Shown piece after piece: positions 1 to 64,000 of a stretch of 64,000 nucleotides of DNA. The position numbers and the translations under genes are program-made. This stretch comes from Hymenobacter tibetensis. GTDB lineage: Bacteria; Bacteroidota; Bacteroidia; Cytophagales; Hymenobacteraceae. The first letter of the stretch is position 1; the number at the start of each line of letters is the position of its first letter. The notes under the pieces were generated by a model. It was not told the origin of the DNA. It was given only the letters and a program-made list of their open reading frames with translations, and searched no databases. The stretch is taken from assembly GCF_022827545.1 (NCBI RefSeq), contig NZ_CP094669.1, positions 509,001 to 573,000 of the forward strand, given 5' to 3'.

Positions 1-1511
1 CGTTCTAAACCAGCCAAAGCCGGCCCGATGAAGCGCACGATGTCACTGGCAATAAGCCCGGCTTCGCCAGTTTGCTGCGCGGCAAGGTCGCCGGCGTGCC
101 CATGGGCGAAGATACCGAGCAGGGCTGCATCGAGTGGGGAAAGACGTTGGTCGGCGCGCAAGGCTAGCAGCAGGCCCGTCAGAACGTCGCCACTGCCACC
201 AGTGCCCATACCAGGGTTGCCGGTACTGTTGAAATAAAGCAAGCCCTCCGGAGTGCCCAATGCCGTGTAAGCGCCTTTCAACACGCAATAGCAAGTGTGG
301 CGGCGGCAAAAGGCCCGGAGCAGTTCCAAGCGGTGATAGTCGTTGTGAGCCCGCTCGGTGAGGCGCTCAAACTCTTTTGGATGCGGAGTGAGCAGCGTGT
401 TGGGCGGTAGCTGATCGAGCAGCTCGCGGTGGGTGCCCAGCAGGTTCAGCGCATCCGCATCAAGTATGAGTGGCAACGACGCCTCATGAGCTTGCTGTAG
501 CAGTTGGCGCAGCACTTCCACAGTGGCAGGGTCCTGTCCCAAGCCCGGGCCAATGCCAACCGCCGCGTACGATTTCAAGTCGGGCAGCTCGGTTATAAAG
601 TCAGAGGCTGGATCAGTCAGGGCCATGGCCTCTGGTACGGCAGTTTGCAGAATGATATACCCAACCGCGGGAGTACGCACGGTGAGCAGCCCTACGCCCC
701 CGTGCAGACAAGCGCGTGCGGCCAACACGGCGGCTCCTATTTTGCCGAAACTACCTGCCAGTAGCAGTGCATGCCCAAAAGTGCCTTTGTGCGCAAATTT
801 AGGCCGCTTGGGTAGGCGCCCGACCAAGAAATTAGTATCCACGAAATAGTTTTCCACAGGAGCGTTGTGGATAAACTCTTTATTGAGCCCGATAGGCAGC
901 ACCTCCCAAGTGCCTACTAATTGAGCGTTTTGAGGGAGCAGGTACGCTAGCTTGGGTAGCTCAAAACCCACTGTGTGCTGCGCCCGCACCACGGGGCTAT
1001 CAGGAGGTTGTGGGGCGTCGGCAAATAAGCCAGAAGGCAAATCAATAGCGAAGACGGCGGTTTCGGACGAATTGAGGTGCTGCACCACCTCCGCTGCCAA
1101 GCCTTCCAGCGGCCGGCTCAAACCCGTACCAAACAAAGCATCCACTATAATACTTCTGGGAGCAAGCGTTGGGAATTTCTTGGAAACCAGTTCCACACAA
1201 GGCACGGCAGTAGGTAGCCGCTGGCGGTTGATGATGAAGTCAGGGGAGTGGGTAGCAGCCGGGAGCAGCCACACATGCACTGCGTAGCCGGAGAGGTGCA
1301 GCTGCCGAGCCACCGCTAGGCCGTCGCCGCCGTTGTTGCCGGGGCCGCAAAACAGGTGCACTTCACTGGCTGCGTTTTGGCTTAGGTGGTTGATCAGCCA
1401 CTCACTGAAAGCCGTGGCAGCGCGCTCCATTAACTGGTCTGAGCGGATATTGGCTGCTTGAATAGTGGCTTGGTCGGCGGCACGGGTTTGTTCGGCGGAG
1501 AGGATCTTCAT
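1..1511 (-). CDS. nnr: Bifunctional NAD(P)H-hydrate epimerase / ADP-dependent hydrate dehydratase, cut by the left window edge
   Basis: Repairs damaged NADH/NADPH hydrates: the N-terminal half (about residues 1-215) epimerises R- and S-NAD(P)HX, and the C-terminal half dehydrates the S form using ADP. Translating the minus strand from the ATG at 1511 gives [13 protein letters not shown] and then the epimerase motif [14 protein letters not shown]. The ribokinase-like dehydratase domain follows, with [13 protein letters not shown] and [11 protein letters not shown]. About 503 residues are visible without a stop; the family is usually about 500-510, so only the last few residues are missing. It is transcribed away from msrB, with 166 bp between the two starts. 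The identification is firm. No open frame is broken inside the visible part. Confidence 0.93.
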
Positions 1512-1677
1512 GATTTTTATTTACGAGCCCAACCAAGTAGTACGTAGAATACGAGTAATTATAGAAGCTGTACAGCAGTCTTCTAGCAACCCCAACAGGG
1601 CAGATATAAACTTCCGTGTTGAGGTTTGCGTTTTGCTGATAACACTTGTAGCATCAACCCGCCAAAACCAACCTTAT

Positions 1678-2145
1678 ATGCAAACCTGGAAAGACGTTAT
1701 CCACTTGGCTAGCCATCCGGCTCCTGCACCACGCCGCGTAGAGAAAACGGATGCCGAGTGGAAAGCCCAACTCACCTCCGAGCAATACCACGTAACTCGC
1801 CAGCACGGCACCGAGCGCGCTTTCACCGGCGAGTACTGCGAAGCTCACGAAGCCGGCCTCTACGCCTGCATCTGCTGTGGCACTCCACTCTACGATTCGC
1901 GCACCAAGTTCGAGTCTGGTACCGGCTGGCCCAGCTTCACGCAGCCCGTCGACGAAAGCGCAATCCGGTATAAGAAGGATACCAGCTACGGCATGACCCG
2001 CGTAGAAGTGCTTTGCAACATCTGCGACGCTCACCAAGGCCACGTCTTCCCCGACGGTCCGGCCCCGAGTGGCTTGCGCTTGTGCATCAATTCGGCCAGC
2101 ATCAAACTGGTGAGTGAGACCAAAGAAGCTGCCGCTACGAAGTAA
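1678..2145 (+). CDS. msrB: Peptide-methionine (R)-S-oxide reductase
   Basis: Reduces methionine-R-sulfoxide in oxidised proteins, normally with thioredoxin as electron donor. The 155-residue product is a single SelR domain. Its zinc-binding CxxC pairs are C64/C67 and C113/C116, and the resolving/catalytic region [12 protein letters not shown] places the catalytic cysteine at 136. GTGWPSF at 81-87 is the substrate-pocket motif. The frame is open further upstream to 1465, but those residues overlap the promoter side of nnr and look non-coding; the ATG at 1678 gives the normal N-terminus. No signal peptide is seen, so it is probably cytoplasmic. Confidence 0.93.
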
Positions 2146-2150
2146 GAGCA

Positions 2151-2218
2151 GCGCGTATTACGCGCCGTAGTTTTTTAGAGGCCGAGCAAGTTGTCGAGTA
2201 AGACACTAGCCGGCCTCT
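2151..2218 (+). terminator. Two stacked hairpins after msrB
   Basis: A short stem GCGCG/CGCGC at 2151-2165 is followed by a T-run at 2171-2176. It merges into a second inverted repeat, AGAGGCCG (2177-2184) / CGGCCTCT (2211-2218). They sit 5 bp after the msrB stop, so an intrinsic terminator is the simplest reading. Confidence 0.6.
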
Positions 2219-2547
2219 ATTTCTTTGGCGCTTGATCGTATGTTGGAGTCTTGTACCCATCGGAACGACTGAGCTTACCAACGACAATGGATCGTACAGA
2301 GAACAGCTAAAAAAGTACAGTTGCTATGAGAGAACTGCATTGTTGCTGCTACACAGGAATATGACTGATTGAATAGTAGAGCGAAGCCGATAACAAACGC
2401 AGTTCTATTTGAAGTGTAACCAACCGCAGCCGAGTTTTGCGTAGGTTCAGGTGAAACAAGCCGGCAGATGCACTTTGCTGCCGCGTTGCTTGTTTCCTTG
2501 CAGCACCCCGTCTTCTCTGAAATTTCCCACGTTCTATCTTCCCCATC
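2219..2547. other. Intergenic region upstream of sdaA with a strong leader hairpin
   Basis: No convincing gene is seen on either strand; open frames here run into the sdaA start region or are short. The notable structure is a long hairpin at 2453-2496. GAAACAAGC (2453-2461) pairs with GCTTGTTTC (2488-2496), and CGGCAG pairs with CTGCCG inside, with a 4-nt bulge CGTT. It ends about 50 nt before the sdaA ATG, so it would lie in the 5' leader if transcription starts upstream of it. Confidence 0.5.
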
Positions 2548-3450
2548 ATGTCTTTGCTCTTCACTGATTTTGCTTCCTGGCGGGCGCACTGCGCCGCTAC
2601 CGGCGAGCCGCTTTACCAGCCCGTGCTGACCTATGAAATCGAGCAAAAAGGCCGGTCGGAAGAAGAAATATGGGTGGGCTTGCAGCGTGCCTATGACGTG
2701 ATGCGCGATGCCGTGCAGACCGGCCTCACCCAGGACATGACCTCCCGCTCGGGTATGATCAACAACGGCGCGAAAAAGATTGCGGCTTCTCCAGTCACTG
2801 TGTTGTCGCCGGAGTTCAAGAACCTTATCATGCGCGCTTTTGGGGCTAAAGAAGTGAATTCATGCATGGGCCGCGTGGTGGCTGCGCCTACTGCTGGCGC
2901 TTCGGGCATCTTGCCAGGTGTGCTCGTCACGCTTCAGGAGCTACACCACCTATCCGATAGAACCATTCTAGAAGGACTATTAGTAGCAGCCGGTATTGCG
3001 CTCATCATCGAGCAAAACGCCTCGTTGGCGGGAGCCGTGGGGGGATGTCAGGCGGAAACCGGCTCGGCGGCAGCCATGGGCAGTGGGGCTATTGTCTATT
3101 GCCTAGGCGGCTCCGTTGACCAGGCGTTTGCGGCCGTAGCCGTTACCATCCAGTGCATGCTCGGGTTGGTGTGCGACCCGGTGGCGGGTTTGGTGGAAGT
3201 TCCCTGCGTGGTGCGCAACGCCTCGGCGGCGGCTATTGCCTTCTCCTCGGCTCAAATTGCCATTGCCAACATCGACCCCGTTATTCCCGTCGACCAGTGT
3301 GTGGCGGCGCTTGGCGAGGTAGGCCAGAGCATGGAAACCCGCTACAAGGAAACGGCCCTGGGTGGGTTGGCTAACACCACGCGCGGCCGCGAAATTGAGA
3401 AGATGGTGCTGGTGCAGGACGTGCAGATTCTGCCCGACGAGGACCAGTAA
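2548..3450 (+). CDS. sdaAA: L-serine ammonia-lyase, iron-sulfur-dependent, alpha subunit
   Basis: Deaminates L-serine to pyruvate and ammonia using a [4Fe-4S] cluster. The 300-residue protein carries conserved cysteine regions SCMGRVVAAPTAGASG, GGCQAETGSAAAMG and CDPVAGLVEVPC, which fit the cluster-binding and catalytic pattern of the SdaA alpha domain. It has the size of the separate alpha subunit of two-part enzymes. No beta-subunit gene is found in this window, so the partner must be elsewhere. The ATG at 2548 gives MSLLFTDFASW, a normal start for the family. A large hairpin lies about 50 nt upstream in the putative leader. Confidence 0.92.
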   Translation: MSLLFTDFASWRAHCAATGEPLYQPVLTYEIEQKGRSEEEIWVGLQRAYDVMRDAVQTGLTQDMTSRSGMINNGAKKIAASPVTVLSPEFKNLIMRAFGAKEVNSCMGRVVAAPTAGASGILPGVLVTLQELHHLSDRTILEGLLVAAGIALIIEQNASLAGAVGGCQAETGSAAAMGSGAIVYCLGGSVDQAFAAVAVTIQCMLGLVCDPVAGLVEVPCVVRNASAAAIAFSSAQIAIANIDPVIPVDQCVAALGEVGQSMETRYKETALGGLANTTRGREIEKMVLVQDVQILPDEDQ

Positions 3451-3469
3451 GCAACTGTTTGCCAGCGGG

Positions 3470-4519
3470 CTACACAGACTTCACTTCCGGTGCCATGGTC
3501 AGCTTGCCCAAAAACTCCAACGCCGTAGCATAACGGCCCCGAAACTCACGGTAGTGCTTCCAAGCCTCGTCACGAGCGGGGCGCATAGGCAGTCCTGCTT
3601 CCTGCAAATCCTGGTAAGTCCTTTCAAAGTCGGCGCGGGCGGGGTCTTCTACGGGGTCATTATCGGGGATAATGGTGGAAGGGGTAGCGTCTAATCCTTC
3701 ATCGAAAAAGCGGTACACCCGGTTGACGGCCAAGCAGCCGGCCTTGAAAGTTACCTCGATCTGGGGGTCGCGCTTGTCGTCAACGGCACTGAACATCAAG
3801 GAGGCCGTGTCCAGGATCAGGGCCGCTGCCGTTACCCAGGAGCGGCCTGGCTGCGGCGAACGGAAAAACGATAGGATGGGAAGCGAAGTGTGGCTTTCCT
3901 CGATTTCCACAAACCATTCTTCCCATTGCTCCCACTGGCTGGCATCATCATGCAGAGAACCACTGCGATTGAGCCACTGCAACAACGCGCACGCTGAAGG
4001 AGGAGTGCCGGACCGTAGCTCCAAGCGCGACACCACAATTTCGCGCCGCGAGAAGGCCTGATAGATGGTGGGCAGATACGAGATGAGCAGCGTCATCAGC
4101 AGCAGGCCCATGGTCGCTTCGGCAAAGGTGAAGCCCGTGATAATGGGCCCCCGCGTTTTGTGTGTGCCAAGAGTGAGCAGCGAACTACCGCTGAGCTGAT
4201 AGCATTCCAGCCAGGAGCCTTCGTACAACCCCCAATAAATCATTGTGTAGCCCGCCGCAATTACAGCTAGCCACACGATGGGCAGCGCCACCAAGGCGAT
4301 AGGGGCGTAATGGGCCTGCACTTGGTCGCGTAGGCCGAATGTGGAACGGGTGGAGGCGGCCCAGTTGAAAATGAAGCGCAGGCCTTGGAATACGTAACCG
4401 TTTAGCCGCACCACCTCATTGCGGGGTAATACAAACGAGCGAATCGCGGCAGACAGGGTAATAAGAATCAGGATGATGCCAGCAGCAAAAGCCAGTATAC
4501 GCGGCACAAGTTCTAGCAT
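3470..4519 (-). CDS. Multi-pass membrane protein with a pore-loop-like segment (possible ion channel)
   Basis: Function not firmly recognised. From the ATG at 4519 the 349-residue product has an N-terminal membrane helix (LELVPRILAFAAGIILILIT). A second hydrophobic segment near residues 75-95 comes next, then a short stretch SGSSLLTLGT and a third helix (ATMGLLLMTLLISYLP), then a soluble C-terminal half of about 180 residues. Helix - SxxLLTLG - helix resembles the pore loop of two-helix potassium channels, but the canonical GYG filter is absent. A longer frame reaches 4600, but it would cross the lutB terminator, so the internal start is preferred. It ends convergently 19 bp from sdaAA. Confidence 0.6.
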   Translation of the reverse strand: MLELVPRILAFAAGIILILITLSAAIRSFVLPRNEVVRLNGYVFQGLRFIFNWAASTRSTFGLRDQVQAHYAPIALVALPIVWLAVIAAGYTMIYWGLYEGSWLECYQLSGSSLLTLGTHKTRGPIITGFTFAEATMGLLLMTLLISYLPTIYQAFSRREIVVSRLELRSGTPPSACALLQWLNRSGSLHDDASQWEQWEEWFVEIEESHTSLPILSFFRSPQPGRSWVTAAALILDTASLMFSAVDDKRDPQIEVTFKAGCLAVNRVYRFFDEGLDATPSTIIPDNDPVEDPARADFERTYQDLQEAGLPMRPARDEAWKHYREFRGRYATALEFLGKLTMAPEVKSV

Positions 4520-4530
4520 AGACAAACAAA

Positions 4531-4556
4531 AAAGGCAGCTAATTGAAGCTGCCTTT
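4531..4556 (-). terminator. Intrinsic terminator after lutB
   Basis: GGCAGCT (4534-4540) pairs with AGCTGCC (4547-4553) around a 6-nt loop. Read on the minus strand, the stem is followed by a run of Ts. It sits just after the lutB stop and before the downstream membrane-protein start. Confidence 0.85.
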
Positions 4557-4601
4557 CTACTCTGATTCAAGCTAATAAGTTGGGGAGTCCACTTGCGCAA
4601 G

Positions 4602-5981
4602 CTAATTCCGCGCCTTCCAGAGCTGTTTGAACGATTTCGGTGCCACTTCCAGCGCGTCGCGGCGTTTGCTCCAGCCTACTTGGCTGAGTAGGCGCAGCAG
4701 CACCCAGTTTTTGGCGCGGGCAGGCAGCAAGTCCAGTAAGCGGCGGTTTTTCATGGCCACCAGCCAGAGCCGGATAGCCGTGCGCTCCTCTTTGTCGGTG
4801 TGGCCTTCGCGCACCACCTGCTGGCGGTTTTGAAGCAACAGATTGTGAATCGGAATCTTCACGGGGCACACCGAAGTGCACGCGCCGCACAACGACGAAG
4901 CGTAGCTGAGGTGCTTGTTTTCGGCGAGGCCGCTCAAATGAGGCGAGATAACCGAACCAATGGGCCCCGAATAGGTGGTTTCATAGGCGTGGCCGCCAAT
5001 GTTTTTATACACGGGGCAGATGTTGAGGCAGGCGCCGCACCGGATGCAGTTCAACGATTCGCGCTGGGCTGGCTGTGCCAGCAGATTGGTTCGGCCGTTA
5101 TCGAGCAGCACCACAATCATTTCGTCGGGGCCGTCTTTCTCTAGTGGCTGGCGCGGACCGGTGTAGATGGTGTTGTACACCGTCACTTGCTGGCCGGTGC
5201 CGCTGGTGCTCAGCAGGGGCCAGAACAAGGCCAGGTCATCCAGCTTCGGAATCACCTTCTCGATGCCCACAATGGCGATGTGGGTGCGTGGGAAAGTGGC
5301 CGATAACCGGGCATTGCCCTCATTTTCGGTCACGGCCACGGCGCCAGTGTCGGCAATCAGGAAGTTGCCGCCCGTGATGCCCACCTCGGCGGTGGTGTAC
5401 TTGCTGCGCAACAAGTGCCGCGCTGTGAGTACTAGTTTCTGGGCATCGTCGGTGTACTCTATGCCTAGGTGCTTAACGAAGATGTCGGCAATATCCAGCT
5501 TGCTTAGGTGCATGGCCGGCGTCACGATGTGATACGGCCGCTCACCGTTCAGCTGCACAATGAACTCGCCCAAATCGGTTTCCACCGACTCGATGCCGTT
5601 CTTTTCCAGGAACTTATTGAGGTGGATTTCCTCGGTGGTCATGCTTTTGGCTTTCACCACGGTGCGGGCCTTGCGCCGGGCCATGATCTTGCCAATCTCA
5701 CGCAGCGCTTCATCGGCATCCTGCGCCCAAATTACTTTGCCGCCGCGCGCCGTAAAGTTGCGCTCGAATTCCAGCAGGTATTCGTGCAGGTTGTTGATAA
5801 CCGTGGACTTCAAATAAGAAGCCCGTTCCCGCGCCAGTTCATGGTCTTGGTAGAAGGCGAGGCCCGTACTAACAGCCGCATTATACTTCCCGATATTGAA
5901 GCGAATTTTGCGGCGGTGCTCTAAGTCAAAAGCCTTTTTTTCGCTGTCGAGCTGAAACTGGCTGGATTTCGTGGCTATCAT
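4602..5981 (-). CDS. lutB: LutB-type iron-sulfur protein of lactate utilisation
   Basis: LutB is the iron-sulfur subunit of the LutABC L-lactate oxidation complex, passing electrons from lactate oxidation to the quinone pool or cytosolic acceptors. The 459-residue protein has an N-terminal LUD domain (about 70-300; motifs GITGGNFLIADTGAV and TENEGNARL). Two ferredoxin-type clusters follow: C312-x2-C315-x2-C318-x3-C322 (CIRCGACLNICPVY) and C365-x2-C368-x3-C372 (CGACTSVCPVK). Length and domain order match LutB. No lutA or lutC is found in the window, so the partner subunits are elsewhere or absent. It is divergent from the small gene at 6030, with only 48 bp between them. Confidence 0.9.
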   Translation of the reverse strand: MIATKSSQFQLDSEKKAFDLEHRRKIRFNIGKYNAAVSTGLAFYQDHELARERASYLKSTVINNLHEYLLEFERNFTARGGKVIWAQDADEALREIGKIMARRKARTVVKAKSMTTEEIHLNKFLEKNGIESVETDLGEFIVQLNGERPYHIVTPAMHLSKLDIADIFVKHLGIEYTDDAQKLVLTARHLLRSKYTTAEVGITGGNFLIADTGAVAVTENEGNARLSATFPRTHIAIVGIEKVIPKLDDLALFWPLLSTSGTGQQVTVYNTIYTGPRQPLEKDGPDEMIVVLLDNGRTNLLAQPAQRESLNCIRCGACLNICPVYKNIGGHAYETTYSGPIGSVISPHLSGLAENKHLSYASSLCGACTSVCPVKIPIHNLLLQNRQQVVREGHTDKEERTAIRLWLVAMKNRRLLDLLPARAKNWVLLRLLSQVGWSKRRDALEVAPKSFKQLWKARN

Positions 5982-5982
5982 G

Positions 5983-6015
5983 GCAATGCACTTATTTACT
6001 ATTGCAATGTACTTA
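5983..6015. promoter_or_regulatory. Direct repeat with 21-bp period between divergent genes
   Basis: gcaatgcactta (5983-5994) and gcaatgtactta (6004-6015) differ at one base and are exactly 21 bp apart, two turns of DNA. They fill most of the 48-bp gap between the lutB start and the 6030 start. This layout suits a tandem-binding regulator, but no regulator is identified. Confidence 0.4.
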
Positions 6016-6029
6016 ATCTGGAGCCCAAC

Positions 6030-6416
6030 ATGGCCTATACTCGCATTCCGATACCACTCCCGCCCGAAGGCTTTCCTGTTCCGGTAGATGCAATTACGAG
6101 TTCATTTCGGCTGTTTGGACTGTTGCCGGGCTACTCCAAAAACGACCTTGGTAGTTGTCTGGTGCTTTTCCCGGCTCAATGGACTATAAAGATACTGACC
6201 ACGCAGCACTATGCCTATTCCGACATCTTGCAAGTCGATTTCAAACCGGAAAGTTTCTGGCGCCGCGAGCAAGTGATGCTGAAGGTGGCAGAGGAAAGTA
6301 CGTGCTATTACATAAAACCCTCGTCCGCGGCTATCACCCGAGACTTTCTTGGGTTCTGCCACAAACGAGGGTTAACGTTGACGCCCGCAGCCCAGCAGGT
6401 GGCGTCTGTGAGCTAA
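6030..6416 (+). CDS. Hypothetical protein, 128 residues
   Basis: No family recognised. The product starts MAYTRIPIPLPPEGFPVP, is mixed alpha/beta in character with scattered aromatic residues (SFWRREQ, CYYIK), and has no signal peptide or membrane helix. The frame is open and codon use looks like its neighbours. It lies divergent to lutB and ends 4 bp before the convergent peptidase gene, so the frame is tightly bounded on both sides, which supports it being a real gene. The start could be slightly later, but no better ATG is near. Confidence 0.65.
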   Translation: MAYTRIPIPLPPEGFPVPVDAITSSFRLFGLLPGYSKNDLGSCLVLFPAQWTIKILTTQHYAYSDILQVDFKPESFWRREQVMLKVAEESTCYYIKPSSAAITRDFLGFCHKRGLTLTPAAQQVASVS

Positions 6417-6420
6417 GGCG

Positions 6421-8121
6421 CTATTTCTTGTTGGAGTCCACCACGATACGGGAGTCGCGGTTGGCTACTTCCCAAGCCGAGTGAAACACCAGGCGGGCGC
6501 GCTTTTCCATCTGCGGAAACTCGATTTTCTCTACTTCGTCGCCGGCACCATGGTAGTCGTCGTGCACGCCATTGAAGAAGAAGGCCACCGGGATTTTGTG
6601 CTTGGCGAAATTATAGTGGTCGGAGCGGTAGTAGAACCGGTTCGGATCTTCGGGATCGTTGAAGCGGAAGTCCAAGTCAATCTTTGTGTACTGCGCGTTG
6701 GCATTGAGCACAATTTCGTGCAGCTCCGTGGAGAGCTTGTCGGAGCCAATAACGTACACGTATTCGCTTTTGCCTTCGTGGTCTTTGTCGGTGCGGCCAA
6801 TCATGTCGGTGTTCAGGTCCGCTACAGTGGCGGTCAGCGGGAAGATGGGGTGGTCGGTGTAATACTCCGAGCCCAGCAAGCCTTTTTCTTCGCCCGTTAC
6901 GGCCAAGAACAGCAAGCTACGGCGTGGACCATGGCCTTCTGCCTTGGCTTTCAGAAAGCCTTGCGCCATTTCCAACAGCGTTACCGTGCCTGAGCCGTCG
7001 TCGTCGGCACCGTTGTGCACCTCGCCGCCTATCACCCCAATATGGTCGTAGTGCGCAGACAGCACCACTACTTCGTCCTTTTTGTCGGTGCCTTCCAGGT
7101 ACCCCATAACGTTTTCAGTGGTGAAGTCTTCCACTTTCTTGGGGGCTTTCACTGAAAATTTTGCGGGCTTGAAAGGGCTAGCCACGGGCTTGCCCGCCTG
7201 ACCCACGCTGGCTATGTACTTGGTTACGGCTGCCTCATTGGTGCCTAGCAGCTTGTAGCCCACCGCCGGCGACACAAAGAACGAGGAACGGCGCGTACCT
7301 GGCTTGGCATCCTTAAACGAAATGCTGGGGCGGCTCACGTACTGCGACACCCGGCCTAATGATTTGCTGAAGTTGCTGTTCGGGTTGAAGTCCACGAAAA
7401 ACACCGAGCGGGCGCCTTTCTCGGCAGCCAGCGCGGCCTTGGCCCGGTAGTCGTTGCCCCACTTGCTGTTCGCGCCGTCTTTGCCAAGCAGCGGCTTGCC
7501 GTCCGCCGACTTCGGCTCGTCGAGCAGAATGACAAGGTCTTTGCCTTGCACGTCTTTGCCCGCATAGTCGGAGTAGCCGTCTTGCTCGATGCCGTAGCCC
7601 ACGAAAACGGGCTGCACGGTGGTTTCCTGCTGGAAAGGCGTAACGCCTAGCCCGTAGAAATCAACCAGCCAGTTAAAGGTCTGGCCACCTACTTTCATCG
7701 TGCCACCTTCGGCCCAAGTGCTGCGCTCCATCGTGAAGTGCTGCAGATAGGGGTTGTCGGAACCTTGCACGGGGCCAGTTAGGCCAAGATCTTTGAACTG
7801 CTTGCTTAAGTAGTCGGCAGCCATTTTCTGGCCTTTCTCACCAGTTTCGCGGCCTTCGTAGGCATCCGAAGCTAGGATGGTGAGGTGCTTGCGCAAGTCT
7901 TCCTGCGTGATGGTTTGGCCGTATTGGCCGGCCAGATCTATCTGGGCGGCGGGCTGTGTAGCGGGAGTGGATTCGGTGGTCGGGGCGGGGGTGGCCGCCG
8001 CCTCGGTCTTGTCTTTCTTGCGCTTGCTCTTGATTTTAACTTTCTCAGGTGCCTGCTGAGCCACGGCCGAAACCGAAAGCCCCGCCACTAGCAGCCAGGT
8101 CAGAAGAGGTGATTTGTGCAT
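6421..8121 (-). CDS. Secreted M28-family zinc aminopeptidase with an inserted PA domain
   Basis: Di-zinc exopeptidase, probably periplasmic or outer-membrane, cleaving N-terminal residues from peptides. The 566-residue precursor begins with a signal peptide (MHKSPLLTWLLVAGLSVSAVAQ) and a Lys-rich then Ala/Thr/Pro-rich linker (about 25-65). A PA-like region spans about 150-310. The M28 core then shows the expected metal and catalytic residues: SAHYDHIG (H357), NGADDDGSG (D373), GEEKGLLGS (E411/E412), NTDMIGR (D439) and a late histidine in DDYHGAGDE. All ligands appear present, so it should be active. It stands alone, convergent with the 6030 gene. Substrate unknown. Confidence 0.9.
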   Translation of the reverse strand: MHKSPLLTWLLVAGLSVSAVAQQAPEKVKIKSKRKKDKTEAAATPAPTTESTPATQPAAQIDLAGQYGQTITQEDLRKHLTILASDAYEGRETGEKGQKMAADYLSKQFKDLGLTGPVQGSDNPYLQHFTMERSTWAEGGTMKVGGQTFNWLVDFYGLGVTPFQQETTVQPVFVGYGIEQDGYSDYAGKDVQGKDLVILLDEPKSADGKPLLGKDGANSKWGNDYRAKAALAAEKGARSVFFVDFNPNSNFSKSLGRVSQYVSRPSISFKDAKPGTRRSSFFVSPAVGYKLLGTNEAAVTKYIASVGQAGKPVASPFKPAKFSVKAPKKVEDFTTENVMGYLEGTDKKDEVVVLSAHYDHIGVIGGEVHNGADDDGSGTVTLLEMAQGFLKAKAEGHGPRRSLLFLAVTGEEKGLLGSEYYTDHPIFPLTATVADLNTDMIGRTDKDHEGKSEYVYVIGSDKLSTELHEIVLNANAQYTKIDLDFRFNDPEDPNRFYYRSDHYNFAKHKIPVAFFFNGVHDDYHGAGDEVEKIEFPQMEKRARLVFHSAWEVANRDSRIVVDSNKK

Positions 8122-8242
8122 GAACTAGGATGTAAGATGGGGGTGATGGGTGGAGTGAGTGACAACCGAATAGTGCGTGGCCGCGCCGAAAAACAGGTAA
8201 TACGGCACGTCTGCACTACGTCACTCAATCACAAAATCACCG

Positions 8243-8722
8243 CTAAGGTTGCATGATGAGAACAGAAGCGTAGGCGGCCACGCCTTCGCGGCGGCCAACA
8301 AAACCCAGTTTTTCGGTGGTGGTGGCTTTGATGCTAATATCGTTTTGCTCGATCTGCATCACGTCGGCCAGCACCCGCTGCATTTCCGGAATGTGCGGGT
8401 TCACCTTCGGCGCTTCCAGACAGATGGTGGAATCGATATTGGAGATGGTATAGCCCCGCTCGTGGAGCAGGCGGACCACTTCGGTCAGCAGCCGCTTGCT
8501 GTCGATGCCCTTGTACTGCGGATCGGTGTCGGGAAAGTGGAACCCGATGTCGCGCAGGTTGGCCGCACCGAGTAGCGCGTCGCAGATAACGTGGATAAGC
8601 ACATCAGCGTCGGAGTGGCCAAGGGCGCCGTGGGTATGCGGAACCTGAATACCGCCCAGCCAGAAGGGGAGGCCTTCTTGGAGCTGGTGAACGTCGTAGC
8701 CGAAGCCGGTACGGATTTTCAT
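8243..8722 (-). CDS. ispF: 2-C-methyl-D-erythritol 2,4-cyclodiphosphate synthase
   Basis: Fifth enzyme of the MEP isoprenoid pathway, converting CDP-methylerythritol 2-phosphate to the cyclodiphosphate with release of CMP; it acts as a cytosolic homotrimer. The 159-residue product starts MKIRTGFGYDVHQ with zinc ligands D10 and H12, continues with HSDADVLIHVICDALLGA (third zinc ligand H44), and ends with TTTEKLGFVGRREGVAAYA. Length and motifs match the family. The frame is open 18 codons further upstream, but the ATG at 8722 gives the standard N-terminus. A TACCTTCG sequence on the minus strand about 30 nt upstream resembles a -7 element. Confidence 0.95.
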   Translation of the reverse strand: MKIRTGFGYDVHQLQEGLPFWLGGIQVPHTHGALGHSDADVLIHVICDALLGAANLRDIGFHFPDTDPQYKGIDSKRLLTEVVRLLHERGYTISNIDSTICLEAPKVNPHIPEMQRVLADVMQIEQNDISIKATTTEKLGFVGRREGVAAYASVLIMQP

Positions 8723-9038
8723 GGGAACGAGAGTAGCAAGTGAAGCTACGAAGGTACGCACGGTCCTCTGAAGCACCGTCTGCTTGCTTCTTCAAGGCAA
8801 TTCCGCCTCTCCATTCGAACTATAAGCAGCATGGACGCATCCCCGTAACGCAGCGGACGTGGGCTTTTCGCTACCCAATTCGGTATTGCAAAACGGCATG
8901 CAACTGGGCGCTACAGTCTGCTGTCGCGGCCGAGCTTGAAAAAAATATGTGTGCCGCAATAAAGTAAAACCACAATCCAAACGTCAGTGGCAGAGCATGG
9001 AACTATCTGACTCCAAGAATTGATAGTAAAAAAGTAAT
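8723..9038. other. Intergenic region between ispF and the efflux regulator
   Basis: About 370 bp separate the divergent ispF and tetR-type starts. The right end holds the candidate operator and -7 element listed separately. The rest shows no supported gene, RNA or repeat. Confidence 0.6.
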
Positions 9039-9066
9039 GGAAACTTAGGAAACATCGAAAGTTTCC
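9039..9066. promoter_or_regulatory. Candidate TetR-type operator
   Basis: GGAAACTT (9039-9046) and AAGTTTCC (9059-9066) form a perfect 8-bp inverted repeat with a 12-bp spacer, so the half-sites are 20 bp apart. A third GGAAAC lies inside the spacer at 9048-9053. The repeat ends 4 bp before the -7 element, so a bound dimer would block the promoter. Autoregulation by the TetR protein encoded next is inferred. Confidence 0.55.
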
Positions 9067-9070
9067 TGCG

Positions 9071-9078
9071 TACCTTTG
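9071..9078 (+). promoter_or_regulatory. Bacteroidota -7 promoter element of the efflux operon
   Basis: TACCTTTG exactly matches TAnnTTTG and lies 15 bp before the ATG at 9094. No good -33 TTTG is found at the usual distance; that position falls inside the inverted repeat. Transcription would start close to the ATG. Confidence 0.6.
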
Positions 9079-9093
9079 GAGCCAGAAGCAACT

Positions 9094-9708
9094 ATGGAGA
9101 TTAAAGACCGCATCTTATTGGCAGCGCGTGAACTCTTCACCCTCCGGGGTATCAAGAGTGTATCGATGGACGACATTGCTACGCATCTGAGCATGTCGAA
9201 AAAAACACTCTACAAATGGTTCGAAAACAAAGACCAGATAGTGGAAGGCGTGATGCGCCATCACCTAGGCCAGACCCAGAGCGAATGTCAAACCATACTC
9301 TGTGGGGCTGAATCAGCTATTGCTGAGCTATTTGGGATGATGGATTGGATGAAAAGTCAGTTCACTGATATGCATCCCAGCATTTTCCATGATTTGCAGA
9401 AATATTATCCGGCGTCTTATAAGCTCTGGCTTGAACATAAAAACGACTACATCCTAGAACAGATAACCGACAACCTGCGCCGGGGCGTGCAAGAAGGCCT
9501 CTACCGCGCCGACCTTGATATCGATGTACTGGCTCGCCTACGCCTAGGGCAAATCGAAATGGCCTTTAACCCAGTGGTTTTCCCGCCCCGCATCTTCGAC
9601 CTGCAGCGGGTCTCGCTCATTACGCTAGAGCACTTTATGCTGGGCGTTGCCACCCTCAAGGGGCACAAGCTAATCAACCAATACCGTCACGTGACGGAAG
9701 AAGAATAA
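9094..9708 (+). CDS. TetR/AcrR-family transcriptional regulator of the adjacent efflux operon
   Basis: DNA-binding repressor, 204 residues. The N-terminus (MEIKDRILLAARELFTLRG) and the helix-turn-helix core (VSMDDIATHLSMSKKTLYKWF) are clear TetR_N features; the remaining helices form a variable ligand-binding domain. A TTG six codons upstream (9076) lies inside the -7 element, so the ATG at 9094 is chosen. Its stop codon overlaps by one base the first possible start of the TolC gene, showing a shared operon with the outer-membrane, adaptor and pump genes. Likely represses its own operon through the palindrome at 9039-9066. The inducer is unknown. Confidence 0.92.
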   Translation: MEIKDRILLAARELFTLRGIKSVSMDDIATHLSMSKKTLYKWFENKDQIVEGVMRHHLGQTQSECQTILCGAESAIAELFGMMDWMKSQFTDMHPSIFHDLQKYYPASYKLWLEHKNDYILEQITDNLRRGVQEGLYRADLDIDVLARLRLGQIEMAFNPVVFPPRIFDLQRVSLITLEHFMLGVATLKGHKLINQYRHVTEEE

Positions 9709-11291
9709 TGCCGCGTACCTCCCCTTCCACTATGCATTCCATGAGAACACGCTTCCGCATTCTGCTCGTAGCAGCAGGGGCAGGCTTGCTAAGTCTGCAG
9801 CCAGCGCTAGCCCAAACGCCTGCTACCGGTCAACCGGTGGCCAGCAGCGCGCCCATGTCCCTGACGCTGCAGCAGGCTATCGACTATGCGTTGCAAAACA
9901 AATCGACGCTGCAAAGCCAGCGCATCAACGAGCAGGTAGCCAGAGCCCGCATAGGCGAAATTAAAGCTACCGGCTTGCCCCAGATCAACGCCAACGCCGC
10001 CCTTACCGACAACTTCAAACTGCAACGGTCGCTCGTCGACTTTGGGGCGTTTGCGGGCGGTCCGGGTACTTTGGACGGTGCTCGGCTCACGCCGCAGCAA
10101 CTCGCTTCTGTGAATGCTGGCCAGGAAGTGGTGCTGGCGCCTGCTTACACGCCCGTGGAATCTGCTGGTCCACAGCCACTTGCATTTGGCTTACGGTTTG
10201 CCGGCAACACTTCGGCTTCGGCTTCGCAGCAACTCTTCAACGGCTCCTACCTATTGGGGCTGAAAGCCGCTAAAGTGTACGAGCAGCTTTCCGTGAAGCA
10301 AACCGTACAGACCGAGATTGAGGTGGTGGAGCAGGTATCGAAAGCCTACTACAGCACCCTGGTAGCGCGCGAGCGGCTGACGCTGCTGAACCGTAACGTA
10401 CAGCGCCTCGATACGCTGCTGTTCCAGACGCAACAGACCTTCAAGCAAGGTTTCGTTGAAAAGCTAGATGTGGACCGGCTGCAGGTGCAGGTAAACAACC
10501 TGAAAATCGAAGCCCAGAACGCTCAACGTTTGATTGACTTGAGCTTGGCGCTGCTTAAGTTCCAGATGGGCCTCGACCAGCGGCAGGGCGTAGAACTTAC
10601 GGGCGCCCTCGATGCAGCCGTTTTGGATGCCGAGCGCGACAAGCTGAAAAGTGCTGGCAGCGAGTTCGACTACAACAACCGCATCGAGTACTCGGTGCTC
10701 GAAACCCAGCGCGACCTAGCTGTGCTCGACATCCGCAACCGCCGGGCTGGCTACCTGCCAACCCTGAACCTGACGGCTGCCTACGGTTTCTTGGGCTCTG
10801 CGCCCAAGCTGGGCGAACTGCTTGAATTCCGTGGACCGAACTCCACCTACCTGTCGCCTAGCGGCCGCCCTATCCTCAACCAGAACTGGTTTGGTTTCGG
10901 CAATGTGGGCTTGGCGCTGAACATTCCCATCTTCGATGGCTTCCGTAAGAGATACTCTATTCAGCAAGGACGGCTGGCGCTGGAGCAAGTCAACAAAGGC
11001 TTCACTACCCTGCAGCAAAGCATCGACCTGGAGCGTCGGCAAGGCGAAACCACCTTGCAGAACAGCCTCGACGTGCTAGCCAACCAAAAGGCCAACCTCG
11101 ATTTGGCGACTGATGTGGCCCGCGTAGCCAAAATCAAGTTTCAGGAGGGCGTAGGCTCCAACCTGGAAGTAATTACGGCCGAAACCGACCTGCGCCAGGC
11201 ACAAACCAACTACTACTCGTCGTTGTACGATGCCCTGGTGGCTAAGGTGGACTTCGACAAAGCGGCTGGTACGCTGTATCAGAAAAAATAA
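9708..11291 (+). CDS. TolC-family outer membrane efflux protein
   Basis: Outer-membrane channel of a tripartite efflux system, passing substrates from the periplasm to the medium. The protein is up to 527 residues, with a signal peptide (MRTRFRILLVAAGAGLLSLQPALAQ) and two OEP repeats of long alpha-helices rich in Gln, Leu and Ala. Typical features include LTLQQAIDYALQN near the mature N-terminus, EVVEQVSKAYYSTLVARERL, and ANLDLATDVARVAKIKFQEG near the end. The first ATG overlaps the regulator stop (9708). Starts at 9732 or 9741 give a tighter signal peptide and are equally plausible. It is the second gene of the TetR-TolC-adaptor-RND operon. Confidence 0.92.
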   Translation: MPRTSPSTMHSMRTRFRILLVAAGAGLLSLQPALAQTPATGQPVASSAPMSLTLQQAIDYALQNKSTLQSQRINEQVARARIGEIKATGLPQINANAALTDNFKLQRSLVDFGAFAGGPGTLDGARLTPQQLASVNAGQEVVLAPAYTPVESAGPQPLAFGLRFAGNTSASASQQLFNGSYLLGLKAAKVYEQLSVKQTVQTEIEVVEQVSKAYYSTLVARERLTLLNRNVQRLDTLLFQTQQTFKQGFVEKLDVDRLQVQVNNLKIEAQNAQRLIDLSLALLKFQMGLDQRQGVELTGALDAAVLDAERDKLKSAGSEFDYNNRIEYSVLETQRDLAVLDIRNRRAGYLPTLNLTAAYGFLGSAPKLGELLEFRGPNSTYLSPSGRPILNQNWFGFGNVGLALNIPIFDGFRKRYSIQQGRLALEQVNKGFTTLQQSIDLERRQGETTLQNSLDVLANQKANLDLATDVARVAKIKFQEGVGSNLEVITAETDLRQAQTNYYSSLYDALVAKVDFDKAAGTLYQKK

Positions 11292-11391
11292 GCAGCTGGA
11301 AGCTGGCAGGCGGCGCAGGCAACAACACCTGCTTGGCTGCTTTCCAGCGTCTAGCTCCAAGCTCCAAACACTCTAGCATCTAGTTACTTCC
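11292..11391 (+). repeat. Hairpin-forming spacer between the TolC and adaptor genes
   Basis: GCTGGAA (11295-11301) pairs with TTCCAGC (11342-11348), with no T-run after it. A tandem-like run of agctccaagctcc follows. The sequence agctggaagctggcag here resembles the reverse complement of the spacer after the adaptor gene (12535-12560). These may be short dispersed repeats or transcript-processing signals. Confidence 0.35.
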
Positions 11392-12534
11392 ATGAAATAT
11401 CTCTCTTCTTCTGCTGTTCTTGCGTTGGCTCTGCTAGCCGCTTGCGGCCAACAAAAAGATCCATCGGCTGAACTCGCCGAACTGAAAAAGGAACAGGCTG
11501 CCACGCAGGCCAAAATTGCCGAGCTGGAATCGAAAGGTGGTGCCAAAGCCGGTGCTGAAGGTGGCGAAGCTGCTGCCGGCAACGCGAATGCAGTGCCGGT
11601 GTCCATCCTGAAAGTTGCGCCTGAAAGCTTCAAGAGCTACCTGGAAGTGCAGGGCCGGGCCGACTTCGACCAGAATGCTACCGTAGCAGCCCGTTCGGCT
11701 GGTACGCTCACCAGCGTGCGTGTGCGGCGCGGCGACCGGGTGAGCAAGGGCAAAGTACTGGCTTCCATTGATGCTTCGGTATTAGAAGCCAGCATTGCGG
11801 AGCTGCGCACCCGCATGGACTTGGCCCGCGTGATTTACGAAAAGCAGGACCGCCTCTGGAAACAACAGATCGGTACGGAAATTCAGTATCTGCAAGCCAA
11901 AAACAACTACGAGGCCTTGCAGCGCAACCTAACGACCCTCAATCGCCAGCGCGAACTGTACAGCGTGGTAGCGCCCTTCAGCGGTACCGTTGACGATGTA
12001 TTGCCTAAGCTCGGCGAAACAGTGGCAGCGGGTACGCCCGTGGTACGCCTCGTAAGCGGCCAGGGCGCCAAAATCGTAGCCGACGTGTCGGAGGCGTACG
12101 CTTCCCGCATCAAGGCCGGCGACAAGGCGCTGGTAACCATTCCGGATCTGGGCAGCGAAGAACTACCCGCTACCGTACGGGTGGTGAGCCAGACCATCAA
12201 CCCTACCAGCCGCACCTTCACCGTGGAGCTGCGCCTGACTGGTAACGGAGCCGCCCGCCTGAGCCCGAACATGGTGGCTACCGTGCGTGTTCAGAATTAT
12301 GACCGTCCGAATGCCACCGTGTTGCCCGTTGATTTGGTGCAGCGCGATGAGCAGAACAGCTACGTGCTGGTAGTGCAGGAAAAGAACGGAAAGAAGGTGG
12401 CTGCCAAGCGCGTGATTCAGGTTGGCAACACCTACAACGGCAAGGTGGAAGTTACCAGCGGTCTGCAAACTAATGATCAAGTTATTTCGGCAGGCTATCA
12501 AAATCTCAATGAAGGTCAGGCCGTTAGCATCTAA
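11392..12534 (+). CDS. RND efflux periplasmic adaptor (membrane fusion lipoprotein)
   Basis: Bridges the inner-membrane pump and the TolC channel. The 380-residue product has a lipoprotein signal with the lipobox LLAAC (Cys18). A Glu/Ala-rich coiled coil follows at about 25-50, then the HlyD/AcrA-like lipoyl region ([23 protein letters not shown]). The alpha-hairpin comes next, then the second lipoyl half ([20 protein letters not shown]), beta-barrel and membrane-proximal domains. Lipid anchoring is expected to hold it on the inner membrane. Its place between the TolC and RND genes supports one tripartite machine. Confidence 0.93.
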
Positions 12535-12671
12535 CAACTGGCAGCTTTCAGCTACAAGCTTTGCCTTGCCGTCTGTTGCTCGTGACTTCGTGACTTATAG
12601 CCCTAAACCAGAAAGCCATTCGTCCATTCAAGCCGGAAGCGTAGCGCTTACCGCTTGTAGCTAAATTAAAT

Positions 12672-15600
12672 ATGCAAGACGTAGAAAAAGAATTTGGCCC
12701 TACCAGTTGGTCTATTGATAACAAGACCAGCATCTACATTATCACGCTCATCTTATGCGTAGCGGGCATTTTTGCCTACATCAAGCTGGGCAAAGAGAAC
12801 TTCCCCGACATCGTAATTCCGCGTATCATCGTGGCCACGGTGTATCCAGGTACTTCGCCGGCCGACATCGAGAACTTGGTGACGCGCCAGTTGGAGAAGG
12901 AAATCAAGTCGGTGAACGGGGTGAAGAAAATCAACTCCACCTCCAACCAGGACTATTGCATCGTTGACATCGAGTTCAACTCCAACGTGGACGTGCAGTA
13001 CGCCAAGCAGCTCATCAAAGACGCCGTCGATAAAGCCGCCGATGAGTTGCCCAACGACTTGCCTTCGCCGCCTACTGTGAACGAAGTGAACTTGTCGGAG
13101 CTGCCGATTATGCAGATCAACTTGGCCGGCAACTTGCCGAGCAGCCAGTTGAAAAAGTATGCCGACGACTTCCAGGATAAAATTGAAGCCCTGCCCGAAA
13201 TCACCCGTGTAGATATCGTGGGTGCCCTCGACCAGCAGGTGAACGTGGACGTGGACCTCTACAAGCTCCAGGCTTCGCGCCTGAGCTTCGGCGACATCGA
13301 GCGGGCCATTGCCAGCGAGAACATCACCATTTCGGGTGGTTCTATTGACGTAGGCGACCAAACGCGGGCCGTGCGGGTAGCCGGCCAATACGCTCGGGCT
13401 GCCGACATTGCCAACATTCAAGTGAAAAACCTGAATGGCTCGTCGGTGCGGCTCGGTGATATTGCCACGGTGGAAGATGCGTTCAAAGACCGCGAAAGCT
13501 ACGCTCGCCTCGACGGCAAAACGTCGATCAGCCTGAACGTAGTGAAGCGCCAGGGCGAAAACCTGATTGAGGCTTCCGACAAGATCAAGGAGATTATCAA
13601 AGACTCCAAGTCTTCGCTGCCTACCGAACTGGACATCACCATCACCGGTGACACCTCCAACGACACCCGCGTAACCCTCAACGACCTGATCAACACCATT
13701 ATCATCGGTTTCATCCTCGTGACCGTGATTCTGATGTTCTTCATGGGTACCACCAACGCCTTGTTCGTAGGCTTGTCGGTGCCGATTTCCATGTTCCTGG
13801 CTTTCCTGATGCTGCCCGTCATGGACTTCTCGCTGAACATGATTGTGCTGTTCGCCTTCTTGCTAGCCCTCGGTATTGTGGTGGACGACGCTATTGTGGT
13901 AATCGAAAACACGCACCGTTTGCTCCATGAGCACCCCAACCTAACCACCGCCCAGGCCGCTAAATTTGCGGCGGGTGAGGTGTTCATACCCGTATTAGCA
14001 GGTACGCTAACCACCGTAGCGCCCTTCGTGCCGCTGATGTTCTGGCCGGGTATCGTGGGTAGCTTCATGTTCTACCTGCCCGTTACGCTGATTATCACGC
14101 TCATGTCGTCGCTGATTGTGGCCTTCATCATGAACCCGGTATTTGCCGTGAGCTTCATGCAGCGCGAAGACCACGCTGGCGAACATAAGGTGGAAGGCAA
14201 GCCAAGATTGTCCCGCGGCTTCCTCATCGCCTTGGGCGTACTGGCTCTGATTGCGCTTATCGGTTATGTGAGCGGCTCGACCTTCCTGGGCAACTTGTTC
14301 GTCACCATCCTGGTGCTGTGCTTGCTCAACGAGTTCGTATTTGTGCACATGATTGCCGGGTTCCAAACCAGAGTGCTGCCCCGCATGCAGCACGGGTATG
14401 GCCGCTTGGTGAACTGGGCCATCAACTGGCCGAAGCTCATCATGACAAGCATGGTGGTCCTGTTTGTTTTGTCGGTAATGGCAGTAGGAGCCCGCAAGCC
14501 TAAGGTGGACTTCTTCCCCAAAGGCGACCCCAAGTTCATCTACTCCTACCTAAAGATGCCAGTTGGTACGCGGGTAGAAGTAACGGACTCGGTGGCGCGG
14601 GAACTGGAGAAGCGTATCTACGGTGTAATCGGCCGCAACAACCACGACGTGGAATCGGTGATTACCAACGTCGCCATTGGTGCCGGCGACCCAGGCGAAG
14701 CGACGGCTACGGGTGTGTCGCAATCCAACCTGGCCAAAGTAGCAGTGGCTTTCAAGGAAACCAGTGAGCGTACCGGCGTTCCTACCAGCACCTACATGAA
14801 CAAGATTCGGGAGGTGGTGAAAGGTATTCCCGGCGCCGAAGTTTCGGTTGACCAAGAGTCTAGCGGTCCGCCGACCGGTAAGGAAATTGCCATTGAAGTA
14901 GCCGGCGACGATTATCAGCAGCTGGCGGCTCTCTCGAAGAAGGTGGAGCGCTATGTTGATTCGCTGAACATTGGCGGCATCGAGGATCTGCGCTCCAACC
15001 TGGAAGACCGCAACCCTGAAATTGCGGTTAACATCAACCGGGTGCGGGCCAACCGCGAAGGTATCAGCACAGCTCAGATTGGTTCGGAAGTCCGCACGGC
15101 CATCTATGGTTTCGAAGCCAGCAAATTCAAGACTTCCGACGACGATTACCCCATTCAGGTGCGCTACGCCCAGCCTTACCGCGACGACGTGGATGCCATC
15201 CTGAATGCGCCCCTCTCGTTCCGTGATGCTACCGGCCAGATCCGTCAGGTACCGATTTCGGCCGTGGCCGACGTGGACTACAGCACCACCTATGGTGGCA
15301 TCAAGCGCAAAGACGTGAAGCGCGTTATCACTATCTCGTCGAACGTGCTTAACGGATTTACGGGCCCCGATGTGGTAGCGCAGATTGACCGCGCCTTGCA
15401 ATCTTACCCAACGCCGCCCGGCTATACTATCAAAATGGGTGGTGCGCAGGAAGACCAGCAGGAAACCAGCGACTTCTTGGGCGTAGCCGCCATCGGCGCC
15501 ATCGGCCTGATCTTCTTGGTGTTGGTGATGCAGTTCAACTCGATTAGCAAGCCGCTCATCATCCTAACCGAAATTATCTTCTCGGTGATTGGGGTAATGC

Positions 15601-16112
15601 TCGGGCTGGCCATTACGGGCATGAACATCAGTATCGTAATGACCGGGGTAGGTATTATTGCCTTGGCAGGTATTGTGGTGAAGAACGGTATTCTGCTCGT
15701 TGAATTCACGGACATGCTCCGCTCACAGGGCATGCCACTCCGGGAGGCCATTGTGCTGGCCGGACGTACGCGCCTGAACCCCGTGATTCTGACGGCCACA
15801 GCCGCTACCCTCGGCTTGATTCCGTTGGCTATCGGCCTCAATATCGACTTCTACGAGCTGTTCAACAGCGGCCACCCGAACTTCTTCATCGGGGGTGAGT
15901 CGGTGGTTTTCTGGGGGCCCTTGGCTTGGACCATCATTTTTGGTCTGGTGTTTGCGACCGGTATTACGCTGCTAGTAGTACCCGTGATGTACCTGATTAC
16001 GGAGCGCATCAAAGAGAAGGTGGGCCGTCATCCGGCTGGCCATCCTCCGGTGTCACCCGACGGTACTGAAAAAGTACGGCCAGCTGCCTCGCCAGCTATG
16101 GCCGAAGTTTAG
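12672..16112 (+). CDS. RND-family efflux permease (HAE1/AcrB-like)
   Basis: Proton-driven inner-membrane pump, 1146 residues, somewhat longer than AcrB (about 1050). It has a first helix near residues 17-35, a large periplasmic loop, then transmembrane segments with the proton-relay motif LGIVVDDAIVVIENTHR (D405, D406). A second large periplasmic loop starts near 600, and there is a final helix bundle. An extra hydrophobic stretch of about 80 residues (around 505-585) sits between the two halves and accounts for part of the extra length. The C-terminus is a short Pro-rich soluble tail. Drug specificity cannot be read from the sequence. Confidence 0.94.
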   Translation: MQDVEKEFGPTSWSIDNKTSIYIITLILCVAGIFAYIKLGKENFPDIVIPRIIVATVYPGTSPADIENLVTRQLEKEIKSVNGVKKINSTSNQDYCIVDIEFNSNVDVQYAKQLIKDAVDKAADELPNDLPSPPTVNEVNLSELPIMQINLAGNLPSSQLKKYADDFQDKIEALPEITRVDIVGALDQQVNVDVDLYKLQASRLSFGDIERAIASENITISGGSIDVGDQTRAVRVAGQYARAADIANIQVKNLNGSSVRLGDIATVEDAFKDRESYARLDGKTSISLNVVKRQGENLIEASDKIKEIIKDSKSSLPTELDITITGDTSNDTRVTLNDLINTIIIGFILVTVILMFFMGTTNALFVGLSVPISMFLAFLMLPVMDFSLNMIVLFAFLLALGIVVDDAIVVIENTHRLLHEHPNLTTAQAAKFAAGEVFIPVLAGTLTTVAPFVPLMFWPGIVGSFMFYLPVTLIITLMSSLIVAFIMNPVFAVSFMQREDHAGEHKVEGKPRLSRGFLIALGVLALIALIGYVSGSTFLGNLFVTILVLCLLNEFVFVHMIAGFQTRVLPRMQHGYGRLVNWAINWPKLIMTSMVVLFVLSVMAVGARKPKVDFFPKGDPKFIYSYLKMPVGTRVEVTDSVARELEKRIYGVIGRNNHDVESVITNVAIGAGDPGEATATGVSQSNLAKVAVAFKETSERTGVPTSTYMNKIREVVKGIPGAEVSVDQESSGPPTGKEIAIEVAGDDYQQLAALSKKVERYVDSLNIGGIEDLRSNLEDRNPEIAVNINRVRANREGISTAQIGSEVRTAIYGFEASKFKTSDDDYPIQVRYAQPYRDDVDAILNAPLSFRDATGQIRQVPISAVADVDYSTTYGGIKRKDVKRVITISSNVLNGFTGPDVVAQIDRALQSYPTPPGYTIKMGGAQEDQQETSDFLGVAAIGAIGLIFLVLVMQFNSISKPLIILTEIIFSVIGVMLGLAITGMNISIVMTGVGIIALAGIVVKNGILLVEFTDMLRSQGMPLREAIVLAGRTRLNPVILTATAATLGLIPLAIGLNIDFYELFNSGHPNFFIGGESVVFWGPLAWTIIFGLVFATGITLLVVPVMYLITERIKEKVGRHPAGHPPVSPDGTEKVRPAASPAMAEV

Positions 16113-16179
16113 ATTCACTGTTTTTGGAGTAGGGTGCAACCCTTTTCATAGTTGGTGCCCTCTTTCGTCTGACCAGATG

Positions 16180-16217
16180 GGAGGGGCACTAATTAGGCTG
16201 CTAGCCCCTCCTTTTAT
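16180..16217 (+). terminator. Terminator of the efflux operon
   Basis: GGAGGGGC (16180-16187) pairs with GCCCCTCC (16204-16211), followed by TTTTATTT. It lies about 70 bp after the pump gene stop. Confidence 0.75.
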
Positions 16218-16251
16218 TTAAGATACTCTTGTTCTTTGTCGTTTCCCTCTC

Positions 16252-16512
16252 ATGATTTCTTCAACGACTCCCGCCTCAAAAACCATTCAGCAGCAAGTGC
16301 TGCGTATCATCAGCAAGCGCAAGTCCATTAAGCCGCAGCGCCTGCGTATCGGTAGCAACCTCAGCCGCGAGCTGGGTTTCGACACGGTTGATGTTGTAGA
16401 CATTATCATTGAGTTGGAGCGCAGCTTCCACATCACCATCCCCGACGAAGTTCCCCTGGCTACCGTCGGCGACTTGGTGAGCTACGTAGTCTCGCACGCG
16501 CGCGCCGCCTAG
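16252..16512 (+). CDS. Acyl-carrier-protein-like protein lacking the DSL serine
   Basis: 86 residues with the four-helix acyl carrier pattern: SNLSRELGFDTVDVVDIIIELERSF is split across helix II, and ITIPDE precedes helix III. In true carriers the helix II start reads D-S-L and the serine carries phosphopantetheine. Here it reads D44-T45-V46, so the attachment serine is replaced by threonine. The protein may therefore be a non-acylated structural relative, or be modified in an unusual way. It stands alone, with terminators on both sides and no fatty-acid or polyketide genes nearby. The ATG at 16252 gives a Ser/Thr-rich start; the fold call rests on pattern. Confidence 0.75.
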   Translation: MISSTTPASKTIQQQVLRIISKRKSIKPQRLRIGSNLSRELGFDTVDVVDIIIELERSFHITIPDEVPLATVGDLVSYVVSHARAA

Positions 16513-16555
16513 ATTTGTTTTCCTTGCTGGTTGCTGTTGAATGGCAGCTGACATC

Positions 16556-16590
16556 AAAAAAGGCCTGTATCATATGATACAGGCCTTTTT
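16556..16590. terminator. Bidirectional terminator, perfect palindrome
   Basis: AAAAAAGGCCTGTAT and its exact complement ATACAGGCCTTTTTT-type arm flank CATATG. A-runs and T-runs at both ends let it serve the carrier-like gene (+) and the YkvA gene (-). Confidence 0.9.
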
Positions 16591-16628
16591 CGTATTCGGT
16601 GAGTTTGTGCTACCGGCTGGCGGTGTGG

Positions 16629-17321
16629 TTAGCGGTTGTTTCCGCCTGGGTCGCCACCGGTGAAACCAGTATCGCTGCCGTAGCGGCTGCTGTCGGTGGT
16701 GTTGGCTGGAATGTCGGCGTGCGGCTTGGCCTCGGTGGCAGGGCCCGTACTGATGGGTTCACTGGATGCGGGGCGGCTGCTTTCCGGCGAACCAAGACCT
16801 GAGTCCGTGTTGGAAGTGCGGGGCGCGCTAGCGGAAGTCACGTCGGTAGCGGCAGTGTAGTTGTCTGAAGAAGAGGTGCTGTTTGAAATCTCTACCACGG
16901 AAGGACGCGTGGCTTCCCAAGCGGTGAACTTGTCCATCTCTTCCTTGATGGTGGTGCTAAACCACGCAACCAGCGCCATGTCATCGAGCAAGCCTAGTAC
17001 CGGAATAAAGTCCGGAATCAGGTCGATAGGGCTCAAGAAGTAAAGCGTAACGGCTATGGCGGCTACCACGGTGGTTGTGGGCAAACCCTGATACTCGCCC
17101 GATACGGAGGCGCGGATCAGGCGGAAGAGCGTTTGGATGGTTTCCCACGCTTCGTGCGCAATAGAACCAATATCGTTCTTCTCGCTCGCTTTTTTGTACG
17201 CGTCATTCAACAGCTGCTTCACGCGGGTGGGCCGCTTCAGATACTCTTCTGCCGTACCCAAAAACTTTTTGAAGAGTGGCGACGAGGCTATCTGGTCGCC
17301 CTGAGGATTTTGCTTAGCCAT
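16629..17321 (-). CDS. YkvA-family (DUF1232) membrane protein with a Ser/Thr-rich tail
   Basis: Molecular function unknown. The 230-residue protein has a helical N-terminal part of about 85 residues. The DUF1232 core follows at about 85-125, with the hallmark LSPIDLIPDFIPVLGLLDD next to a hydrophobic helix (TVVAAIAVTLYF). The last 90 residues or so are low-complexity, rich in Ser, Thr, Pro and Gly, and are likely disordered. The start MAKQNPQGDQ at 17321 is the only suitable ATG. It is monocistronic and convergent with the carrier-like gene across a shared terminator. The disordered tail is longer than is usual for YkvA proteins. Confidence 0.85.
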   Translation of the reverse strand: MAKQNPQGDQIASSPLFKKFLGTAEEYLKRPTRVKQLLNDAYKKASEKNDIGSIAHEAWETIQTLFRLIRASVSGEYQGLPTTTVVAAIAVTLYFLSPIDLIPDFIPVLGLLDDMALVAWFSTTIKEEMDKFTAWEATRPSVVEISNSTSSSDNYTAATDVTSASAPRTSNTDSGLGSPESSRPASSEPISTGPATEAKPHADIPANTTDSSRYGSDTGFTGGDPGGNNR

Positions 17322-17437
17322 ATGCGGAAAAACTTAGGAGTGGAAGGTGTGGCCGTAAAAGTAGCCCCAACTAGTGTTGCCTGCCTATACTGTTTCAGCG
17401 CAAAATAGTTATCTGGGGCGCTCCGGGTACCCCAAAC

Positions 17438-17470
17438 AAAAAGCCCTGTTCGCGCACGACCAGGGCTTGT
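17438..17470 (-). terminator. Terminator after the NlpC/P60 gene
   Basis: AAGCCCTG (17441-17448) pairs with CAGGGCTT (17461-17468). On the minus strand the stem is followed by TTTTTG. It lies about 30 bp after the stop. Confidence 0.8.
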
Positions 17471-17496
17471 ATAGAAAAGGAACGTTCGGTGGCCGT

Positions 17497-18102
17497 TTAG
17501 TTGGTTTCAACGCGGCCCGCAGCGTAGAAGTTGCGGTGGTAGTATTGCTGCTGCAAGGAACTCACCATAACGCCGCCGTTGCAGGCTGAATGAGCAAACT
17601 TGCCGTCTTTCAGGTAGATACCCACGTGGTAGATGGGCTGGCCCGGACCCCGGCGGAAAAACACCAAGTCTCCGGTTTCCATGTTGTCTTTCTCTACGCG
17701 CTTCACGCTGTTGAACATGGAGTGGGAGCTGCGTTCCAGCGTGATGCCGTACACTTCTTTGTAAACGCGGGTCACGAAGCCGGAGCAGTCGGTGCCTTTC
17801 TTGGAGTTGCTGCCGTAGCGGTAGGGAGTCCCAATCCAGTCGAGGACGGTACGCAGCAGGTCTTTGTTTTCGGTGCGTGCTAAGTGAACACCTAAAGCCT
17901 GGTCGTAGTAATCGTACGCAGCGGAGTCGCTGGTAAGGGTGCTTGATTTTTTGTCTTCCTCGTCGTCCGTGAAGGAGAAGAGGGAGGCTTCGGCAGTGAT
18001 GAGGGCCGAAGAGGAACTGGTGGAGCGAGCAGGTGTGTGTTCGAAGAAGAAGGAGAGGGCCATGGAGGCCGCGGCGAGGCAATACAGGGGAATGTGCTTC
18101 AT
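17497..18102 (-). CDS. Secreted NlpC/P60 cell-wall endopeptidase
   Basis: Cysteine peptidase likely cutting peptidoglycan stem peptides (gamma-D-Glu-diamino acid bonds in the family). The 201-residue precursor has an N-terminal hydrophobic export signal (MKHIPLYCLAAASMALSFFF). A short acidic linker comes next, then the P60 domain from about 80. The catalytic triad is visible: C106 in TDCSGFV, H159 in YHVGIYL and H171 in FAHSA. The frame is open upstream to 18276, but the ATG at 18102 begins exactly at the signal peptide. It is monocistronic with its own terminator. Confidence 0.9.
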   Translation of the reverse strand: MKHIPLYCLAAASMALSFFFEHTPARSTSSSSALITAEASLFSFTDDEEDKKSSTLTSDSAAYDYYDQALGVHLARTENKDLLRTVLDWIGTPYRYGSNSKKGTDCSGFVTRVYKEVYGITLERSSHSMFNSVKRVEKDNMETGDLVFFRRGPGQPIYHVGIYLKDGKFAHSACNGGVMVSSLQQQYYHRNFYAAGRVETN

Positions 18103-18407
18103 TGTCCGTCGTGGGGTGGCAAAATAGGTTTTCGGGGTATGCCGAAGGAACCGGAAGTACTTCTTAATTCGATAGAAGCAGGTTGAAAAGAGAGGCAAAT
18201 AAGACTTGTAAACAACCGGAAAAGCAACGGGATATTGCTTTGGGTATAGGCTAAAGCTAAACCCAAAATGCGCCACTATCCAAGTTTGAAGCTGGAAATG
18301 GCATAATATTCTTGTTAAAAGCTAACTTATTGTTGAAAACAGCGTGCAACTTTGCGTAACCAAGTTGCTGGTTTACAACGTATAACCGCCCCTCTCACCC
18401 TCGCCCC

Positions 18408-18764
18408 ATGAACTCGCCCATTATCGTTGAAAATTCTTTTCTGGCCCGGCTTGCACGTCTCAAACTTGGAACGTATAGTGTGGCCATGGTGCTCGGCAAC
18501 AAAATCCACCTGAGCGGAGCCACGCGGGAGGAGTTCTTGAACGACCCGTATTGGGTGGCCCATGAGATGGAGCACATCCGGCAATTTCAGGAGCATGGCA
18601 AGCTTGGTTTCCTACGCCGTTACCTGCTCGATTGGATGCGCCACGGCTATTACAACATCCCCTTTGAAGTAGCCGCGCGCGAAGCTGCCCGCCTTAATGC
18701 TTCCCTCTACACCCAAGGCCGCCCCTTGCCTGACCCTGCTCAAATGCATCAGGGGGCACGATGA
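18408..18764 (+). CDS. Small HExxH metalloprotease-like protein (DUF4157-like)
   Basis: 118 residues built around H52-E-M-E-H56, the HExxH zinc motif of gluzincin-type peptidases. It sits in WVAHEMEHIRQFQEHG, close to the HELxHVxQ pattern of DUF4157 domains. A glutamate in IPFEVAAREA (E87) is a candidate third ligand. No signal peptide is seen. The protein is little more than the active-site helix pair, so it is either a minimal peptidase or a binding domain. A CAACTTTG sequence about 60 bp upstream resembles a weak -7 element. It is monocistronic. Family placement is from motif spacing only. Confidence 0.7.
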   Translation: MNSPIIVENSFLARLARLKLGTYSVAMVLGNKIHLSGATREEFLNDPYWVAHEMEHIRQFQEHGKLGFLRRYLLDWMRHGYYNIPFEVAAREAARLNASLYTQGRPLPDPAQMHQGAR

Positions 18765-18847
18765 AGCAGTGAGGCAGCAATTCAGTGCGTGAACTGTTAC
18801 AACTGCGCCAACTGAACATTGAACCCACTAAACCACGGAGTCACTGC

Positions 18848-19579
18848 TTACAGCGAGGCTAGTCGGCCGCCATCCACGACCAGCGTGGTGCCATTAACGA
18901 AGCTGGCTTCAGGTGAGGCAATAAAGCAAATGGCGGCGGCCAGCTCGTTGGGAGTGCCCACTTGCCCGGTTATTTTCTCTTTACCGCTTTTCACGTTGGG
19001 GTTGCTCCACAGCATGGGCGTATCAACGGCGCCTGGTGCCACGGCATTAATCCGGGCATGGGTGTGCGGTATTTCCAAGCTCAGGCCGCGCACAAAGGCT
19101 TCAATAGCACCCTTGCTGGCGGCGTAGGGAATTACGTTGGGGGTGGTTTGATGTGCGTGTACCGAACTAACCGCCACAATTGCGCCGCGCTTCATGTGCG
19201 GCAAACAGAGTTGCGTGAGACGAAACAGCCCCCGTAGGTTCACGTTCATCACCTGGTCCCATTCTTTGGGGTCTAGCTTGAGCAGCGGCTTAAAGGTCAT
19301 GAGGGCCGCGTTGCTGACCAGCACATCAATGCGGCCCCAGGTATCGAGCACTTTGCGCACGGCAGTTTGGAGGGCGGCATCCCGGCCGATGTCGGCGAGT
19401 ATAAAGATGGCCTCGCTGCCGGCGGCTTTAATCTCACGGACAACCTCTCGGCCATCGGCAGCATCACGTCCTAACACCGCAATACAACCTCCTTCCCGGC
19501 CCATTTGCAAGGCCACTGCCCGCCCGATGCCTGATGTAGCTCCCGTAATGAGGCATACTTTACTTTTAAAACGCTGCAT
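18848..19579 (-). CDS. SDR-family NAD(P)-dependent oxidoreductase
   Basis: 243 residues, classical short-chain dehydrogenase. The cofactor motif is TGATSGIGR (12-20), followed by the NAALM motif near 90. The catalytic residues are S138 in AVSSVHAH and Y152-x3-K156 in PYAASKGA, and the C-terminal GTTLVVDGG is typical of the FabG-like group. All catalytic residues are present. The upstream frame extends to 19717, but the ATG at 19579 gives the standard start MQRFKSKVCLITGA. The gene next to it on the same strand is a second, different SDR about 160 bp away. Substrate unknown. Confidence 0.9.
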   Translation of the reverse strand: MQRFKSKVCLITGATSGIGRAVALQMGREGGCIAVLGRDAADGREVVREIKAAGSEAIFILADIGRDAALQTAVRKVLDTWGRIDVLVSNAALMTFKPLLKLDPKEWDQVMNVNLRGLFRLTQLCLPHMKRGAIVAVSSVHAHQTTPNVIPYAASKGAIEAFVRGLSLEIPHTHARINAVAPGAVDTPMLWSNPNVKSGKEKITGQVGTPNELAAAICFIASPEASFVNGTTLVVDGGRLASL

Positions 19580-19739
19580 GGTGAGGGGAGCTGAAAGTGG
19601 GAGATAGAGGCAGGCTATAGAAAGCAGGAAGTTGAGTTGCCTTGCCTTGCCCTGTAGTACCGCTACTTCCCTGAAAATAAAATTGCCGTTTCTCCGCGGC
19701 CAACGGAAAAACGGCAACCTCGACTATAAGTTTAAATTC

Positions 19740-20543
19740 TTACTTGGATGGCTCCTCAAATACCTTGCGCATACCTGCTGCTACCAGCCCATCGGGCGTG
19801 ATGTTGGTGAGCATTGCTTGGATTTTGTTGGTGATACCCGAAATGACCCGGGCTTCGCCTTTCATCAAGGCCTCATAGCCGTCTTTGGCTACATCTTTAG
19901 GGTCGGCGAGGCCCATAATGCCGTGGGCAGCGCGGGTGTCTTCTGCGCCAGCCCGCTCGAAAAAGTCGGTGTCGGTGGCGCCGGGGCACAGGGCCGTCAT
20001 GGTTACGCCCGTGTCTTTGAGCTCATTCGACAAGGCTTCCGAGAAGCTGAGTACAAACGATTTGGTGGCCGAATACACTGCCATATTCGGTGATGGGGTG
20101 TAGGCGGCCGTGGAAGCTAGCTGCAGGATGCGGCCTTTGCCACGGCTTACCATGTCGCGCCCAAACAGGTACGTTAGCTCTGCTAGCGCTACAATATTGG
20201 TGTGAATTACGGCGCGGTTGCGTGCCACGTCCGATTCCAGGTAAGGACCATACTCGCCGAAGCCGGCGTCGTTCACCAGAATATCCACTGCTATACCCTG
20301 GGCTTTCACTTGGTCGTAAACGCGCTGGGCGGCGCCGTCGTGGCTGAGGTCTTCGGTGACAAGCGTAGCCTCTAGCTGGTGAACGGTGCGCAGATGCTCG
20401 GCAAACTTGTTCAACCCCGCCGTGTCCTTATCAACCAGCACCAGCTGGTATTTGTCTTTGGCGAAAAGGTGGGCAAGTTCTTGGCCGATGCCATTGGCAG
20501 CGCCGGTAATAAGAGCGACAGAAAGATTAGGGTCGTGCGACAT
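19740..20543 (-). CDS. SDR-family oxidoreductase (DltE/YqjQ-like)
   Basis: 267 residues with cofactor motif TGAANGIGQ (13-21), NDAGFGEYG near 91 and the catalytic set S144, Y157, K161 (LASTAAY and VYSATKSFV). The broad shape (ALCPGATDTDFFERA, then a helical C-terminal tail of about 50 residues) fits the SDR subgroup often labelled short-chain dehydrogenase/DltE. The usual NNAG is NDAG here. The ATG at 20543 is chosen over an upstream frame reaching 20678. It lies in tandem with the SDR at 18848, but the two differ strongly, so this is not a recent duplication. Confidence 0.88.
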   Translation of the reverse strand: MSHDPNLSVALITGAANGIGQELAHLFAKDKYQLVLVDKDTAGLNKFAEHLRTVHQLEATLVTEDLSHDGAAQRVYDQVKAQGIAVDILVNDAGFGEYGPYLESDVARNRAVIHTNIVALAELTYLFGRDMVSRGKGRILQLASTAAYTPSPNMAVYSATKSFVLSFSEALSNELKDTGVTMTALCPGATDTDFFERAGAEDTRAAHGIMGLADPKDVAKDGYEALMKGEARVISGITNKIQAMLTNITPDGLVAAGMRKVFEEPSK

Positions 20544-20737
20544 AGTAGGGGAGGGGATTGATGGATGTGGTTCTGTTGGGCTTACTGCCTCAACCGTAGC
20601 AGGGTTATGTTGAGCTTCACTGCTGAAAATCATATCACCTAAATCGTAACCCGAACGGCACTTCCAACGAATAATCACGCACGAAAGCCGCTGACTAGCC
20701 GGACTTTCCCTTCGTTTTACTCTTTTCCCCCCGAATC

Positions 20738-21265
20738 ATGGCTAAGCAACATCACGCAAATCAAGGCAACCTGAGTGCTACTTCTTTGTCGGCCAACGAT
20801 AGCCTCACCGATACAGCCGCAGCCCTAGGCACCGCCAGCGACGATTCTTTCGAGACGACCACCAGCCAACCATCTGCATCGGCTTCCACTGCTGAGAGCA
20901 GCCAGCCACAAAACACCCAGCGCAAGTCGTGGCTGAACCAAGAAGAGCTGATGAAGAACGTGAATCAGCTTCCTCAGTCGTTGAAAGATTTCGGTAGCAA
21001 AGCCGCCGCCCAAGTAAACAGCCTGTCCACTACGCAAAAAGTGGTAGGTGGTGCCCTATTAGTAAGCGGCTTAAGCTGGCTGGCCCTGCGCAGCAAGAAG
21101 TCGAAGTCTTCTTCCGACATCTACGCGCCTTATAATCCTAAGAGCAAGCCCAACCAGTCGAAGTGGAATTCCAGCAACGAGTCGGTGTACCGTGGCGCCC
21201 TATCGGGCCTGCACGAAGGCGACGCTGGCACCAGCTATACCTATGGCACTGAGAACGGCTTCTAA
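20738..21265 (+). CDS. Hypothetical low-complexity protein with one glycine-rich hydrophobic segment
   Basis: No family recognised. The 175-residue product starts with about 65 Ser/Thr/Ala/Gln-rich residues that look disordered. A helical stretch (QEELMKNVNQLPQSLKDFGSK) follows, then one short hydrophobic segment (VVGGALLVSGLSWLAL) ending in a Lys/Ser-rich patch, and a Tyr/Asn/Gly-rich tail. This resembles small membrane-associated proteins with a single helix, possibly stress-related; the function is not known. A strong terminator follows at 21312, which supports expression as a single gene. Confidence 0.7.
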   Translation: MAKQHHANQGNLSATSLSANDSLTDTAAALGTASDDSFETTTSQPSASASTAESSQPQNTQRKSWLNQEELMKNVNQLPQSLKDFGSKAAAQVNSLSTTQKVVGGALLVSGLSWLALRSKKSKSSSDIYAPYNPKSKPNQSKWNSSNESVYRGALSGLHEGDAGTSYTYGTENGF

Positions 21266-21311
21266 GCCTTTACCGCTTCTGTAACTCCTAGAAAGCAGAA
21301 GCTACTACCTC

Positions 21312-21352
21312 AACAAAACCCCGTTGCTCTCAGAGTAGCGGGGTTTTTTGTT
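21312..21352 (+). terminator. Strong intrinsic terminator
   Basis: AACAAAACCCCG ... CGGGGTTTTTTGTT forms a long stem with flanking A- and T-runs after the 20738 gene. Confidence 0.9.
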
Positions 21353-21414
21353 GGTGCACGAGCCAAGAAAAGCAAGTGAGAATATCAGGGGAAAGCTATT
21401 ACATATTTTGTTGT

Positions 21415-21453
21415 ACTAATTTATTTAGTTGATAATATGCCAACATAATTAGT
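21415..21453. promoter_or_regulatory. AT-rich inverted repeats upstream of umuDC
   Basis: ACTAA (21415-21419) and TTAGT (21425-21429) form a dyad with a 5-bp gap. A third copy, AATTAGT (21447-21453), pairs equally well with ACTAATT. They lie 40-75 bp upstream of umuD in an unusually AT-rich stretch. A damage-response operator is a reasonable guess, but the LexA site of this lineage is not known to me. Confidence 0.35.
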
Positions 21454-21489
21454 AAAACTTCGTTATTTGTAGCCATCAATTTCAGTTTT

Positions 21490-21963
21490 ATGTGCATCGT
21501 TGACATTCTTGATATTGCCCGTCATCCGGTCTGGCTCATTGAGTGCGAAACGCCCGTGCCCGCCGGTTTTCCTAGCCCCGCCGACAACAGCCGAACCGGT
21601 GAGCGGATCGACCTGAACACCATTCTGCTGCCTCATCCTGATTGCACCTATCTGGCGCGAGTGAAGGGCCACAGCATGGACGGCCCACCCTCCCACATTC
21701 CGGATGGCGCCCTGATGGCCGTGGACTGTGCTTTGAAGCCGCAGCCAGGCAACGTGGTAGTGGCGGCCGTAGAAGGCGAGTTCACCGTGAAGCGCTTAGA
21801 GAAGCGCGGGCAGTTCTACTGGCTCGTGCCCGACAACCCGCACTACGACCCGCTCCAAATCACAGCGCCGGATCAGGCCCAAATCTGGGGCGTTGTCACG
21901 CATGTCATCACCGAGCTTATCAACGGCAAGCTGCAAGACCATGTTCGCTCTCGTCGACTGTAA
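21490..21963 (+). CDS. umuD: UmuD-like S24 self-cleaving subunit of a translesion polymerase
   Basis: 157 residues. After RecA-stimulated self-cleavage, UmuD-type proteins activate the UmuC polymerase. The probable cleavage site is A25-G26 in VPAGFPSP. The catalytic serine is S62 in KGHSMDG and the lysine is K101 in EFTVKRLEK. The N-terminal arm is about 25 residues, with no DNA-binding domain, which separates it from LexA. It overlaps umuC by 23 bp, as is usual for this pair. The region upstream is AT-rich with repeated ACTAAT/ATTAGT half-sites, a possible SOS operator. Confidence 0.9.
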   Translation: MCIVDILDIARHPVWLIECETPVPAGFPSPADNSRTGERIDLNTILLPHPDCTYLARVKGHSMDGPPSHIPDGALMAVDCALKPQPGNVVVAAVEGEFTVKRLEKRGQFYWLVPDNPHYDPLQITAPDQAQIWGVVTHVITELINGKLQDHVRSRRL

Positions 21964-23248
21964 TAATTTTTACGTGAGCTGCGAGCGGGCTTTTCAGCCC
22001 CGGTTGGTGGGGTTGCCGGTGGTAGTGCTCAGCAACAACGACGGCTGTATCGTTTCGCGCTCCGCGGAGGCCAAGGCCCTGGGCTTGAAGATGGGGGCTC
22101 CCTTTTTTCAGGCACGGCCACTTATCGAGGAACACCAAGTGCAGGTATTCTCCTCAAACTACGCGCTGTACGGCGACATGAGCTACCGGGTAATGAGCTA
22201 CCTGGCGTCCGTTGCGCCCGAAGTGGAAATTTATTCGATTGACGAAGCCTTTTTGGGGCTGCACGGCATGGAAGCCGGCTACGAGGGCCAACCCAAGCTG
22301 CTGGAGTTTGCGCAGGAAATCCGCAAGCAGGTCAAGCAGCGCACCCATATTCCTACGTGCATCGGCATTGCCCCCACCAAAACGCTGGCTAAGCTGGCTA
22401 ACCACATAGCTAAGAAGCACCCAGCGCTCAACGGGGTAGCAATGCTTGCGTCGGGGGAGCAGCAGTGGTGGGCCCTCAATCAGGTGGCCGTGGAAGACGT
22501 GTGGGGCGTTGGCCGCCAATACGGCCAGAAACTACGCGACTTGGGCCTTGTCACGGCCGCCGACTTGGCGCGTTGCTCGGAAGCCTGGGCCCGCAAACAC
22601 ATGGGAGGCGTGGTAGGCGCCCGGCTGGTGCGAGAACTTCAGGGGCAGCCGTGCCACCAGCTGCACCCAAGTGAAGATGGTACGCTGGCACGCAAGAGCA
22701 TTGCCTGTACCCGTAGCTTCGGCCGGCCCCTGTCGCACTTCGACGATTTGCTGGGCGCCGTGGCGAGCTTCACTTCCCGTGCGGCGAGCAAGTTGCGCGC
22801 GCAAGGCTCAAAGACCTATATCCTGACGGTTTTTATCAGTCAAAACCGTTTCGGGCCGACGCCACCGCCTTACACCTATTCCACCCAGCTCACGCTCCCA
22901 ACTCCCACCAACGACACCACCGAACTGGTGCGAGCAGCGCGTATGCTGTTAGGCAAGCTCTGGCGGCCGGGCTTGGTATACAAGAAAGCGGGTGTTATTC
23001 TGGATGGCTTAGAAGACCAAGGGCAGACGCAACTCAGCTTATTCGAGCAATTGCCCGAAACCACGCGTCCGCAATCGGCTGCGCTTATGCGCAAGCTCGA
23101 TCAGCTCAACGGGCGCTTCGGCCAAAACTGCGTACAGGTAGCCACTGCTGTGCCGCCAAAAGGCAAGCCAGCGCCTTGGCTGGGGCAGAAAAACCTCTGT
23201 AGCCTTGCCCGCACCACTTCCTGGAACGAGCTGTGGGAAATAGGGTAG
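21941..23248 (+). CDS. umuC: Y-family translesion DNA polymerase V catalytic subunit
   Basis: 435 residues. Copies past DNA lesions with low fidelity after activation by UmuD'. The Y-family active site is intact: FALVDCNNFYVSCE with the first metal aspartate, SNNDGCIVSR, and YSIDEAFL with the catalytic Asp-Glu pair. HhH and little-finger domains follow, and the UmuC-type DUF4113 tail is present (KAGVILDGLEDQGQTQLSLF). The ATG at 21941 starts directly at the catalytic motif; a longer frame to 21893 would lie inside umuD. It is the last gene before the SAM-riboswitch unit, and no terminator is evident in the 35-bp gap before the next promoter. Confidence 0.94.
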   Translation: MFALVDCNNFYVSCERAFQPRLVGLPVVVLSNNDGCIVSRSAEAKALGLKMGAPFFQARPLIEEHQVQVFSSNYALYGDMSYRVMSYLASVAPEVEIYSIDEAFLGLHGMEAGYEGQPKLLEFAQEIRKQVKQRTHIPTCIGIAPTKTLAKLANHIAKKHPALNGVAMLASGEQQWWALNQVAVEDVWGVGRQYGQKLRDLGLVTAADLARCSEAWARKHMGGVVGARLVRELQGQPCHQLHPSEDGTLARKSIACTRSFGRPLSHFDDLLGAVASFTSRAASKLRAQGSKTYILTVFISQNRFGPTPPPYTYSTQLTLPTPTNDTTELVRAARMLLGKLWRPGLVYKKAGVILDGLEDQGQTQLSLFEQLPETTRPQSAALMRKLDQLNGRFGQNCVQVATAVPPKGKPAPWLGQKNLCSLARTTSWNELWEIG

Positions 23249-23283
23249 GCTGTGGCCACTCGTTGCTTTGGCAAACTCTCTTA

Positions 23284-23315
23284 TTTGATTTCTCGGCAGG
23301 GTAGATTTACCTTTG
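23284..23315 (+). promoter_or_regulatory. Bacteroidota promoter driving the SAM riboswitch transcript
   Basis: TTTG (23284-23287) and TACCTTTG (23308-23315) are separated by exactly 20 bp, the same spacing as the feoA promoter in this window. Transcription would begin near 23322, about 20 nt before the aptamer. Confidence 0.8.
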
Positions 23316-23341
23316 TCCCATCAATTCTTTACCCCAAAGGA

Positions 23342-23439
23342 TTGTTTTTATACAGAGGCGTGGAGAGACAGGCTCGACGAAGCGCCGGCAACCATCGGAT
23401 GATCCGAAACGGTGCCAAGTCCTGACCATATAAAAACAA
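23342..23439 (+). ncRNA. SAM-I (S-box) riboswitch aptamer
   Basis: The closing helix P1 is a perfect 11-bp pair, TTGTTTTTATA (23342-23352) with TATAAAAACAA (23429-23439). Inside lie the S-box consensus blocks in order: cagaggcgtggagaga, the ggctcgacgaagc internal segment, gccggcaacc, a small CGGA/TCCG hairpin, then cggtgccaagtcctgacc. These match the conserved SAM-I core (AGAG, GGAnAGAC, GAAgC, GCAACC, GGTGCcAAnTCC). It should bind S-adenosylmethionine and normally lower downstream expression when SAM is plentiful. No clear intrinsic terminator follows directly, and the next open frame starts only 7 nt after P1. Control may therefore act on translation or at a later hairpin. Confidence 0.92.
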
Positions 23440-23445
23440 GTTGCC

Positions 23446-23526
23446 GTGAAACGCTTCATCAACACCGTTGCCTCTTTCGCTACCGTCTTTGCTGTACAGC
23501 ATGGGTGTTGTGGCTGCTGTTGTTGA
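23446..23526 (+). CDS. 26-residue cysteine-tailed micropeptide (leader peptide or modified-peptide precursor)
   Basis: Starts at GTG 23446, 7 nt after riboswitch helix P1; an in-frame stop at 23431 rules out a longer frame. The product reads (M)KRFINTVASFATVFA followed by VQHGCCGCCC and stop: a short basic start, a hydrophobic middle and five cysteines in the last six residues. Four of the five Cys codons are TGT, while the two enzymes downstream use TGC for all five of their cysteines. It may be a leader whose translation senses charged tRNA-Cys. Alternatively it is a peptide substrate or scaffold for the ATP-grasp and monooxygenase. No Shine-Dalgarno is expected in this phylum. Coding status rests on composition and position, not homology. 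Confidence 0.65.
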   Translation: MKRFINTVASFATVFAVQHGCCGCCC

Positions 23527-23793
23527 GCAGGTGTAGGCAGCAAGTAGCAAGCGTTTTTGCTGGTACCATTTCCTCGCGTTACCCGTCGTGTGTTGGGGCA
23601 TGCCTGGCCAGTACACTTGGCCTCGTGGCGCGGCAAGTGCTTTAAGCACCTCTAGCTGGTAAATGTGCGGCGTAAGCTACTGCCTGCCGTTCCTTTCTGC
23701 ATTCCGCCTTTGTCTGTTACGGTTGGTTCTGCCTTGCTAGTAGCTTGGTAATTACTGCGTAGTGCAACCCTCCCTTAAGTAGTTCTGTTGTTT
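23527..23793 (+). other. Untranslated stretch between the micropeptide and the ATP-grasp gene
   Basis: About 270 bp with no supported gene on either strand. Weak stems are visible: CAGCAA (23538-23543) with TTGCTG (23557-23562), and an AGTGCTT/AAGCACT-like element near 23635-23650. It is probably transcribed leader RNA that links the riboswitch and micropeptide to the enzyme genes. Confidence 0.45.
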
Positions 23794-23818
23794 GCGCAGC
23801 TATAAGGCTGCGCTGTTT
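23794..23818 (+). promoter_or_regulatory. Possible attenuator hairpin before the ATP-grasp gene
   Basis: GCGCAGC (23794-23800) pairs perfectly with GCTGCGC (23807-23813) around a 6-nt loop, followed by TGTTTT. It ends about 35 nt before the ATG at 23854. It could be a terminator that ends transcripts unless the upstream leader is read in the permissive state. Confidence 0.5.
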
Positions 23819-23853
23819 TCCTGATTCTTTGTTCTCTCAACCCTCTCTTCTCC

Positions 23854-24858
23854 ATGTCTGTCTCCTCCAAGCCAATTGGCATCTATTACGAACATCCTGA
23901 GTGGTTCAAGCCGCTATTTGCGGAGCTAGACCGCCGGGGGCTCCCCTACGAAAAGATTGACGCTGCTCACCACCTGTTCGACCCCTCGGAAACCGAGAGC
24001 CGCTACGCGCTGGTAGTGAACCGGATGAGTTCTTCGGCTTATCTGCGCGGCCACGGCCAGGGTATTTTTCATACGGCGGGCTTTGCCACGCATCTGGAGC
24101 GCTTGGGCGTCCGCATCATCAACGGTACGGTAGCTACCAGCATCGAAACCAACAAAGCCCGTCAACTCTCGTTGTTTGCCTCGCTGGGGTTGAAGTACCC
24201 GAAGTCGTTTGTCGTGAACCACGCCTCGCGCATTGCGGATGCCGCTCAACAACTGCAGTTCCCCATTGTGGTGAAGGTGAACATTGGTGGTAGCGGTGCT
24301 GGCATTATCCGCTTCGATACGCTGGAAGGCGTGCAAGCTGCCGTTGAAGCCAACCAAATCGACCTAGGCATCGACCAAACTGCCTTGGTGCAGGAGTACG
24401 TGACGCCCCGCGGCGGCAATATTCACCGCGTCGAGACGCTGAACGGCAAGTTTTTGTACGCTATGAAGGTGTATACCACCGGCGAAAGCTTCAACCTGTG
24501 CCCCGCTGAAATTTGCCAGATTCCGGAAGAGCAGTCAGCAGAGTTCTGCCTGACGGAAGCGCCCAAGAAAGGCATTCAAGTGGAAGCATTTACGCCCCCA
24601 GCCGAAGTAATTGAGGCCGTGGAGCGCATCGTGGCCACCGCCAAAATCGATGTGGGGGGTATCGAGTACCTGATTGATGACCGCACCGGCGACGTGCTCT
24701 TCTACGACATCAACGCCTTATCCAACTTCGTGGCTGATGCCGTGAACGTAGTGGGCTTCGACCCCTACGCCCGCTTCGTAGATTATCTGGAAACGCAATT
24801 GCCTGCTGGTTCTGTTGCTGAGCTTGTTTCCTCGGATCCTCATCACCTCGTTGCGTAG
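23854..24858 (+). CDS. RimK-like ATP-grasp ligase
   Basis: 334 residues. ATP-grasp enzymes activate a carboxylate as an acyl-phosphate and join it to an amine or thiol. Visible features are an N-terminal preATP-like domain (IGIYYEHPEWFKPLFAELD), ATP-contact lysines K101 and K141 (FPIVVKVNIGGSGAG), the hinge VQEYV with E181, and the metal site VLFYDINALSNF (D285, N287) near the end. The closest general type is RimK/glutathione-synthetase-like; the substrate is unknown. The stop is separated by only 2 bp from the flavin monooxygenase start, so the two are almost surely co-translated. The SAM-I riboswitch and Cys-rich peptide upstream suggest a sulfur role. Confidence 0.88.
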   Translation: MSVSSKPIGIYYEHPEWFKPLFAELDRRGLPYEKIDAAHHLFDPSETESRYALVVNRMSSSAYLRGHGQGIFHTAGFATHLERLGVRIINGTVATSIETNKARQLSLFASLGLKYPKSFVVNHASRIADAAQQLQFPIVVKVNIGGSGAGIIRFDTLEGVQAAVEANQIDLGIDQTALVQEYVTPRGGNIHRVETLNGKFLYAMKVYTTGESFNLCPAEICQIPEEQSAEFCLTEAPKKGIQVEAFTPPAEVIEAVERIVATAKIDVGGIEYLIDDRTGDVLFYDINALSNFVADAVNVVGFDPYARFVDYLETQLPAGSVAELVSSDPHHLVA

Positions 24859-24860
24859 CC

Positions 24861-25886
24861 ATGAGATACGGATATTGGATGCCCGTTTTTGGCGGGTGGC
24901 TGCGCAATGTAGAAGACGAAAACATGCGCGCCGACTGGGACTACGTGAAAACGCTGGCCCAGCGTAGCGAAGACCTGGGCTACGACCTGTCTCTGATTGC
25001 CGAGCTAAACCTCAACGACATCAAAGGCGAGGAAGCACCTTCGCTGGATGCGTGGAGCACTGCCGCCGCCTTGGCCGCCGTTACCAAGAAAATAGAGCTG
25101 ATGGTGGCTGTGCGGCCTACGTTCCACTCGCCGGCGTTGCTGGCCAAGCAAGCCGCCAACATCGACCACATCAGTGGTGGCCGGCTGTCGTTGAATGTGG
25201 TATCGTCGTGGTGGCAGGATGAGGCCAAGAAGTACGGCGTGCATTTCGAGCAGCACGACGACCGGTACGCCCGCACGGCTGAGTGGCTGCACGTAGTAGA
25301 CAACCTCTGGAAGCAAGACCACTTCACCTTCGAAGGCAAGTTCTACAAAGTGACGGACTCTATTTTGCAGCCCAAGCCAGTGTCACGCCCGCGGCCATTC
25401 CTGTACGCGGGCGGCGAATCGGAAGCCGCCAAAAACCTGATTGCCACTCAGTGCGACGGCTACGTTATGCACGGCGACGACCCGGCAGCCATCGGCCGCC
25501 GCATTCAGGACTTGAGCGAGCGACGCGAAAAGCTGGGGTTGCCGCGCATGAAGTTTGGCGTGGCCGCCTACTCCATTGTGCGCAACACCGAGCAAGAAGT
25601 GAAAAAGGAACTGGAGCGCATCACCAACGTGCAAGGCTCGGCTGCGGGCTACAAAAACTACCAGCAGTGGCTGGCGGGTACGCAACTAGAAAACCAAGTT
25701 TCGTTGCAAGACTACTCAGTATCGAACCGGGGCCTGCGTTCCGGCCTCACCGGCACCCCCGACCAAGTAGCCGAGCGCATTGCCGCCTTTGAGGCCGTAG
25801 GGGTAGACTTGTTTTTGCTGCAGTGCAGCCCGCAACTCGAGGAAATGGAGCGTTTTTCGGAAGCCGTTATCCAGGTGTTGGCTTAA
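24861..25886 (+). CDS. LLM-class (luciferase-like) flavin-dependent monooxygenase, SsuD/SfnG type
   Basis: 341 residues, bacterial luciferase-like TIM barrel. Reduced flavin and O2 are used to oxygenate a substrate; SsuD and SfnG in this class split C-S bonds of sulfonates or sulfones. Family signs are the start MRYGYWMPVFGGW, VAVRPTFHSPALLAKQAA, the segment ISGGRLSLNVVSSWW (phosphate/flavin region), the motif FLYAGGESEAAKN, and the C-terminal TGTPDQVAERI. It is coupled to the ATP-grasp gene with a 2-bp gap. No separate flavin reductase or ABC transporter is adjacent, unlike classical ssu clusters. The exact substrate cannot be assigned. Confidence 0.9.
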   Translation: MRYGYWMPVFGGWLRNVEDENMRADWDYVKTLAQRSEDLGYDLSLIAELNLNDIKGEEAPSLDAWSTAAALAAVTKKIELMVAVRPTFHSPALLAKQAANIDHISGGRLSLNVVSSWWQDEAKKYGVHFEQHDDRYARTAEWLHVVDNLWKQDHFTFEGKFYKVTDSILQPKPVSRPRPFLYAGGESEAAKNLIATQCDGYVMHGDDPAAIGRRIQDLSERREKLGLPRMKFGVAAYSIVRNTEQEVKKELERITNVQGSAAGYKNYQQWLAGTQLENQVSLQDYSVSNRGLRSGLTGTPDQVAERIAAFEAVGVDLFLLQCSPQLEEMERFSEAVIQVLA

Positions 25887-25950
25887 GCGGCCTGCCAAGA
25901 AACGGAGCGTTACTTCTCGTAGCGCGTCTTTCTGCTAGTGTTTCCTAACG

Positions 25951-25999
25951 CAAACCGCCGGAGCGCCTTCGCATAAGTTGCGGGTGCTCCGGCGGTTTG
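25951..25999. terminator. Bidirectional terminator between the monooxygenase and kinase genes
   Basis: CAAACCGCCGGAGC (25951-25964) pairs perfectly with GCTCCGGCGGTTTG (25986-25999), a 14-bp stem between two convergent genes. Confidence 0.85.
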
Positions 26000-26023
26000 T
26001 GTGTGAAGGCTCCGCACTGCCTG

Positions 26024-27109
26024 CTAGGCGGGCAATGCAGGTATCTCAATAGTGAACGTGGTGCCCTGGTTTTCAGCGCTTACAAACCGGATAGAGCCCT
26101 CATGCAACTCGACCAAGGTTTGTATGACAGACATACCCAAGCCAGTTGTTTTTTCGCCGCGTAAGCCGGGCCGGCGGGCCTTGGTGAACTTGTCGAAGAG
26201 CACGGGGTGTAGGTGCTCGGGTATGCCTATGCCCGAGTCCGCCACCGTAACCACGGCCCACCCATTGCGGCGCGATACTTCCACCGCAATGGTGCCCCCA
26301 TCCGGAGTGAACTTGATGGCGTTGGAAATCAGGTTGTTAATCACCTGCTCGAATTTGTTGACGTCCAGACTTACGTAAATAGTCTGCGCTAGCGCCCGAA
26401 ATTCAAACCGCAGATCTGTGCGCCGCGCCGAGCGTTGATATTCTTCCAGTATGGTGCCTATCCAGTCCACCAGATTGGTCCGCTCCCGCTTGAGCTGTAT
26501 GCTGGCGGATTCCAGAAACTCCTGGTCCACAAACTCCCGAATCAACGTTAAGCCGTCCGAGCAAGTGCGCTCCATCAGCCCTATCAAGTGCAGGTTCGTT
26601 TCGTCGGTAGCCACAAACTGCGACTTCAAGTGCTGCGTTAGTTGCTGCAGCAGCACAAAAGGAGTGGCCAAGTCGTGCGAGAGGATTTCCAGCGTGGCGT
26701 TCTTCTTGGCGTTGAATTTCTGTGCGTTCAGGCTGTCTGCTTTTGCCCGGCTGATATCCTCGATAGTCCCGGTCAGATAGAGCGTGCCGTCGGGAAGCTG
26801 CTCCTTGCAGGCAGAAAGCTCCAGCCACTGGGTTTCTTCCTCGGAATGCAGAACGCGCACTTCTACATTTTGCACCAGGTCATTACCCAAAACCAGCTCT
26901 AGTTGCTGGTTTAGAAGCTGGCGGTCGTCGGGATGAATCTGGGCTAGCCAAGTGGGAAGGTCCTCGTTCACGTCTGCCGCCGTGCCCCCAATTACCTGCT
27001 CGTAGGCTGGGCTCACGTACGCGACCCGGCGTTCGGCTACATCGTAGGCGAAATACACCGTACTGCTACGGTCTAGCCAAGTGCGAAACAAGAGCGGATA
27101 GTCGGGCAT
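26024..27109 (-). CDS. Orphan PAS-domain sensor histidine kinase
   Basis: 361 residues, no membrane helices or signal peptide, so it is cytoplasmic. An N-terminal PAS domain (about 10-120, with WLAQIHPDDR and a C-terminal GTIEDISRAK) leads through a coiled segment to the dimerisation box ILSHDLATP with H145. The H-box has Asp after His (SHDL) where Glu is commonest, a known variant. The ATPase domain has the N box NNLISNAIKFTP, G1 DSGIGIP and G2 TTGLGMSV, so it should be active. No response regulator is nearby. Signal and partner are unknown. Confidence 0.9.
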   Translation of the reverse strand: MPDYPLLFRTWLDRSSTVYFAYDVAERRVAYVSPAYEQVIGGTAADVNEDLPTWLAQIHPDDRQLLNQQLELVLGNDLVQNVEVRVLHSEEETQWLELSACKEQLPDGTLYLTGTIEDISRAKADSLNAQKFNAKKNATLEILSHDLATPFVLLQQLTQHLKSQFVATDETNLHLIGLMERTCSDGLTLIREFVDQEFLESASIQLKRERTNLVDWIGTILEEYQRSARRTDLRFEFRALAQTIYVSLDVNKFEQVINNLISNAIKFTPDGGTIAVEVSRRNGWAVVTVADSGIGIPEHLHPVLFDKFTKARRPGLRGEKTTGLGMSVIQTLVELHEGSIRFVSAENQGTTFTIEIPALPA

Positions 27110-27338
27110 GCGGCAATATTAAGTATCCAAAAGTACACTTGCATAACACTTTCGTGTTGCACAGATAAGAAGCCACCCGCTGAGACGGTAATTGGCTTGT
27201 ATAAGCCAACCCGTACTGAAATTTTATGGGTGGTTGGTTGCCTGCTGGCAGGAACAACGGAGTATAGGTAACCGGGTGTGGTGCTGGCACCCTAGCTTGG
27301 CGAGGTCTTCTTGGTTGAAGCTGCTATATATAGAAAAG

Positions 27339-27387
27339 TAAAAGCCCGAAAAGTTGCTTGTCTTGGAAGCAATTTTTCGGGCTTTTA
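27339..27387 (-). terminator. Terminator after tRNA-Thr
   Basis: TAAAAGCCCGAAAA (27339-27352) pairs with TTTTCGGGCTTTTA (27374-27387). It is symmetric, and lies 6 bp past the 3' end of the tRNA gene on the minus strand. Confidence 0.85.
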
Positions 27388-27393
27388 TAGGAG

Positions 27394-27466
27394 AGCCTCT
27401 TATTGGACTCGAACCAACGACCTGCTCATTACGAATGAGCTGCTCTACCAACTGAGCTAAAGAGGC
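27394..27466 (-). tRNA. tRNA-Thr (anticodon CGT)
   Basis: On the minus strand the acceptor stem GCCTCTT pairs with AAGAGGC. The D arm reads GCTCAGTTGGTAGAGC, the anticodon arm GCTCA-TTCGTAA-TGAGC has anticodon CGT, and the T arm contains GGTTCGAGTCC. The length is 73 nt with discriminator T. CCA is not encoded. It reads ACG threonine codons. Confidence 0.95.
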
Positions 27467-27685
27467 AATTTCCCGCCGGGCATTTCCCGCGGGGCAGCAA
27501 AGATAGGCAGGATTTGAAAAACGGCTATAGCTTACAGCAATTTTTTCAGCGCTCCTGCCAGATGAGCCATTCTTCTCATAGCCGACGGCAAGCAAGGTGC
27601 CCCCGCCACAGCTTGTCTTGTAGCTGATCTGTGACGAGGGCACACTAGTTGCGCTAATAAGCTAGCCGACAAGCAGACCGAGCAA

Positions 27686-28747
27686 TTACGCCACCTGCGG
27701 CATCCGGTTCTCCCGCGTTAGATGCAGCGAGGAGTTGCGGATTTGCAGCTCAGGCTTCAGCACGATGTGGGGCGGACTATAGTCGGGGCCACGCTCTAGC
27801 AATTGTAACAGCAACCGAACGGCCGTTGCGCCCATGTGCTCGGCTTGTTGGTCCACCGCGGTCAGGTGCGGCTGCGTCATGGTGGTGAAGGGCTCGTTGC
27901 TAAAGCAGGCAAGCGCCAAGTCCTGCGGCACGCGTATTCCACGTTCCAGCAACACTTCTAGGGCTCCGGCAGCGGAGAAAGCATAGGAGGCGAATACGGC
28001 ATCCAGAGGAGTATCCAGCGCCAACAGGTGCTGCATACCAACCCGCCCCGCCTGCAACGTGGACGCCGACAGCGCATACGTCCACCGCTCATCGGTTGGT
28101 AGGCCATGAGCCCGCAGCGCCTCCATGTAGCCCAAGTACCGGTTGCGGCTGGTGTTGAGGTGCTGCGGCCCGGCCAGATGCGCAATGCGGGTGCAGCCTT
28201 GCTCAATCAGGTGCGTTACAGCTTGGTAGGCTCCCTGAAAGTCGTCGAGAACCACGGCGGTGCTCTGGGCTAGGTCTGGCACCCGGTCAAAGAAAACCAG
28301 GGGGGTACCTTGCCGCCGAACCTGCTCTAGGTGCTGGTCATCTTCGTAGGTGGTAGCCGATACGGAAAGCAAGATGCCCTCTACTTGAGCGGCCAGCAGC
28401 GTGCCGATGTTCTGCTGCTCTCGGCGCAGCTCTTCATTGGATTGGCACATCATCACGTTGAAGCCAGCCTCGCTGGCTACCTTTTCGATGCCGTTCATCA
28501 CGGCCGGAAAGAAGTATCCGTTGATGTGCGGCACAATCACGCCCAGCGTATTGCTGCGGCCTTTGCGCAAGGATGCCGCGAGGTGGTTAGGCAAGTAATG
28601 CAGCTCCTGGGCGAGCTTTCGTACGCGAGCTTTCGTGGCCTCGCTGATGCCGTCTTGGTCGGCCAGCGCCCGCGACACCGTGGAAGGTGCTAGGTGTAGC
28701 TGCCGGGCAAGGTCGGTGAGAGATGTTTTTTTTAGGGTAGTAGCCAT
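27686..28747 (-). CDS. LacI-family transcriptional regulator of the adjacent sugar locus
   Basis: 353 residues. The N-terminal helix-turn-helix (SLTDLARQLHLAPSTVSRAL) and hinge (YLPNHLAASLRKGRSNTLGVIVP) are classical LacI. The rest is a periplasmic-binding-protein-like sugar sensor (ending with EPFTTMTQPHLTAVDQQAEHMG). It is the last gene of the minus-strand polysaccharide locus. Three LacI-style palindromes with a GCTAAnA/AnTTAGC or GCAAACGTTTGC core lie in the two large promoter gaps of that locus (37843, 38024 and 40378), and this protein is the obvious candidate to bind them. Effector sugar unknown. Confidence 0.93.
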   Translation of the reverse strand: MATTLKKTSLTDLARQLHLAPSTVSRALADQDGISEATKARVRKLAQELHYLPNHLAASLRKGRSNTLGVIVPHINGYFFPAVMNGIEKVASEAGFNVMMCQSNEELRREQQNIGTLLAAQVEGILLSVSATTYEDDQHLEQVRRQGTPLVFFDRVPDLAQSTAVVLDDFQGAYQAVTHLIEQGCTRIAHLAGPQHLNTSRNRYLGYMEALRAHGLPTDERWTYALSASTLQAGRVGMQHLLALDTPLDAVFASYAFSAAGALEVLLERGIRVPQDLALACFSNEPFTTMTQPHLTAVDQQAEHMGATAVRLLLQLLERGPDYSPPHIVLKPELQIRNSSLHLTRENRMPQVA

Positions 28748-28781
28748 GGAGTAGCTGCAGTTCAGCTAGCGAATACAGTAA

Positions 28782-28808
28782 CAAGGGCTACCAGACTGGT
28801 AGCCCTTG
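28782..28808. terminator. Hairpin between the MFS and LacI genes
   Basis: CAAGGGCTACCAG and CTGGTAGCCCTTG form a near-perfect palindrome. No T-run follows on either strand, so it may be a weak terminator or a processing site within the operon. Confidence 0.5.
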
Positions 28809-28860
28809 CACGTAGAAATATCTTGGAGTCACGTAATCGAACCCTGGTGCAGGTTCCGCC

Positions 28861-30156
28861 TTAAGCCGGCTGTTGGGTAGCTGGAACAGCCCGGCGGCTG
28901 CCCCGCAGACCGTACCACATCACGTACAGGTAGCACACAATGGGGAGCAGCAGGGCAATGCGCAACCCATTATTGTCGGCAATGAAGCCAAACAGTAACG
29001 GCACGAGTGCTCCACCTACAATGGCTGTACAAAGCAAACCGGAGGCCTGCTCGGTATGACGGCCTAAGCCAGCCACAGCTAGCGTGAAAATGGTGGGATA
29101 CATCAGTGAGTTCATCAGCCCCACAGCCAGTAGGCTCCACATAGCTACAGTCCCCGAAGTATTAATAGAAATGAGTACTAGTATTACTGCACCAATTGCA
29201 TTAAAAGCAAGCAGTTTAGTAGGAGCAAACTTGTTGAGCAGATAAGCACCTGCAAAACGGCCCACCATAGCCGCCCCCCAATAGTTGGCAACCTGTTTAC
29301 CCGCTGACTCAGGGTCCAGGCCCATTACATCAGGCAACGCTAAGTAGTTGACGATGTGTGAACCTATGGCTACCTCGGCACCTACGTAAGCAAAGATTCC
29401 TACTACCCCTAATACCAAATGACGATAGTTCCAGGCACTACCAGCATCACTTATCGCAGTGGAATCCGTTTCGGTGGTGTGGTCGATTTTGGGTAAGTGT
29501 ACGCGACTTAAAAGTAAGCTAATGAGCAACAGCACCCCACCTATAACTAAATAGGGAATTTGCACCGCCGTTACATCAATATTGGCGGCGCTAGCAGCAT
29601 CTACTTTTTTAGGAAGATGGCTTAAGATGAGTACGCTACCTAATCTAGGCGCCAAGTACGTACCTAGCGAATTAAAAGCTTGGGTAAGGGTCAAGCGAGA
29701 CGAAGCTGATTCCGGCGGTCCTAGAATAGCCACGTACGGATTAGCAGCTACCTGCAGGATAGTAATGCCGGAAGCCAGCACGAAAAGCGCCCCCAAAAAG
29801 AGTCCGTAGGCTCGTTGCGCTGCCGCAGGGTAGAACAAAAACGACCCTAAAGCGGCCACTGCAAAGCCAATTAGCATGCCCTTCTTATATCCTACTCGAG
29901 AAACCAGCCAGCCCGAAGGAATACTCATGAAGAAGTACGCTCCGAAAAAGCAGAGGTTGATCAGGTTGGCCTGGGCAAACGAGAGCTGAAAGATGGCCTT
30001 CAGATAGGGAATCAGAATGTCGTTGAGACACGTGATAAACCCCCACAGGAAGAAGAGGGTAGTGACGGCGCTCAACGCGGAAGTGTAGCGTTGGGAAGGG
30101 GCCGAAGAAGTGCCGGCGGCTGGCCGGCTGCTAAGGGTTGGGGTAGGGGCTGCCAT
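28861..30156 (-). CDS. FucP/GluP-type sugar MFS transporter
   Basis: 431 residues, twelve predicted membrane helices in two halves, proton-coupled uptake of a monosaccharide across the inner membrane. Typical motifs of the fucose/glucose/galactose permease group are LFFLWGFITCLNDILIPYLK near the first helix, FFGAYFFMSIPSGWLVSRVGYKKGM, and ANPYVAILGPPESASSRLTLTQAFNSLG split over helices IV-V. The ATG at 30156 fits; an upstream frame reaches 30231 inside the terminator of the SusD gene. It lies between the SusCD pair and the LacI regulator, so it likely imports the sugar released by the GH3/GH97 enzymes. Confidence 0.93.
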   Translation of the reverse strand: MAAPTPTLSSRPAAGTSSAPSQRYTSALSAVTTLFFLWGFITCLNDILIPYLKAIFQLSFAQANLINLCFFGAYFFMSIPSGWLVSRVGYKKGMLIGFAVAALGSFLFYPAAAQRAYGLFLGALFVLASGITILQVAANPYVAILGPPESASSRLTLTQAFNSLGTYLAPRLGSVLILSHLPKKVDAASAANIDVTAVQIPYLVIGGVLLLISLLLSRVHLPKIDHTTETDSTAISDAGSAWNYRHLVLGVVGIFAYVGAEVAIGSHIVNYLALPDVMGLDPESAGKQVANYWGAAMVGRFAGAYLLNKFAPTKLLAFNAIGAVILVLISINTSGTVAMWSLLAVGLMNSLMYPTIFTLAVAGLGRHTEQASGLLCTAIVGGALVPLLFGFIADNNGLRIALLLPIVCYLYVMWYGLRGSRRAVPATQQPA

Positions 30157-30202
30157 GAATGGGAATAATGTGGGAAGAGGGGGACTGGGTTGCCAATAGA
30201 AA

Positions 30203-30240
30203 AGAAAAGCCGCGTCCAGCGGGTGGTACACGGCTTTTCT
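30203..30240 (-). terminator. Terminator after susD
   Basis: AGAAAAGCCG (30203-30212) pairs with CGGCTTTTCT (30231-30240). It lies 27 bp after the SusD stop. The MFS gene then needs its own promoter or read-through. Confidence 0.75.
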
Positions 30241-30266
30241 GGTTTCTCAGAGCTTGGAAATTACAA

Positions 30267-31757
30267 TTAGTATCCTTGATTCTGGGTCAAATTCGGATTT
30301 ACATCACGCTCCGACTGCGGAATCGGCAGCAAGTTGTTGAAATCCTGCACATTCTTGCCCTGGGCACGCATCGTAGTCACCAACGTGCCGGTGCGCTTCA
30401 GGTCATACCAACGGTCGTTTTCGAAAGCCAACTCGTAACGACGCTCCCGGAGTACAGCGGCTTTGAAAGCCGTTGCGTCGGTGGTGGCTAGGTCGCGGGC
30501 TGAAGGTGTTTCGATAGGCAAGCCAAACGCGCGGCGGCGTACTCGGTTCAGGTAGGGTAAGCCCAACGTTGGACCTGCTGCTTCTGCATAAATCAGATAT
30601 ATTTCTCCCATACGCAACACCGGAATGTTCAGTGGGGAGTCGTATTGCAGTGGCGTTAACTTGCCAGTGAACCATTTTCTTACATTGTAGCCAAACGGCG
30701 AACCAGGCAAATTTTGCGGCTGCACTATCGTAGTGCCTGGATACACATCGCCGGGTTCCCAAATAGTTACTTTACGGCGCTGGTCATTCAACTCATAGCC
30801 ATCCACAAATTCCTTCTCAGGAACGTTGAAGCCGTAGCCGCCCGTGTTTACGGTGTTCAAACCACGAGCCCCAAAGAAACCGTTGCCAATAAAGCCCGGT
30901 CCGTTTTGATCGTAGTACTCTTGGGGCGACGCACGAAACTGCACTTCGAATAGTGATTCAGGGCCGTTTTCCCTGGCCACGTTGAAGTTGTCGGCATAGT
31001 TGGGGTTCAATAATTTGCCCGACTGCTGAATAACTTCCAATGCCTGCGAAGCGGCCGATGGCAGGTTGCCTTGGGTCAGGTACACTTTCGCCAATAAGCC
31101 CTTCGCCGCCCATTTGGTGGCGCGACCAATGTCGTCGCCGGTGTAGGGGCCAGCGGGGAGGTTGTTGGCTGCCTCCTGCAGATCGGTCACAATCTGCTCG
31201 TAGATCTGCGCGGCCGGGGTTCGGGTGAGGTTGTTAACCGCACTGGCAGTGGCTGGGGGAGTGGTAATCAGCGGCACATCGCCATAACCCCGCACCAAAT
31301 AGAAGTAGTACAGCGCCCGCAGGAACTGCGCCTCGCCTAGGCTGCGCTTCTTGATGGCTTCATCCATGGTGATGGCTGGCACATTGGCCAACACCAAGTT
31401 GGCGCGGCCGATACCAAGGTAGCACGAACGCCAGTGAGCGGTAGTGAGGGGGTTGGTTGCCGGAATGTTGTAGTTGTCGAGTTGCTGAAACTCGATTCCG
31501 TCGCTGCCACCGCCGCCGCCCAGCAGAGAGTTGTCTGACATCACGTCGCCAATACCCCACAGGGAGTAGTTGAACATACCGTAACGAACCAGCTCGGCGT
31601 AGGCCGCATTGGTTGCCTGGATGGCGTCAGTTTGGGTTTTGTAGAAAATCTCTGAGGTTACTCGGTCGCGGGGCTCTACTTCCAGGTAGTCTTTGCCGCA
31701 GCCAGCTAGCAATCCCAGCATGAGTAGGCTCGAAAGAGCTAATTTCTTAGTTGTCAT
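30267..31757 (-). CDS. SusD/RagB-family surface glycan-binding lipoprotein
   Basis: 496 residues. SusD proteins cap the SusC channel and bind the target glycan at the cell surface. A lipoprotein signal ends at GLLAGC (Cys20) just before a Lys-Asp start (CGKDYLEVEP). The protein then shows the SusD TPR-like helices (AQFLRALYYFYLVRGYGDVPLI) and the C-terminal RagB region ending MRAQGKNVQDFNNLLPIPQSE followed by NPNLTQNQGY. The ATG at 31757 is chosen because it starts the lipoprotein signal. It follows susC by 74 bp in the same transcription unit. Confidence 0.95.
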   Translation of the reverse strand: MTTKKLALSSLLMLGLLAGCGKDYLEVEPRDRVTSEIFYKTQTDAIQATNAAYAELVRYGMFNYSLWGIGDVMSDNSLLGGGGGSDGIEFQQLDNYNIPATNPLTTAHWRSCYLGIGRANLVLANVPAITMDEAIKKRSLGEAQFLRALYYFYLVRGYGDVPLITTPPATASAVNNLTRTPAAQIYEQIVTDLQEAANNLPAGPYTGDDIGRATKWAAKGLLAKVYLTQGNLPSAASQALEVIQQSGKLLNPNYADNFNVARENGPESLFEVQFRASPQEYYDQNGPGFIGNGFFGARGLNTVNTGGYGFNVPEKEFVDGYELNDQRRKVTIWEPGDVYPGTTIVQPQNLPGSPFGYNVRKWFTGKLTPLQYDSPLNIPVLRMGEIYLIYAEAAGPTLGLPYLNRVRRRAFGLPIETPSARDLATTDATAFKAAVLRERRYELAFENDRWYDLKRTGTLVTTMRAQGKNVQDFNNLLPIPQSERDVNPNLTQNQGY

Positions 31758-31831
31758 TTCAGTAAATATTGAAGCGTGGGTGAATCGGGGCGGTGTGCCG
31801 GTTGGCACGGCCGCCCCGAAGCAGTAGGGGC

Positions 31832-34800
31832 TTAGAACCCGATGTTGATACCCGCAATGAAGGTGCGAGACTGAGGATACGAGCCCCGGTCGATGCCCAA
31901 ACTGGTCACGAACTGACCGTTCACGTAGTTGGAGGCGGCAATTTCCGGCTCGATACCATCATAGTTGGTGACAGTCAGCAGGTTCTGAGCACTCAAGTAG
32001 AACCGAACGTTCTGCGCCGAAATCCGGTTGATCAGCGTTTTCGGCAGCGTATATCCTACCGTCAGCAGCTTGATGCGCATGTACGAACCGTCTTGCACGT
32101 AGTCGCTGGAGAAGCGCAGGTTCTGGTTGGGGTCGCCGGCAACGGCCCGGGGTACGGAGTTGCTGGTGCCTGGGCCCGTCCACCGGTCCAGTACGCGGGT
32201 GCTGGAGTTTTCAGCGCCGTACAAACCGCCATCCGTATAGAAGCGGTTCAGGTTGAACACATCGTTGCCCTGGCTGCCTTGCAGAAATACGCTGACATCA
32301 ATGCCTTTATAGCTCAAGGTGTTGGTGACACCGTACGTGAAATCGGGGTTGGGGTCGCCGATGTAGGTGCGGTCGGCATCCGTAATAACGCCGTCACCAT
32401 TCAAATCCCGGAATCGGATGTCGCCGGGGCGAGTACCCGAGTTCTGGTAGTAGGCGCTTGCTCCGTTTGTGGCAGTAGAAGCATTGCTGTTCAAAGAACG
32501 CAGCTCTTCATCTGTCTGGATGAGCCCATCCGCTACATAGCCGTAGAACGAGCCGAACGGCACATCTTTGTCGTAGCGCACGATGCTGGCGTTGCCGCGG
32601 AATTGCTGCGCGTTGAACGGCCGGCCCAAACCAAGCGAGGTCAACTCACTGCGGTAGAGCGAGAAGTTCAGGTTGGTGGTCCAGGTGAGGCCGCCATCTT
32701 CGCCCACTAGGTTGCGGCTGGTGAAGGAGAAGTCCAGGCCTCTGTTGCGGGAAGCCGCCGCATTCACAATCTGGTCTTCGTAAGTACCCGACAAGGTGGA
32801 TACCGGCACGTTGATCAGCAGGTTCGGCGAGGTACGGGTGTACAGGTCCAGTGTGGCTTCCAGGCGGTTATCCAACAAGCCCACGTCGATACCCACGTTG
32901 GTTTGCTCGTTGTTTTCCCACTTCAGGTTTTCGTTGGCTGCCCGGGTGGGGGCTGCTCCCGTTACAAACGTCTGATCGCCTGAACCCAAGGCATACTGCA
33001 CATTGCGGTTGGAGGTAATGGTTTGTAAGTAAGCGAAGGCACCCGCGTTGGTTGGGTTACCTACCCGGCCCCAGCCTGCCCGAATCTTCAGGTTGCTGAG
33101 CCAGTTTACATCCTGTAGGAAGCCTTCTTCCGATAGGCGCCAGCCGGCCGAGATGCCGGGGAAGTAACCGAAGGCGTTCTGGCGAGCAAAGGCCGAGGAA
33201 CCGTCGCGGCGAATAACGGCCGAGAACAAGTACTTGCCAGCAAAGTCGTAGTTGGCACGGGCAAAATAACTAGCCAGGCGCGACTGTCCGGCGTTGCCAG
33301 AGTTGTTAAGGCCGTTGGAAGGGCCCACGTCAATTACCTGCAAGTCGTCGCGGCTATAGTTCTGGCGGCTGGCACTGATAGTGCTGTAGTCGAACTGCTG
33401 CGCCGATTGTCCTGCCAGCAACGTCACTGAGTGCTTATCGGCGAATACCTTGTCGTAGGTCAAGGTGTTCTCAATGAGGTAGCTTGGGTTGTAGCTGGTA
33501 TCCCACTGCGCGTTGGCGTTTTGGAGGCGTGTGGCGCCTGGTACCCGCGGGGTAAACCGGTTGTTCTGGTAGAACTGCAGGTCGGCCCCCACGTTGGTGC
33601 GGAAACGCAACCCTTTCACTGGCTCTATTTCAGCAAAAACGTTGGTCAGAACGCGGTTGGTAATCGTTTTGAAGTTGTCACGCGTGGCCTGTACAACCGG
33701 GTTGGTTTCCAGGTAGTAGTCGGTTTCGGTGCTGAACTCCGTGTAATTGCCGGTAACGGGGTCGATTACAGGCCGTGTTGGAGGCGCCGTCAAGGCGTAG
33801 AACACGGGGCTGGTGTAGTCGTTGTTGGTGTCAAGCTGCCGCGCCTGGGCGTGGGTAAGCGAGATGCTGTTGCCGATCTTGATAAACTTACCAAGCTGTA
33901 AGTCACCATTCGCTCGCAACGAGAAACGCTCGAAGTTGGAGCCGATGATGGTACCATCCTGCTGGAAGTAGCCGGCGCTTAATGCGTAGCGTCCTTTCTC
34001 GTTGCCACCCGTTGCCGAGAGGTTGTAGCTCTGAATCTTGGCGTTGCGGTAAATAGCATCCTGCCAGTCGGTGCCCTGCCCCAACGACGCTGGGTTGGTG
34101 TAGCGTGGGTTCAGGGGCAGCGGGTTGCTGTTGATGCCTTGGGTGTTAGCAGCACTCCGGCTCTCGTTGTTGAGCGTTGCGTACTGCTCGGCATTCAGCA
34201 AGTCGAGCTTGCGCCACACGCTCTGGGTGCCCACATAGGCATCGAGGTTGATGGTTGCTTTGCCGGCCTTACCGCGCTTGGTGGTCACGATAACAACCCC
34301 ATTGGCGGCGCGCACGCCATAAATGGCGGTGGCCGAAGCATCCTTCAGCACGTCAATGCTCTCGATGTCGTTGGGGTTGAGAAAGCTCAAGCCGCCGTTC
34401 CGGTCGTCGCTGGAGGGTAGTGGGAAACCGTCCACCACATACAGTGGGTTGTTGTTGCCGGCCGACGTGATACCGCGTACCCGCACCGTAACGCCGCCGC
34501 CGCCGCCGGGTGCCCCATTGTTAGAAGTCACTGTAACCCCAGCTGCCCGGCCCTGAATTGCCTGGTTGGCATCGGGTACGGGCTGCGCCGCTATGTCGCG
34601 GCCAGATACCGATGCCACGGCACCCGTTACGGTAGCGCGCTCCTGCGTGCCGTAGCCTACTACCACTACTTCACCCAGTGCCTGGGTGTCTTCCACCATG
34701 GAAACCGTGAGGCCCGTGGTGGTGCCGGTTAGGGGAAGCTCCACTCGCTTGTACCCAATGTTGCTGAACACCAGGGTGCTACCTTCCGGTGCGGTCAGCG

Positions 34801-35053
34801 AGAAGTTACCGTTCATGTCGGTGCTGGCGCCTACGGTAGTGCCTTTCACTACTACCGTTACACCAGGTAAGCCTTCTCCGTTGGCCTGCGTTACGCGGCC
34901 CGATACAGGTACGTCTGCGATGGTCGGCCCGGCTACCGGCATAGCGAGCGGCAAGCTGGCTCCCACGGCAGGAATAGTTGCAACAGCTGGAAGCCCGCAA
35001 GCAGCCAGTAGCATCGCCCGGCCGAGCGAATGCATAGAGGAATTATCGTTCAT
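31832..35053 (-). CDS. SusC/RagA-family TonB-dependent outer membrane transporter
   Basis: 1073 residues, TonB-powered import of oligosaccharides together with SusD. An N-terminal signal is followed by a carboxypeptidase-D regulatory-like domain (about 50-130, GRVTQANGEGLPGVTVVVKG). Then come the SusC signature plug (VVVGYGTQERATVTGAVASV, NPNDIESIDVLKDASATAIY, ANGVVIVTTKRGK) and a 22-strand barrel ending SRTFIAGINIGF. No STN/anti-sigma signalling domain is present, so it is a plain transporter. It is transcribed ahead of susD. Upstream, 146 bp separate it from the GH3 gene. Confidence 0.95.
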   Translation of the reverse strand: MNDNSSMHSLGRAMLLAACGLPAVATIPAVGASLPLAMPVAGPTIADVPVSGRVTQANGEGLPGVTVVVKGTTVGASTDMNGNFSLTAPEGSTLVFSNIGYKRVELPLTGTTTGLTVSMVEDTQALGEVVVVGYGTQERATVTGAVASVSGRDIAAQPVPDANQAIQGRAAGVTVTSNNGAPGGGGGVTVRVRGITSAGNNNPLYVVDGFPLPSSDDRNGGLSFLNPNDIESIDVLKDASATAIYGVRAANGVVIVTTKRGKAGKATINLDAYVGTQSVWRKLDLLNAEQYATLNNESRSAANTQGINSNPLPLNPRYTNPASLGQGTDWQDAIYRNAKIQSYNLSATGGNEKGRYALSAGYFQQDGTIIGSNFERFSLRANGDLQLGKFIKIGNSISLTHAQARQLDTNNDYTSPVFYALTAPPTRPVIDPVTGNYTEFSTETDYYLETNPVVQATRDNFKTITNRVLTNVFAEIEPVKGLRFRTNVGADLQFYQNNRFTPRVPGATRLQNANAQWDTSYNPSYLIENTLTYDKVFADKHSVTLLAGQSAQQFDYSTISASRQNYSRDDLQVIDVGPSNGLNNSGNAGQSRLASYFARANYDFAGKYLFSAVIRRDGSSAFARQNAFGYFPGISAGWRLSEEGFLQDVNWLSNLKIRAGWGRVGNPTNAGAFAYLQTITSNRNVQYALGSGDQTFVTGAAPTRAANENLKWENNEQTNVGIDVGLLDNRLEATLDLYTRTSPNLLINVPVSTLSGTYEDQIVNAAASRNRGLDFSFTSRNLVGEDGGLTWTTNLNFSLYRSELTSLGLGRPFNAQQFRGNASIVRYDKDVPFGSFYGYVADGLIQTDEELRSLNSNASTATNGASAYYQNSGTRPGDIRFRDLNGDGVITDADRTYIGDPNPDFTYGVTNTLSYKGIDVSVFLQGSQGNDVFNLNRFYTDGGLYGAENSSTRVLDRWTGPGTSNSVPRAVAGDPNQNLRFSSDYVQDGSYMRIKLLTVGYTLPKTLINRISAQNVRFYLSAQNLLTVTNYDGIEPEIAASNYVNGQFVTSLGIDRGSYPQSRTFIAGINIGF

Positions 35054-35199
35054 GAAAGAAATAGTTGGGTGTTAGAAACAGAAGACGCTTTGCCACACAT
35101 TCGGCCATAGCTTAAAGCAGCAGATTTGCCTGAAGCCGTAGAGGCAGACGGCCCGCGGAGGTATGCAAACTCACCCTACCGAGAAGCCGCAGAGGATCG

Positions 35200-37659
35200 T
35201 TATTTAGAGTTCAAAGCCCGTGTAGTAGTCGAGGGAGAAGTAGCGCCCAGCGCTTTAGAGCCCGCGTAGCGGAAGCGCTTGATTTGGTCGCCGACTCGTA
35301 GTGTGAAGTAGCCGTCTTCCAGCACCCGATTGCCTTGAGCATCCGGGTAGCTTAGGTCGCGCTGGGGCTGAATCTCGAACGTCAGCTCCTGACCTTCGCC
35401 GGGCTTAAACTCACGCTTTTCGAAGTGCTTCAGCAAGCGGACGGGTCGCGTGATGCGGCCTACTTCGTCGGTCATGAACCAGAGCACTGCCTCTTTGCCC
35501 GCTTTGGTACCCGCGTTGGTTACGCGCACAGTGGCTCGGATAGAGCCATTGCCGGTGAGCACCGAGTCGCTGAGTTGGAGGCTAGCGTAGCGGAATGTGG
35601 TGTAGCTTAGGCCTTCGCCGTACTCCGTGAGCATAGTGCTCTTGTATTTGGTGCCGCGGTTTTCAAATCCCGCCCCAAAGTCGCTGAGCTCCAAGCTGTT
35701 CTCGTTGTTGTCGTGGTGGTAGTTGGAAATGTGCCCGGCAAACTGCGGATAGGTGAAAGGCAACCGGCCGCTAGGGTTCACTTTGCCACTGATGATTTCA
35801 GCAATGGCCTGCCCCCCGCCGAAACCCGGCAAACCGCCCCAGATAACGGCCTGCGACCGATCGACCACCGTGCGAATGATATTCGGACGGCCCCCAATCA
35901 GTACCAGCACCGTGGGTTTGCCGGCACTTTGGGCCGTTCGTACCAGCTCCTGCTGGTCTTCTGGCAGCGTTAGGTCGCTGGTGTTACCCAAGCCTTCCGC
36001 ATACGGCCGCTCGCCCAGGGCCAATACAACGGCATCTGCCTTGCGGGCCGCCGCCAGCACATTGCCGAGCTGCGGCTTACCCGTGGCATCCTGATACGGC
36101 ACGGTTTCCACCTGCGCAGTAGGGTATTGCTGCTTTAGCGCCGTGTAAATGGTTTGCACCTCTTGGGGGTACTGCGCTTCCTGCCGGCCCTGCCAGGCTA
36201 GTGTCCAGCCACCCGAAAGGTTGGCCCGAGAATCAGCCGAAGGACCCACTACCAACAGGCGGCGCACTTTGCTGGCAGTCAAAGGCAGCGTGTTCTTCTC
36301 GTTCTTCAGTAGCACTATCGACTCGCGAGCAGCTTCCAAGGCCTGCTGCTTCAGCGTAGGGTCGCCGATGCGGTTGAGCCGGTCGGCCCGGGGCATGGGG
36401 TTCTCGAACATGCCCAGTTCGTCTTTCATTTGCAGCACACGGCCCGCCGAAAGGTCGATGCGCTCTTGGGTTAGGCGGCCTTCTTGCACCAGCTCCTTCA
36501 CGTAGCGGCAGAAGTCGGTGGTGTAAGGCGTCATGGCCATATCCACACCCGCATCAATGCAGCGGAAAGTAGCTTCCTTCTCGTTAGGCGCGGTTTTCTG
36601 CACCGTTACCAGCCGGATAATGTCCTGCCAGTCGGTTACGGCTACCCCTTTGAACCCCATTTGGGTACGCAGCAAATCCGTGAGAATAGCCTTGGACGAG
36701 TGCACCGGCTCCCCATTGATTTCGCCGCTGTTAATCATCACCGACTTCAGACCAGCATCAATAGCTGCTTGAAACGAAGGGCGGAAAAACTCTTGCAGGC
36801 GCTGATCCGGAATTAGGGCGTTGGTCCGGTCCCACCCGTTGCGTGGGTCTGAGTAGCCCAGGAAGTGCTTGCCACAGCCGGCCACCTTGTAAGGCAGAAT
36901 GTCCTTGTTGTTTTGCAGTTCGTCTACGTAAGCTGCGCCAAGTCGCGCCGCTACCAGTGGGTCTTCGCCGTAAGTTTCATACAGCCGCGGCCAGTACACG
37001 TTCACGCCCAGATCCAGCACTGGCGCAAACACCCAGATATGCCCCAAATCTGCCGACTCCATCACCGTAGCACGTGCTTCCTGACGGGCAAATTCCGCAT
37101 TGAAAGTGGCTCCTAGGTTGAGGTTGTGCGGGAAAATAGAAGCTCCGGACACGTAGCTGGCCCCGTGCATATGATCGATGCCATAGATGACCGGGATGTG
37201 CAGCCGCGACTCGCGCATTGCAATCCTTTGCAAAGCACTCAAATAAGTGAACCACTGCTTGGGTGGTACGGCCTCCCCATTCAGGAAAGAGCCTACGCCA
37301 TAGGTTTTGATGAACGGAACAAGTTTTGCCGAATCGAGGCTAACATCCTTTTGCTCACCCGTATGGTTGATAGCCGCATTGGTAATTTGGGTCATCTGCC
37401 CAATTTTCTCTTCCAACGTCATCTGCTTGAGCAGCGCAGCCACCCGCGGGCTCCATTGAGGAGCTACCGGCAAGGCAGCAGAGGCAGGAGTCGAGGAGAC
37501 AGTTGTTGTGGGTGTGGTTACAGGAGCAGTGGTAACACCAGTGCGCTGACATGCCGCGGCCATTAGCGCAGCACCCAGTACCACTGGGGTAGCTAAGTAG
37601 CTAAAAGCATTAAGCCTCTTGTCAGGATGGTTTTTGGAAGCGTACGTGTTTTTACTCAT
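35200..37659 (-). CDS. Glycoside hydrolase family 3 lipoprotein (beta-glucosidase-like)
   Basis: 819 residues. GH3 enzymes remove terminal beta-linked glucose, xylose or N-acetylglucosamine by a retaining mechanism. The N-terminus is a lipoprotein signal with Cys37 (LMAAACQRT) and a Thr/Pro-rich linker to about 60. The TIM barrel has KHFLGYSDP (about 264) and the nucleophile region GVAVTDWQDI with D343. The second alpha/beta domain has ESIVLLKN, and a fibronectin-like domain (FKPGEGQELTFEI) closes the protein. It resembles the BglX group. The GTG/TTG-started frame is two codons longer; ATG 37659 is preferred. Two LacI-type palindromes lie upstream of the start. Confidence 0.94.
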   Translation of the reverse strand: MSKNTYASKNHPDKRLNAFSYLATPVVLGAALMAAACQRTGVTTAPVTTPTTTVSSTPASAALPVAPQWSPRVAALLKQMTLEEKIGQMTQITNAAINHTGEQKDVSLDSAKLVPFIKTYGVGSFLNGEAVPPKQWFTYLSALQRIAMRESRLHIPVIYGIDHMHGASYVSGASIFPHNLNLGATFNAEFARQEARATVMESADLGHIWVFAPVLDLGVNVYWPRLYETYGEDPLVAARLGAAYVDELQNNKDILPYKVAGCGKHFLGYSDPRNGWDRTNALIPDQRLQEFFRPSFQAAIDAGLKSVMINSGEINGEPVHSSKAILTDLLRTQMGFKGVAVTDWQDIIRLVTVQKTAPNEKEATFRCIDAGVDMAMTPYTTDFCRYVKELVQEGRLTQERIDLSAGRVLQMKDELGMFENPMPRADRLNRIGDPTLKQQALEAARESIVLLKNEKNTLPLTASKVRRLLVVGPSADSRANLSGGWTLAWQGRQEAQYPQEVQTIYTALKQQYPTAQVETVPYQDATGKPQLGNVLAAARKADAVVLALGERPYAEGLGNTSDLTLPEDQQELVRTAQSAGKPTVLVLIGGRPNIIRTVVDRSQAVIWGGLPGFGGGQAIAEIISGKVNPSGRLPFTYPQFAGHISNYHHDNNENSLELSDFGAGFENRGTKYKSTMLTEYGEGLSYTTFRYASLQLSDSVLTGNGSIRATVRVTNAGTKAGKEAVLWFMTDEVGRITRPVRLLKHFEKREFKPGEGQELTFEIQPQRDLSYPDAQGNRVLEDGYFTLRVGDQIKRFRYAGSKALGATSPSTTTRALNSK

Positions 37660-37842
37660 GATCAATAAGGCCGAAGGAAGATAACAGGCAACTTGAGTGT
37701 ACTCGAAAGCGTGGGCATTACCCGCACTGTCTAAGCTTGCTGGACTAGGAACATCATTCGTGCAACAAGCAGGTGGCCAGCAGATAGGAACCAGTGCGCA
37801 TGCAAAGCGGAGAGTAGAATAGAGAGCGAACCAACAAGATGG

Positions 37843-37866
37843 AAACGCTAAAAGGTTTTAGCGTTT
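37843..37866. promoter_or_regulatory. LacI-type operator 1 (GH3 promoter region)
   Basis: AAACGCTAAAA and TTTTAGCGTTT are perfect 11-bp arms around GG. The core GCTAAAA-GG-TTTTAGC matches the core of the palindrome at 40378. Its centre is 189 bp (18 helical turns) from the centre of operator 2. Confidence 0.6.
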
Positions 37867-38023
37867 AATAGAAGCATAAGTGCGTCAGAATGAGGCTTCT
37901 AATAGAGGGGGAAATAGGAAAAGGAGAAAAACTGGTGACCAGAAAAATCAACCAGTTATAAGCAGGCTAGCTAGTTCATTCAGCTCAAGAAACTGAGTGG
38001 GCTAGAGAGCAAGTACTGTAATA

Positions 38024-38054
38024 GGAACGCTAAAATAGCAAACGTTTGCGTTCC
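38024..38054. promoter_or_regulatory. LacI-type operator 2 (GH3 promoter region)
   Basis: GCAAACGTTTGC (38038-38049) is a perfect 12-bp palindrome with the central CG typical of LacI-family sites. It is enclosed by GGAACGC (38024-38030) and GCGTTCC (38048-38054), and the left part repeats AACGCTAAAA seen in operator 1. Confidence 0.65.
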
Positions 38055-38134
38055 GAATAACACTATAGCAAACTAAGGGCAAAATTTTGTACTAACCAAA
38101 TAGATGATAAATATAATACTATTCATCCTTGAAA

Positions 38135-38186
38135 GCATGCAGCAACGAGGAGCCAGCTAGTCCGCTAGCTCCTCGTTGCTGCATGC
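38135..38186 (-). terminator. Terminator after the GH97 gene
   Basis: GCATGCAGCAACGAGGAGC (38135-38153) pairs perfectly with GCTCCTCGTTGCTGCATGC (38168-38186), a 19-bp stem starting right at the stop codon. A short TTTC follows on the minus strand. Confidence 0.8.
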
Positions 38187-40190
38187 TTACTTCACCGGAT
38201 AGATACGTGCTGCCCAGCCACCACCATTGCTTAACTTGATGCTGACTTTGTCTTGAGCAGACACTTTGCGTACCACGCGCTTGTAATCCGTGGCGTCGCG
38301 GTTGGCGTTGATGCCATCCTGAAAAATTACGGCTTCGTAGTTGCCTGGACCCAGAAATGAGAAGTCTAGGGTCAACTCACGCGGATCCCAGTTGCTCATG
38401 GCGCCTACATACCAAGTGTCGCCTTTCTGGCGAGCCAGTGCTACGTACTCGCCCACTTTACCATCCAAGGCCACTGTCTGGTCGAACGTGGTAGGTACTT
38501 TCGCAATGAAGTCGGTGCTTTCCTGCTCTTTAAGGTAGGTAGTAGGGTTGTCGGCTAGCATTTGCAGTGGCGCCTCGAACACCACATACATGGCCAGCTG
38601 GTGGCAGCGCGTACCCTGGCTCATTGGCTTGGAGTTGTTGGGACGAAACTCGGTCTTGGTGGCGTTGCGCATGGCGCCGGGCGTGTAGTCCATGGGGCCG
38701 GCCATCATCCGGATGAAAGGCAGCGTCACGTCGTAGCGGGGTACGTCGTCGTTGGGAGTCCACTTATTGTTTTCCAGGCCTTTCACTCCCTCGTAGTTCA
38801 CTACGTTGGGGTAGGTGCGCGTCAGGCCATCAGGCTTGTGCATGCCATGAAAATCAACCAGTAGTTTGAAGTCTGCGGCTTTCTGGGCCAGCTTGTAGGA
38901 AGAAGCGACCATCTTCTGGTCGTCGCGGTCCAGAAAATCAATCTTAAATCCCTTCACGCCCATTTTGGCATACTGCGAGTATGCAGCGTCCAACTTCTCG
39001 GTGATAGAGCGCCAGTTAGCCCACAGAATGATGTCCACGTTTTTCTGCTTGCCATATGCAAGCAGCTCAACCAGGTCCACCTTCGGCGAAATTTTCAAGA
39101 TATCGGTTTCCTCGGACCAGCCTTCGTCCAGAATCACGTACTCTATCTTGTTGGCAGCCGCAAAATCGATGTAGTATTTATAAGTGGGCGTGTTGATACC
39201 CGCCACGAAATCGACGTGCGAGATATTCCAGTCGTTCCACCAATCCCAGGCCACCTTGCCCGGCTTGATCCACGATACGTCCTTCACTCTGGACGGTGCC
39301 GCCAGCTTGAACACCATGTCGTTGTTGGCCAAGTCTTTGTCGGTGGTGCTGACCACCACAATGCGCCACGGAAATGTGCGGGTACCACTGGTTTTGGCAA
39401 TGTAGTTTTCTCGCTTGGGCACCACCAACTGCATGTTGTGAAAGCCACCCGACGTTTCCTCAGCCGGATACTTGGCAAAGTCGCTGTGCAAACCCGGCGA
39501 CGCTTGCGTGCTGGCTTTGAGCAGCATACCCGGATAGTCTTCCACATCCGATTCCAGAAGCACCGCTTTTTTGTTGTCGCCGAGCGTAACCAAGGCTGGC
39601 AGGAAAGCGAGGGTGTCCTTTTTTACTTTGGTGATTTCTGAAAGCTTTAGCGGCGTATACAAGCTCTCAAACGAAGAGATGTACATGTCGGTGGGTACTC
39701 GCAGGTCGCGCACAAAGGGAATAAGAGCCGAATGGTCTTCGGCGAAGTTGAAGGCCGCGTCTTCGTTCAAGACGGTAAGCTGGCCTTTACGCTTGGTGAA
39801 GAAGCGGTAAGCCGCCCCATCATTGTAGGCGCGCACGATAACGCCGTACTTACCCTTGAGATTGATAGTTAGCTCGTTGTACGTATCAATTACCTGCTTT
39901 TTCTTGTATATCGGGGCGGCAATGGTGGTGTTAACGGCAGCTGTTTTCGCGCTTTCCACTACGGCGTTTTTGCCCAGCACCTCGCCACCCGCCAAAGTCA
40001 GCGAGATAGGCGACGGAGCTAGAACCGGGGTTGCTTCGTGCTGAACAGACCAACTCAGGACGGAGCCGGCTTGTACGGTTAAGTCAAGCTTGCCATCCGG
40101 TGATTTTACGTGGTAGGCTGAGTTTTTTTGTGCCCATGCAGCTGGACTCGTAAGCAGAAAGCAACTCAGAAGAAAAAGATTGCAGTTCAT
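38187..40190 (-). CDS. Glycoside hydrolase family 97, likely retaining alpha-galactosidase-type
   Basis: 667 residues with a signal peptide (MNCNLFLLSCFLLTSPAAWAQ), an N-terminal super-sandwich domain (about 25-290), a TIM barrel (about 310-570) and a C-terminal beta domain. GH97 is split into inverting alpha-glucosidases (SusB) and retaining alpha-galactosidases. This protein has GFKIDFLDRDDQ with D418, at the place of the nucleophile aspartate of the retaining group, and glutamates E467 and E473 in NYEGVKGLE as acid/base candidates. That favours the retaining type, though the true sugar is unproven. A palindrome of the LacI type lies 188 bp upstream of its ATG. Confidence 0.92.
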   Translation of the reverse strand: MNCNLFLLSCFLLTSPAAWAQKNSAYHVKSPDGKLDLTVQAGSVLSWSVQHEATPVLAPSPISLTLAGGEVLGKNAVVESAKTAAVNTTIAAPIYKKKQVIDTYNELTINLKGKYGVIVRAYNDGAAYRFFTKRKGQLTVLNEDAAFNFAEDHSALIPFVRDLRVPTDMYISSFESLYTPLKLSEITKVKKDTLAFLPALVTLGDNKKAVLLESDVEDYPGMLLKASTQASPGLHSDFAKYPAEETSGGFHNMQLVVPKRENYIAKTSGTRTFPWRIVVVSTTDKDLANNDMVFKLAAPSRVKDVSWIKPGKVAWDWWNDWNISHVDFVAGINTPTYKYYIDFAAANKIEYVILDEGWSEETDILKISPKVDLVELLAYGKQKNVDIILWANWRSITEKLDAAYSQYAKMGVKGFKIDFLDRDDQKMVASSYKLAQKAADFKLLVDFHGMHKPDGLTRTYPNVVNYEGVKGLENNKWTPNDDVPRYDVTLPFIRMMAGPMDYTPGAMRNATKTEFRPNNSKPMSQGTRCHQLAMYVVFEAPLQMLADNPTTYLKEQESTDFIAKVPTTFDQTVALDGKVGEYVALARQKGDTWYVGAMSNWDPRELTLDFSFLGPGNYEAVIFQDGINANRDATDYKRVVRKVSAQDKVSIKLSNGGGWAARIYPVK

Positions 40191-40693
40191 TGGGTGACAA
40201 GACGTTCGGTGGGGTTTGCCCTGAAGTACGGGGCAGGTATAAAGCAGAAAGGCAGTGCGTAGAGAATAGAGTATTTGCTGCGCTTGCAGGTGCCAGAAAT
40301 AGCCTACGAAGTGAGCAAGGGTGTGCAGTACTATCCGGTAAGTTGATTTAATTCAAGAAAATCAACAATATTTACTAGCTAATACGTTTTAGCAATGATA
40401 GTAAAGTTATCGTCACTTGCATAGCACTTACCCGCAAAAAATATTGGAATCCAGTTGCAAATAGCCAACAAGCCTGCGTATGCAAGTAATTCAACAGCTG
40501 AACTTCTTGCGTAGTTGCGCCAACCCAGCAGGCTAGCGTACTAGCAACAGAAGCAACTGGGCGTTAGCCCGACTACAAGGCGTTCGTCTGCCTCGGTAGG
40601 GTGGCGGCTCATGCTGAGCTCCCAGGAGAGAAGCTGCCTTTATCCCGTTGTCTGCCTTCAAGTATTCCCACCATCTAAGTGCCCGACCTGCAT
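40191..40693. other. Divergent regulatory gap between the GH97 and esterase genes
   Basis: About 500 bp without a gene. It holds the LacI-type palindrome at 40378 and an inverted repeat GTTGATTT (40342-40349) / AAATCAAC (40359-40366). Both lie near the middle and could control either gene. Confidence 0.5.
40378..40393. promoter_or_regulatory. LacI-type operator 3 (GH97/esterase divergent region)
   Basis: GCTAATACGTTTTAGC is a 16-bp palindrome with one mismatch and a central CG. It shares GCTAAnA...TTTTAGC with operator 1. Confidence 0.6.
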
Positions 40694-42160
40694 ATGAAAC
40701 TTCCCTTACTTGCTCTTGCTACGTTGCTTCTGCACAACAGCCTGCCCGTGCATGCCACTATCCGGCTACCAGCCTTGGTGGGCGACCATATGGTGTTGCA
40801 ACGCGACACTAAAGTGCCAATATGGGGGTGGGCTGCCCCCGGGGAGAAAGTTACCCTGACTTTTCAAGGAAAAACCTATGCAGCGGTGCCAGCTAGCACC
40901 GGCAAATGGCAAGTAACCTTGCCTGCTACGCCGGCTGGCGGGCCCTACACCATGACCCTGCGGGGCCAGAACACGCTCACGATTCAGGATATCTTGGTGG
41001 GAGACGTGTGGCTGGCATCCGGCCAGTCGAACATGGAGTTGCCCCTACGTGACCCCAATGCTCCCAAGCCCAATTCGTATCCGGTGGTTGTGCATGCCGA
41101 GCAGGAGGTGGCCGCGGCTAATTTTCCGCAGATACGGCAGTTCACGGTCAAGAAGCAGGTATCAAATCAGCCTCGGCTGGAAAGCGAAGGCTATAACTGG
41201 AAGCTGTGCAGCCCAAGTACCGCCGGGCAGTTTGCCGCTGTGCCTTATTTCTTCGCCCGCGACCTGCACCAGCACTATAAAGTGCCCATTGGTATCATCA
41301 GCAGCCCGTGGGGAGGCACCCCGGCCGAGGCGTGGGTGAGTGGGGAAGCGCTGAAGGTGCTGCCTGATTTTCAGGCCAAGGTAGTGGAGGTAGAAAAGCA
41401 GACAACTCCGGAAAACAACGACCCCAACACGCCTACCGGACTTTTCAACGGAATGATAGCCCCCTTGATTCCGTATGCGGTGAAAGGAATAATCTGGTAC
41501 CAAGGCGAAAGCAACGCCAACCGTGCCGAGCAGTACCGTACGTTATTTCCGACGTTAATCAAAGATTGGCGAGGCCGCTGGGGCTATGATGTGCCTTTCC
41601 TGTTTGTGCAGCTCGCTAATTTCAAAGAAACGGAGCCGGAACCCGCCGAGTCTGATTGGGCGGAGCTGCGCGAAGCACAGGCGCTGGCCCTGACCTTGCC
41701 CCGCACCGGCATGGCCGTTGCTATTGACATCGGAGACGGCAAAGACATTCACCCCGCGAACAAGCAGGACGTCGGGCACCGGCTAGCATTGGTGGCGCGC
41801 AAGGTGGCGTACAACGACAAGCAAGTGGTAGCTGCGGGTCCCACTTTCCAGTCGATGCGCGTGACCGGCAACAAGGTGCAGCTCCGTTTCACAGATGCCG
41901 GCTCAGGCCTGCAGGTAAAAGGCAGCAACGGGGTGCTGAAAGGCTTTGCGGTGGCTGGCGCCGATAAGAAATTTCACTGGGCAACAGCAAAGCTGGAAGG
42001 CCAACAGGTGGTGGTAAGCAGTGAGGCCGTGCCTACGCCCGTAGCAGTGCGCTACGCCTGGGCCAGCAACCCCGAGGCCACCCTCTACAACCGCGAAGGG
42101 CTACCTGCTGCCCCGTTCCGCACCGATCAATGGGAAGGAGTTACGCACGGGAAAAAGTAA
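40694..42160 (+). CDS. SASA-family carbohydrate esterase (sialate O-acetylesterase-like)
   Basis: 488 residues, secreted (signal MKLPLLALATLLLHNSLPVHA). Removes acetyl groups from sugars; family members act on sialic acid or on acetylated plant glycans. An N-terminal beta domain (LPALVGDHMVLQR) leads to the SGNH-type hydrolase. The serine is S112 in LASGQSNMELPL, the oxyanion block is IIWYQGESNANR, and the Asp/His pair lies in DIGDGKDIHPANKQDVGHRL. All catalytic elements are present. A GTG five codons upstream opens the frame, but ATG 40694 starts the signal peptide. It is divergent from GH97 across a shared regulatory gap, so it belongs to the locus. Confidence 0.9.
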   Translation: MKLPLLALATLLLHNSLPVHATIRLPALVGDHMVLQRDTKVPIWGWAAPGEKVTLTFQGKTYAAVPASTGKWQVTLPATPAGGPYTMTLRGQNTLTIQDILVGDVWLASGQSNMELPLRDPNAPKPNSYPVVVHAEQEVAAANFPQIRQFTVKKQVSNQPRLESEGYNWKLCSPSTAGQFAAVPYFFARDLHQHYKVPIGIISSPWGGTPAEAWVSGEALKVLPDFQAKVVEVEKQTTPENNDPNTPTGLFNGMIAPLIPYAVKGIIWYQGESNANRAEQYRTLFPTLIKDWRGRWGYDVPFLFVQLANFKETEPEPAESDWAELREAQALALTLPRTGMAVAIDIGDGKDIHPANKQDVGHRLALVARKVAYNDKQVVAAGPTFQSMRVTGNKVQLRFTDAGSGLQVKGSNGVLKGFAVAGADKKFHWATAKLEGQQVVVSSEAVPTPVAVRYAWASNPEATLYNREGLPAAPFRTDQWEGVTHGKK

Positions 42161-42228
42161 AGGCAGGGCCACCAGGCAACTGAACACCAAGCCGTGGCGG
42201 CTGACTAACTGCCACGGGTGGCCCGCCT
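42161..42228 (+). terminator. Branched terminator hairpin after the esterase gene
   Basis: AGGCAGGGCCACC (42161-42173) pairs with GGTGGCCCGCCT (42217-42228) with one bulge, enclosing an inner stem CCGTGGC/GCCACGG. It begins directly after the stop. Confidence 0.65.
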
Positions 42229-42466
42229 GATTCTTAAGTAAAGTAGGCGCACAAGTATTACATAGCTTCAGTAGCTATAGCGCAGGGTTTAGTGGCAGCT
42301 TCCACAAAGAGGTGCAAGACAGACATGGTTCCGCCTACTCCACTCATTCACCAAGCAAGCAGTGGCGCGAGGTGCTTGGTAGTGAGTTGCAACAGTTAGC
42401 AGAACTATACAGTGCATTTCAACGAATAGGAGGGGAAGACCTCTTACCACCTGACGTTGCTACCCT
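42229..42466. other. Gene-free stretch before the 42467 gene
   Basis: About 240 bp after the esterase terminator. I see no gene, repeat or clear promoter here. Confidence 0.5.
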
Positions 42467-42931
42467 ATGAAACGCTCTAAACCTTCTGTTGTGCCACAAG
42501 CCCTTGCCAGTGGCTTGGCCGGCGCCGTTGTTCTTACGTTACTGCACGAAACCGTCCGCCACATACGCCCTGCCGACGCTCCTCGCATGGACGTGTTGGG
42601 CATGCGCGCCTTACGCAAGCTACTTGGCAAAGCCGAAGCCCCGCAGCCAGACAACGATACGCTGTTTAATCTGACAATGGCCGGCGACTTGCTCTCCAAT
42701 GGCCTCTATTTTAGCTTAGTAGGCCGGGGCAAAAAAGCATGGCAGCGTGGAGCCGTACTGGGGGTGGCTGCCGGGGTAGGAGGGGTGCTGCTGCCCGGTC
42801 CGCTTGGGTTAGGCGAAGCGCCTAGCAACCGGACCCCACAAACCAAGCTCATGACAGTGGCCTGGTACACGATAGGGGGCTTGGTTGCGGCGGGTGCGTC
42901 GCGGGTGTGGAGCAAAGCGCGCAAACGCTAG
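42467..42931 (+). CDS. Hypothetical membrane protein, 154 residues
   Basis: No family recognised. Hydrophobic segments near residues 10-27 (QALASGLAGAVVLTLLHE), 70-85, 92-112 (GAVLGVAAGVGGVLLPGP) and 130-145 suggest three or four membrane helices with glycine-rich packing. The loops are basic, with a Lys/Arg-rich end. The frame is intact with codon use like its neighbours. It may be co-oriented with the FkbM gene 55 bp downstream. Function cannot be inferred. Confidence 0.7.
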   Translation: MKRSKPSVVPQALASGLAGAVVLTLLHETVRHIRPADAPRMDVLGMRALRKLLGKAEAPQPDNDTLFNLTMAGDLLSNGLYFSLVGRGKKAWQRGAVLGVAAGVGGVLLPGPLGLGEAPSNRTPQTKLMTVAWYTIGGLVAAGASRVWSKARKR

Positions 42932-42985
42932 CCGCTACCGCCGACAGCCTGAATTTCCCAGCTTTGCGACATCTTTGCGCGCATT

Positions 42986-43747
42986 ATGGTGAAACAACTC
43001 CGCAAACTCCTCGTCCGGGCGCTTGGCTTCGAGCAATACATCCGCTTTGTAAGTGGGGTTTATTTGCGGCTGGTAGGTGCTGGGTGGGGCAAGAAAAAAT
43101 ATCCGGAACTGTTCTTCCTGGAAAAGATCATCAAGCCCGGCTTTGTGTGTCTGGATATTGGCGCCAACCTGGGGTACTATTCCGTGGCATTGTCGAAGCT
43201 GGCGGGGCTGGCGGGGCAGGTGCTGGCTGTGGAGCCGATTCCGGATTTTCAGGCTATCTGGCAAGATAATGTCAAGCGCAGTGGGGTCCGCAACCTCACG
43301 CTGCTGCCGTATGCCTTAGGGGGGCAGAATACCACCGTGCAAATGGGTACCCCTGAGCGCAATGGCCTGCTCCACCACGGCATGACCAAAGTGGCGGCCA
43401 GCAACCCCCATGAGCACTACGCCCGCACCTACGAGGTGCCCATGCGCGTCCCCGACGACCTGCTGGCCCACCTGCCCCGCCTCGATTTCGTGAAGTGCGA
43501 CGTAGAAGGCTTCGAGTTCGAGGTGTTTCGGCACATGCAGGCGACGCTGCGCCGGTTTCAGCCCCTTATTCAAACCGAACTGAATGGGCTGGAAAACCGC
43601 CGCGCTGTGGTGAAATTGCTGGCCGAGTTAGGCTATAAACCATTTGTGCTGTCCTCGCGTTCTGAACTTGTACCTTGCTCCGATGCGCAGCTGGAAAGCG
43701 CCGTCACCGCTGATTTCTACTTTCAACCCCTCAACCCGGCCACCTGA
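42986..43747 (+). CDS. FkbM-family SAM-dependent methyltransferase
   Basis: 253 residues. FkbM enzymes O-methylate sugars or other polar metabolites. The SAM-binding Rossmann motif is LDIGANLGYYSVALSKLAG (residues about 55-73), followed by AVEPIPDF (acidic loop) and the FkbM block LDFVKCDVEGFEFEVFRHM with RFQPLIQTEL. No signal peptide. It is followed 11 bp later by the DUF4834 gene, so the two probably form one transcript. A CATCTTTG sequence 12-20 bp before the ATG resembles a degenerate -7 element. The substrate is unknown. Confidence 0.9.
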   Translation: MVKQLRKLLVRALGFEQYIRFVSGVYLRLVGAGWGKKKYPELFFLEKIIKPGFVCLDIGANLGYYSVALSKLAGLAGQVLAVEPIPDFQAIWQDNVKRSGVRNLTLLPYALGGQNTTVQMGTPERNGLLHHGMTKVAASNPHEHYARTYEVPMRVPDDLLAHLPRLDFVKCDVEGFEFEVFRHMQATLRRFQPLIQTELNGLENRRAVVKLLAELGYKPFVLSSRSELVPCSDAQLESAVTADFYFQPLNPAT

Positions 43748-43758
43748 GTGGCTTTCTG

Positions 43759-44040
43759 ATGGTCAAATTCCTGCTGATATTCTTCCTCGTTTCCCTGGTT
43801 CTTCGCTTCGTATTGCCGGTGCTGATGCGCTGGCTGGTTGTACGGTTCGTGAAGAAACAGACGCAGCGCTACAGCCAACAGTTTGGCGCCAACCCTTTTG
43901 AAGCGCCCCGCCCCGAGCCCCGCAACACGGCTGCTGCCAACGGCCAGGTCCACGTCGATTATGTGCCGCCGAAACCACAGGCCAAACCCGCCAAGCATTT
44001 TGAAGGCGGCGAGTACGTGGATTTCGAGGAAGTGAAATAA
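43759..44040 (+). CDS. DUF4834-family small membrane protein
   Basis: 93 residues with one N-terminal membrane helix (LLIFFLVSLVLRFVLPVLMRW), a basic amphipathic stretch (RFVKKQTQRYSQQFG) and a cytosolic tail ending GEYVDFEEVK, the recognisable DUF4834 terminus. Function unknown; the family is restricted to Bacteroidota. It is 11 bp after the FkbM gene and followed by a strong terminator. Confidence 0.85.
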   Translation: MVKFLLIFFLVSLVLRFVLPVLMRWLVVRFVKKQTQRYSQQFGANPFEAPRPEPRNTAAANGQVHVDYVPPKPQAKPAKHFEGGEYVDFEEVK

Positions 44041-44057
44041 CTGAGTTACTGTCTAAT

Positions 44058-44092
44058 CAAAAGCCTTCTGCTGTATAAGCAGAAGGCTTTTG
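44058..44092. terminator. Bidirectional terminator
   Basis: CAAAAGCCTTCTGC (44058-44071) pairs with GCAGAAGGCTTTTG (44079-44092). It serves the DUF4834 gene and the convergent DUF5686 gene. Confidence 0.9.
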
Positions 44093-44123
44093 TCGTTGAA
44101 CGACAGGCCCCGGTACGCCGCTG

Positions 44124-46751
44124 CTAGAAGCCAATGCCTACCCGGAGCCCGGTACCCACGCGCTGGCCGGATTGTAAGCCCGTGTAGAAGTCGATGCGCA
44201 AAACTTTGAACACGTGCTCCAAGCCCACGCCTACCTCCACATAATGGCCGGCTTCGCGGGTGGTGAGGTAGTTGAGGGAGGCCACTTCCTGCCATTTCAG
44301 TCGCCGCAACAGCGGGATTTTGTTCAGGAAAAAGCCGTTGAAATGGTGGTTGTAGTGCGCCTCCAGGAAGTTGTGGCTGGTGCTGTAGCGGTAGTAGTCG
44401 AGCAGTTGAAACTGGCTGAAATCGGCTGCTAGGTAGGTGCGGTTGCCGCTGAAGTGGCGGAAGTCCATGAAGGAAAGTTGCGGCGTGCCCACAAAACCGC
44501 CTGCGGCCACCCTGTAGGTGCTAGTGCCCAGCAGCCCCATCCCAATGGACTGCCGAATACCTACCTCAAGGAGTGTGTAGCGCGCATCAGAGCCCACTAG
44601 GCCGCCTACGCCTTGTCGCCAAGTGCCGGTGAACGTCGGGGACTTCGAACCCAGATTGTACTTGCCATCGGGCCGGCTGATGTAGCGCTGGCCCGGACGG
44701 AAAGAGGCCGTTAGTTCGAAGGCCAAGGACTGGTTGCGGTTGAAACTGGTAGTAGGCAGTTCCTCATTCACGGGCTGGTTGGATGTGAAGGCTCGGCCTT
44801 CTTGATCCACCCACAAGTCGATGCTGCTGTTGTAAAGCTGGCGCCGGTCGTAGTAGCTCAGCGTGCCTTGCACGGTCAGGCCATTCACGGCTTCGGTCTG
44901 GTAGCTGAGTTGGGCACCGTCGCGGCGGTAGAGCTTGGCGTAATTGCGGTTCTCCAGCAGGGTGTAGTAGCTATTGATGAAGGGCGTGAGCTGGGTGTTC
45001 GGGTCGAAGTTTTCAATGAACCGGCCCGCCCGGAAGCTCACCCGGGCTAGCTTGGCGGGTTGATACTGCCACGTGGCCGAGAGGCTGGGGCTGAACAGTT
45101 CGTTGCTGAAGCCATAGCGCAGGGCGGGCGTGATAGAGTAGAAGCGTCGGTCATCGGTGCGCTGCGTGAAAGTGAACTCGGGGTGGATGACGGTGCCCTC
45201 AACGGTGTTGTAGTTGAGGATGTTGAAGACTGGCGCCACGTACCACTGCCGCTTCCGAAACGTGTTGGAATAGCTGTAGCCACCCAGCAGCAAAGATGTT
45301 GGTTGCAGCTTGTTGCGCACCCGGTCCAACGAATCCTGGTAGGGGCGGGAGTTACGAACCACCTCGGTGCTGTCCTTCACTTTGTAGTCTTTCTGCTCTT
45401 CTTCGGTGAGTGGGATGGGGCGCACCGAGTCCCAGTAGCTGGAATCCCGCTCGTTTACGCCTTTTTCTACGAGCATCACTTCACCGCGCTTCAGCTTCCC
45501 GATGCTCATGCCTGCGGTGTCGCGCTCGGCTAGCTTGGTTTGGCGGCGGACTTCCCGGTTTAGGCCCGCCAGCTTAGGCTTCTGCCTACGGATATCAGCC
45601 GCGGTTTCGCGGGTGATGGGCGCATCGGCGGGTTCGTTGGCCGTGACCGGCGGCGCTACGGTGGGCGCGGGGCGGTTGGGGTAGGTGGGCGTCACTTTGT
45701 AGTTGGACAGCACGGCCGTGAGGTAGCCGTTGCCTTTGAACCCAAACGCCGTGAAGCCCACCGTAATTTTCTGTGACTGAATCACCCATACATCGGAAGG
45801 CCCCGGCGCGGGCGCGAACAACTGTTCGATGTGGAAGCTGTCTACGTAGTCGAGCTGCGCATTCTTGTCTAGGTTCAGTGAAATGGAATGAATGCGCCAG
45901 GTACCCTCCACGATGTAGATGTGGCCGCTGGAAAAGACGGGGTCGGTGCGGCGCCGGGGCGTAACCCGGATTTTGTGCACCGTCACGCCGCCTTGCTGGG
46001 TGGTGCCTTCCAGCTCGTACTTGTAGAACAGCATAGCGCCGTCGGCAATCGGCGAGACAAAGCCCCGCTCGGAAAAGCCGCTTTTCAGCACGTTGTCGTA
46101 GAAGTTCAGGCCGGCCCCGCGTCCGGCTCGGTTGAAGCTGATGCCCTTGGTGTCGCCGCTCACGCGGGAGGAAATCATGCGCTCCTGTATCACGTTGGGC
46201 TGCCGGAAGGTCATGTCCGACACCGACTCGGAGAGGTAGAAAATGCCGGGCTTGAAGTCAGGCCCAACTTTCACCAACCCCAGAATCTTGCCGGGTACTT
46301 CCAGAAAGCGGGCCAGCGTTTTGATGTAGGCCCGGGCGCGGAAGGTGGCCACTTCGCGCCGATGGTAGCGCCGCCACTGCTGCGCTTGCTGAATAATAGC
46401 GTAGGCGGGGTCCCGGTCGGTGGAGCGCACCACCACTTCGCGCAGCTTGTAGTTGTCGGGTGTCAAGGTCACATCGAGCACAGTGACCGTGTCGCCGCCC
46501 GCCACTCGCACCGATTCAATGCGGGGCTTGTAGCCGACATATTGAAACACCAGTTCGTATTGCCCAGCGGGCAGGCGTAGCTGGTAATTGCCTTGCTCGT
46601 TGGTGGCCGTGCTGGTGGTCGTGGTCCGGACGGCCACGTTCGCGAAGGCCAGAGCAGCGCCTTGTGGATCTATCACGCGGCCCTTTACTACGCCAGCCGT
46701 AGCAGTGAGAGATACCAATACACAACAAATCAATAGAAAGTAACGGGGCAT
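44124..46751 (-). CDS. DUF5686 outer-membrane protein with carboxypeptidase-regulatory-like domain
   Basis: 875 residues with signal peptide (MPRYFLLICCVLVSLTATAG). A carboxypeptidase-D regulatory-like domain (about 22-105, GRVIDPQGAALAFANVAV) is followed by the DUF5686 region, which looks like a large beta-barrel (many alternating aromatic strands, ending LQSGQRVGTGLRVGIGF). A charged linker around 400-470 separates the two. The family is widespread in Bacteroidota and likely sits in the outer membrane; its exact role is unknown. ATG 46751 begins the signal peptide; the frame extends 8 codons upstream. Confidence 0.88.
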   Translation of the reverse strand: MPRYFLLICCVLVSLTATAGVVKGRVIDPQGAALAFANVAVRTTTTSTATNEQGNYQLRLPAGQYELVFQYVGYKPRIESVRVAGGDTVTVLDVTLTPDNYKLREVVVRSTDRDPAYAIIQQAQQWRRYHRREVATFRARAYIKTLARFLEVPGKILGLVKVGPDFKPGIFYLSESVSDMTFRQPNVIQERMISSRVSGDTKGISFNRAGRGAGLNFYDNVLKSGFSERGFVSPIADGAMLFYKYELEGTTQQGGVTVHKIRVTPRRRTDPVFSSGHIYIVEGTWRIHSISLNLDKNAQLDYVDSFHIEQLFAPAPGPSDVWVIQSQKITVGFTAFGFKGNGYLTAVLSNYKVTPTYPNRPAPTVAPPVTANEPADAPITRETAADIRRQKPKLAGLNREVRRQTKLAERDTAGMSIGKLKRGEVMLVEKGVNERDSSYWDSVRPIPLTEEEQKDYKVKDSTEVVRNSRPYQDSLDRVRNKLQPTSLLLGGYSYSNTFRKRQWYVAPVFNILNYNTVEGTVIHPEFTFTQRTDDRRFYSITPALRYGFSNELFSPSLSATWQYQPAKLARVSFRAGRFIENFDPNTQLTPFINSYYTLLENRNYAKLYRRDGAQLSYQTEAVNGLTVQGTLSYYDRRQLYNSSIDLWVDQEGRAFTSNQPVNEELPTTSFNRNQSLAFELTASFRPGQRYISRPDGKYNLGSKSPTFTGTWRQGVGGLVGSDARYTLLEVGIRQSIGMGLLGTSTYRVAAGGFVGTPQLSFMDFRHFSGNRTYLAADFSQFQLLDYYRYSTSHNFLEAHYNHHFNGFFLNKIPLLRRLKWQEVASLNYLTTREAGHYVEVGVGLEHVFKVLRIDFYTGLQSGQRVGTGLRVGIGF

Positions 46752-47072
46752 TCGATAAGGGGTTATTGCCAACAAGATAGATACAATAGGCCCGCAAAGG
46801 GTTGGCTCCTACCCGAGAAACCGATAGGTTGGGTGCAGAGTTTACGGGGGCAGCAAGAGGTTTTGGAGGCTAGCCAGCTGCCTAGCCAGTTGGCCGCCAA
46901 CCCCAACGTGGTGAAGACACGCCGGGCAGGTACGGGTAGTTAGGAGCACAAAAAGTCATGGTTGGTCCGTAGTCCGCCGCCTTCGGGTAGTGCATGTAGC
47001 TGCCAGTCAACCTAGAACGAACAGCCCAGCTAAAAATGCACTTCCAGCACCAGTTTCGCGTTATCTTAGCCT
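46752..47072. other. Gene-free divergent region between the DUF5686 and recX genes
   Basis: About 320 bp. I see no supported gene, RNA or strong repeat; short CTAGCCAG-type repeats occur near 46875-46895. Confidence 0.5.
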
Positions 47073-47579
47073 ATGAATCAGTTCGACAAAAAGAAGAAAA
47101 CCTACACGCCCGGCGAAGCCCTCCACAAAATAGCGGCCTTCTGTGCCTATCAGGAGCGCAACCAGAAGGAAGTGGAAGGCAAGCTGCGCGAGTACGGCCT
47201 CGACGAAGACGAAGCAGGGGAAATCATCATCCGGCTGAGCCGCGAGAAACTGCTGGACGAGGAACGCTACGCGCAGGCCTTCGTGCGCGGCCACTACCGC
47301 AACAAGAAATGGGGTCGGCGCCGCATCACGCAGGAACTGAAGCAAAAAGGCATTTCCGAGTACTGCATTAAGTCGGGCCTCAAAGAAATTGATGGCGACG
47401 AGTACTACCAGAACCTCGTGGACGTGCTGGAAAAGAAAGACCGCCAGGAAAAGGAGCGCAACCCCCGCATCCGCCGCCAGAAAATCCAGGTGTACCTCAC
47501 CGGCAAAGGATACGAGCAGGACCTAATCAAAATGGCCCTCGACGACTTGGGCAAAGCACCCGAACAAGACGAAGACTAG
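47073..47579 (+). CDS. recX: Regulatory protein RecX
   Basis: 168 residues. RecX binds RecA filaments and limits recombination and SOS signalling. The protein is all-helical with the RecX repeats: ALHKIAAFCAYQERNQKEVEGKL, then the conserved LLDEERYAQAFVRGHYRNKKWGRRRI region and IKSGLKEI. The Lys-rich start and acidic end are common in Bacteroidota members. It is not linked to recA here. It overlaps by 4 bp with the convergent isochorismatase-like gene. Confidence 0.92.
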   Translation: MNQFDKKKKTYTPGEALHKIAAFCAYQERNQKEVEGKLREYGLDEDEAGEIIIRLSREKLLDEERYAQAFVRGHYRNKKWGRRRITQELKQKGISEYCIKSGLKEIDGDEYYQNLVDVLEKKDRQEKERNPRIRRQKIQVYLTGKGYEQDLIKMALDDLGKAPEQDED

Positions 47580-48253
47580 CGGCCAGGTGCGGCAGTGGCG
47601 TTGTGCTCGGTTGCTATTGCTTCAAACACCTGGCAAATGCTGGCTACATCGGTCAGCATACTGTCGCCGGCGTATTCGAGGTTGGCAATGGATTGACGAC
47701 CTGCTTCCGCATGACCGGCCCCACACGCATCCGTTACGATTACCGGGATATAGCCCAGGTCGGAAGCGTGGCGCACGGTGGGGTCGATGCCTATTTCCGT
47801 TGCTACCCCCACAATGGCAAATGCGTTGATGCCGCAGTCACGCAGCACTATGTTGAGCGGAGTGCCTTCGAAAGCCGACATGGTAATCTTGTCGAACACT
47901 GCTTCGCTGGGCAGAGGCTGCAACTCGGGCGTGAGTTGAAACGCTGGATTGCTGGGCAAAAACCACGGCTTGATGTCGGCTACTGATTCGGTACGCTGCC
48001 AGGCCATGGCCATGCGCAACTGGGCCACCCCCATCAGCTCTTTCGGTACCGACATGTGCCGCATGAAAATCACCCGGATGTTGGCACGCCGGGCAGCTTC
48101 CACTACTCGTAGCACTTGCTTGGTTATTGCGGGGCCATCCTTGAGCTGATGCAGAATACCCACCTGCATGTCGTAGACGATAAGCGCCATGCGCTGCGGG
48201 TGGCAGACTTCTTCTAGGGTACGTGGAATATCAAGACCAAAAGCGTGTTGCAT
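47576..48253 (-). CDS. Isochorismatase-family hydrolase lacking the catalytic cysteine
   Basis: 225 residues, isochorismatase-like Rossmann fold. Cysteine hydrolases of this family use an Asp-Lys-Cys triad. Here the Asp (D28 in IVYDMQVG) and a Lys (K122 in VFDKITMSAF) are present. The position after VATEI, where nicotinamidase-like members have Cys, is G155 (GVATEIGIDPTVRHA). This EIGI(D/E)PTVRHA pattern is typical of a subfamily without the cysteine, and EntB-type isochorismatases also lack it, so a different chemistry or substrate is likely. ATG 48253 is preferred over six extra upstream codons. Confidence 0.85.
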   Translation of the reverse strand: MQHAFGLDIPRTLEEVCHPQRMALIVYDMQVGILHQLKDGPAITKQVLRVVEAARRANIRVIFMRHMSVPKELMGVAQLRMAMAWQRTESVADIKPWFLPSNPAFQLTPELQPLPSEAVFDKITMSAFEGTPLNIVLRDCGINAFAIVGVATEIGIDPTVRHASDLGYIPVIVTDACGAGHAEAGRQSIANLEYAGDSMLTDVASICQVFEAIATEHNATAAPGR

Positions 48254-48372
48254 GATCGGATGGAAAAGCAAGTGAGCAGCTAGCCGCGGTGGGCACCGGG
48301 TAGAAATATAGAGATATTCCTGATTTTCTGCTCACAAGGAGGCCCATCGTTGCCCATGCTCCGCACATGGCG

Positions 48373-49008
48373 CTACTGCCGCGCTGGTGCCAGTGGGTTT
48401 TGCATTTGCCGGGTCAGAATCACGCGGCGGCCGGTCATGGTTTCCAGCATGGGCTTCAAGATTTGTTGAGCATTCCGTTCGGTTTCAGCCAGGATGCCGG
48501 ATTGCAGCGCGGCCCGACGCACGTTGGTTTCAGCGTATTTGTAACCCGCATCAACTAGTTCAGCGTCTTTGAAGAACCCGTTTTCGACGCTATACACGCG
48601 GCTGGCGCTATGGTCGATTTGCCAGATGCACAGCTCGGCAGGTGGCAAGGCCACGCGCACGATGGAGTCGCCTTCAAACACCACATCCTGGGCCCGTACT
48701 TTGCGCAAATCCAGGCAGCCGATGGCGTTGCCGGCTACAATAAGGGCCACTTTGGCGTCGGGAAGGAACCGGTACGTGCTTTTCTTGTACTCCACTACGT
48801 CCTTGAAGTGGTAGCGCACCAATTCTAGCCGCCCGAGGCCTTCCACCTTCTCTAGCACGGTGTTGTGCGTGACCGTAACGCGGGGTGCCGGATCCAGTGG
48901 GTTTTCTAGGTCATCTAATGCCGGGCGAACCTTGATCCACAAAAACCACCCTAGCGCCACAAGAAACAAAAGAGGTAACAGGCGGCGCAGCAACAGGGAA
49001 AACGACAT
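48373..49008 (-). CDS. DUF4230-family membrane-anchored protein
   Basis: 211 residues with one N-terminal membrane helix (LLRRLLPLLFLVALGWFLW) and a periplasmic or extracytoplasmic DUF4230 domain. That domain begins TVTHNTVLEKVEGLGRLELV and contains KVALIVAGNAIGCLDLRKV and VRVALPPAELC. A C-terminal helix follows (ETERNAQQILKPMLETM). Function unknown. The ATG at 49008 is chosen because it starts right before the helix; the open frame runs upstream to 49104 into the PLP gene. Confidence 0.85.
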   Translation of the reverse strand: MSFSLLLRRLLPLLFLVALGWFLWIKVRPALDDLENPLDPAPRVTVTHNTVLEKVEGLGRLELVRYHFKDVVEYKKSTYRFLPDAKVALIVAGNAIGCLDLRKVRAQDVVFEGDSIVRVALPPAELCIWQIDHSASRVYSVENGFFKDAELVDAGYKYAETNVRRAALQSGILAETERNAQQILKPMLETMTGRRVILTRQMQNPLAPARQ

Positions 49009-49081
49009 AGGTGGGTAAGGAAACCAGGTGGACACGTCCGCTATTCTACGGCAACACCGCAAACTTTGCCGAGGAGGTAGC

Positions 49082-50014
49082 TCAAAGAAGGGGTGCCGCT
49101 TCAATAGGCCACCAGGTGCTGCGGTGCTTGAACCGCTGCTGGAAACCCGTCCAGCCCTGCAAGCCGCCAGTGTGCACGGCTACCACCGTAGTGCCGGGTT
49201 TGAAATAGTCGTGGCGCAGTAAATCAAGCACGCCGTAGAGCAGCTTGCCGGTGTAAATAGGGTCGAGCAGAACCCCGTGTTGCGCTTGAAACGCCTGAAT
49301 GAAGCCCAACAGTTCCGCGGAAAAGCTTGCGTAGCCACCTAAGTGGTAGTCAGTGCGCAGGTCGTAATTCGAATAGGTGTGGCCTGTGCCCACTTGTGTT
49401 AGGGCATCAATGTCAGCTCGCAAAAACTCACCGCCTTTCAGAGCTGCCACACCCACCGCCTGCCGCTGGCCTGCTAGGCCCGTAAGCAACCCGGCCAGTG
49501 TGCCCCCCGTGCCGCAAGCCACGCAGATGTAGTCGAAAGAAGTTTGGGCAGTTACTTCCGCTATCAACTCTGCGCATCCGGGCAGCGCCAGTACGTTGGA
49601 GCCACCTTCCGGAACAATGGAAGCGGGGCCAGTTTCGCGCAGCAGTTCAGCCAAGAAATCCGGTTCTTGTTTGCGGCGGTAGGTGTTCCGGTCGAGGTAA
49701 CGCAACTCCATGCCGTTGGCCGTGGCACGAGCCAGGGTAGGATTGAGCGGGAGGGTTTCCTCGCCCCGAATGTAGCCCACCGTACGTAAGCCGTACAACC
49801 GGCCAGCCGCGGCTACAGCGGCAATATGATTGGAAAAAGCGCCTCCAAACGTTAAGAGGGTGTCATGCCCTACGTGCTGCGCCTCGGCGATATTGTACTT
49901 CAGCTTGCGCCACTTGTTGCCGGGCAGCTCTGGATGTGCCAGGTCGTCGCGCAGGAGCAGCAACTGAATACCACGGCGAGTGGCTTCGGGTTCTTCGAGC
50001 CGTTGGAGTAGCAT
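49082..50014 (-). CDS. ACC deaminase / D-cysteine desulfhydrase-like PLP enzyme
   Basis: 310 residues, fold-type II PLP enzyme. Family members deaminate 1-aminocyclopropane-1-carboxylate or break down D-cysteine to pyruvate, H2S and ammonia. The PLP lysine is K34 in PGNKWRKLKYN, the substrate loop is TFGGAFSNHIAAVAAA, and the phosphate-binding run is CGTGGTLAGLLTG. The C-terminus ends TTVVAVHTGGLQG. ATG 50014 is used; GTG one codon earlier is possible. Which substrate is used cannot be told; in Bacteroidota the desulfhydrase side is more often assumed. Confidence 0.85.
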   Translation of the reverse strand: MLLQRLEEPEATRRGIQLLLLRDDLAHPELPGNKWRKLKYNIAEAQHVGHDTLLTFGGAFSNHIAAVAAAGRLYGLRTVGYIRGEETLPLNPTLARATANGMELRYLDRNTYRRKQEPDFLAELLRETGPASIVPEGGSNVLALPGCAELIAEVTAQTSFDYICVACGTGGTLAGLLTGLAGQRQAVGVAALKGGEFLRADIDALTQVGTGHTYSNYDLRTDYHLGGYASFSAELLGFIQAFQAQHGVLLDPIYTGKLLYGVLDLLRHDYFKPGTTVVAVHTGGLQGWTGFQQRFKHRSTWWPIEAAPLL

Positions 50015-50039
50015 CACGTGAGCACAAAGAATTACAACA

Positions 50040-50084
50040 CTAGCCAGCCTGCTGCCGCTCCAAAGAGGGCAACAAGCTGGCTAG
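50040..50084 (-). terminator. Hairpin after the YfhO gene
   Basis: CTAGCCAGC (50040-50048) pairs with GCTGGCTAG (50076-50084), with no good T-run. It may end the YfhO transcript. Confidence 0.45.
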
Positions 50085-50098
50085 CCGAGAGGAAGCAG

Positions 50099-52708
50099 TT
50101 ATACCAATGCGGCTTCGCCTGCACTGCTAGGCTTCTGCCGGATGGCATATACCACGGCCCCTACCAACAGCAGAATCAGGAGCACCGACGACACCAAGGA
50201 CACCGTGTTGCCGATGGCGTATTCGGTGGGCTCAAACTTGAACTTGATAGTGTGGGTGCCGGCTGGAAGCGGCATGGCCCGTAGCACGTAGTTGGCTCGC
50301 ACATACGGCACCTTTTTGCCATCGAGGTAGGCATTCCACCCATCGGCATAATAAATTTCCGAAAACACCACGAAGGCGTCGGCGGTGGCGGTAGCCCGGT
50401 AGGTGAGGGCGTCCGGCTCGTATTCAGTTAAGACAATAGTAGAGCCGGGGGCGTTGTAACTGGTTTTGGTGAGTGGGAACTTGGAGGCATCCACTACAGC
50501 CGTGGTGGCCGTGTTCAGGTTGGTGAGGGCATTGATTTCCTGGTCGGGGTTCTGCACTTTCTGTACCTCGTTCACGAACCATGCATTGCCCAGTGCGCCT
50601 GGGTTGCGCTGGGCCTGCTCGGGCGTACCGGGCTGCCCTTCCTGCTGGCTTGGTTGCGCCGGCTGGATGATGTAGCGCGTGTTCAGCATGTTGAGCACCT
50701 GAATATTGTTGCGCGAAATCTGCCGCTCAATCAGTTCCTGGTAGCGGCGCAGCTTCGCCCCGTGGTAGCCACCAATGCTCTTGTGGAAATAGGACGTCTG
50801 GGCCTCATTAAACGGGTTAGCTGTATTCAGCACCCGGTAGCTCGGGTCTTGGTCCTGCAAAATCTGCTGGTCGGCCGCAGTCGGCACGAATTGTTGCGCT
50901 ACGGTTTGTGTCTGGAAGTTGTCTTCGTTGAGGTAGCGTTTATCTACGCCCCACAAGTCAACAAGAGTGAACAACCCCACCAGTGCCGCCGCAGCTCCCG
51001 CCGACAGCTTCCGCTGCAAATAGAACCACAACGTACCACCTGCCAGCAAGATGAACACGATAGAGCGTAACACATCGGTGCGCAACAAGGAGGCCCGGTC
51101 TTCGCGGATGGCATCCACCGGAAAGCCTTGCTGCTGCATTTGCGCATCAATCGGGGACGAGAAATCAGCACCCATCCCGGCAAGGAAAGCCAGTATGCAA
51201 ACCCCCACCGTAATGCCGAGGGCCAGTAGCAGCTTACGCTTTAGCTCCGCAGTTTCGGGGGCGTCGGCAGTTTTGCCTGCGAGAGCGGCGAGGCTGGGGT
51301 GCGTGCTAGCGCCTGCCACGGCTGCACTAGCTACCCGGCCGCGCAACACACGGCCCAGCGCCAGCACCGCCAGCAAGGGCATAGCCAATTGCGCAATTAC
51401 CAAGGCCATGCTCACGGCCCGGAACTTGTTGTAGCCGGGAAAATAGTCGAACATCAAGTAGTTGAACGTCTCGAAATTCTTGCCCCAGGCCAGCAGAATA
51501 GACAGCAGGGTACCAGCCGCCAGCCAGGTTCGGGTGCGCCGGTCGGCAATCAAGATGCCCAGCACAAACAGGAAGCACACAATGGCCCCTACATACACTG
51601 GCCCGCTGGTGATGGGCTGGTCGCCCCAGTAAGTGGGCATGTGCGCGAGGTAGTCACTGAGCTGCACGGGCGGCACGCCGAGGGCGCTAAGCGCCTTGCC
51701 AGTCGCGGAGTTGTCGCTGAGCTTCATCTGCGAAGCACCACCGTAGAAGTTCGGAATCAACAGCGTGATGGTTTCGCCGATGCCGTAGCTGTAGCTAAAC
51801 GCATAGTCCCGGTCGAGGCCCGAGCCGCCAGTGCCTTCGTCGCTGGCCGGCGCGGCTTGTTGGCTGGGGTCAGTTGGGGCGGGCGTTTTCAACTCCGAGC
51901 GGCCCCGGATGCTGTATTTGCCGTATTCGGCGGTGGTGTAGAGACGGCCAAAGCTCACGCCAACGGCTAGTAGCGCGGCTACGGCAAGCAGAGCGGTCCG
52001 GCCCAGGAAATCGGCCATGCGTTTTTCGCGCACCGCAAAAATCAGTTCCACGATGCCAAACACCAGCACCAGCAGCAACAGGTAATACGTGATTTGCAAG
52101 TGGTTGGACCGCACATTCATGGCCAGTCCCAGCGCAAACAGGGCGGCTCCCAGCAGCTTGTTGCGTCGAAACGTTACCAATAGCCCAGCCAACACCAGCG
52201 GCGCGTATGCCAAGGCTAAGCTCTTGGTGTTGTGCCCGGCCGCCAGAATTACAATGTTGTAGCTGGTGAAGCCTAGGGCCACGGCTCCCACCCCACTTAC
52301 CAGCGGCGACAAGCCCAGCGCCACAAACAGGATGTAACCGCAGAGCAACGCCAAAAACAGGTTGGCTACCACCGCCGGCATGCCCAGCGTGAAAATGGTA
52401 TGCAAGTAGTTGCTTAAGTCGCCGGGGAAGCGGGTGCTAATCAGGTAAGTCGGCATCCCCGAGAACATGGAGTTAGTCCAGAGCACTTCCCTGCCCGCGG
52501 CGCGGGCCGTCTGCAACTCGTGGGCCCCCCCGTTGAACTGCACAATGTCGTGCTGGCTCAAGGTCTTGCCTTCAAATACGATAGGAGAGAAGTAGAGCAC
52601 AGCCAGCCCCATGAAAATCAGCACGGCTAGCAGATGGGGCAGTGCCCGCCGCCACAGCGGCGCGGCAACCGGCACAACGGCCGTTGGTGCAGAAAAAACG
52701 GTAGTCAT
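50099..52708 (-). CDS. YfhO-family multi-pass membrane protein
   Basis: 869 residues with about twelve membrane helices in the first 640 residues, a soluble insertion of about 150 residues, and a last helix (IGNTVSLVSSVLLILLLVGAVV) before a short tail. The early motif YFSPIVFEGKTLSQHDIVQF and the C-terminal YYADGWNAYLDGKKVPYVRANY (split over the soluble domain) are typical of YfhO. YfhO-like proteins are related to GT-C glycosyltransferases and are linked to envelope glycosylation; the substrate is not known here. Ala/Thr-rich internal loops are uncharged. Confidence 0.9.
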   Translation of the reverse strand: MTTVFSAPTAVVPVAAPLWRRALPHLLAVLIFMGLAVLYFSPIVFEGKTLSQHDIVQFNGGAHELQTARAAGREVLWTNSMFSGMPTYLISTRFPGDLSNYLHTIFTLGMPAVVANLFLALLCGYILFVALGLSPLVSGVGAVALGFTSYNIVILAAGHNTKSLALAYAPLVLAGLLVTFRRNKLLGAALFALGLAMNVRSNHLQITYYLLLLVLVFGIVELIFAVREKRMADFLGRTALLAVAALLAVGVSFGRLYTTAEYGKYSIRGRSELKTPAPTDPSQQAAPASDEGTGGSGLDRDYAFSYSYGIGETITLLIPNFYGGASQMKLSDNSATGKALSALGVPPVQLSDYLAHMPTYWGDQPITSGPVYVGAIVCFLFVLGILIADRRTRTWLAAGTLLSILLAWGKNFETFNYLMFDYFPGYNKFRAVSMALVIAQLAMPLLAVLALGRVLRGRVASAAVAGASTHPSLAALAGKTADAPETAELKRKLLLALGITVGVCILAFLAGMGADFSSPIDAQMQQQGFPVDAIREDRASLLRTDVLRSIVFILLAGGTLWFYLQRKLSAGAAAALVGLFTLVDLWGVDKRYLNEDNFQTQTVAQQFVPTAADQQILQDQDPSYRVLNTANPFNEAQTSYFHKSIGGYHGAKLRRYQELIERQISRNNIQVLNMLNTRYIIQPAQPSQQEGQPGTPEQAQRNPGALGNAWFVNEVQKVQNPDQEINALTNLNTATTAVVDASKFPLTKTSYNAPGSTIVLTEYEPDALTYRATATADAFVVFSEIYYADGWNAYLDGKKVPYVRANYVLRAMPLPAGTHTIKFKFEPTEYAIGNTVSLVSSVLLILLLVGAVVYAIRQKPSSAGEAALV

Positions 52709-52758
52709 CAGCAGGAAGGATAAAATCTAAAAGCGCCCGAAGGTAACAACGATACACC

Positions 52759-53697
52759 TCACCCCCTAGCCCCTTCTCCTTGGGAGGAGGTAGGCAGTGG
52801 AGCGGGTAATTTTCCAAACGTCAAGTTCACGTTGTAGAGTGCCACCGACAGCAAAATCACGCCATACGCCACAGCCTGCGTAAGCGTAGCCTCTTCCCCG
52901 AAATACAGAAAGGCCAGCGCGAAGCTCACAATAGGGTTTACGTACATCAGGATACCTACCGTACCAGAAGGCAAGGCGTTTAGGGCGTAGAGATTCAGAA
53001 ACAACGGCAGCACCGTGAACCCCACGCTCAGAACCGCCGTGTAAGTCAACAAATGAACATCCGTGAAGCCAACCAGGGGCGTCGCGCCCAGTAGCGGAGC
53101 CAAGGGGAGTACCAAAAGCGTAGCCAGCACGAGCTGTACCATCAGAAGCACCAGCCGGTCGTAGCCTTGCAGGCGGCGCTGCGTGATAAGATAGAACGCA
53201 TAGGTAAGCGCCACCACCAAACTCATAAGCAAGTTGCGCAAATCGCCTACTCCCAGCAGCGCGCAACTCAGCGCGCTTAGCGCAATAGCGGCCCATTGGG
53301 TGGCTCGTAGCTTTTCCCGTAGCAAGGCAAAGCCCAGCAAGGCCGTCAGGATAGGGCAGATGAGATAGGCAAAAGAGCCCGCCTGCACGCTCACTTCATT
53401 CACCACATAAATGAATAGCAGCCAGTTGGCCGTCAGAAGCAAGCCGCCTATCAGGGTACTGCCCCCTACACTGCGGCGCTCGGCGGCCGATGCTGCGCGC
53501 CACTGCCGAAGCGTGGTACGCACCGCCTCACGCCGGCCTAGCCCATGGATGAGTAGCAGCAACACCAACGAGAGCAAGATGCGGAAAAACAGAATTTGGC
53601 CGCTGGTGTAGGCTTGCAGCATCCGCAGTGGAATAGGGAAGAAGCCCCAGACAAGAAAAGCCGCCAGTGCGGCCAGGTGGTGACGAGAGAGTTTCAA
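52759..53697 (-). CDS. EamA/RarD-like drug/metabolite transporter
   Basis: 312 residues, ten membrane helices in two EamA repeats. The start (LSRHHLAALAAFLVWGFFPIPLRML) and FRILLSLVLLLL resemble RarD proteins. An export or exchange role for a small metabolite is likely, but the substrate is unknown. The only suitable start is TTG at 53697: the upstream frame closes within four codons, and no ATG lies near the first helix. It is 50 bp upstream of yfhO on the same strand, so they may share a transcript. The tail is Pro/Gly-rich. Confidence 0.85.
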   Translation of the reverse strand: MKLSRHHLAALAAFLVWGFFPIPLRMLQAYTSGQILFFRILLSLVLLLLIHGLGRREAVRTTLRQWRAASAAERRSVGGSTLIGGLLLTANWLLFIYVVNEVSVQAGSFAYLICPILTALLGFALLREKLRATQWAAIALSALSCALLGVGDLRNLLMSLVVALTYAFYLITQRRLQGYDRLVLLMVQLVLATLLVLPLAPLLGATPLVGFTDVHLLTYTAVLSVGFTVLPLFLNLYALNALPSGTVGILMYVNPIVSFALAFLYFGEEATLTQAVAYGVILLSVALYNVNLTFGKLPAPLPTSSQGEGARG

Positions 53698-53771
53698 AGT
53701 ATTAAATCAAGCAAAAGGAGCGCAAAGGTAACGCCTTCAGTTGCTTTATGCTGGATACTCAGCGCAATGCA

Positions 53772-54233
53772 CTATCGTGCACGACCAGTAACGCGAGTTG
53801 AATCCAGCCAAAAGGTGTCACGTACCATGGCCGGACGTGGCAGACCGCCAACGCCAACGGGCTGGTAGGTCAAGAGTAGCCGCTGGCGTCCTGCTTCGAA
53901 GTGAAACCAAAGTTCTGGACTGTGGTGCTCGGGTACGCCAAAGACGTGGAGAAAGTCTCCCGTAGCATAGCCGGTATAAGCTTCTATGCTAGCTAGGTTG
54001 TGGCACCCTATTTCGTTGATGTTGTACCGGCTGAGGGTGTCGTGTCCAATGCTGAGCACAGTAAGGCAAGGCTGGCCGTCGCTGTGCCGGTACCATTCGC
54101 CGCTGAATCGCCCTTCCGAATAGATAACTGCTGCTGGGGCCCCATAGACGGATTCTGGCGGTACCGCTGGCGTGGTACACCCCCAAGCGGCAAGCACAAG
54201 CAGAAAAACTGCTCGAATCCAATGCTTTTTCAT
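53772..54233 (-). CDS. Hypothetical lipoprotein
   Basis: 153 residues. The start MKKHWIRAVFLLVLAAWGC gives a lipobox with Cys19, so the product is probably lipid-anchored. The mature part is beta-rich and carries scattered Cys and Trp residues (GRFSGEWYRHSDGQPCLTV). No known domain is recognised. The reading frame continues upstream to 54443, but ATG 54233 begins the signal. It is monocistronic and divergent from murF-alr. Confidence 0.65.
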   Translation of the reverse strand: MKKHWIRAVFLLVLAAWGCTTPAVPPESVYGAPAAVIYSEGRFSGEWYRHSDGQPCLTVLSIGHDTLSRYNINEIGCHNLASIEAYTGYATGDFLHVFGVPEHHSPELWFHFEAGRQRLLLTYQPVGVGGLPRPAMVRDTFWLDSTRVTGRAR

Positions 54234-54474
54234 GAGTTGAAATTCGTGTGTTCCGGACGTCGAGTGCTCCTGCCGAGTGGTTGCTCTGGTATGCAGGCTT
54301 GGTGGTTGGTTTCCGTGGCATGTGCTATAGTACCACTTATGGTGGTCATGCTCAACGCTTCCGAGCTTTTGCATTGCATCTTCTTTTTGTTTTCTGCCCC
54401 CGGCGCCTAATACGAGGTGCCGTGTCTTGGTTTCAATAGTCAACGGCCCACCACAACTCCGGCTGTCCTAGCCG

Positions 54475-54482
54475 TACCTTTG
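54475..54482 (+). promoter_or_regulatory. -7 element just before murF-alr
   Basis: TACCTTTG matches TAnnTTTG and ends 4 bp before the first ATG (54487). Transcription would start at or next to the ATG, so the mRNA may be leaderless or begin inside the first codons (second ATG at 54490). No good -33 was found at 20 bp. Confidence 0.5.
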
Positions 54483-54486
54483 CCGC

Positions 54487-56985
54487 ATGATGCTTGATTT
54501 CGTCGACCTTCCGGCCCTCACCCACGGCACACTACTTCTGACACCTGCCGGTTCCGCTCCGGTTCATCAACTGCTACTGGACAGCCGCCGGGTAGGGCAG
54601 GCCGCTGGCAGCGTTTTCTTTGCCCTGCGCGGTCCTCAGCACAATGGCCATATCTATCTGCCCGAGCTGTATGAGCGCGGGGTACGGTTGTTTGTAGTAG
54701 ATAGCAACCAAGAAATACCGGGGGGCACACTGGCTTATCCGGGAGCCGGGTTCTTGTTGGTAGCAGACACTTTAGCGGCTCTGCAAACCATAGCGGCCAA
54801 GCATCGCCGCCGGTTCCGGCTGCCCGTCTTCGGTGTTACGGGCTCCAATGGCAAGACCATCGTGAAAGAATGGTTGGCGCAGTTGCTGGCTCCCGACGAG
54901 CTGATATGCAAAAGCCCTCGTTCTTACAATTCGCAAGTGGGGGTGCCGCTGAGTGTGTGGGAACTGAACCCTACGCACACGCTGGGCATTTTTGAAGCCG
55001 GTATTTCCGAACGGGGCGAAATGGCTCGCTTGGCTCGCGTGATACAGCCTACACTGGGCGTATTCACCAACATCGGTACCGCTCATGATGCAGGTTTCAC
55101 CGATCATCAGGAGAAGGTCGAGGAGAAAATGCAGCTGTTTCAAAACGTGGACACGCTTTTTTACTGCCTTGACCACGAGCTGATTCACGCTGCCGCCTGC
55201 CGTCACCTCTCCGAACACCAGACATTCACGTGGAGCCGCCAACAGCCGCACCTGGCGCATGTAGCCGTGACTGTAGCCGAAGCTTCCGCCGACCGCACAG
55301 TGGTACGCGTAAATCTGAGCCGCCCACGGCCCCAGGAGCACACCTTCACGCTACCTTTCGCTGATGAGCCTTCGGTGGAAAACGCCCTCCAGGCGCTATC
55401 GGTATTGCTCTGGCGGCAACTGCCCGCCACCGAAATCCAGCACCGCCTCGACCGGCTTCAACCGGTAGCCATGCGCCTGGAGATGAAACAGGCCCTCAAT
55501 GACTGTTACGTCCTCGACGACACTTACAACAACGACCTCGCTGGCCTCACCCTGGCCCTCGATGCCTTAGCCCGCCAGCCCCGGCGTGGCCGCCGCACCC
55601 TCATTCTGAGCGACGTCTTGGAATCTGGTTTGGCGGGCACTGAGCTGTATACCCGCGTGGCTGCGCAGCTAACGAGCCATGGCGTGGAGCGCTTGGTGGG
55701 CGTGGGACCTGAAATCAGGCAGCACCAAGTGGTGTTCGGCGGAGTGGAAAGTGTGTTTTATGATACCACCGACGACTTCTTGCGTCACCTCCGAACTGAC
55801 TCTTTCCGACAGGAAACTATCTTGGTGAAAGGCGCCCGCCGATTTGGTTTCGAGCGGATTGTGGCAGCTTTTCAACAGAAGATTCATGGTACTGTGCTAG
55901 AAGTGAACCTCGATGCGCTGGCTCAAAATCTCAACTTCTACCGTAGCCGCATTCAGCCGGGTACCAAACTCATGGTGATGGTGAAAGCCTTCGCCTACGG
56001 TAGCGGTTCCTACGAAGTAGCCAACCTGCTTCAGTTTCACCGCGCCGACTACCTCGCCGTAGCATACACCGACGAAGGCGTAAACCTGCGCCAGCATGGC
56101 ATTAGCCTGCCTATCATGGTGATGAACCCTTCGCCTGATGCTTTTCAAGTGCTGCGTCAGTACCATTTGGAGCCCGAAATTTATTCATTTGAGCGGCTCC
56201 AAGAGTACTTGGTTGCTGCTCGCCAGCAGCCCCTCCCTGCAATTCACCTCAAGTTGGATACTGGCATGCGCCGCCTAGGATTTAGCGAATCCGATGTGCC
56301 GGCTCTGTGCAGCTTGTTGCGTGAAAACGCGGCGCATTTGCGCGTAGCTAGCGCCCTTACGCACTTAGCTGGTGCTGATGAAGAACAACACAACAGCTTC
56401 TCCCAGCAACAGCTAGCCGCGTTCCACCGCATGACACCGTTGTTAGAAGCGGCGCTCGGCTATGCCATACTCAAACACGCCCTCAATTCGGCCGGTATCC
56501 TGCGTTTTCCTGATGCGCAACTGGATATGGTGCGCCTGGGCATCGGCCTCTACGGCGTGGAAGCTACTGGCCGGGAGCAAGGTGCTCTGCAACCCGTTAG
56601 CACACTTAGAACCACCATTTCACAGGTAAAAACGCTTCCTCCCGGCGAAACCGTTGGGTATGGCCGGCGTGGGCAAGCCGTTGAATACGAACGGCGCATT
56701 GCTACATTGGCCATCGGCTACGCCGACGGCTACGACCGGCGTTTCGGTAACGGGGCGGGTGAAGTGATGGTGCGGGGGCTTAGGGCTCCTTTGGTTGGCA
56801 ATGTATGCATGGATATGTGCATGGTTGACGTGACACACATTGCCGCCGCGCAGGCCGGCGACATAGCTGAGGTTTTCGGGCCACACCTGCCACTCCCAGA
56901 ACTAGCCAGTCGCATAGGCACCATTCCTTACGAGTTACTCACCAATGTAAGTGAGCGAGTGAAGCGAGTTTTTATTGCGGAATAG
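54487..56985 (+). CDS. murF-alr: Fused MurF (UDP-MurNAc-tripeptide D-Ala-D-Ala ligase) and alanine racemase
   Basis: 832 residues. The N-terminal 460 residues or so add D-Ala-D-Ala to the peptidoglycan precursor: P-loop GVTGSNGKT (117-124), ARVIQPTLGVFTNIGTAHDAGF for the central domain and DDTYNNDLAG for the C domain. The C-terminal 370 residues are alanine racemase, supplying the D-alanine: PLP lysine K500 in VMVKAFAYGSGS, IHLKLDTGMRRLGF, and GNVCMDMCMVDVTH with the tyrosine-side YADGYDRRFGNGAG. This fusion is characteristic of Bacteroidota. The first two codons are both ATG, directly after a -7 element. Both active sites look intact. Confidence 0.95.
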   Translation: MMLDFVDLPALTHGTLLLTPAGSAPVHQLLLDSRRVGQAAGSVFFALRGPQHNGHIYLPELYERGVRLFVVDSNQEIPGGTLAYPGAGFLLVADTLAALQTIAAKHRRRFRLPVFGVTGSNGKTIVKEWLAQLLAPDELICKSPRSYNSQVGVPLSVWELNPTHTLGIFEAGISERGEMARLARVIQPTLGVFTNIGTAHDAGFTDHQEKVEEKMQLFQNVDTLFYCLDHELIHAAACRHLSEHQTFTWSRQQPHLAHVAVTVAEASADRTVVRVNLSRPRPQEHTFTLPFADEPSVENALQALSVLLWRQLPATEIQHRLDRLQPVAMRLEMKQALNDCYVLDDTYNNDLAGLTLALDALARQPRRGRRTLILSDVLESGLAGTELYTRVAAQLTSHGVERLVGVGPEIRQHQVVFGGVESVFYDTTDDFLRHLRTDSFRQETILVKGARRFGFERIVAAFQQKIHGTVLEVNLDALAQNLNFYRSRIQPGTKLMVMVKAFAYGSGSYEVANLLQFHRADYLAVAYTDEGVNLRQHGISLPIMVMNPSPDAFQVLRQYHLEPEIYSFERLQEYLVAARQQPLPAIHLKLDTGMRRLGFSESDVPALCSLLRENAAHLRVASALTHLAGADEEQHNSFSQQQLAAFHRMTPLLEAALGYAILKHALNSAGILRFPDAQLDMVRLGIGLYGVEATGREQGALQPVSTLRTTISQVKTLPPGETVGYGRRGQAVEYERRIATLAIGYADGYDRRFGNGAGEVMVRGLRAPLVGNVCMDMCMVDVTHIAAAQAGDIAEVFGPHLPLPELASRIGTIPYELLTNVSERVKRVFIAE

Positions 56986-57159
56986 CATTATTCATTTTAT
57001 GGGTATATAATAATTGTTAATGAGTCCTTTGAATTAGACTAAAGCGAAGAGATATATCTATCTTGCGTGAAAGTAAATACATAGCCTAATTGGCTGTAAG
57101 TCGCTTTCTTTCACCTAAGTCAGATTATTTAGTCCTATTTCTCTACTCTCTTTGGTTTT
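56986..57159. other. AT-rich spacer after murF-alr
   Basis: 174 bp, clearly more AT-rich than the flanking genes, with no terminator stem and no gene. It should contain the promoter of the alpha/beta hydrolase gene. Confidence 0.4.
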
Positions 57160-58557
57160 ATGAAGAAGTCTGTCCACGCATTACTCATGCACGTGTGGCT
57201 GCCTGTGCTGTTGCTATGGGTATTAAGCGCGCCAGCCGCAGTGGCTGCCCCAACCTTGGACGGGTTGTGGAAAGGACCCCTAAAAATGCCTGGAGGGGAA
57301 CTTGAGGTAATATTCCGGTTGGTTAGCCTAACAGGTGGCTCTTATTTTGCTACCATGGACGTGCCTCTCCAGCGGGTCAGCCGGATGTCGGTGCAAGTGG
57401 AAGTACGCGGTGATACGGTTATGTTTGCGGCCGATGAAGCCGGTAGCCGTTTTGTTGGGCAATTGGCGGCTGATGGCAAGCAGGTAAAAGGCACTTGGCA
57501 CCAACCTGGCTACCAGTGTCCACTGACGTTGACTTTTGCGCCCTCTGCTATTAACACGGCCCCAAAGGCGCGTCTTACTCCACCTTACCGCGAGGAAGAA
57601 GTTGCGTATACCAACGTGCCAGTCAATCTGAAGCTAGGCGGTATGCTTACAATACCTGCCGGGCCCGGGCCATTCCCAGCAGTGGTATTGGTATCAGACA
57701 CGGGTCCTCAGGACCGGGATGCCACCACAGGCGATTATCGTCCCCTAGGTACTTTAGCCGACTTCCTTACCCGTCGTGGCATTGCTGTCCTACGCTTCGA
57801 CGATCGGGGTGTTGGAGCATCCGCGGGTGATTTCTCTAGCGTTACTGTCTCCGACTTAACGAGTGATGTGCAGGCTGGTCTGAACTATCTGCGGGCCCGC
57901 CCCGAGATAGATATTACGCATATCGGCGTAGTGGGGCACGGGCAAGGAGGAAACGTGGCTTTATTGACCGCCGCATTGCCATTGCCTCCCGCTTTCGCCG
58001 TAACGCTAGGGGCTTATGGCCTCCCTGGTAATACCATCATTCTGCAGCAGCAAAAAGAGCTGCTGCGTAAAATTGGTGTTCAGGAAACCGATATAGCAGT
58101 TTTCAGCAAGCAGCAGCAAGTCATGCAAGACGTGGTGCGGCAAACTCCCGATTCTAAGAAGGCCCGCGAGGTATTGATGAAAATGATGCGGCAGTATGAT
58201 GCCTCAATTGATAGTGTTACCGCCAGAAACCGTGCTGTTGAGCTAACTTCTGCCCGCTATCGTAATTTCTTGAACTTCAATCCGGCGATTCTGCTCAATG
58301 AAGTGAAATGCCCGGTACTGTTGCTAAATGGCGCCGCTGATACAGATGTAGCTGCTGACTCCAATCTGAGTGGGCTTACTAAAGCACTGACTGCTAACCA
58401 CAACATCACTACAAAAAAATTGTCTGGCGTCAATCATCTATTTCAAGCAGATCCTTCTGAGTGGGTACTGGTCAATGGCCAGCCACGCGAGACATTTTCA
58501 CCAGCGGCCCTAGAGCTCATCCGAAGTTGGATTACCAACCAAGCACAAACCAAGTAA
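57160..58557 (+). CDS. Secreted alpha/beta-hydrolase fold protein with nucleophile serine replaced by glycine
   Basis: 465 residues with signal peptide and an N-terminal beta domain of about 130 residues. A hydrolase domain follows: VSDTGPQDRDATTG (oxyanion area), GIAVLRFDDRGVGASAGDF, the elbow IGVVGHGQGGNVAL, and a late NGAADTDVAADSN with GVNHLF. In active members the elbow is G-x-S-x-G; here the centre is G261 (codon GGG), while the acid (Asp) and the histidine remain. So the classical serine nucleophile is missing. It may bind rather than cut its ligand, or use another mechanism. Everything else is intact, so decay looks unlikely. Confidence 0.88.
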   Translation: MKKSVHALLMHVWLPVLLLWVLSAPAAVAAPTLDGLWKGPLKMPGGELEVIFRLVSLTGGSYFATMDVPLQRVSRMSVQVEVRGDTVMFAADEAGSRFVGQLAADGKQVKGTWHQPGYQCPLTLTFAPSAINTAPKARLTPPYREEEVAYTNVPVNLKLGGMLTIPAGPGPFPAVVLVSDTGPQDRDATTGDYRPLGTLADFLTRRGIAVLRFDDRGVGASAGDFSSVTVSDLTSDVQAGLNYLRARPEIDITHIGVVGHGQGGNVALLTAALPLPPAFAVTLGAYGLPGNTIILQQQKELLRKIGVQETDIAVFSKQQQVMQDVVRQTPDSKKAREVLMKMMRQYDASIDSVTARNRAVELTSARYRNFLNFNPAILLNEVKCPVLLLNGAADTDVAADSNLSGLTKALTANHNITTKKLSGVNHLFQADPSEWVLVNGQPRETFSPAALELIRSWITNQAQTK

Positions 58558-58575
58558 CGCATCATAGTATCACAT

Positions 58576-58640
58576 AAGAACGGCTAGGCCGGCCCGGTGG
58601 ACACAGAGACTGTGTTTGCTGGGCCGGCCTAGCCGTTCTT
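58576..58640. terminator. Long cruciform hairpin between the hydrolase and OmpA genes
   Basis: AAGAACGGCTAGGCCGGCCC (58576-58595) is exactly complementary to GGGCCGGCCTAGCCGTTCTT (58621-58640), a 20-bp stem, with a smaller ACACA/TGTGT stem in the loop. It follows the hydrolase stop by about 20 bp. Confidence 0.65.
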
Positions 58641-58720
58641 ATATAGTGCTTAGTCAACCTCTAGTGCTTGCCTGCGTAAGCGTTGCAAATCTTCCTTTCC
58701 CAACTAATTATTGCTACGCC

Positions 58721-59341
58721 ATGAAAAAGAACCTGTTTTCTGTCCTCGCCCTGACGGCCCTATTAGCGTCTGGATGTAACGACCTAAAGAAGCCTGAGGA
58801 AAAAGATGAGCCACAAGAAGCCACTGCCGACACGGCAGTAGTATACCGCAAAGGTGCCACTGTTGCTGATGCTGCTGCCGGTGCGGCTAACTCTGTAGAC
58901 GCAGCCTGGGACATGACCAAAGCCAAACTGGCGGATGTAAAGTATGAGGAAATCGACCTACCCGAAATTTCGGTGCGTGGCGACGACAAGTACAGTGTAT
59001 ATAGCTTAGAGGAAACAGTTCTTTTCGACACCGACAAGGCTACCATCAAGCCTACTGCCACTCGTGCACTGTCCGAAATAGGAGGCTCTATTGGACGTCG
59101 TTATGGCAAAAGTCAGGTACGCGTTATGGGCTTCGCCGACTCGCGTGGTGACAAGAACTACAACAAAGAGCTAAGCGCCCAGCGTGCTGAAGCGGTAAAA
59201 AATTGGCTGACATCCAACGCCAGCATCGGCGCCGACCGGATTACACTGGAACCTATGGGTGAAAGCGCCCCAGTAGCGAGCAACGCCACTGCAGAAGGCC
59301 GCCAGCAAAACCGCCGGGTGGAAATTGCTGTGATTAAGTAA
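58721..59341 (+). CDS. OmpA-family peptidoglycan-binding lipoprotein
   Basis: 206 residues, lipoprotein signal MKKNLFSVLALTALLASGC with Cys19. A charged and Ala-rich middle is followed by an OmpA-like domain from about residue 100: VLFDTDKATIKPTATRALSEI, then VRVMGFADSRGDKNYNKELSAQRAEAV and GRQQNRRVEI. This domain normally binds the diaminopimelate part of peptidoglycan, holding the outer membrane to the wall. No beta-barrel is present, so it resembles Pal-type anchors. The ATG at 58721 starts the signal; the longer frame crosses the hairpin. Confidence 0.9.
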   Translation: MKKNLFSVLALTALLASGCNDLKKPEEKDEPQEATADTAVVYRKGATVADAAAGAANSVDAAWDMTKAKLADVKYEEIDLPEISVRGDDKYSVYSLEETVLFDTDKATIKPTATRALSEIGGSIGRRYGKSQVRVMGFADSRGDKNYNKELSAQRAEAVKNWLTSNASIGADRITLEPMGESAPVASNATAEGRQQNRRVEIAVIK

Positions 59342-59417
59342 AGCAACGAAACCAAAGCCGCTGACTAGAGTGTGCGCCTAGTGCAGAGCACAATCCGGTA
59401 GAACAGCTATATAGCAT

Positions 59418-59460
59418 ACACTAAAAAACCCACTGGTCATGCCAGTGGGTTTTTTAGTGT
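59418..59460. terminator. Bidirectional terminator after the OmpA gene
   Basis: ACACTAAAAAACCCACTGG pairs with CCAGTGGGTTTTTTAGTGT over 19 bp around a 5-nt loop. It serves the OmpA gene and the convergent 59511 gene. Confidence 0.92.
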
Positions 59461-59510
59461 AGTTAAGTGCAGAATCAGTGCTTAATTGACCAATCAGGGT
59501 TAACCTGTGA

Positions 59511-60410
59511 TTAGTCCTTGATTTGGTCTACTTCAGCCTTAATCATGGCGTTGTAGCGCTGGCCGTTGCTAGCTAGTGTTAGTAGAGTCCAGCCTTTACC
59601 CATGGTATAGCTCCAAGTGCGGCTTTCTTTGAATTCGAAAGTAGGACGCATAATCTGACCATAAGGAGTGTATGTGTCCATGAAGTTGGTGGTATAGAAC
59701 TTGTCACCGCTTACAATCCATTCCATGGCTACAAAGAACCCTTCGGTGGGCGCTTCGATGTTGTAGGGAGTTAAATCAATGGTGTACCACTCGCCACCTT
59801 TAGGAGCCGATACCACTACGTTTTCAGTGAGAATATCGGTATTTGGCGAATTGTAGTTACCATCGGCTTTGTAGAGACGTACCCGGAATGGTTCGCGTGG
59901 GAAACCGTTTTCGCCTATGTAGAATGATACAGAGCGTACGTTGCCAAGCTTCTTGTTTTTGTCGTTCTTCACGAAGAAGGCGTACTGGCTACCAGGCATA
60001 CCCTGAATCATGCCTTCGCCAGGCGTAGCTGATTTGGAGCCTAGAGAGAGGTCTTTCACCTTGCCCCCTTTTACGGTTACGTTGGCCAACTCAATCACTC
60101 GCTTAGGCACTTCAACAATCATGTCGGCCTGCGAAGCACCACGCTTCACTAGCACGGCCACGCGCTTGAAGCCGAGTGCAATTACGATGAGCGAGTCAGT
60201 AGCATTCTTTTCGGGTGCTGCTATCTGAAAGAAACCATATTCATTGGTTAGAGCCCCAGTTGATTCTTCCTTCAACCCAATCGAGGCAAAAGGGATGGGC
60301 TCTTTGGTCTTCTGGTCGACAATGCGACCGGACAGACGGTTCTCCTGGGCCATAGCCAATGCGGGGAGCAGTAGGAGAAACGAAACGAAAGTAAGTACGC
60401 GTTGGAGCAT
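59511..60410 (-). CDS. Secreted carboxypeptidase-regulatory-like domain protein
   Basis: 299 residues with signal MLQRVLTFVSFLLLLPALAMAQ. A carboxypeptidase-D regulatory-like beta-sandwich (about 25-105, SGRIVDQKTKEPIPFASIGL) is followed by a region without a known domain that is beta-rich (VRSVSFYIGENGF, GEWYTIDLTPYNIEAP). Such proteins occur in Bacteroidota as outer-membrane or periplasmic accessory proteins. No TonB receptor part is present. ATG 60410 begins the signal; the frame extends upstream to 60467. Confidence 0.8.
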   Translation of the reverse strand: MLQRVLTFVSFLLLLPALAMAQENRLSGRIVDQKTKEPIPFASIGLKEESTGALTNEYGFFQIAAPEKNATDSLIVIALGFKRVAVLVKRGASQADMIVEVPKRVIELANVTVKGGKVKDLSLGSKSATPGEGMIQGMPGSQYAFFVKNDKNKKLGNVRSVSFYIGENGFPREPFRVRLYKADGNYNSPNTDILTENVVVSAPKGGEWYTIDLTPYNIEAPTEGFFVAMEWIVSGDKFYTTNFMDTYTPYGQIMRPTFEFKESRTWSYTMGKGWTLLTLASNGQRYNAMIKAEVDQIKD

Positions 60411-60552
60411 AAGTAGCAGGCTAGTGTTATATCCCAAAATTAAAATGATAATGCCGATTTCCGGCATGTTTTCTTAAAATATTTATAAAAATGCAATTAT
60501 GAGAAGGAATATTTATAAGGTTGAATTCGTCCGTGTACTTAATAGATATGAC

Positions 60553-60584
60553 TTTGGCTGAAACCTAAATGGGTTGTACCTTTG
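60553..60584 (+). promoter_or_regulatory. Bacteroidota promoter of feoAB
   Basis: TTTG (60553-60556) and TACCTTTG (60577-60584) with 20 bp between. Transcription would begin near 60591. This lies before the GTG at 60615 and after the TTG at 60582, which settles the feoA start. Confidence 0.8.
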
Positions 60585-60614
60585 TTTAAAGTAAGTCTAA
60601 ATAACCCAGCTACT

Positions 60615-60884
60615 GTGCCCATCCGCTCTGCCTCCGCCCAAACTGTTGTCGCTCCTCGTAGCGTGAAAGATCTGCGCCTAGGCGAAAGCGGCACAATTTG
60701 CTGCCTGAAGGACCCAGAAATGGCTCTTAAGCTGTTGGAAATGGGGTGCATTCCAGGCACGCAGGTACGGCTCAATAGCCGAGCACCGTTAGGTTGTCCT
60801 ATTACGTTAGTGGTAGGAGAAGCCGCCGATTACACCTTGTCGCTGCGGGTGAGTGAAGCAGCCACTATACTATTGAAGGAGTAA
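60615..60884 (+). CDS. feoA: Ferrous iron transport protein A
   Basis: About 89 residues from GTG 60615, with an SH3-like FeoA fold: LRLGESGTICCLKDPEMALKLLEMGCIPGTQVRL, split into two beta-strands and a helix, ending LSLRVSEAATILL. FeoA assists FeoB, the ferrous iron pump, in the cytosol. A longer frame to TTG 60582 is rejected because that codon lies within the -7 element of the promoter. The gene is separated from feoB by 6 bp, and the two form one operon, probably iron-controlled, though no Fur-type site was confirmed. Confidence 0.9.
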   Translation: MPIRSASAQTVVAPRSVKDLRLGESGTICCLKDPEMALKLLEMGCIPGTQVRLNSRAPLGCPITLVVGEAADYTLSLRVSEAATILLKE

Positions 60885-60890
60885 CCGCGC

Positions 60891-63080
60891 ATGAGTAATG
60901 CCGGAATACGTACCGCTCCCGCTGGAGCGGCGGCTTCGGCCGCTGCACCACACGCCGCTAGCACTGTGCCAGTGGCAGCTCGGGGCCTCACGCGCATAGC
61001 GCTGATCGGTAATCCTAATTCAGGCAAAACGTCGCTTTTCAACCAACTGACGGGGTTAAATCAGAAGGTTGGAAACTTTCCGGGCGTAACTGTAGACCGC
61101 AAAACGGGAGTAAGCCAGCTTACCCCTCAGCACCACGCTGAAATAATTGACCTACCGGGTACGTATTCTCTGTACCCCAAGAGCCTCGACGAAAAGGTCA
61201 TTACCGATCTGCTCTACGATCAGGCGTCGGCTCAGTACCCAGATTTTGTGGTTGTAACGGCCGATGCCAGCAACCTGCGCCGCAATTTGCTTCTGTTCAC
61301 GCAACTAGCAGATCTTGGGCTACCACTGGTGCTGGCGCTCAATATGATGGACGTGGCTGCTCAGCATGGCATCAACATCGACTTAGACGCCTTACAAGAA
61401 GAGCTTGGAGTTCCAGTCATTCCTATGAATGCCCGCAAAGGCATTGGGGTGGCAGCCCTCAAAATTGTGATGGCGCAGCAGCTTGATGCGGGTACTACCC
61501 GGTTCTATGAGCCGGATGCAGAGCTATTGCCCATGCTCCGGCAAATCAGGTATTACTTTAACCTGCACAACGATTACCTGGCCCTTCACTATGCGCATCA
61601 GTTTCGGCATATCAGTTTTCTGACCGCCGACGACAAAGCGTACATAGCAGAGCTGGTAGCGAAATATAACTTCGAGCCTACTCCGCGTCAAGCACAGGAA
61701 ACTATTGATCGGTACAACCATATCAATGAGTTGCTCCTGAATGTGGTATCAGTGACACGCACTGAAAAGGCTGAACCCTACAGTAACCGCCTCGACCGGG
61801 TTTTGACACACCGGGTGTGGGGCTACTTGATTTTCTTGACGGTCTTGTTCTTGTTGTTCCAGGCAGTTTTTTCTTGGGCCAGCTACCCTATGGAATTGAT
61901 TGATCAAGGAGTTGCGTGGATAAACAGTCTCATCCAAACGTCATTCGAAGGGCCGCTCATCAGCCTCCTGACGGAAGGCGTATTGGCGGGCTTGGGCGGT
62001 GTACTGATTTTCATTCCGCAGATTGCGTTGCTATTCGCTTTCATTGCGGTGCTTGAAGAAACTGGCTACATGGCCCGCGTCACATTCATGATGGACCGCA
62101 TCATGCGCAAGTTTGGACTGAACGGAAAGAGTGTAGTGCCTTTGATTTCGGGAATGGCCTGTGCTGTGCCCGCCATTATGAGCGCACGCACCATCGAGAA
62201 CCGCAAAGACCGGATGATTACCATCTTCGTGACGCCGCTCATGAGCTGTTCAGCCCGAATTCCGGTGTACACAGTGCTTATTGGGCTGGTGGTGCCTGAC
62301 CAGCCGGTACTCGGTATTTTCAACCTGCGGGGTGTGGCGTTGATGGGCTTATACCTACTTGGATTTGTGTCGGCGGTAGGGTCAGCATGGGCGCTCAAGC
62401 TGATTATGAAGACTAAGGAGCGGAGCTACTTTATCATGGAATTCCCTGTCTACCGCTGGCCGCGCTGGAAGAATGTGGGGTTGACCATTGTGGAGAAGGT
62501 AAAAGCTTTCGTGTTCCAAGCGGGTAAGGTGATTCTAGCTATTTCGGTGATTCTGTGGGTGCTGGCTTCTTACGGGCCCGGCAACGCACTAGAGAAAGCC
62601 GAGCAGCAGGCCCGTGTCACGGCAACCCAACAAGCCCGTAGCGCCGCCGAAGTGGAATCGCACGTAGCCTCTGAAAAGTTGGAGGCTTCTTATGCTGGCC
62701 GCTTTGGTCACTTGATCGAACCTGTTATTCGGCCGCTAGGGTTCGACTGGAAGATTGGTATTTCGCTGCTTACTTCATTTGCGGCCCGGGAGGTGTTTGT
62801 AGGCACTATGTCGACCATCTATAGCGTAGGACAGGATGCCAATGAGCTAACGGTACAACAGAAGCTGGCCGCTGAAAAAGGCCTTGATGGAAAACCGTTT
62901 TTCACACCGGCTCGTGCGGGCTCCCTGCTTGTATTCTATGTATTTGCTATGCAGTGCATGAGCACGTTGGCTACTACCTACCGCGAAACCAAAGGGTGGA
63001 CGTGGCCTATGCTCCAACTCGTCTACATGACGGGCCTTGCGTATGTGGCCTCGCTACTAGTGTATCAACTGCTGTCGTAA
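60891..63080 (+). CDS. feoB: Ferrous iron transporter B
   Basis: 729 residues, GTP-driven Fe(II) uptake through the inner membrane. The N-terminal extension of about 33 residues is Ala/Pro-rich and unusual in length. The G domain has G1 GNPNSGKT (40-47), G2 GNFPGVTVD, G3 DLPGTYSL and G4 NMMD. About ten membrane helices follow, with two Gate motifs (GVLIFIPQIALLFAFIAVLEETGYMARV spread over helices, and LISGMACAVPAIMSAR with its conserved Cys). A last domain has ITSFAARE-like LLTSFAAREVFVG. Complete and in frame. It is the downstream partner of feoA. Confidence 0.95.
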   Translation: MSNAGIRTAPAGAAASAAAPHAASTVPVAARGLTRIALIGNPNSGKTSLFNQLTGLNQKVGNFPGVTVDRKTGVSQLTPQHHAEIIDLPGTYSLYPKSLDEKVITDLLYDQASAQYPDFVVVTADASNLRRNLLLFTQLADLGLPLVLALNMMDVAAQHGINIDLDALQEELGVPVIPMNARKGIGVAALKIVMAQQLDAGTTRFYEPDAELLPMLRQIRYYFNLHNDYLALHYAHQFRHISFLTADDKAYIAELVAKYNFEPTPRQAQETIDRYNHINELLLNVVSVTRTEKAEPYSNRLDRVLTHRVWGYLIFLTVLFLLFQAVFSWASYPMELIDQGVAWINSLIQTSFEGPLISLLTEGVLAGLGGVLIFIPQIALLFAFIAVLEETGYMARVTFMMDRIMRKFGLNGKSVVPLISGMACAVPAIMSARTIENRKDRMITIFVTPLMSCSARIPVYTVLIGLVVPDQPVLGIFNLRGVALMGLYLLGFVSAVGSAWALKLIMKTKERSYFIMEFPVYRWPRWKNVGLTIVEKVKAFVFQAGKVILAISVILWVLASYGPGNALEKAEQQARVTATQQARSAAEVESHVASEKLEASYAGRFGHLIEPVIRPLGFDWKIGISLLTSFAAREVFVGTMSTIYSVGQDANELTVQQKLAAEKGLDGKPFFTPARAGSLLVFYVFAMQCMSTLATTYRETKGWTWPMLQLVYMTGLAYVASLLVYQLLS

Positions 63081-63178
63081 GACTCGCTGAACTCTAGCTC
63101 AATGGGTACTTACAGCTAAGCTGTACGGCGAGCATCTGCAATCTGGTAGGTGCGCTACAAATCAGCTGTAACCTAGTC

Positions 63179-63889
63179 TTACTTACCTATCAGGAATACG
63201 GCAGGCTGTTTGTGAATCTCAGGTAGGCCTACCTTTTTCCAGCCAGCTACGGTGTTGGTACGCACGTACTCATTAGGTGCAGTCAAGCTAGCCGCAATAC
63301 ACAGACGAGTAGTGGGGTGCAATTGGCTCAGAAGGTCTTCGAGCAGTTGCATATTCCGGTAGGGCGTTTCAATGAAAAGCTGCGTCTGGTGCTGGGTTAG
63401 AGTCAGTTTTTCGAGTTGCTTGATGGCAGCAACTCGGCTGCTTCGGTCGATGGGCAGGTACCCGTGAAATGTGAAGCTCTGCCCGTTCATGCCCGACGCC
63501 ATGAGGGCCAACAGCAAGCTGCTGGGCCCTACGAGTGGCACAACCTTGATGCCGTGTGTGTGCGCGGCTCGGGCCAATTCAGCGCCAGGGTCAGCAATGC
63601 CGGGGCAGCCGGCCTCGGAAATTACGCCGGCATCATGCCCGGCAAGGAGGGGTTTTAAGGCGGCCTGAATTTCAGCCTCTGAGCTGTCTTTGTCGATGAC
63701 GCTAATACGCAGTTCCTCAATTACCTGATTGGGCGCTATGCTTTTGATGAAGCGCCGGGCCGTTCGAGCATTCTCCACTAAAAAGTGAGATAGCGCGCTT
63801 ACATGTGCAGCAACCTGAGGAGGCAACACTTGCGGCGCCGTGTCATCGGCAAGAATAGTAGGAACGAGGTACAGAATGCCGGTTTTCAC
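63179..63889 (-). CDS. RsmI-like tetrapyrrole-methylase-fold SAM methyltransferase
   Basis: 236 residues. RsmI proteins 2'-O-methylate C1402 of 16S rRNA. The fold is recognised by LYLVPTILADD at the start, AGVISEAGCPGIADPGAELARAAH for the SAM loop, and VVPLVGPSSLLLALMASGMNGQSFTFHGYLP, followed by FIETPYRNMQLLEDL. It is shorter than classical RsmI (about 280) and has EAGCPGIADPG where RsmI has a SDAGTP-type loop, so it is the shorter Bacteroidota paralogue, with its rRNA target uncertain. ATG 63889 is the natural start. Confidence 0.8.
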   Translation of the reverse strand: MKTGILYLVPTILADDTAPQVLPPQVAAHVSALSHFLVENARTARRFIKSIAPNQVIEELRISVIDKDSSEAEIQAALKPLLAGHDAGVISEAGCPGIADPGAELARAAHTHGIKVVPLVGPSSLLLALMASGMNGQSFTFHGYLPIDRSSRVAAIKQLEKLTLTQHQTQLFIETPYRNMQLLEDLLSQLHPTTRLCIAASLTAPNEYVRTNTVAGWKKVGLPEIHKQPAVFLIGK

Positions 63890-63946
63890 AGAAAAGACAA
63901 TAGAGCGGAGATTAGCAGTGCGTAAGCCTGTAAAAGCGTTAGGTGC

Positions 63947-64000
63947 TTATGAGCCAATGAAGGCACGCACCAGTTCAAATACGGTATCCGGAGCTTCTGC
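63947..64000 (-). CDS. C-terminal fragment of an unknown gene, cut by the right window edge
   Basis: The minus strand reads AEAPDTVFELVRAFIGS and a stop at 63947-63949; the remainder of the gene lies outside the window. The ending resembles the last helix of many alpha/beta hydrolases, but 17 residues are too few to name it. Confidence 0.45.
   Translation of the reverse strand, partial: AEAPDTVFELVRAFIGS

Follow-up and report, generated by a model that had tools for sequence, protein, structure and literature searches.

In Hymenobacter tibetensis, a leader that joins a SAM-I riboswitch to a Cys leader peptide probably controls, as a predicted two-input device, a gene pair that is likely to scavenge sulfur. 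By sequence, the 3' strand of the riboswitch P1 helix, TATAAAAACAA, stands directly before the start codon of an open reading frame (ORF) with a Cys run, and this arrangement is repeated on many operons with predicted roles in sulfur acquisition. The parts are of known kinds; the new element is the combination of a SAM-I riboswitch with a following Cys leader, for which no description was found in the literature searched, a search that covered few subscription papers.

The Hymenobacter tibetensis locus

All features described here lie on the forward strand of a 64,000-nucleotide stretch that was analyzed as a whole (the window). The locus begins with a pattern match for a promoter, TTTG-N20-TACCTTTG, at 23284 to 23315, which fits the Bacteroidota pattern. 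Of the 63 distinct SAM-I sites in the genome itself and the family sample that had enough upstream DNA, 33 have a slightly looser form (TTG-N18-22-TAnnTTTG) in the preceding 120 nt, compared with 0.1 in shuffled sequences. A TAnnTTTG box is also named in PMC9723704.

The aptamer at 23345 to 23436 matched the Rfam model RF00162 over its full span (model positions 1 to 108) with 75.7 bits, against a gathering threshold of 44.4, and an E value of 6e-16. By covariance-model score it belongs to the SAM-I class, and SAM binding and an effect on expression are predicted. Its P1 helix pairs the 5' strand TTGTTTTTATA (23342 to 23352) with the A-rich 3' strand ahead of the leader start codon (23429 to 23439) over 11 bp with zero mismatches, reaching 3 bp beyond the Rfam boundary.

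The short frame behind P1 (23446 to 23526) has a GTG start and a TGA stop and encodes 26 amino acids, MKRFINTVASFATVFAVQHGCCGCCC; its reading as a leader peptide draws on the same geometry in relatives. Six codons beside the stop (23506 to 23523), TGT TGT GGC TGC TGT TGT, are the presumed control codons, given the Cys enrichment and the TGT bias of the corresponding frames in relatives, and in the window a Gly breaks the run. An earlier note on this DNA had described a full promoter, a SAM-I aptamer, a perfect 11-bp P1, a 26-codon frame ending in CCGCCC and two enzyme genes 2 bp apart, and each of these features was confirmed. To that description can be added the 327 nt between the frame and the first enzyme gene, an untranslated leader (23527 to 23853) presumed to be the attenuation region. 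A hairpin-plus-T-run scan of it marked one possible weak terminator at 23794 to 23813, GCGCAGC-TATAAG-GCTGCGC followed by TGTTTTCC; most of the ATP-grasp leaders scanned had no counterpart at that place.

The first gene (23854 to 24858) encodes a 334-amino-acid ATP-grasp ligase of the RimK/LysX kind. The protein scored 25.5 against a threshold of 21 for the Pfam RimK domain (PF08443), and stayed below the cut-off of the RimK family ligase model TIGR00768 (65.6 versus 143.4 bits). Its predicted structure (mean pLDDT, 81.5) has a fold closest to ArgX, LysX, and RimK, with PsnB also among the ligases that it resembles. The second gene (24861 to 25886) encodes a 341-amino-acid luciferase-like flavin monooxygenase (LLM; PF00296), for which the nearest solved chains were 3rao and 8vw6. 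It shares the LLM family with SfnG and SsuD, and the dimethylsulfone monooxygenase SfnG was its best NCBIfam match; unlike these enzymes, it scores below the curated cut-offs (254.3 versus 382.95 bits for SfnG, TIGR04021, and 192.3 versus 518.2 bits for the alkanesulfonate monooxygenase SsuD, TIGR03565) and has an ATP-grasp ligase as its partner. Organosulfur scavenging is the most likely role of the pair, a predicted link to sulfur metabolism; no description of the pair turned up in the same literature search.

Recurrence of the riboswitch and Cys leader in relatives

Homologues of the ATP-grasp protein were present in 31 of 120 genomes of the family. There were 32 matches, two of them without a locus, and in all 30 resulting loci an LLM gene adjoined the ATP-grasp gene. 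SAM-I sites were found at 29 of these loci (20/20 plus 9/10), the exception being L033, which had no aptamer in the DNA examined. The earlier note had proposed asking whether riboswitch, Cys frame, ligase, and monooxygenase recur together: they do so at all 29 distinct family loci with an aptamer, under the wider of the two leader definitions given below. Farther away, neither a Cys tail nor a SAM-I text pattern was seen in the stretches of at most 900 nt examined upstream of the pair at Spirosoma, Chitinophagaceae-type, Planctomycetes, and Acidobacteria loci, and RF00162 was absent from the locus DNA examined in some relatives that have the pair (L225, L229, L251, L255, L258, and L261).

Cys leaders were counted at all SAM-I sites by two definitions. 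The strict one asks for at least three Cys in the last seven codons of a short ORF; the wide one accepts this or at least four Cys anywhere, with a start at −3 to +20, and has a mononucleotide null of 42/2130. RF00162 sites in the family, phylum, and order samples were the better-scoring among the matches listed, and the fractions that follow are of those samples. Under the strict definition, a Cys leader followed 43 of 89 SAM-I sites among the matches listed in the family and four of seven in the genome itself, compared with 0.1 and 0.0 in dinucleotide shuffles that kept the start codon, 0 and 0 on the reverse complement, and 3/89 and 0/7 in a control region 600 to 1,000 nt downstream. Across the order, the wide definition found leaders at 33 of 86 new sites among the matches listed, spread over 26 of 57 genomes. 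Mononucleotide shuffles gave 0.65 and the reverse complement 0. Three of 89 loci had been left out because their aptamers were already in earlier sets, and three loci failing a crude aptamer check were kept in. Of 90 sites among the matches listed for the phylum, only 3 qualified. A frame of just 26 codons with a GTG start could be a chance ORF, but recurrence so far above the shuffles, in both family and order, refutes that reading and leaves it a negligible probability.

The leaders follow the type of downstream gene. With repeats of the same aptamer-plus-200-nt sequence removed, and again among the matches listed, the wide definition found family leaders at every ATP-grasp (29/29), cysH (10/10), permease (9/9), SusC (6/6), M14 peptidase (4/4), and Na+/H+-antiporter-like (3/3) site and at 19 of 25 sites before a metY-like PLP enzyme. 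The corresponding values were 1/31 for metH, 0/4 for homoserine dehydrogenase, and 0/2 for cysM-like genes, and the single metH match (L151, ending in CSTAPWAL) is probably due to chance. In the order sample, the matches listed gave 0/25 for metH and 25/36 for metY-like genes. The labels metY, metX, NhaC, and cysM are ours; Pfam searches of representatives returned only Cys_Met_Meta_PP, Abhydrolase_1, Na_H_antiporter, and PALP. The claim that this unit is not a standard S-box operon stood as far as gene content is concerned, but elsewhere in the same H. tibetensis genome SAM-I sites precede metH and cysH, as well as a PLP enzyme of Cys/Met metabolism and a cysM-like gene. By its sequence and setting, the window frame belongs to a class of predicted leader peptides behind SAM-I riboswitches. 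The suggestion that this is a sulfur-starvation operon with two sensors gained support from recurrence at all of the family pair loci and on other sulfur-acquisition operons.

The geometry of the class is also constrained. Among the matches listed, 43 of 80 qualifying ORFs had their start at precisely +9 relative to the aptamer end, and at 36 of 80 family Cys-leader sites 6 nt separated the 3' end of P1 from the start codon. The word TATAAA occurred in P1 of 74 of the 80 family Cys-leader riboswitches versus 1 of 43 others among the matches listed, and that lone site (L124) has a frame ending in GCCSSWYYC. Similar spacing leads into ORFs of other kinds in L208 (a 497-amino-acid frame at +9) and L209 (a metX-like ORF at +11), which is what control of translation initiation by P1 would predict. 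Among the matches listed in the order sample, 22 of 51 TATAAA sites did not have a qualifying Cys leader; Cys sensing would thus not be universal to the TATAAA platform.

A proposed two-input gate and its alternatives

In the proposed mechanism, bound SAM would keep P1 closed and its A-rich 3' strand covered, so that ribosomes could not start the leader ORF; the untranslated RNA would be exposed to premature termination, and the genes would be off. When SAM is low, P1 would open and the leader ORF would be translated. With plentiful Cys-tRNA, the ribosome would finish and depart, and expression would stay low. With scarce Cys-tRNA, it would stall at the Cys codons beside the stop and shield the RNA just downstream, allowing transcription to reach the ATP-grasp and LLM genes. 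Together, the SAM gate and the Cys-tRNA stall imply full expression of the operon only under a joint shortage of SAM and cysteine. The weakest step of the proposal is the agent of termination, perhaps Rho, which is put forward because intrinsic terminators close to the aptamer are rare among Cys leaders. For the order as a whole, we lean, with somewhat less assurance than for the window, towards a class in which SAM-I, instead of acting directly on its gene, gates translation of Cys-run leaders as a two-input switch for a sulfur-acquisition regulon, and in which leaderless siblings in the same genome (metH and others) respond to one input.

Folding calculations bear on the first step. With P1 forced, its 3' strand dropped from 0.74 to 0.08 in mean unpaired probability (80 free and 67 forced folds); pairing of the start region (−6 to +3) was hardly altered, at 0.48 free versus 0.40 with P1 forced. 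Folding by itself does not demonstrate that P1 hides the start codon. In the free fold of the window, the word GTTGCC just before the GTG pairs with the aptamer core, a pairing that would mask the start when SAM is missing, and a reversed switch can be drawn from it in which SAM, by closing P1, frees the start codon from the core and the leader is translated at high SAM. Among the matches listed, however, GTTGCC occurred at just 14 of 80 family Cys-leader sites and was absent from the other 66, so this pairing is not general; what is general is the A-rich 3' strand of P1 immediately ahead of the start codon, covered when the helix is closed, and we consider the reversed switch improbable.

Evidence for Cys sensing comes from the leaders themselves. 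Cys made up 49.9% of the last ten residues in 76 leaders versus 2.0% of the body, and in the sequences and alignments among those listed the bodies differ between relatives while the Cys run is kept. Leader Cys codons were TGT 306 times and TGC 160 times, versus 32 and 194 in the downstream genes. Pattern-based counts of Cys-run ends in 41 genomes were set aside, as the pattern may also pick up CTG repeats inside genes. The class thus shows a run of control codons, and codons conserved within a variable body, as leader-peptide attenuators do; an operon in the metabolism of the sensed amino acid is found with cysH and metY-like genes and predicted for the ATP-grasp/LLM pair. The simplest competitor is that the leader ORF only couples transcription and translation under the riboswitch, with SAM as sole input and the Cys run no sensor. 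Short ORFs lacking a Cys run do lie behind the same TATAAA P1 in some order members, such as L341, L343, L354, L379, and L392, and in L192, and for the Mycobacterium tuberculosis (Mtb) Mbox-uORF-Rho system (PMC12810186) an amino-acid run goes unmentioned in the abstract and discussion. This reading is unlikely, as it leaves aside the retention of Cys runs near the stop of otherwise variable bodies, their placement on sulfur-acquisition operons and near absence on metH, and the TGT bias.

The output step admits more than one version. Intrinsic terminators within 220 nt were found at 11 of 12 family non-leader cysM, hom, and metY sites, at 0 of 30 metH sites, and at 12 of 81 family Cys-leader sites (a count that includes the chance metH match), all among the matches listed. 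The Cys run paired no more strongly with downstream RNA (mean z, −0.77) than with the body of its own ORF (−0.80). Classical terminator/antiterminator attenuation was unsupported by the hairpin-plus-T-run scan and by these duplex energies, and with terminators at just 12 of 81 sites and no specific alternative pairing, the leader is best said to work like a trp-type attenuator rather than to be filed as one. Alternatively, a stalled ribosome could refold the RNA and free the initiation site of the gene, with no transcription termination. A 2026 paper (PMC13236596) states that cysteine genes of M. smegmatis have been shown to rely on translation attenuation, and the Cys codons of the window can pair with RNA after the stop. 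Set against this are the distance to the downstream gene start, a median of 197.5 nt after the leader stop, and the absence of Cys-run pairing beyond that with the ORF body, which make such translational attenuation possible but doubtful. It is a variant of the output step in the two-input gate.

The earlier note had offered a further reading, in which the ligase and monooxygenase act on the Cys-rich peptide. The peptide would then be their substrate or their product, as a peptide natural product or metallophore. The frame does adjoin the pair in the family, and the predicted ATP-grasp fold resembles carrier-protein and peptide ligases (ArgX/LysX, RimK, and PsnB). This modification pathway found no support and is very improbable: ORFs of this type, with unconserved bodies, also stand before genes for cysH, PLP enzymes, permeases, SusC, and peptidases, and at the loci examined in other phyla the pair occurs with no such peptide in the upstream DNA covered. 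Recurrence in many related bacteria suggests that the arrangement senses sulfur shortage through two inputs and does not serve to make a modified peptide. As a candidate class, a peptide natural product with an ATP-grasp maturase was rejected, since a conserved precursor together with its enzymes was not found.

The RNA just after the leader stop was also surveyed for a rut-like site of Rho, rich in C and poor in G. Its first 20 nt contained 33% C versus 19% G. Pyrimidine runs there averaged 7.7 versus 5.8 in genes, but 7.6 farther along the leader, giving no local peak. Among the genus-wise leader alignments and post-stop sequences listed, no RNA element conserved in general was seen behind the Cys run.

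Relation to known leader systems

Classical S-box (SAM-I) operons use an intrinsic terminator. The aptamer is the same here, and the terminator form is present in the family at cysM-like, hom, and some metY-like sites; the Cys-leader class differs by its TATAAA P1, its leader ORF, and the rarity of terminators near the aptamer. The mgtA/mgtL leader of Salmonella likewise combines an RNA sensor with a leader peptide and Rho, but it senses Mg2+, uses proline codons, and belongs to other bacteria. Work on actinobacterial poly-Cys leader peptides by Canestrari and colleagues in 2020 reportedly has "leaderless" in its title. In the Mtb Mbox-uORF-pe20 system (D'Halluin et al. 2026, PMC12810186), a riboswitch likewise controls translation of a small uORF with Rho-dependent termination before the operon; there the riboswitch is an Mbox (Mg2+), the uORF encodes a conserved small protein, and the abstract and discussion describe no amino-acid input. 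The poly-Cys leaders of actinobacterial cys operons, as given in part of Seliverstov et al. 2005 (PMC1262725), also carry Cys runs near the stop and lack a conserved terminator hairpin, with Rho suggested there, but are found in Actinobacteria with no preceding riboswitch. The uORFC-8-2 motif, a Rhodobacterales cysS uORF known from a portion of PMC8632094, shares Cys control codons in a proposed attenuator; it differs in having a U run as in an intrinsic terminator and two Cys codons usually at positions 14 and 15, and in that portion it concerns only cysS and no riboswitch is named.

If the two-input gate is real, it would be a natural RNA device that puts a metabolite riboswitch in series with an amino-acid leader peptide, used in many operons and genomes, and the leaderless metH riboswitches would be built-in controls within the same cells. 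It yields a testable prediction of how these Bacteroidota tell methionine shortage from cysteine shortage. In the outlined regulon, a SusC importer and an M14 peptidase would join the ATP-grasp/LLM pair as sulfur-acquisition genes. Annotation easily misses ORFs as small as the Cys leaders.

Layout and recurrence of the leader

On the forward strand of the window, RNA from a Bacteroidota-type promoter (TTTG-N20-TACCTTTG, 23284-23315, found by pattern match) would run into a SAM-I aptamer at 23345-23436, which scored 75.7 bits with Rfam model RF00162. Complementarity defined an 11-bp P1 (23342-23352 with 23429-23439), and 6 nt past P1 a GTG codon starts a short ORF of 26 codons (23446-23526) with the 3' end TGT TGT GGC TGC TGT TGT TGA. 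The ATP-grasp ligase gene (23854-24858) lies 327 nt past this ORF, and the gene for a luciferase-like flavin monooxygenase (LLM, 24861-25886) follows 2 bp after it. Genes that by appearance are umuD/umuC-like (21490-23248) end about 35 bp upstream of the promoter.

Recurrence of the Cys-tailed ORF was scored with a strict criterion (at least 3 Cys among the last 7 codons) and a wide one (strict, or at least 4 Cys anywhere in the ORF). Under the strict criterion, four of seven SAM-I sites in the H. tibetensis genome carried such an ORF: those of the window, cysH, an amino-acid permease, and a Cys/Met-metabolism PLP enzyme. At a fifth site, before a SusC gene and outside the strict four, the ORF ends in ...HGCCGLMRPFVCMQMTGMSC, and the metH and cysM-like sites had no Cys-tailed ORF by the strict criterion. 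In the family sample (89 further sites from 60 family genomes, the better-scoring among the matches listed), 43 sites had a strict ORF, every one with its start codon between −3 and +14 from the aptamer end. Dinucleotide shuffles gave 0.1 in place and 0.6 anywhere, the reverse complement gave 0, and a control region 600 to 1000 nt downstream gave 3 of 89. In the order sample (86 sites, 57 genomes, better-scoring among the matches listed, aptamers of earlier sets left out), the wide criterion found the ORF at 33 sites in 26 genomes (mononucleotide shuffles, 0.65; reverse complement, 0). Of 90 phylum sites, again the better-scoring among the matches listed, 4 qualified strictly, 3 with the start in place. 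By these sequence criteria, the window's short ORF is one member of a wider leader class, and the association of riboswitch, Cys frame, and enzyme pair described in the earlier note is confirmed and broader than noted there.

The Cys codons look like control codons: in 76 leaders, 49.9% of the final ten residues were Cys, compared with 2.0% in the body. Cys codons were TGT 306 and TGC 160 in leaders, compared with TGT 32 and TGC 194 in downstream genes; order-sample leaders had TGT 132 and TGC 50. This mixture of TGT and TGC while Cys is retained supports the reading frame over the other two.

In three family genomes, the SusC-type locus (L137, L138, and L139) had two successive Cys-tailed short ORFs behind one aptamer, ending near +100 and +320, which gives the impression of a doubled leader. 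The window leader (23300-23560) shares 92% identity over 209 nt with that of the own-genome cysH site (L003), and the aptamers of both have the same sequence. This likeness suggests that the leader was recently copied from one of these operons (ATP-grasp and cysH) to the other, or that gene conversion took place between the two.

Genes behind the leader

Genes were labeled by Pfam on representatives and by similarity clusters; metY, metX, NhaC, and cysM are our labels for broader Pfam families. Under the wide criterion, the family Cys leader preceded ATP-grasp/LLM (29/29), cysH (10/10), permease (9/9), SusC (6/6), M14 peptidase (4/4), Na+/H+-antiporter-like (3/3), and metY-like genes (19/25), compared with metH at 1/31, homoserine dehydrogenase at 0/4, and cysM-like at 0/2. 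The sole metH match (L151, ending ...CSTAPWAL) looks like chance. Wide counts in the order sample were metY-like 25/36, cysH 2/3, antiporter 1/1, SusC 1/1, unclassified 3/10, metX-like 1/10, and metH 0/25; in the phylum sample they were metY-like 2/62, cysH 1/1, metH 0/16, metX-like 0/7, SusC 0/2, and other 0/2. The Cys leader is associated with sulfur acquisition rather than methionine synthesis from homocysteine. Of the two ideas first offered for the window, this distribution favors a sulfur-starvation operon with two sensors, and a peptide-modification pathway is disfavored.

A proposed path from SAM binding to gene output

Within the family, SAM-I riboswitches with and without the Cys leader form two classes that differ in P1. 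TATAAA occurred in the P1 3' strand of 74 of 80 Cys-leader riboswitches and 1 of 43 others, 31 of which had GATAAG instead; the single exception (L124) has a frame of its own ending GCCSSWYYC. In the family, intrinsic terminators were present within 220 nt at 11 of 12 non-leader cysM, hom, and metY-like sites, 0 of 30 metH sites, and 12 of 81 Cys-leader sites. P1 plus its outward extension had a median of 11 bp in the Cys-leader class, and at 36 of 80 sites 6 nt separated its end from the start codon; the corresponding value for the other class, which varies with the aptamer boundary set by Rfam, was left aside. L208 and L209 have similar spacing, but the ORF entered is not a short leader. When P1 was forced in the fold, the 3' strand of the helix dropped from 0.74 to 0.08 in mean unpaired probability, but the start region only from 0.48 to 0.40. 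Bound SAM would, we infer, stop leader translation. A reversed switch is an unlikely alternative that the free fold of the window would allow: in it, GTTGCC (23440-23445), just before the GTG, pairs with a complementary GGCAAC in the aptamer core; the word is common to 14 of 80 sites, the window and 13 others in the family.

At six loci (L192, L341, L343, L354, L379, and L392), the short ORF that lies a similar distance behind a TATAAA-type aptamer lacks a Cys run; it may be a leader with SAM as its only input. All 10 order-sample metX-like sites had a TATAAA P1, one of them with the Cys leader, and at L209, from the phylum sample, a metX-like start lies close behind P1; metX-like sites may be direct translational switches.

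How the Cys leader acts on its genes is a step we infer. Leader scans found no general terminator/antiterminator pair. The median gap from leader stop to gene was 197.5 nt, with 29.5% C versus 22.2% G (genes, 28.6% versus 26.8%), a bias that would suit Rho. Pyrimidine runs behind the stop were longer than in genes (7.7 versus 5.8) but not than farther along the leader (7.6), a pattern that does not single out a localized rut site. Seliverstov et al. (PMC1262725) proposed Rho for mycobacterial Cys leaders and termed the prediction rather weak, and a report on the Mtb Mbox leader (PMC12810186) describes Rho-dependent termination with a riboswitch-gated uORF. Every component is of a known kind, and the literature searched yielded no description of a SAM-I riboswitch coupled in series to a Cys leader peptide.

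The ATP-grasp/LLM pair

The ATP-grasp protein matched the Pfam RimK domain, scored below the NCBIfam RimK cutoff, and in a predicted structure resembles ArgX/LysX and RimK. K141, E181, E271, D285, and N287, which we take to be residues with a role in ATP-grasp enzymes, were invariant among 27 homologs. This protein's closest named relatives among the matches listed are from Hymenobacter (identity up to 95%). For the LLM protein, SfnG was nearest among named families, with a score under the SfnG cutoff, and the nearest solved chains were 3rao and 8vw6.

The pair is widespread: of the best 80 of 459 named loci, 75, in Bacteroidota, Planctomycetes, Acidobacteria, and others, had a same-strand LLM match in the DNA examined, and 35, all Hymenobacter or Solirubrum plus Pontibacter and Nafulsella, had a SAM-I-like text pattern at most 900 nt upstream. 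An Rfam scan of ten loci placed SAM-I just upstream in L220, L292, and L296 and farther away in L260; it was absent at L225, L229, L251, L255, L258, and L261. In L260 (Chryseolinea serpens), two SAM-I sites (1186-1290 and 9569-9676) flank the pair. One lies some 3.7 kb ahead of the ATP-grasp gene, separated from it by three ORFs on the same strand, and the second is followed by a frame ending ...SNYCCC. In Spirosoma (L251 and L252) and Cnuella (L261), the pair is grouped with SusC, SusD, M14 peptidase, and redoxin-like genes. SusC and M14 genes elsewhere have SAM-I/Cys leaders of their own. Taken together, these findings make organosulfur scavenging a likely role for the pair.

Elsewhere in the window, SusC/SusD-like genes, by appearance, lie past a LacI-type regulator; between this regulator and a histidine-kinase-like gene, both assigned by appearance, is a tRNA-Thr (CGT) on the reverse strand (27393-27466). 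A small protein encoded at 18408-18764 gave a sub-threshold match to eCIS_core (PF13699; 21.5 versus 22 bits).
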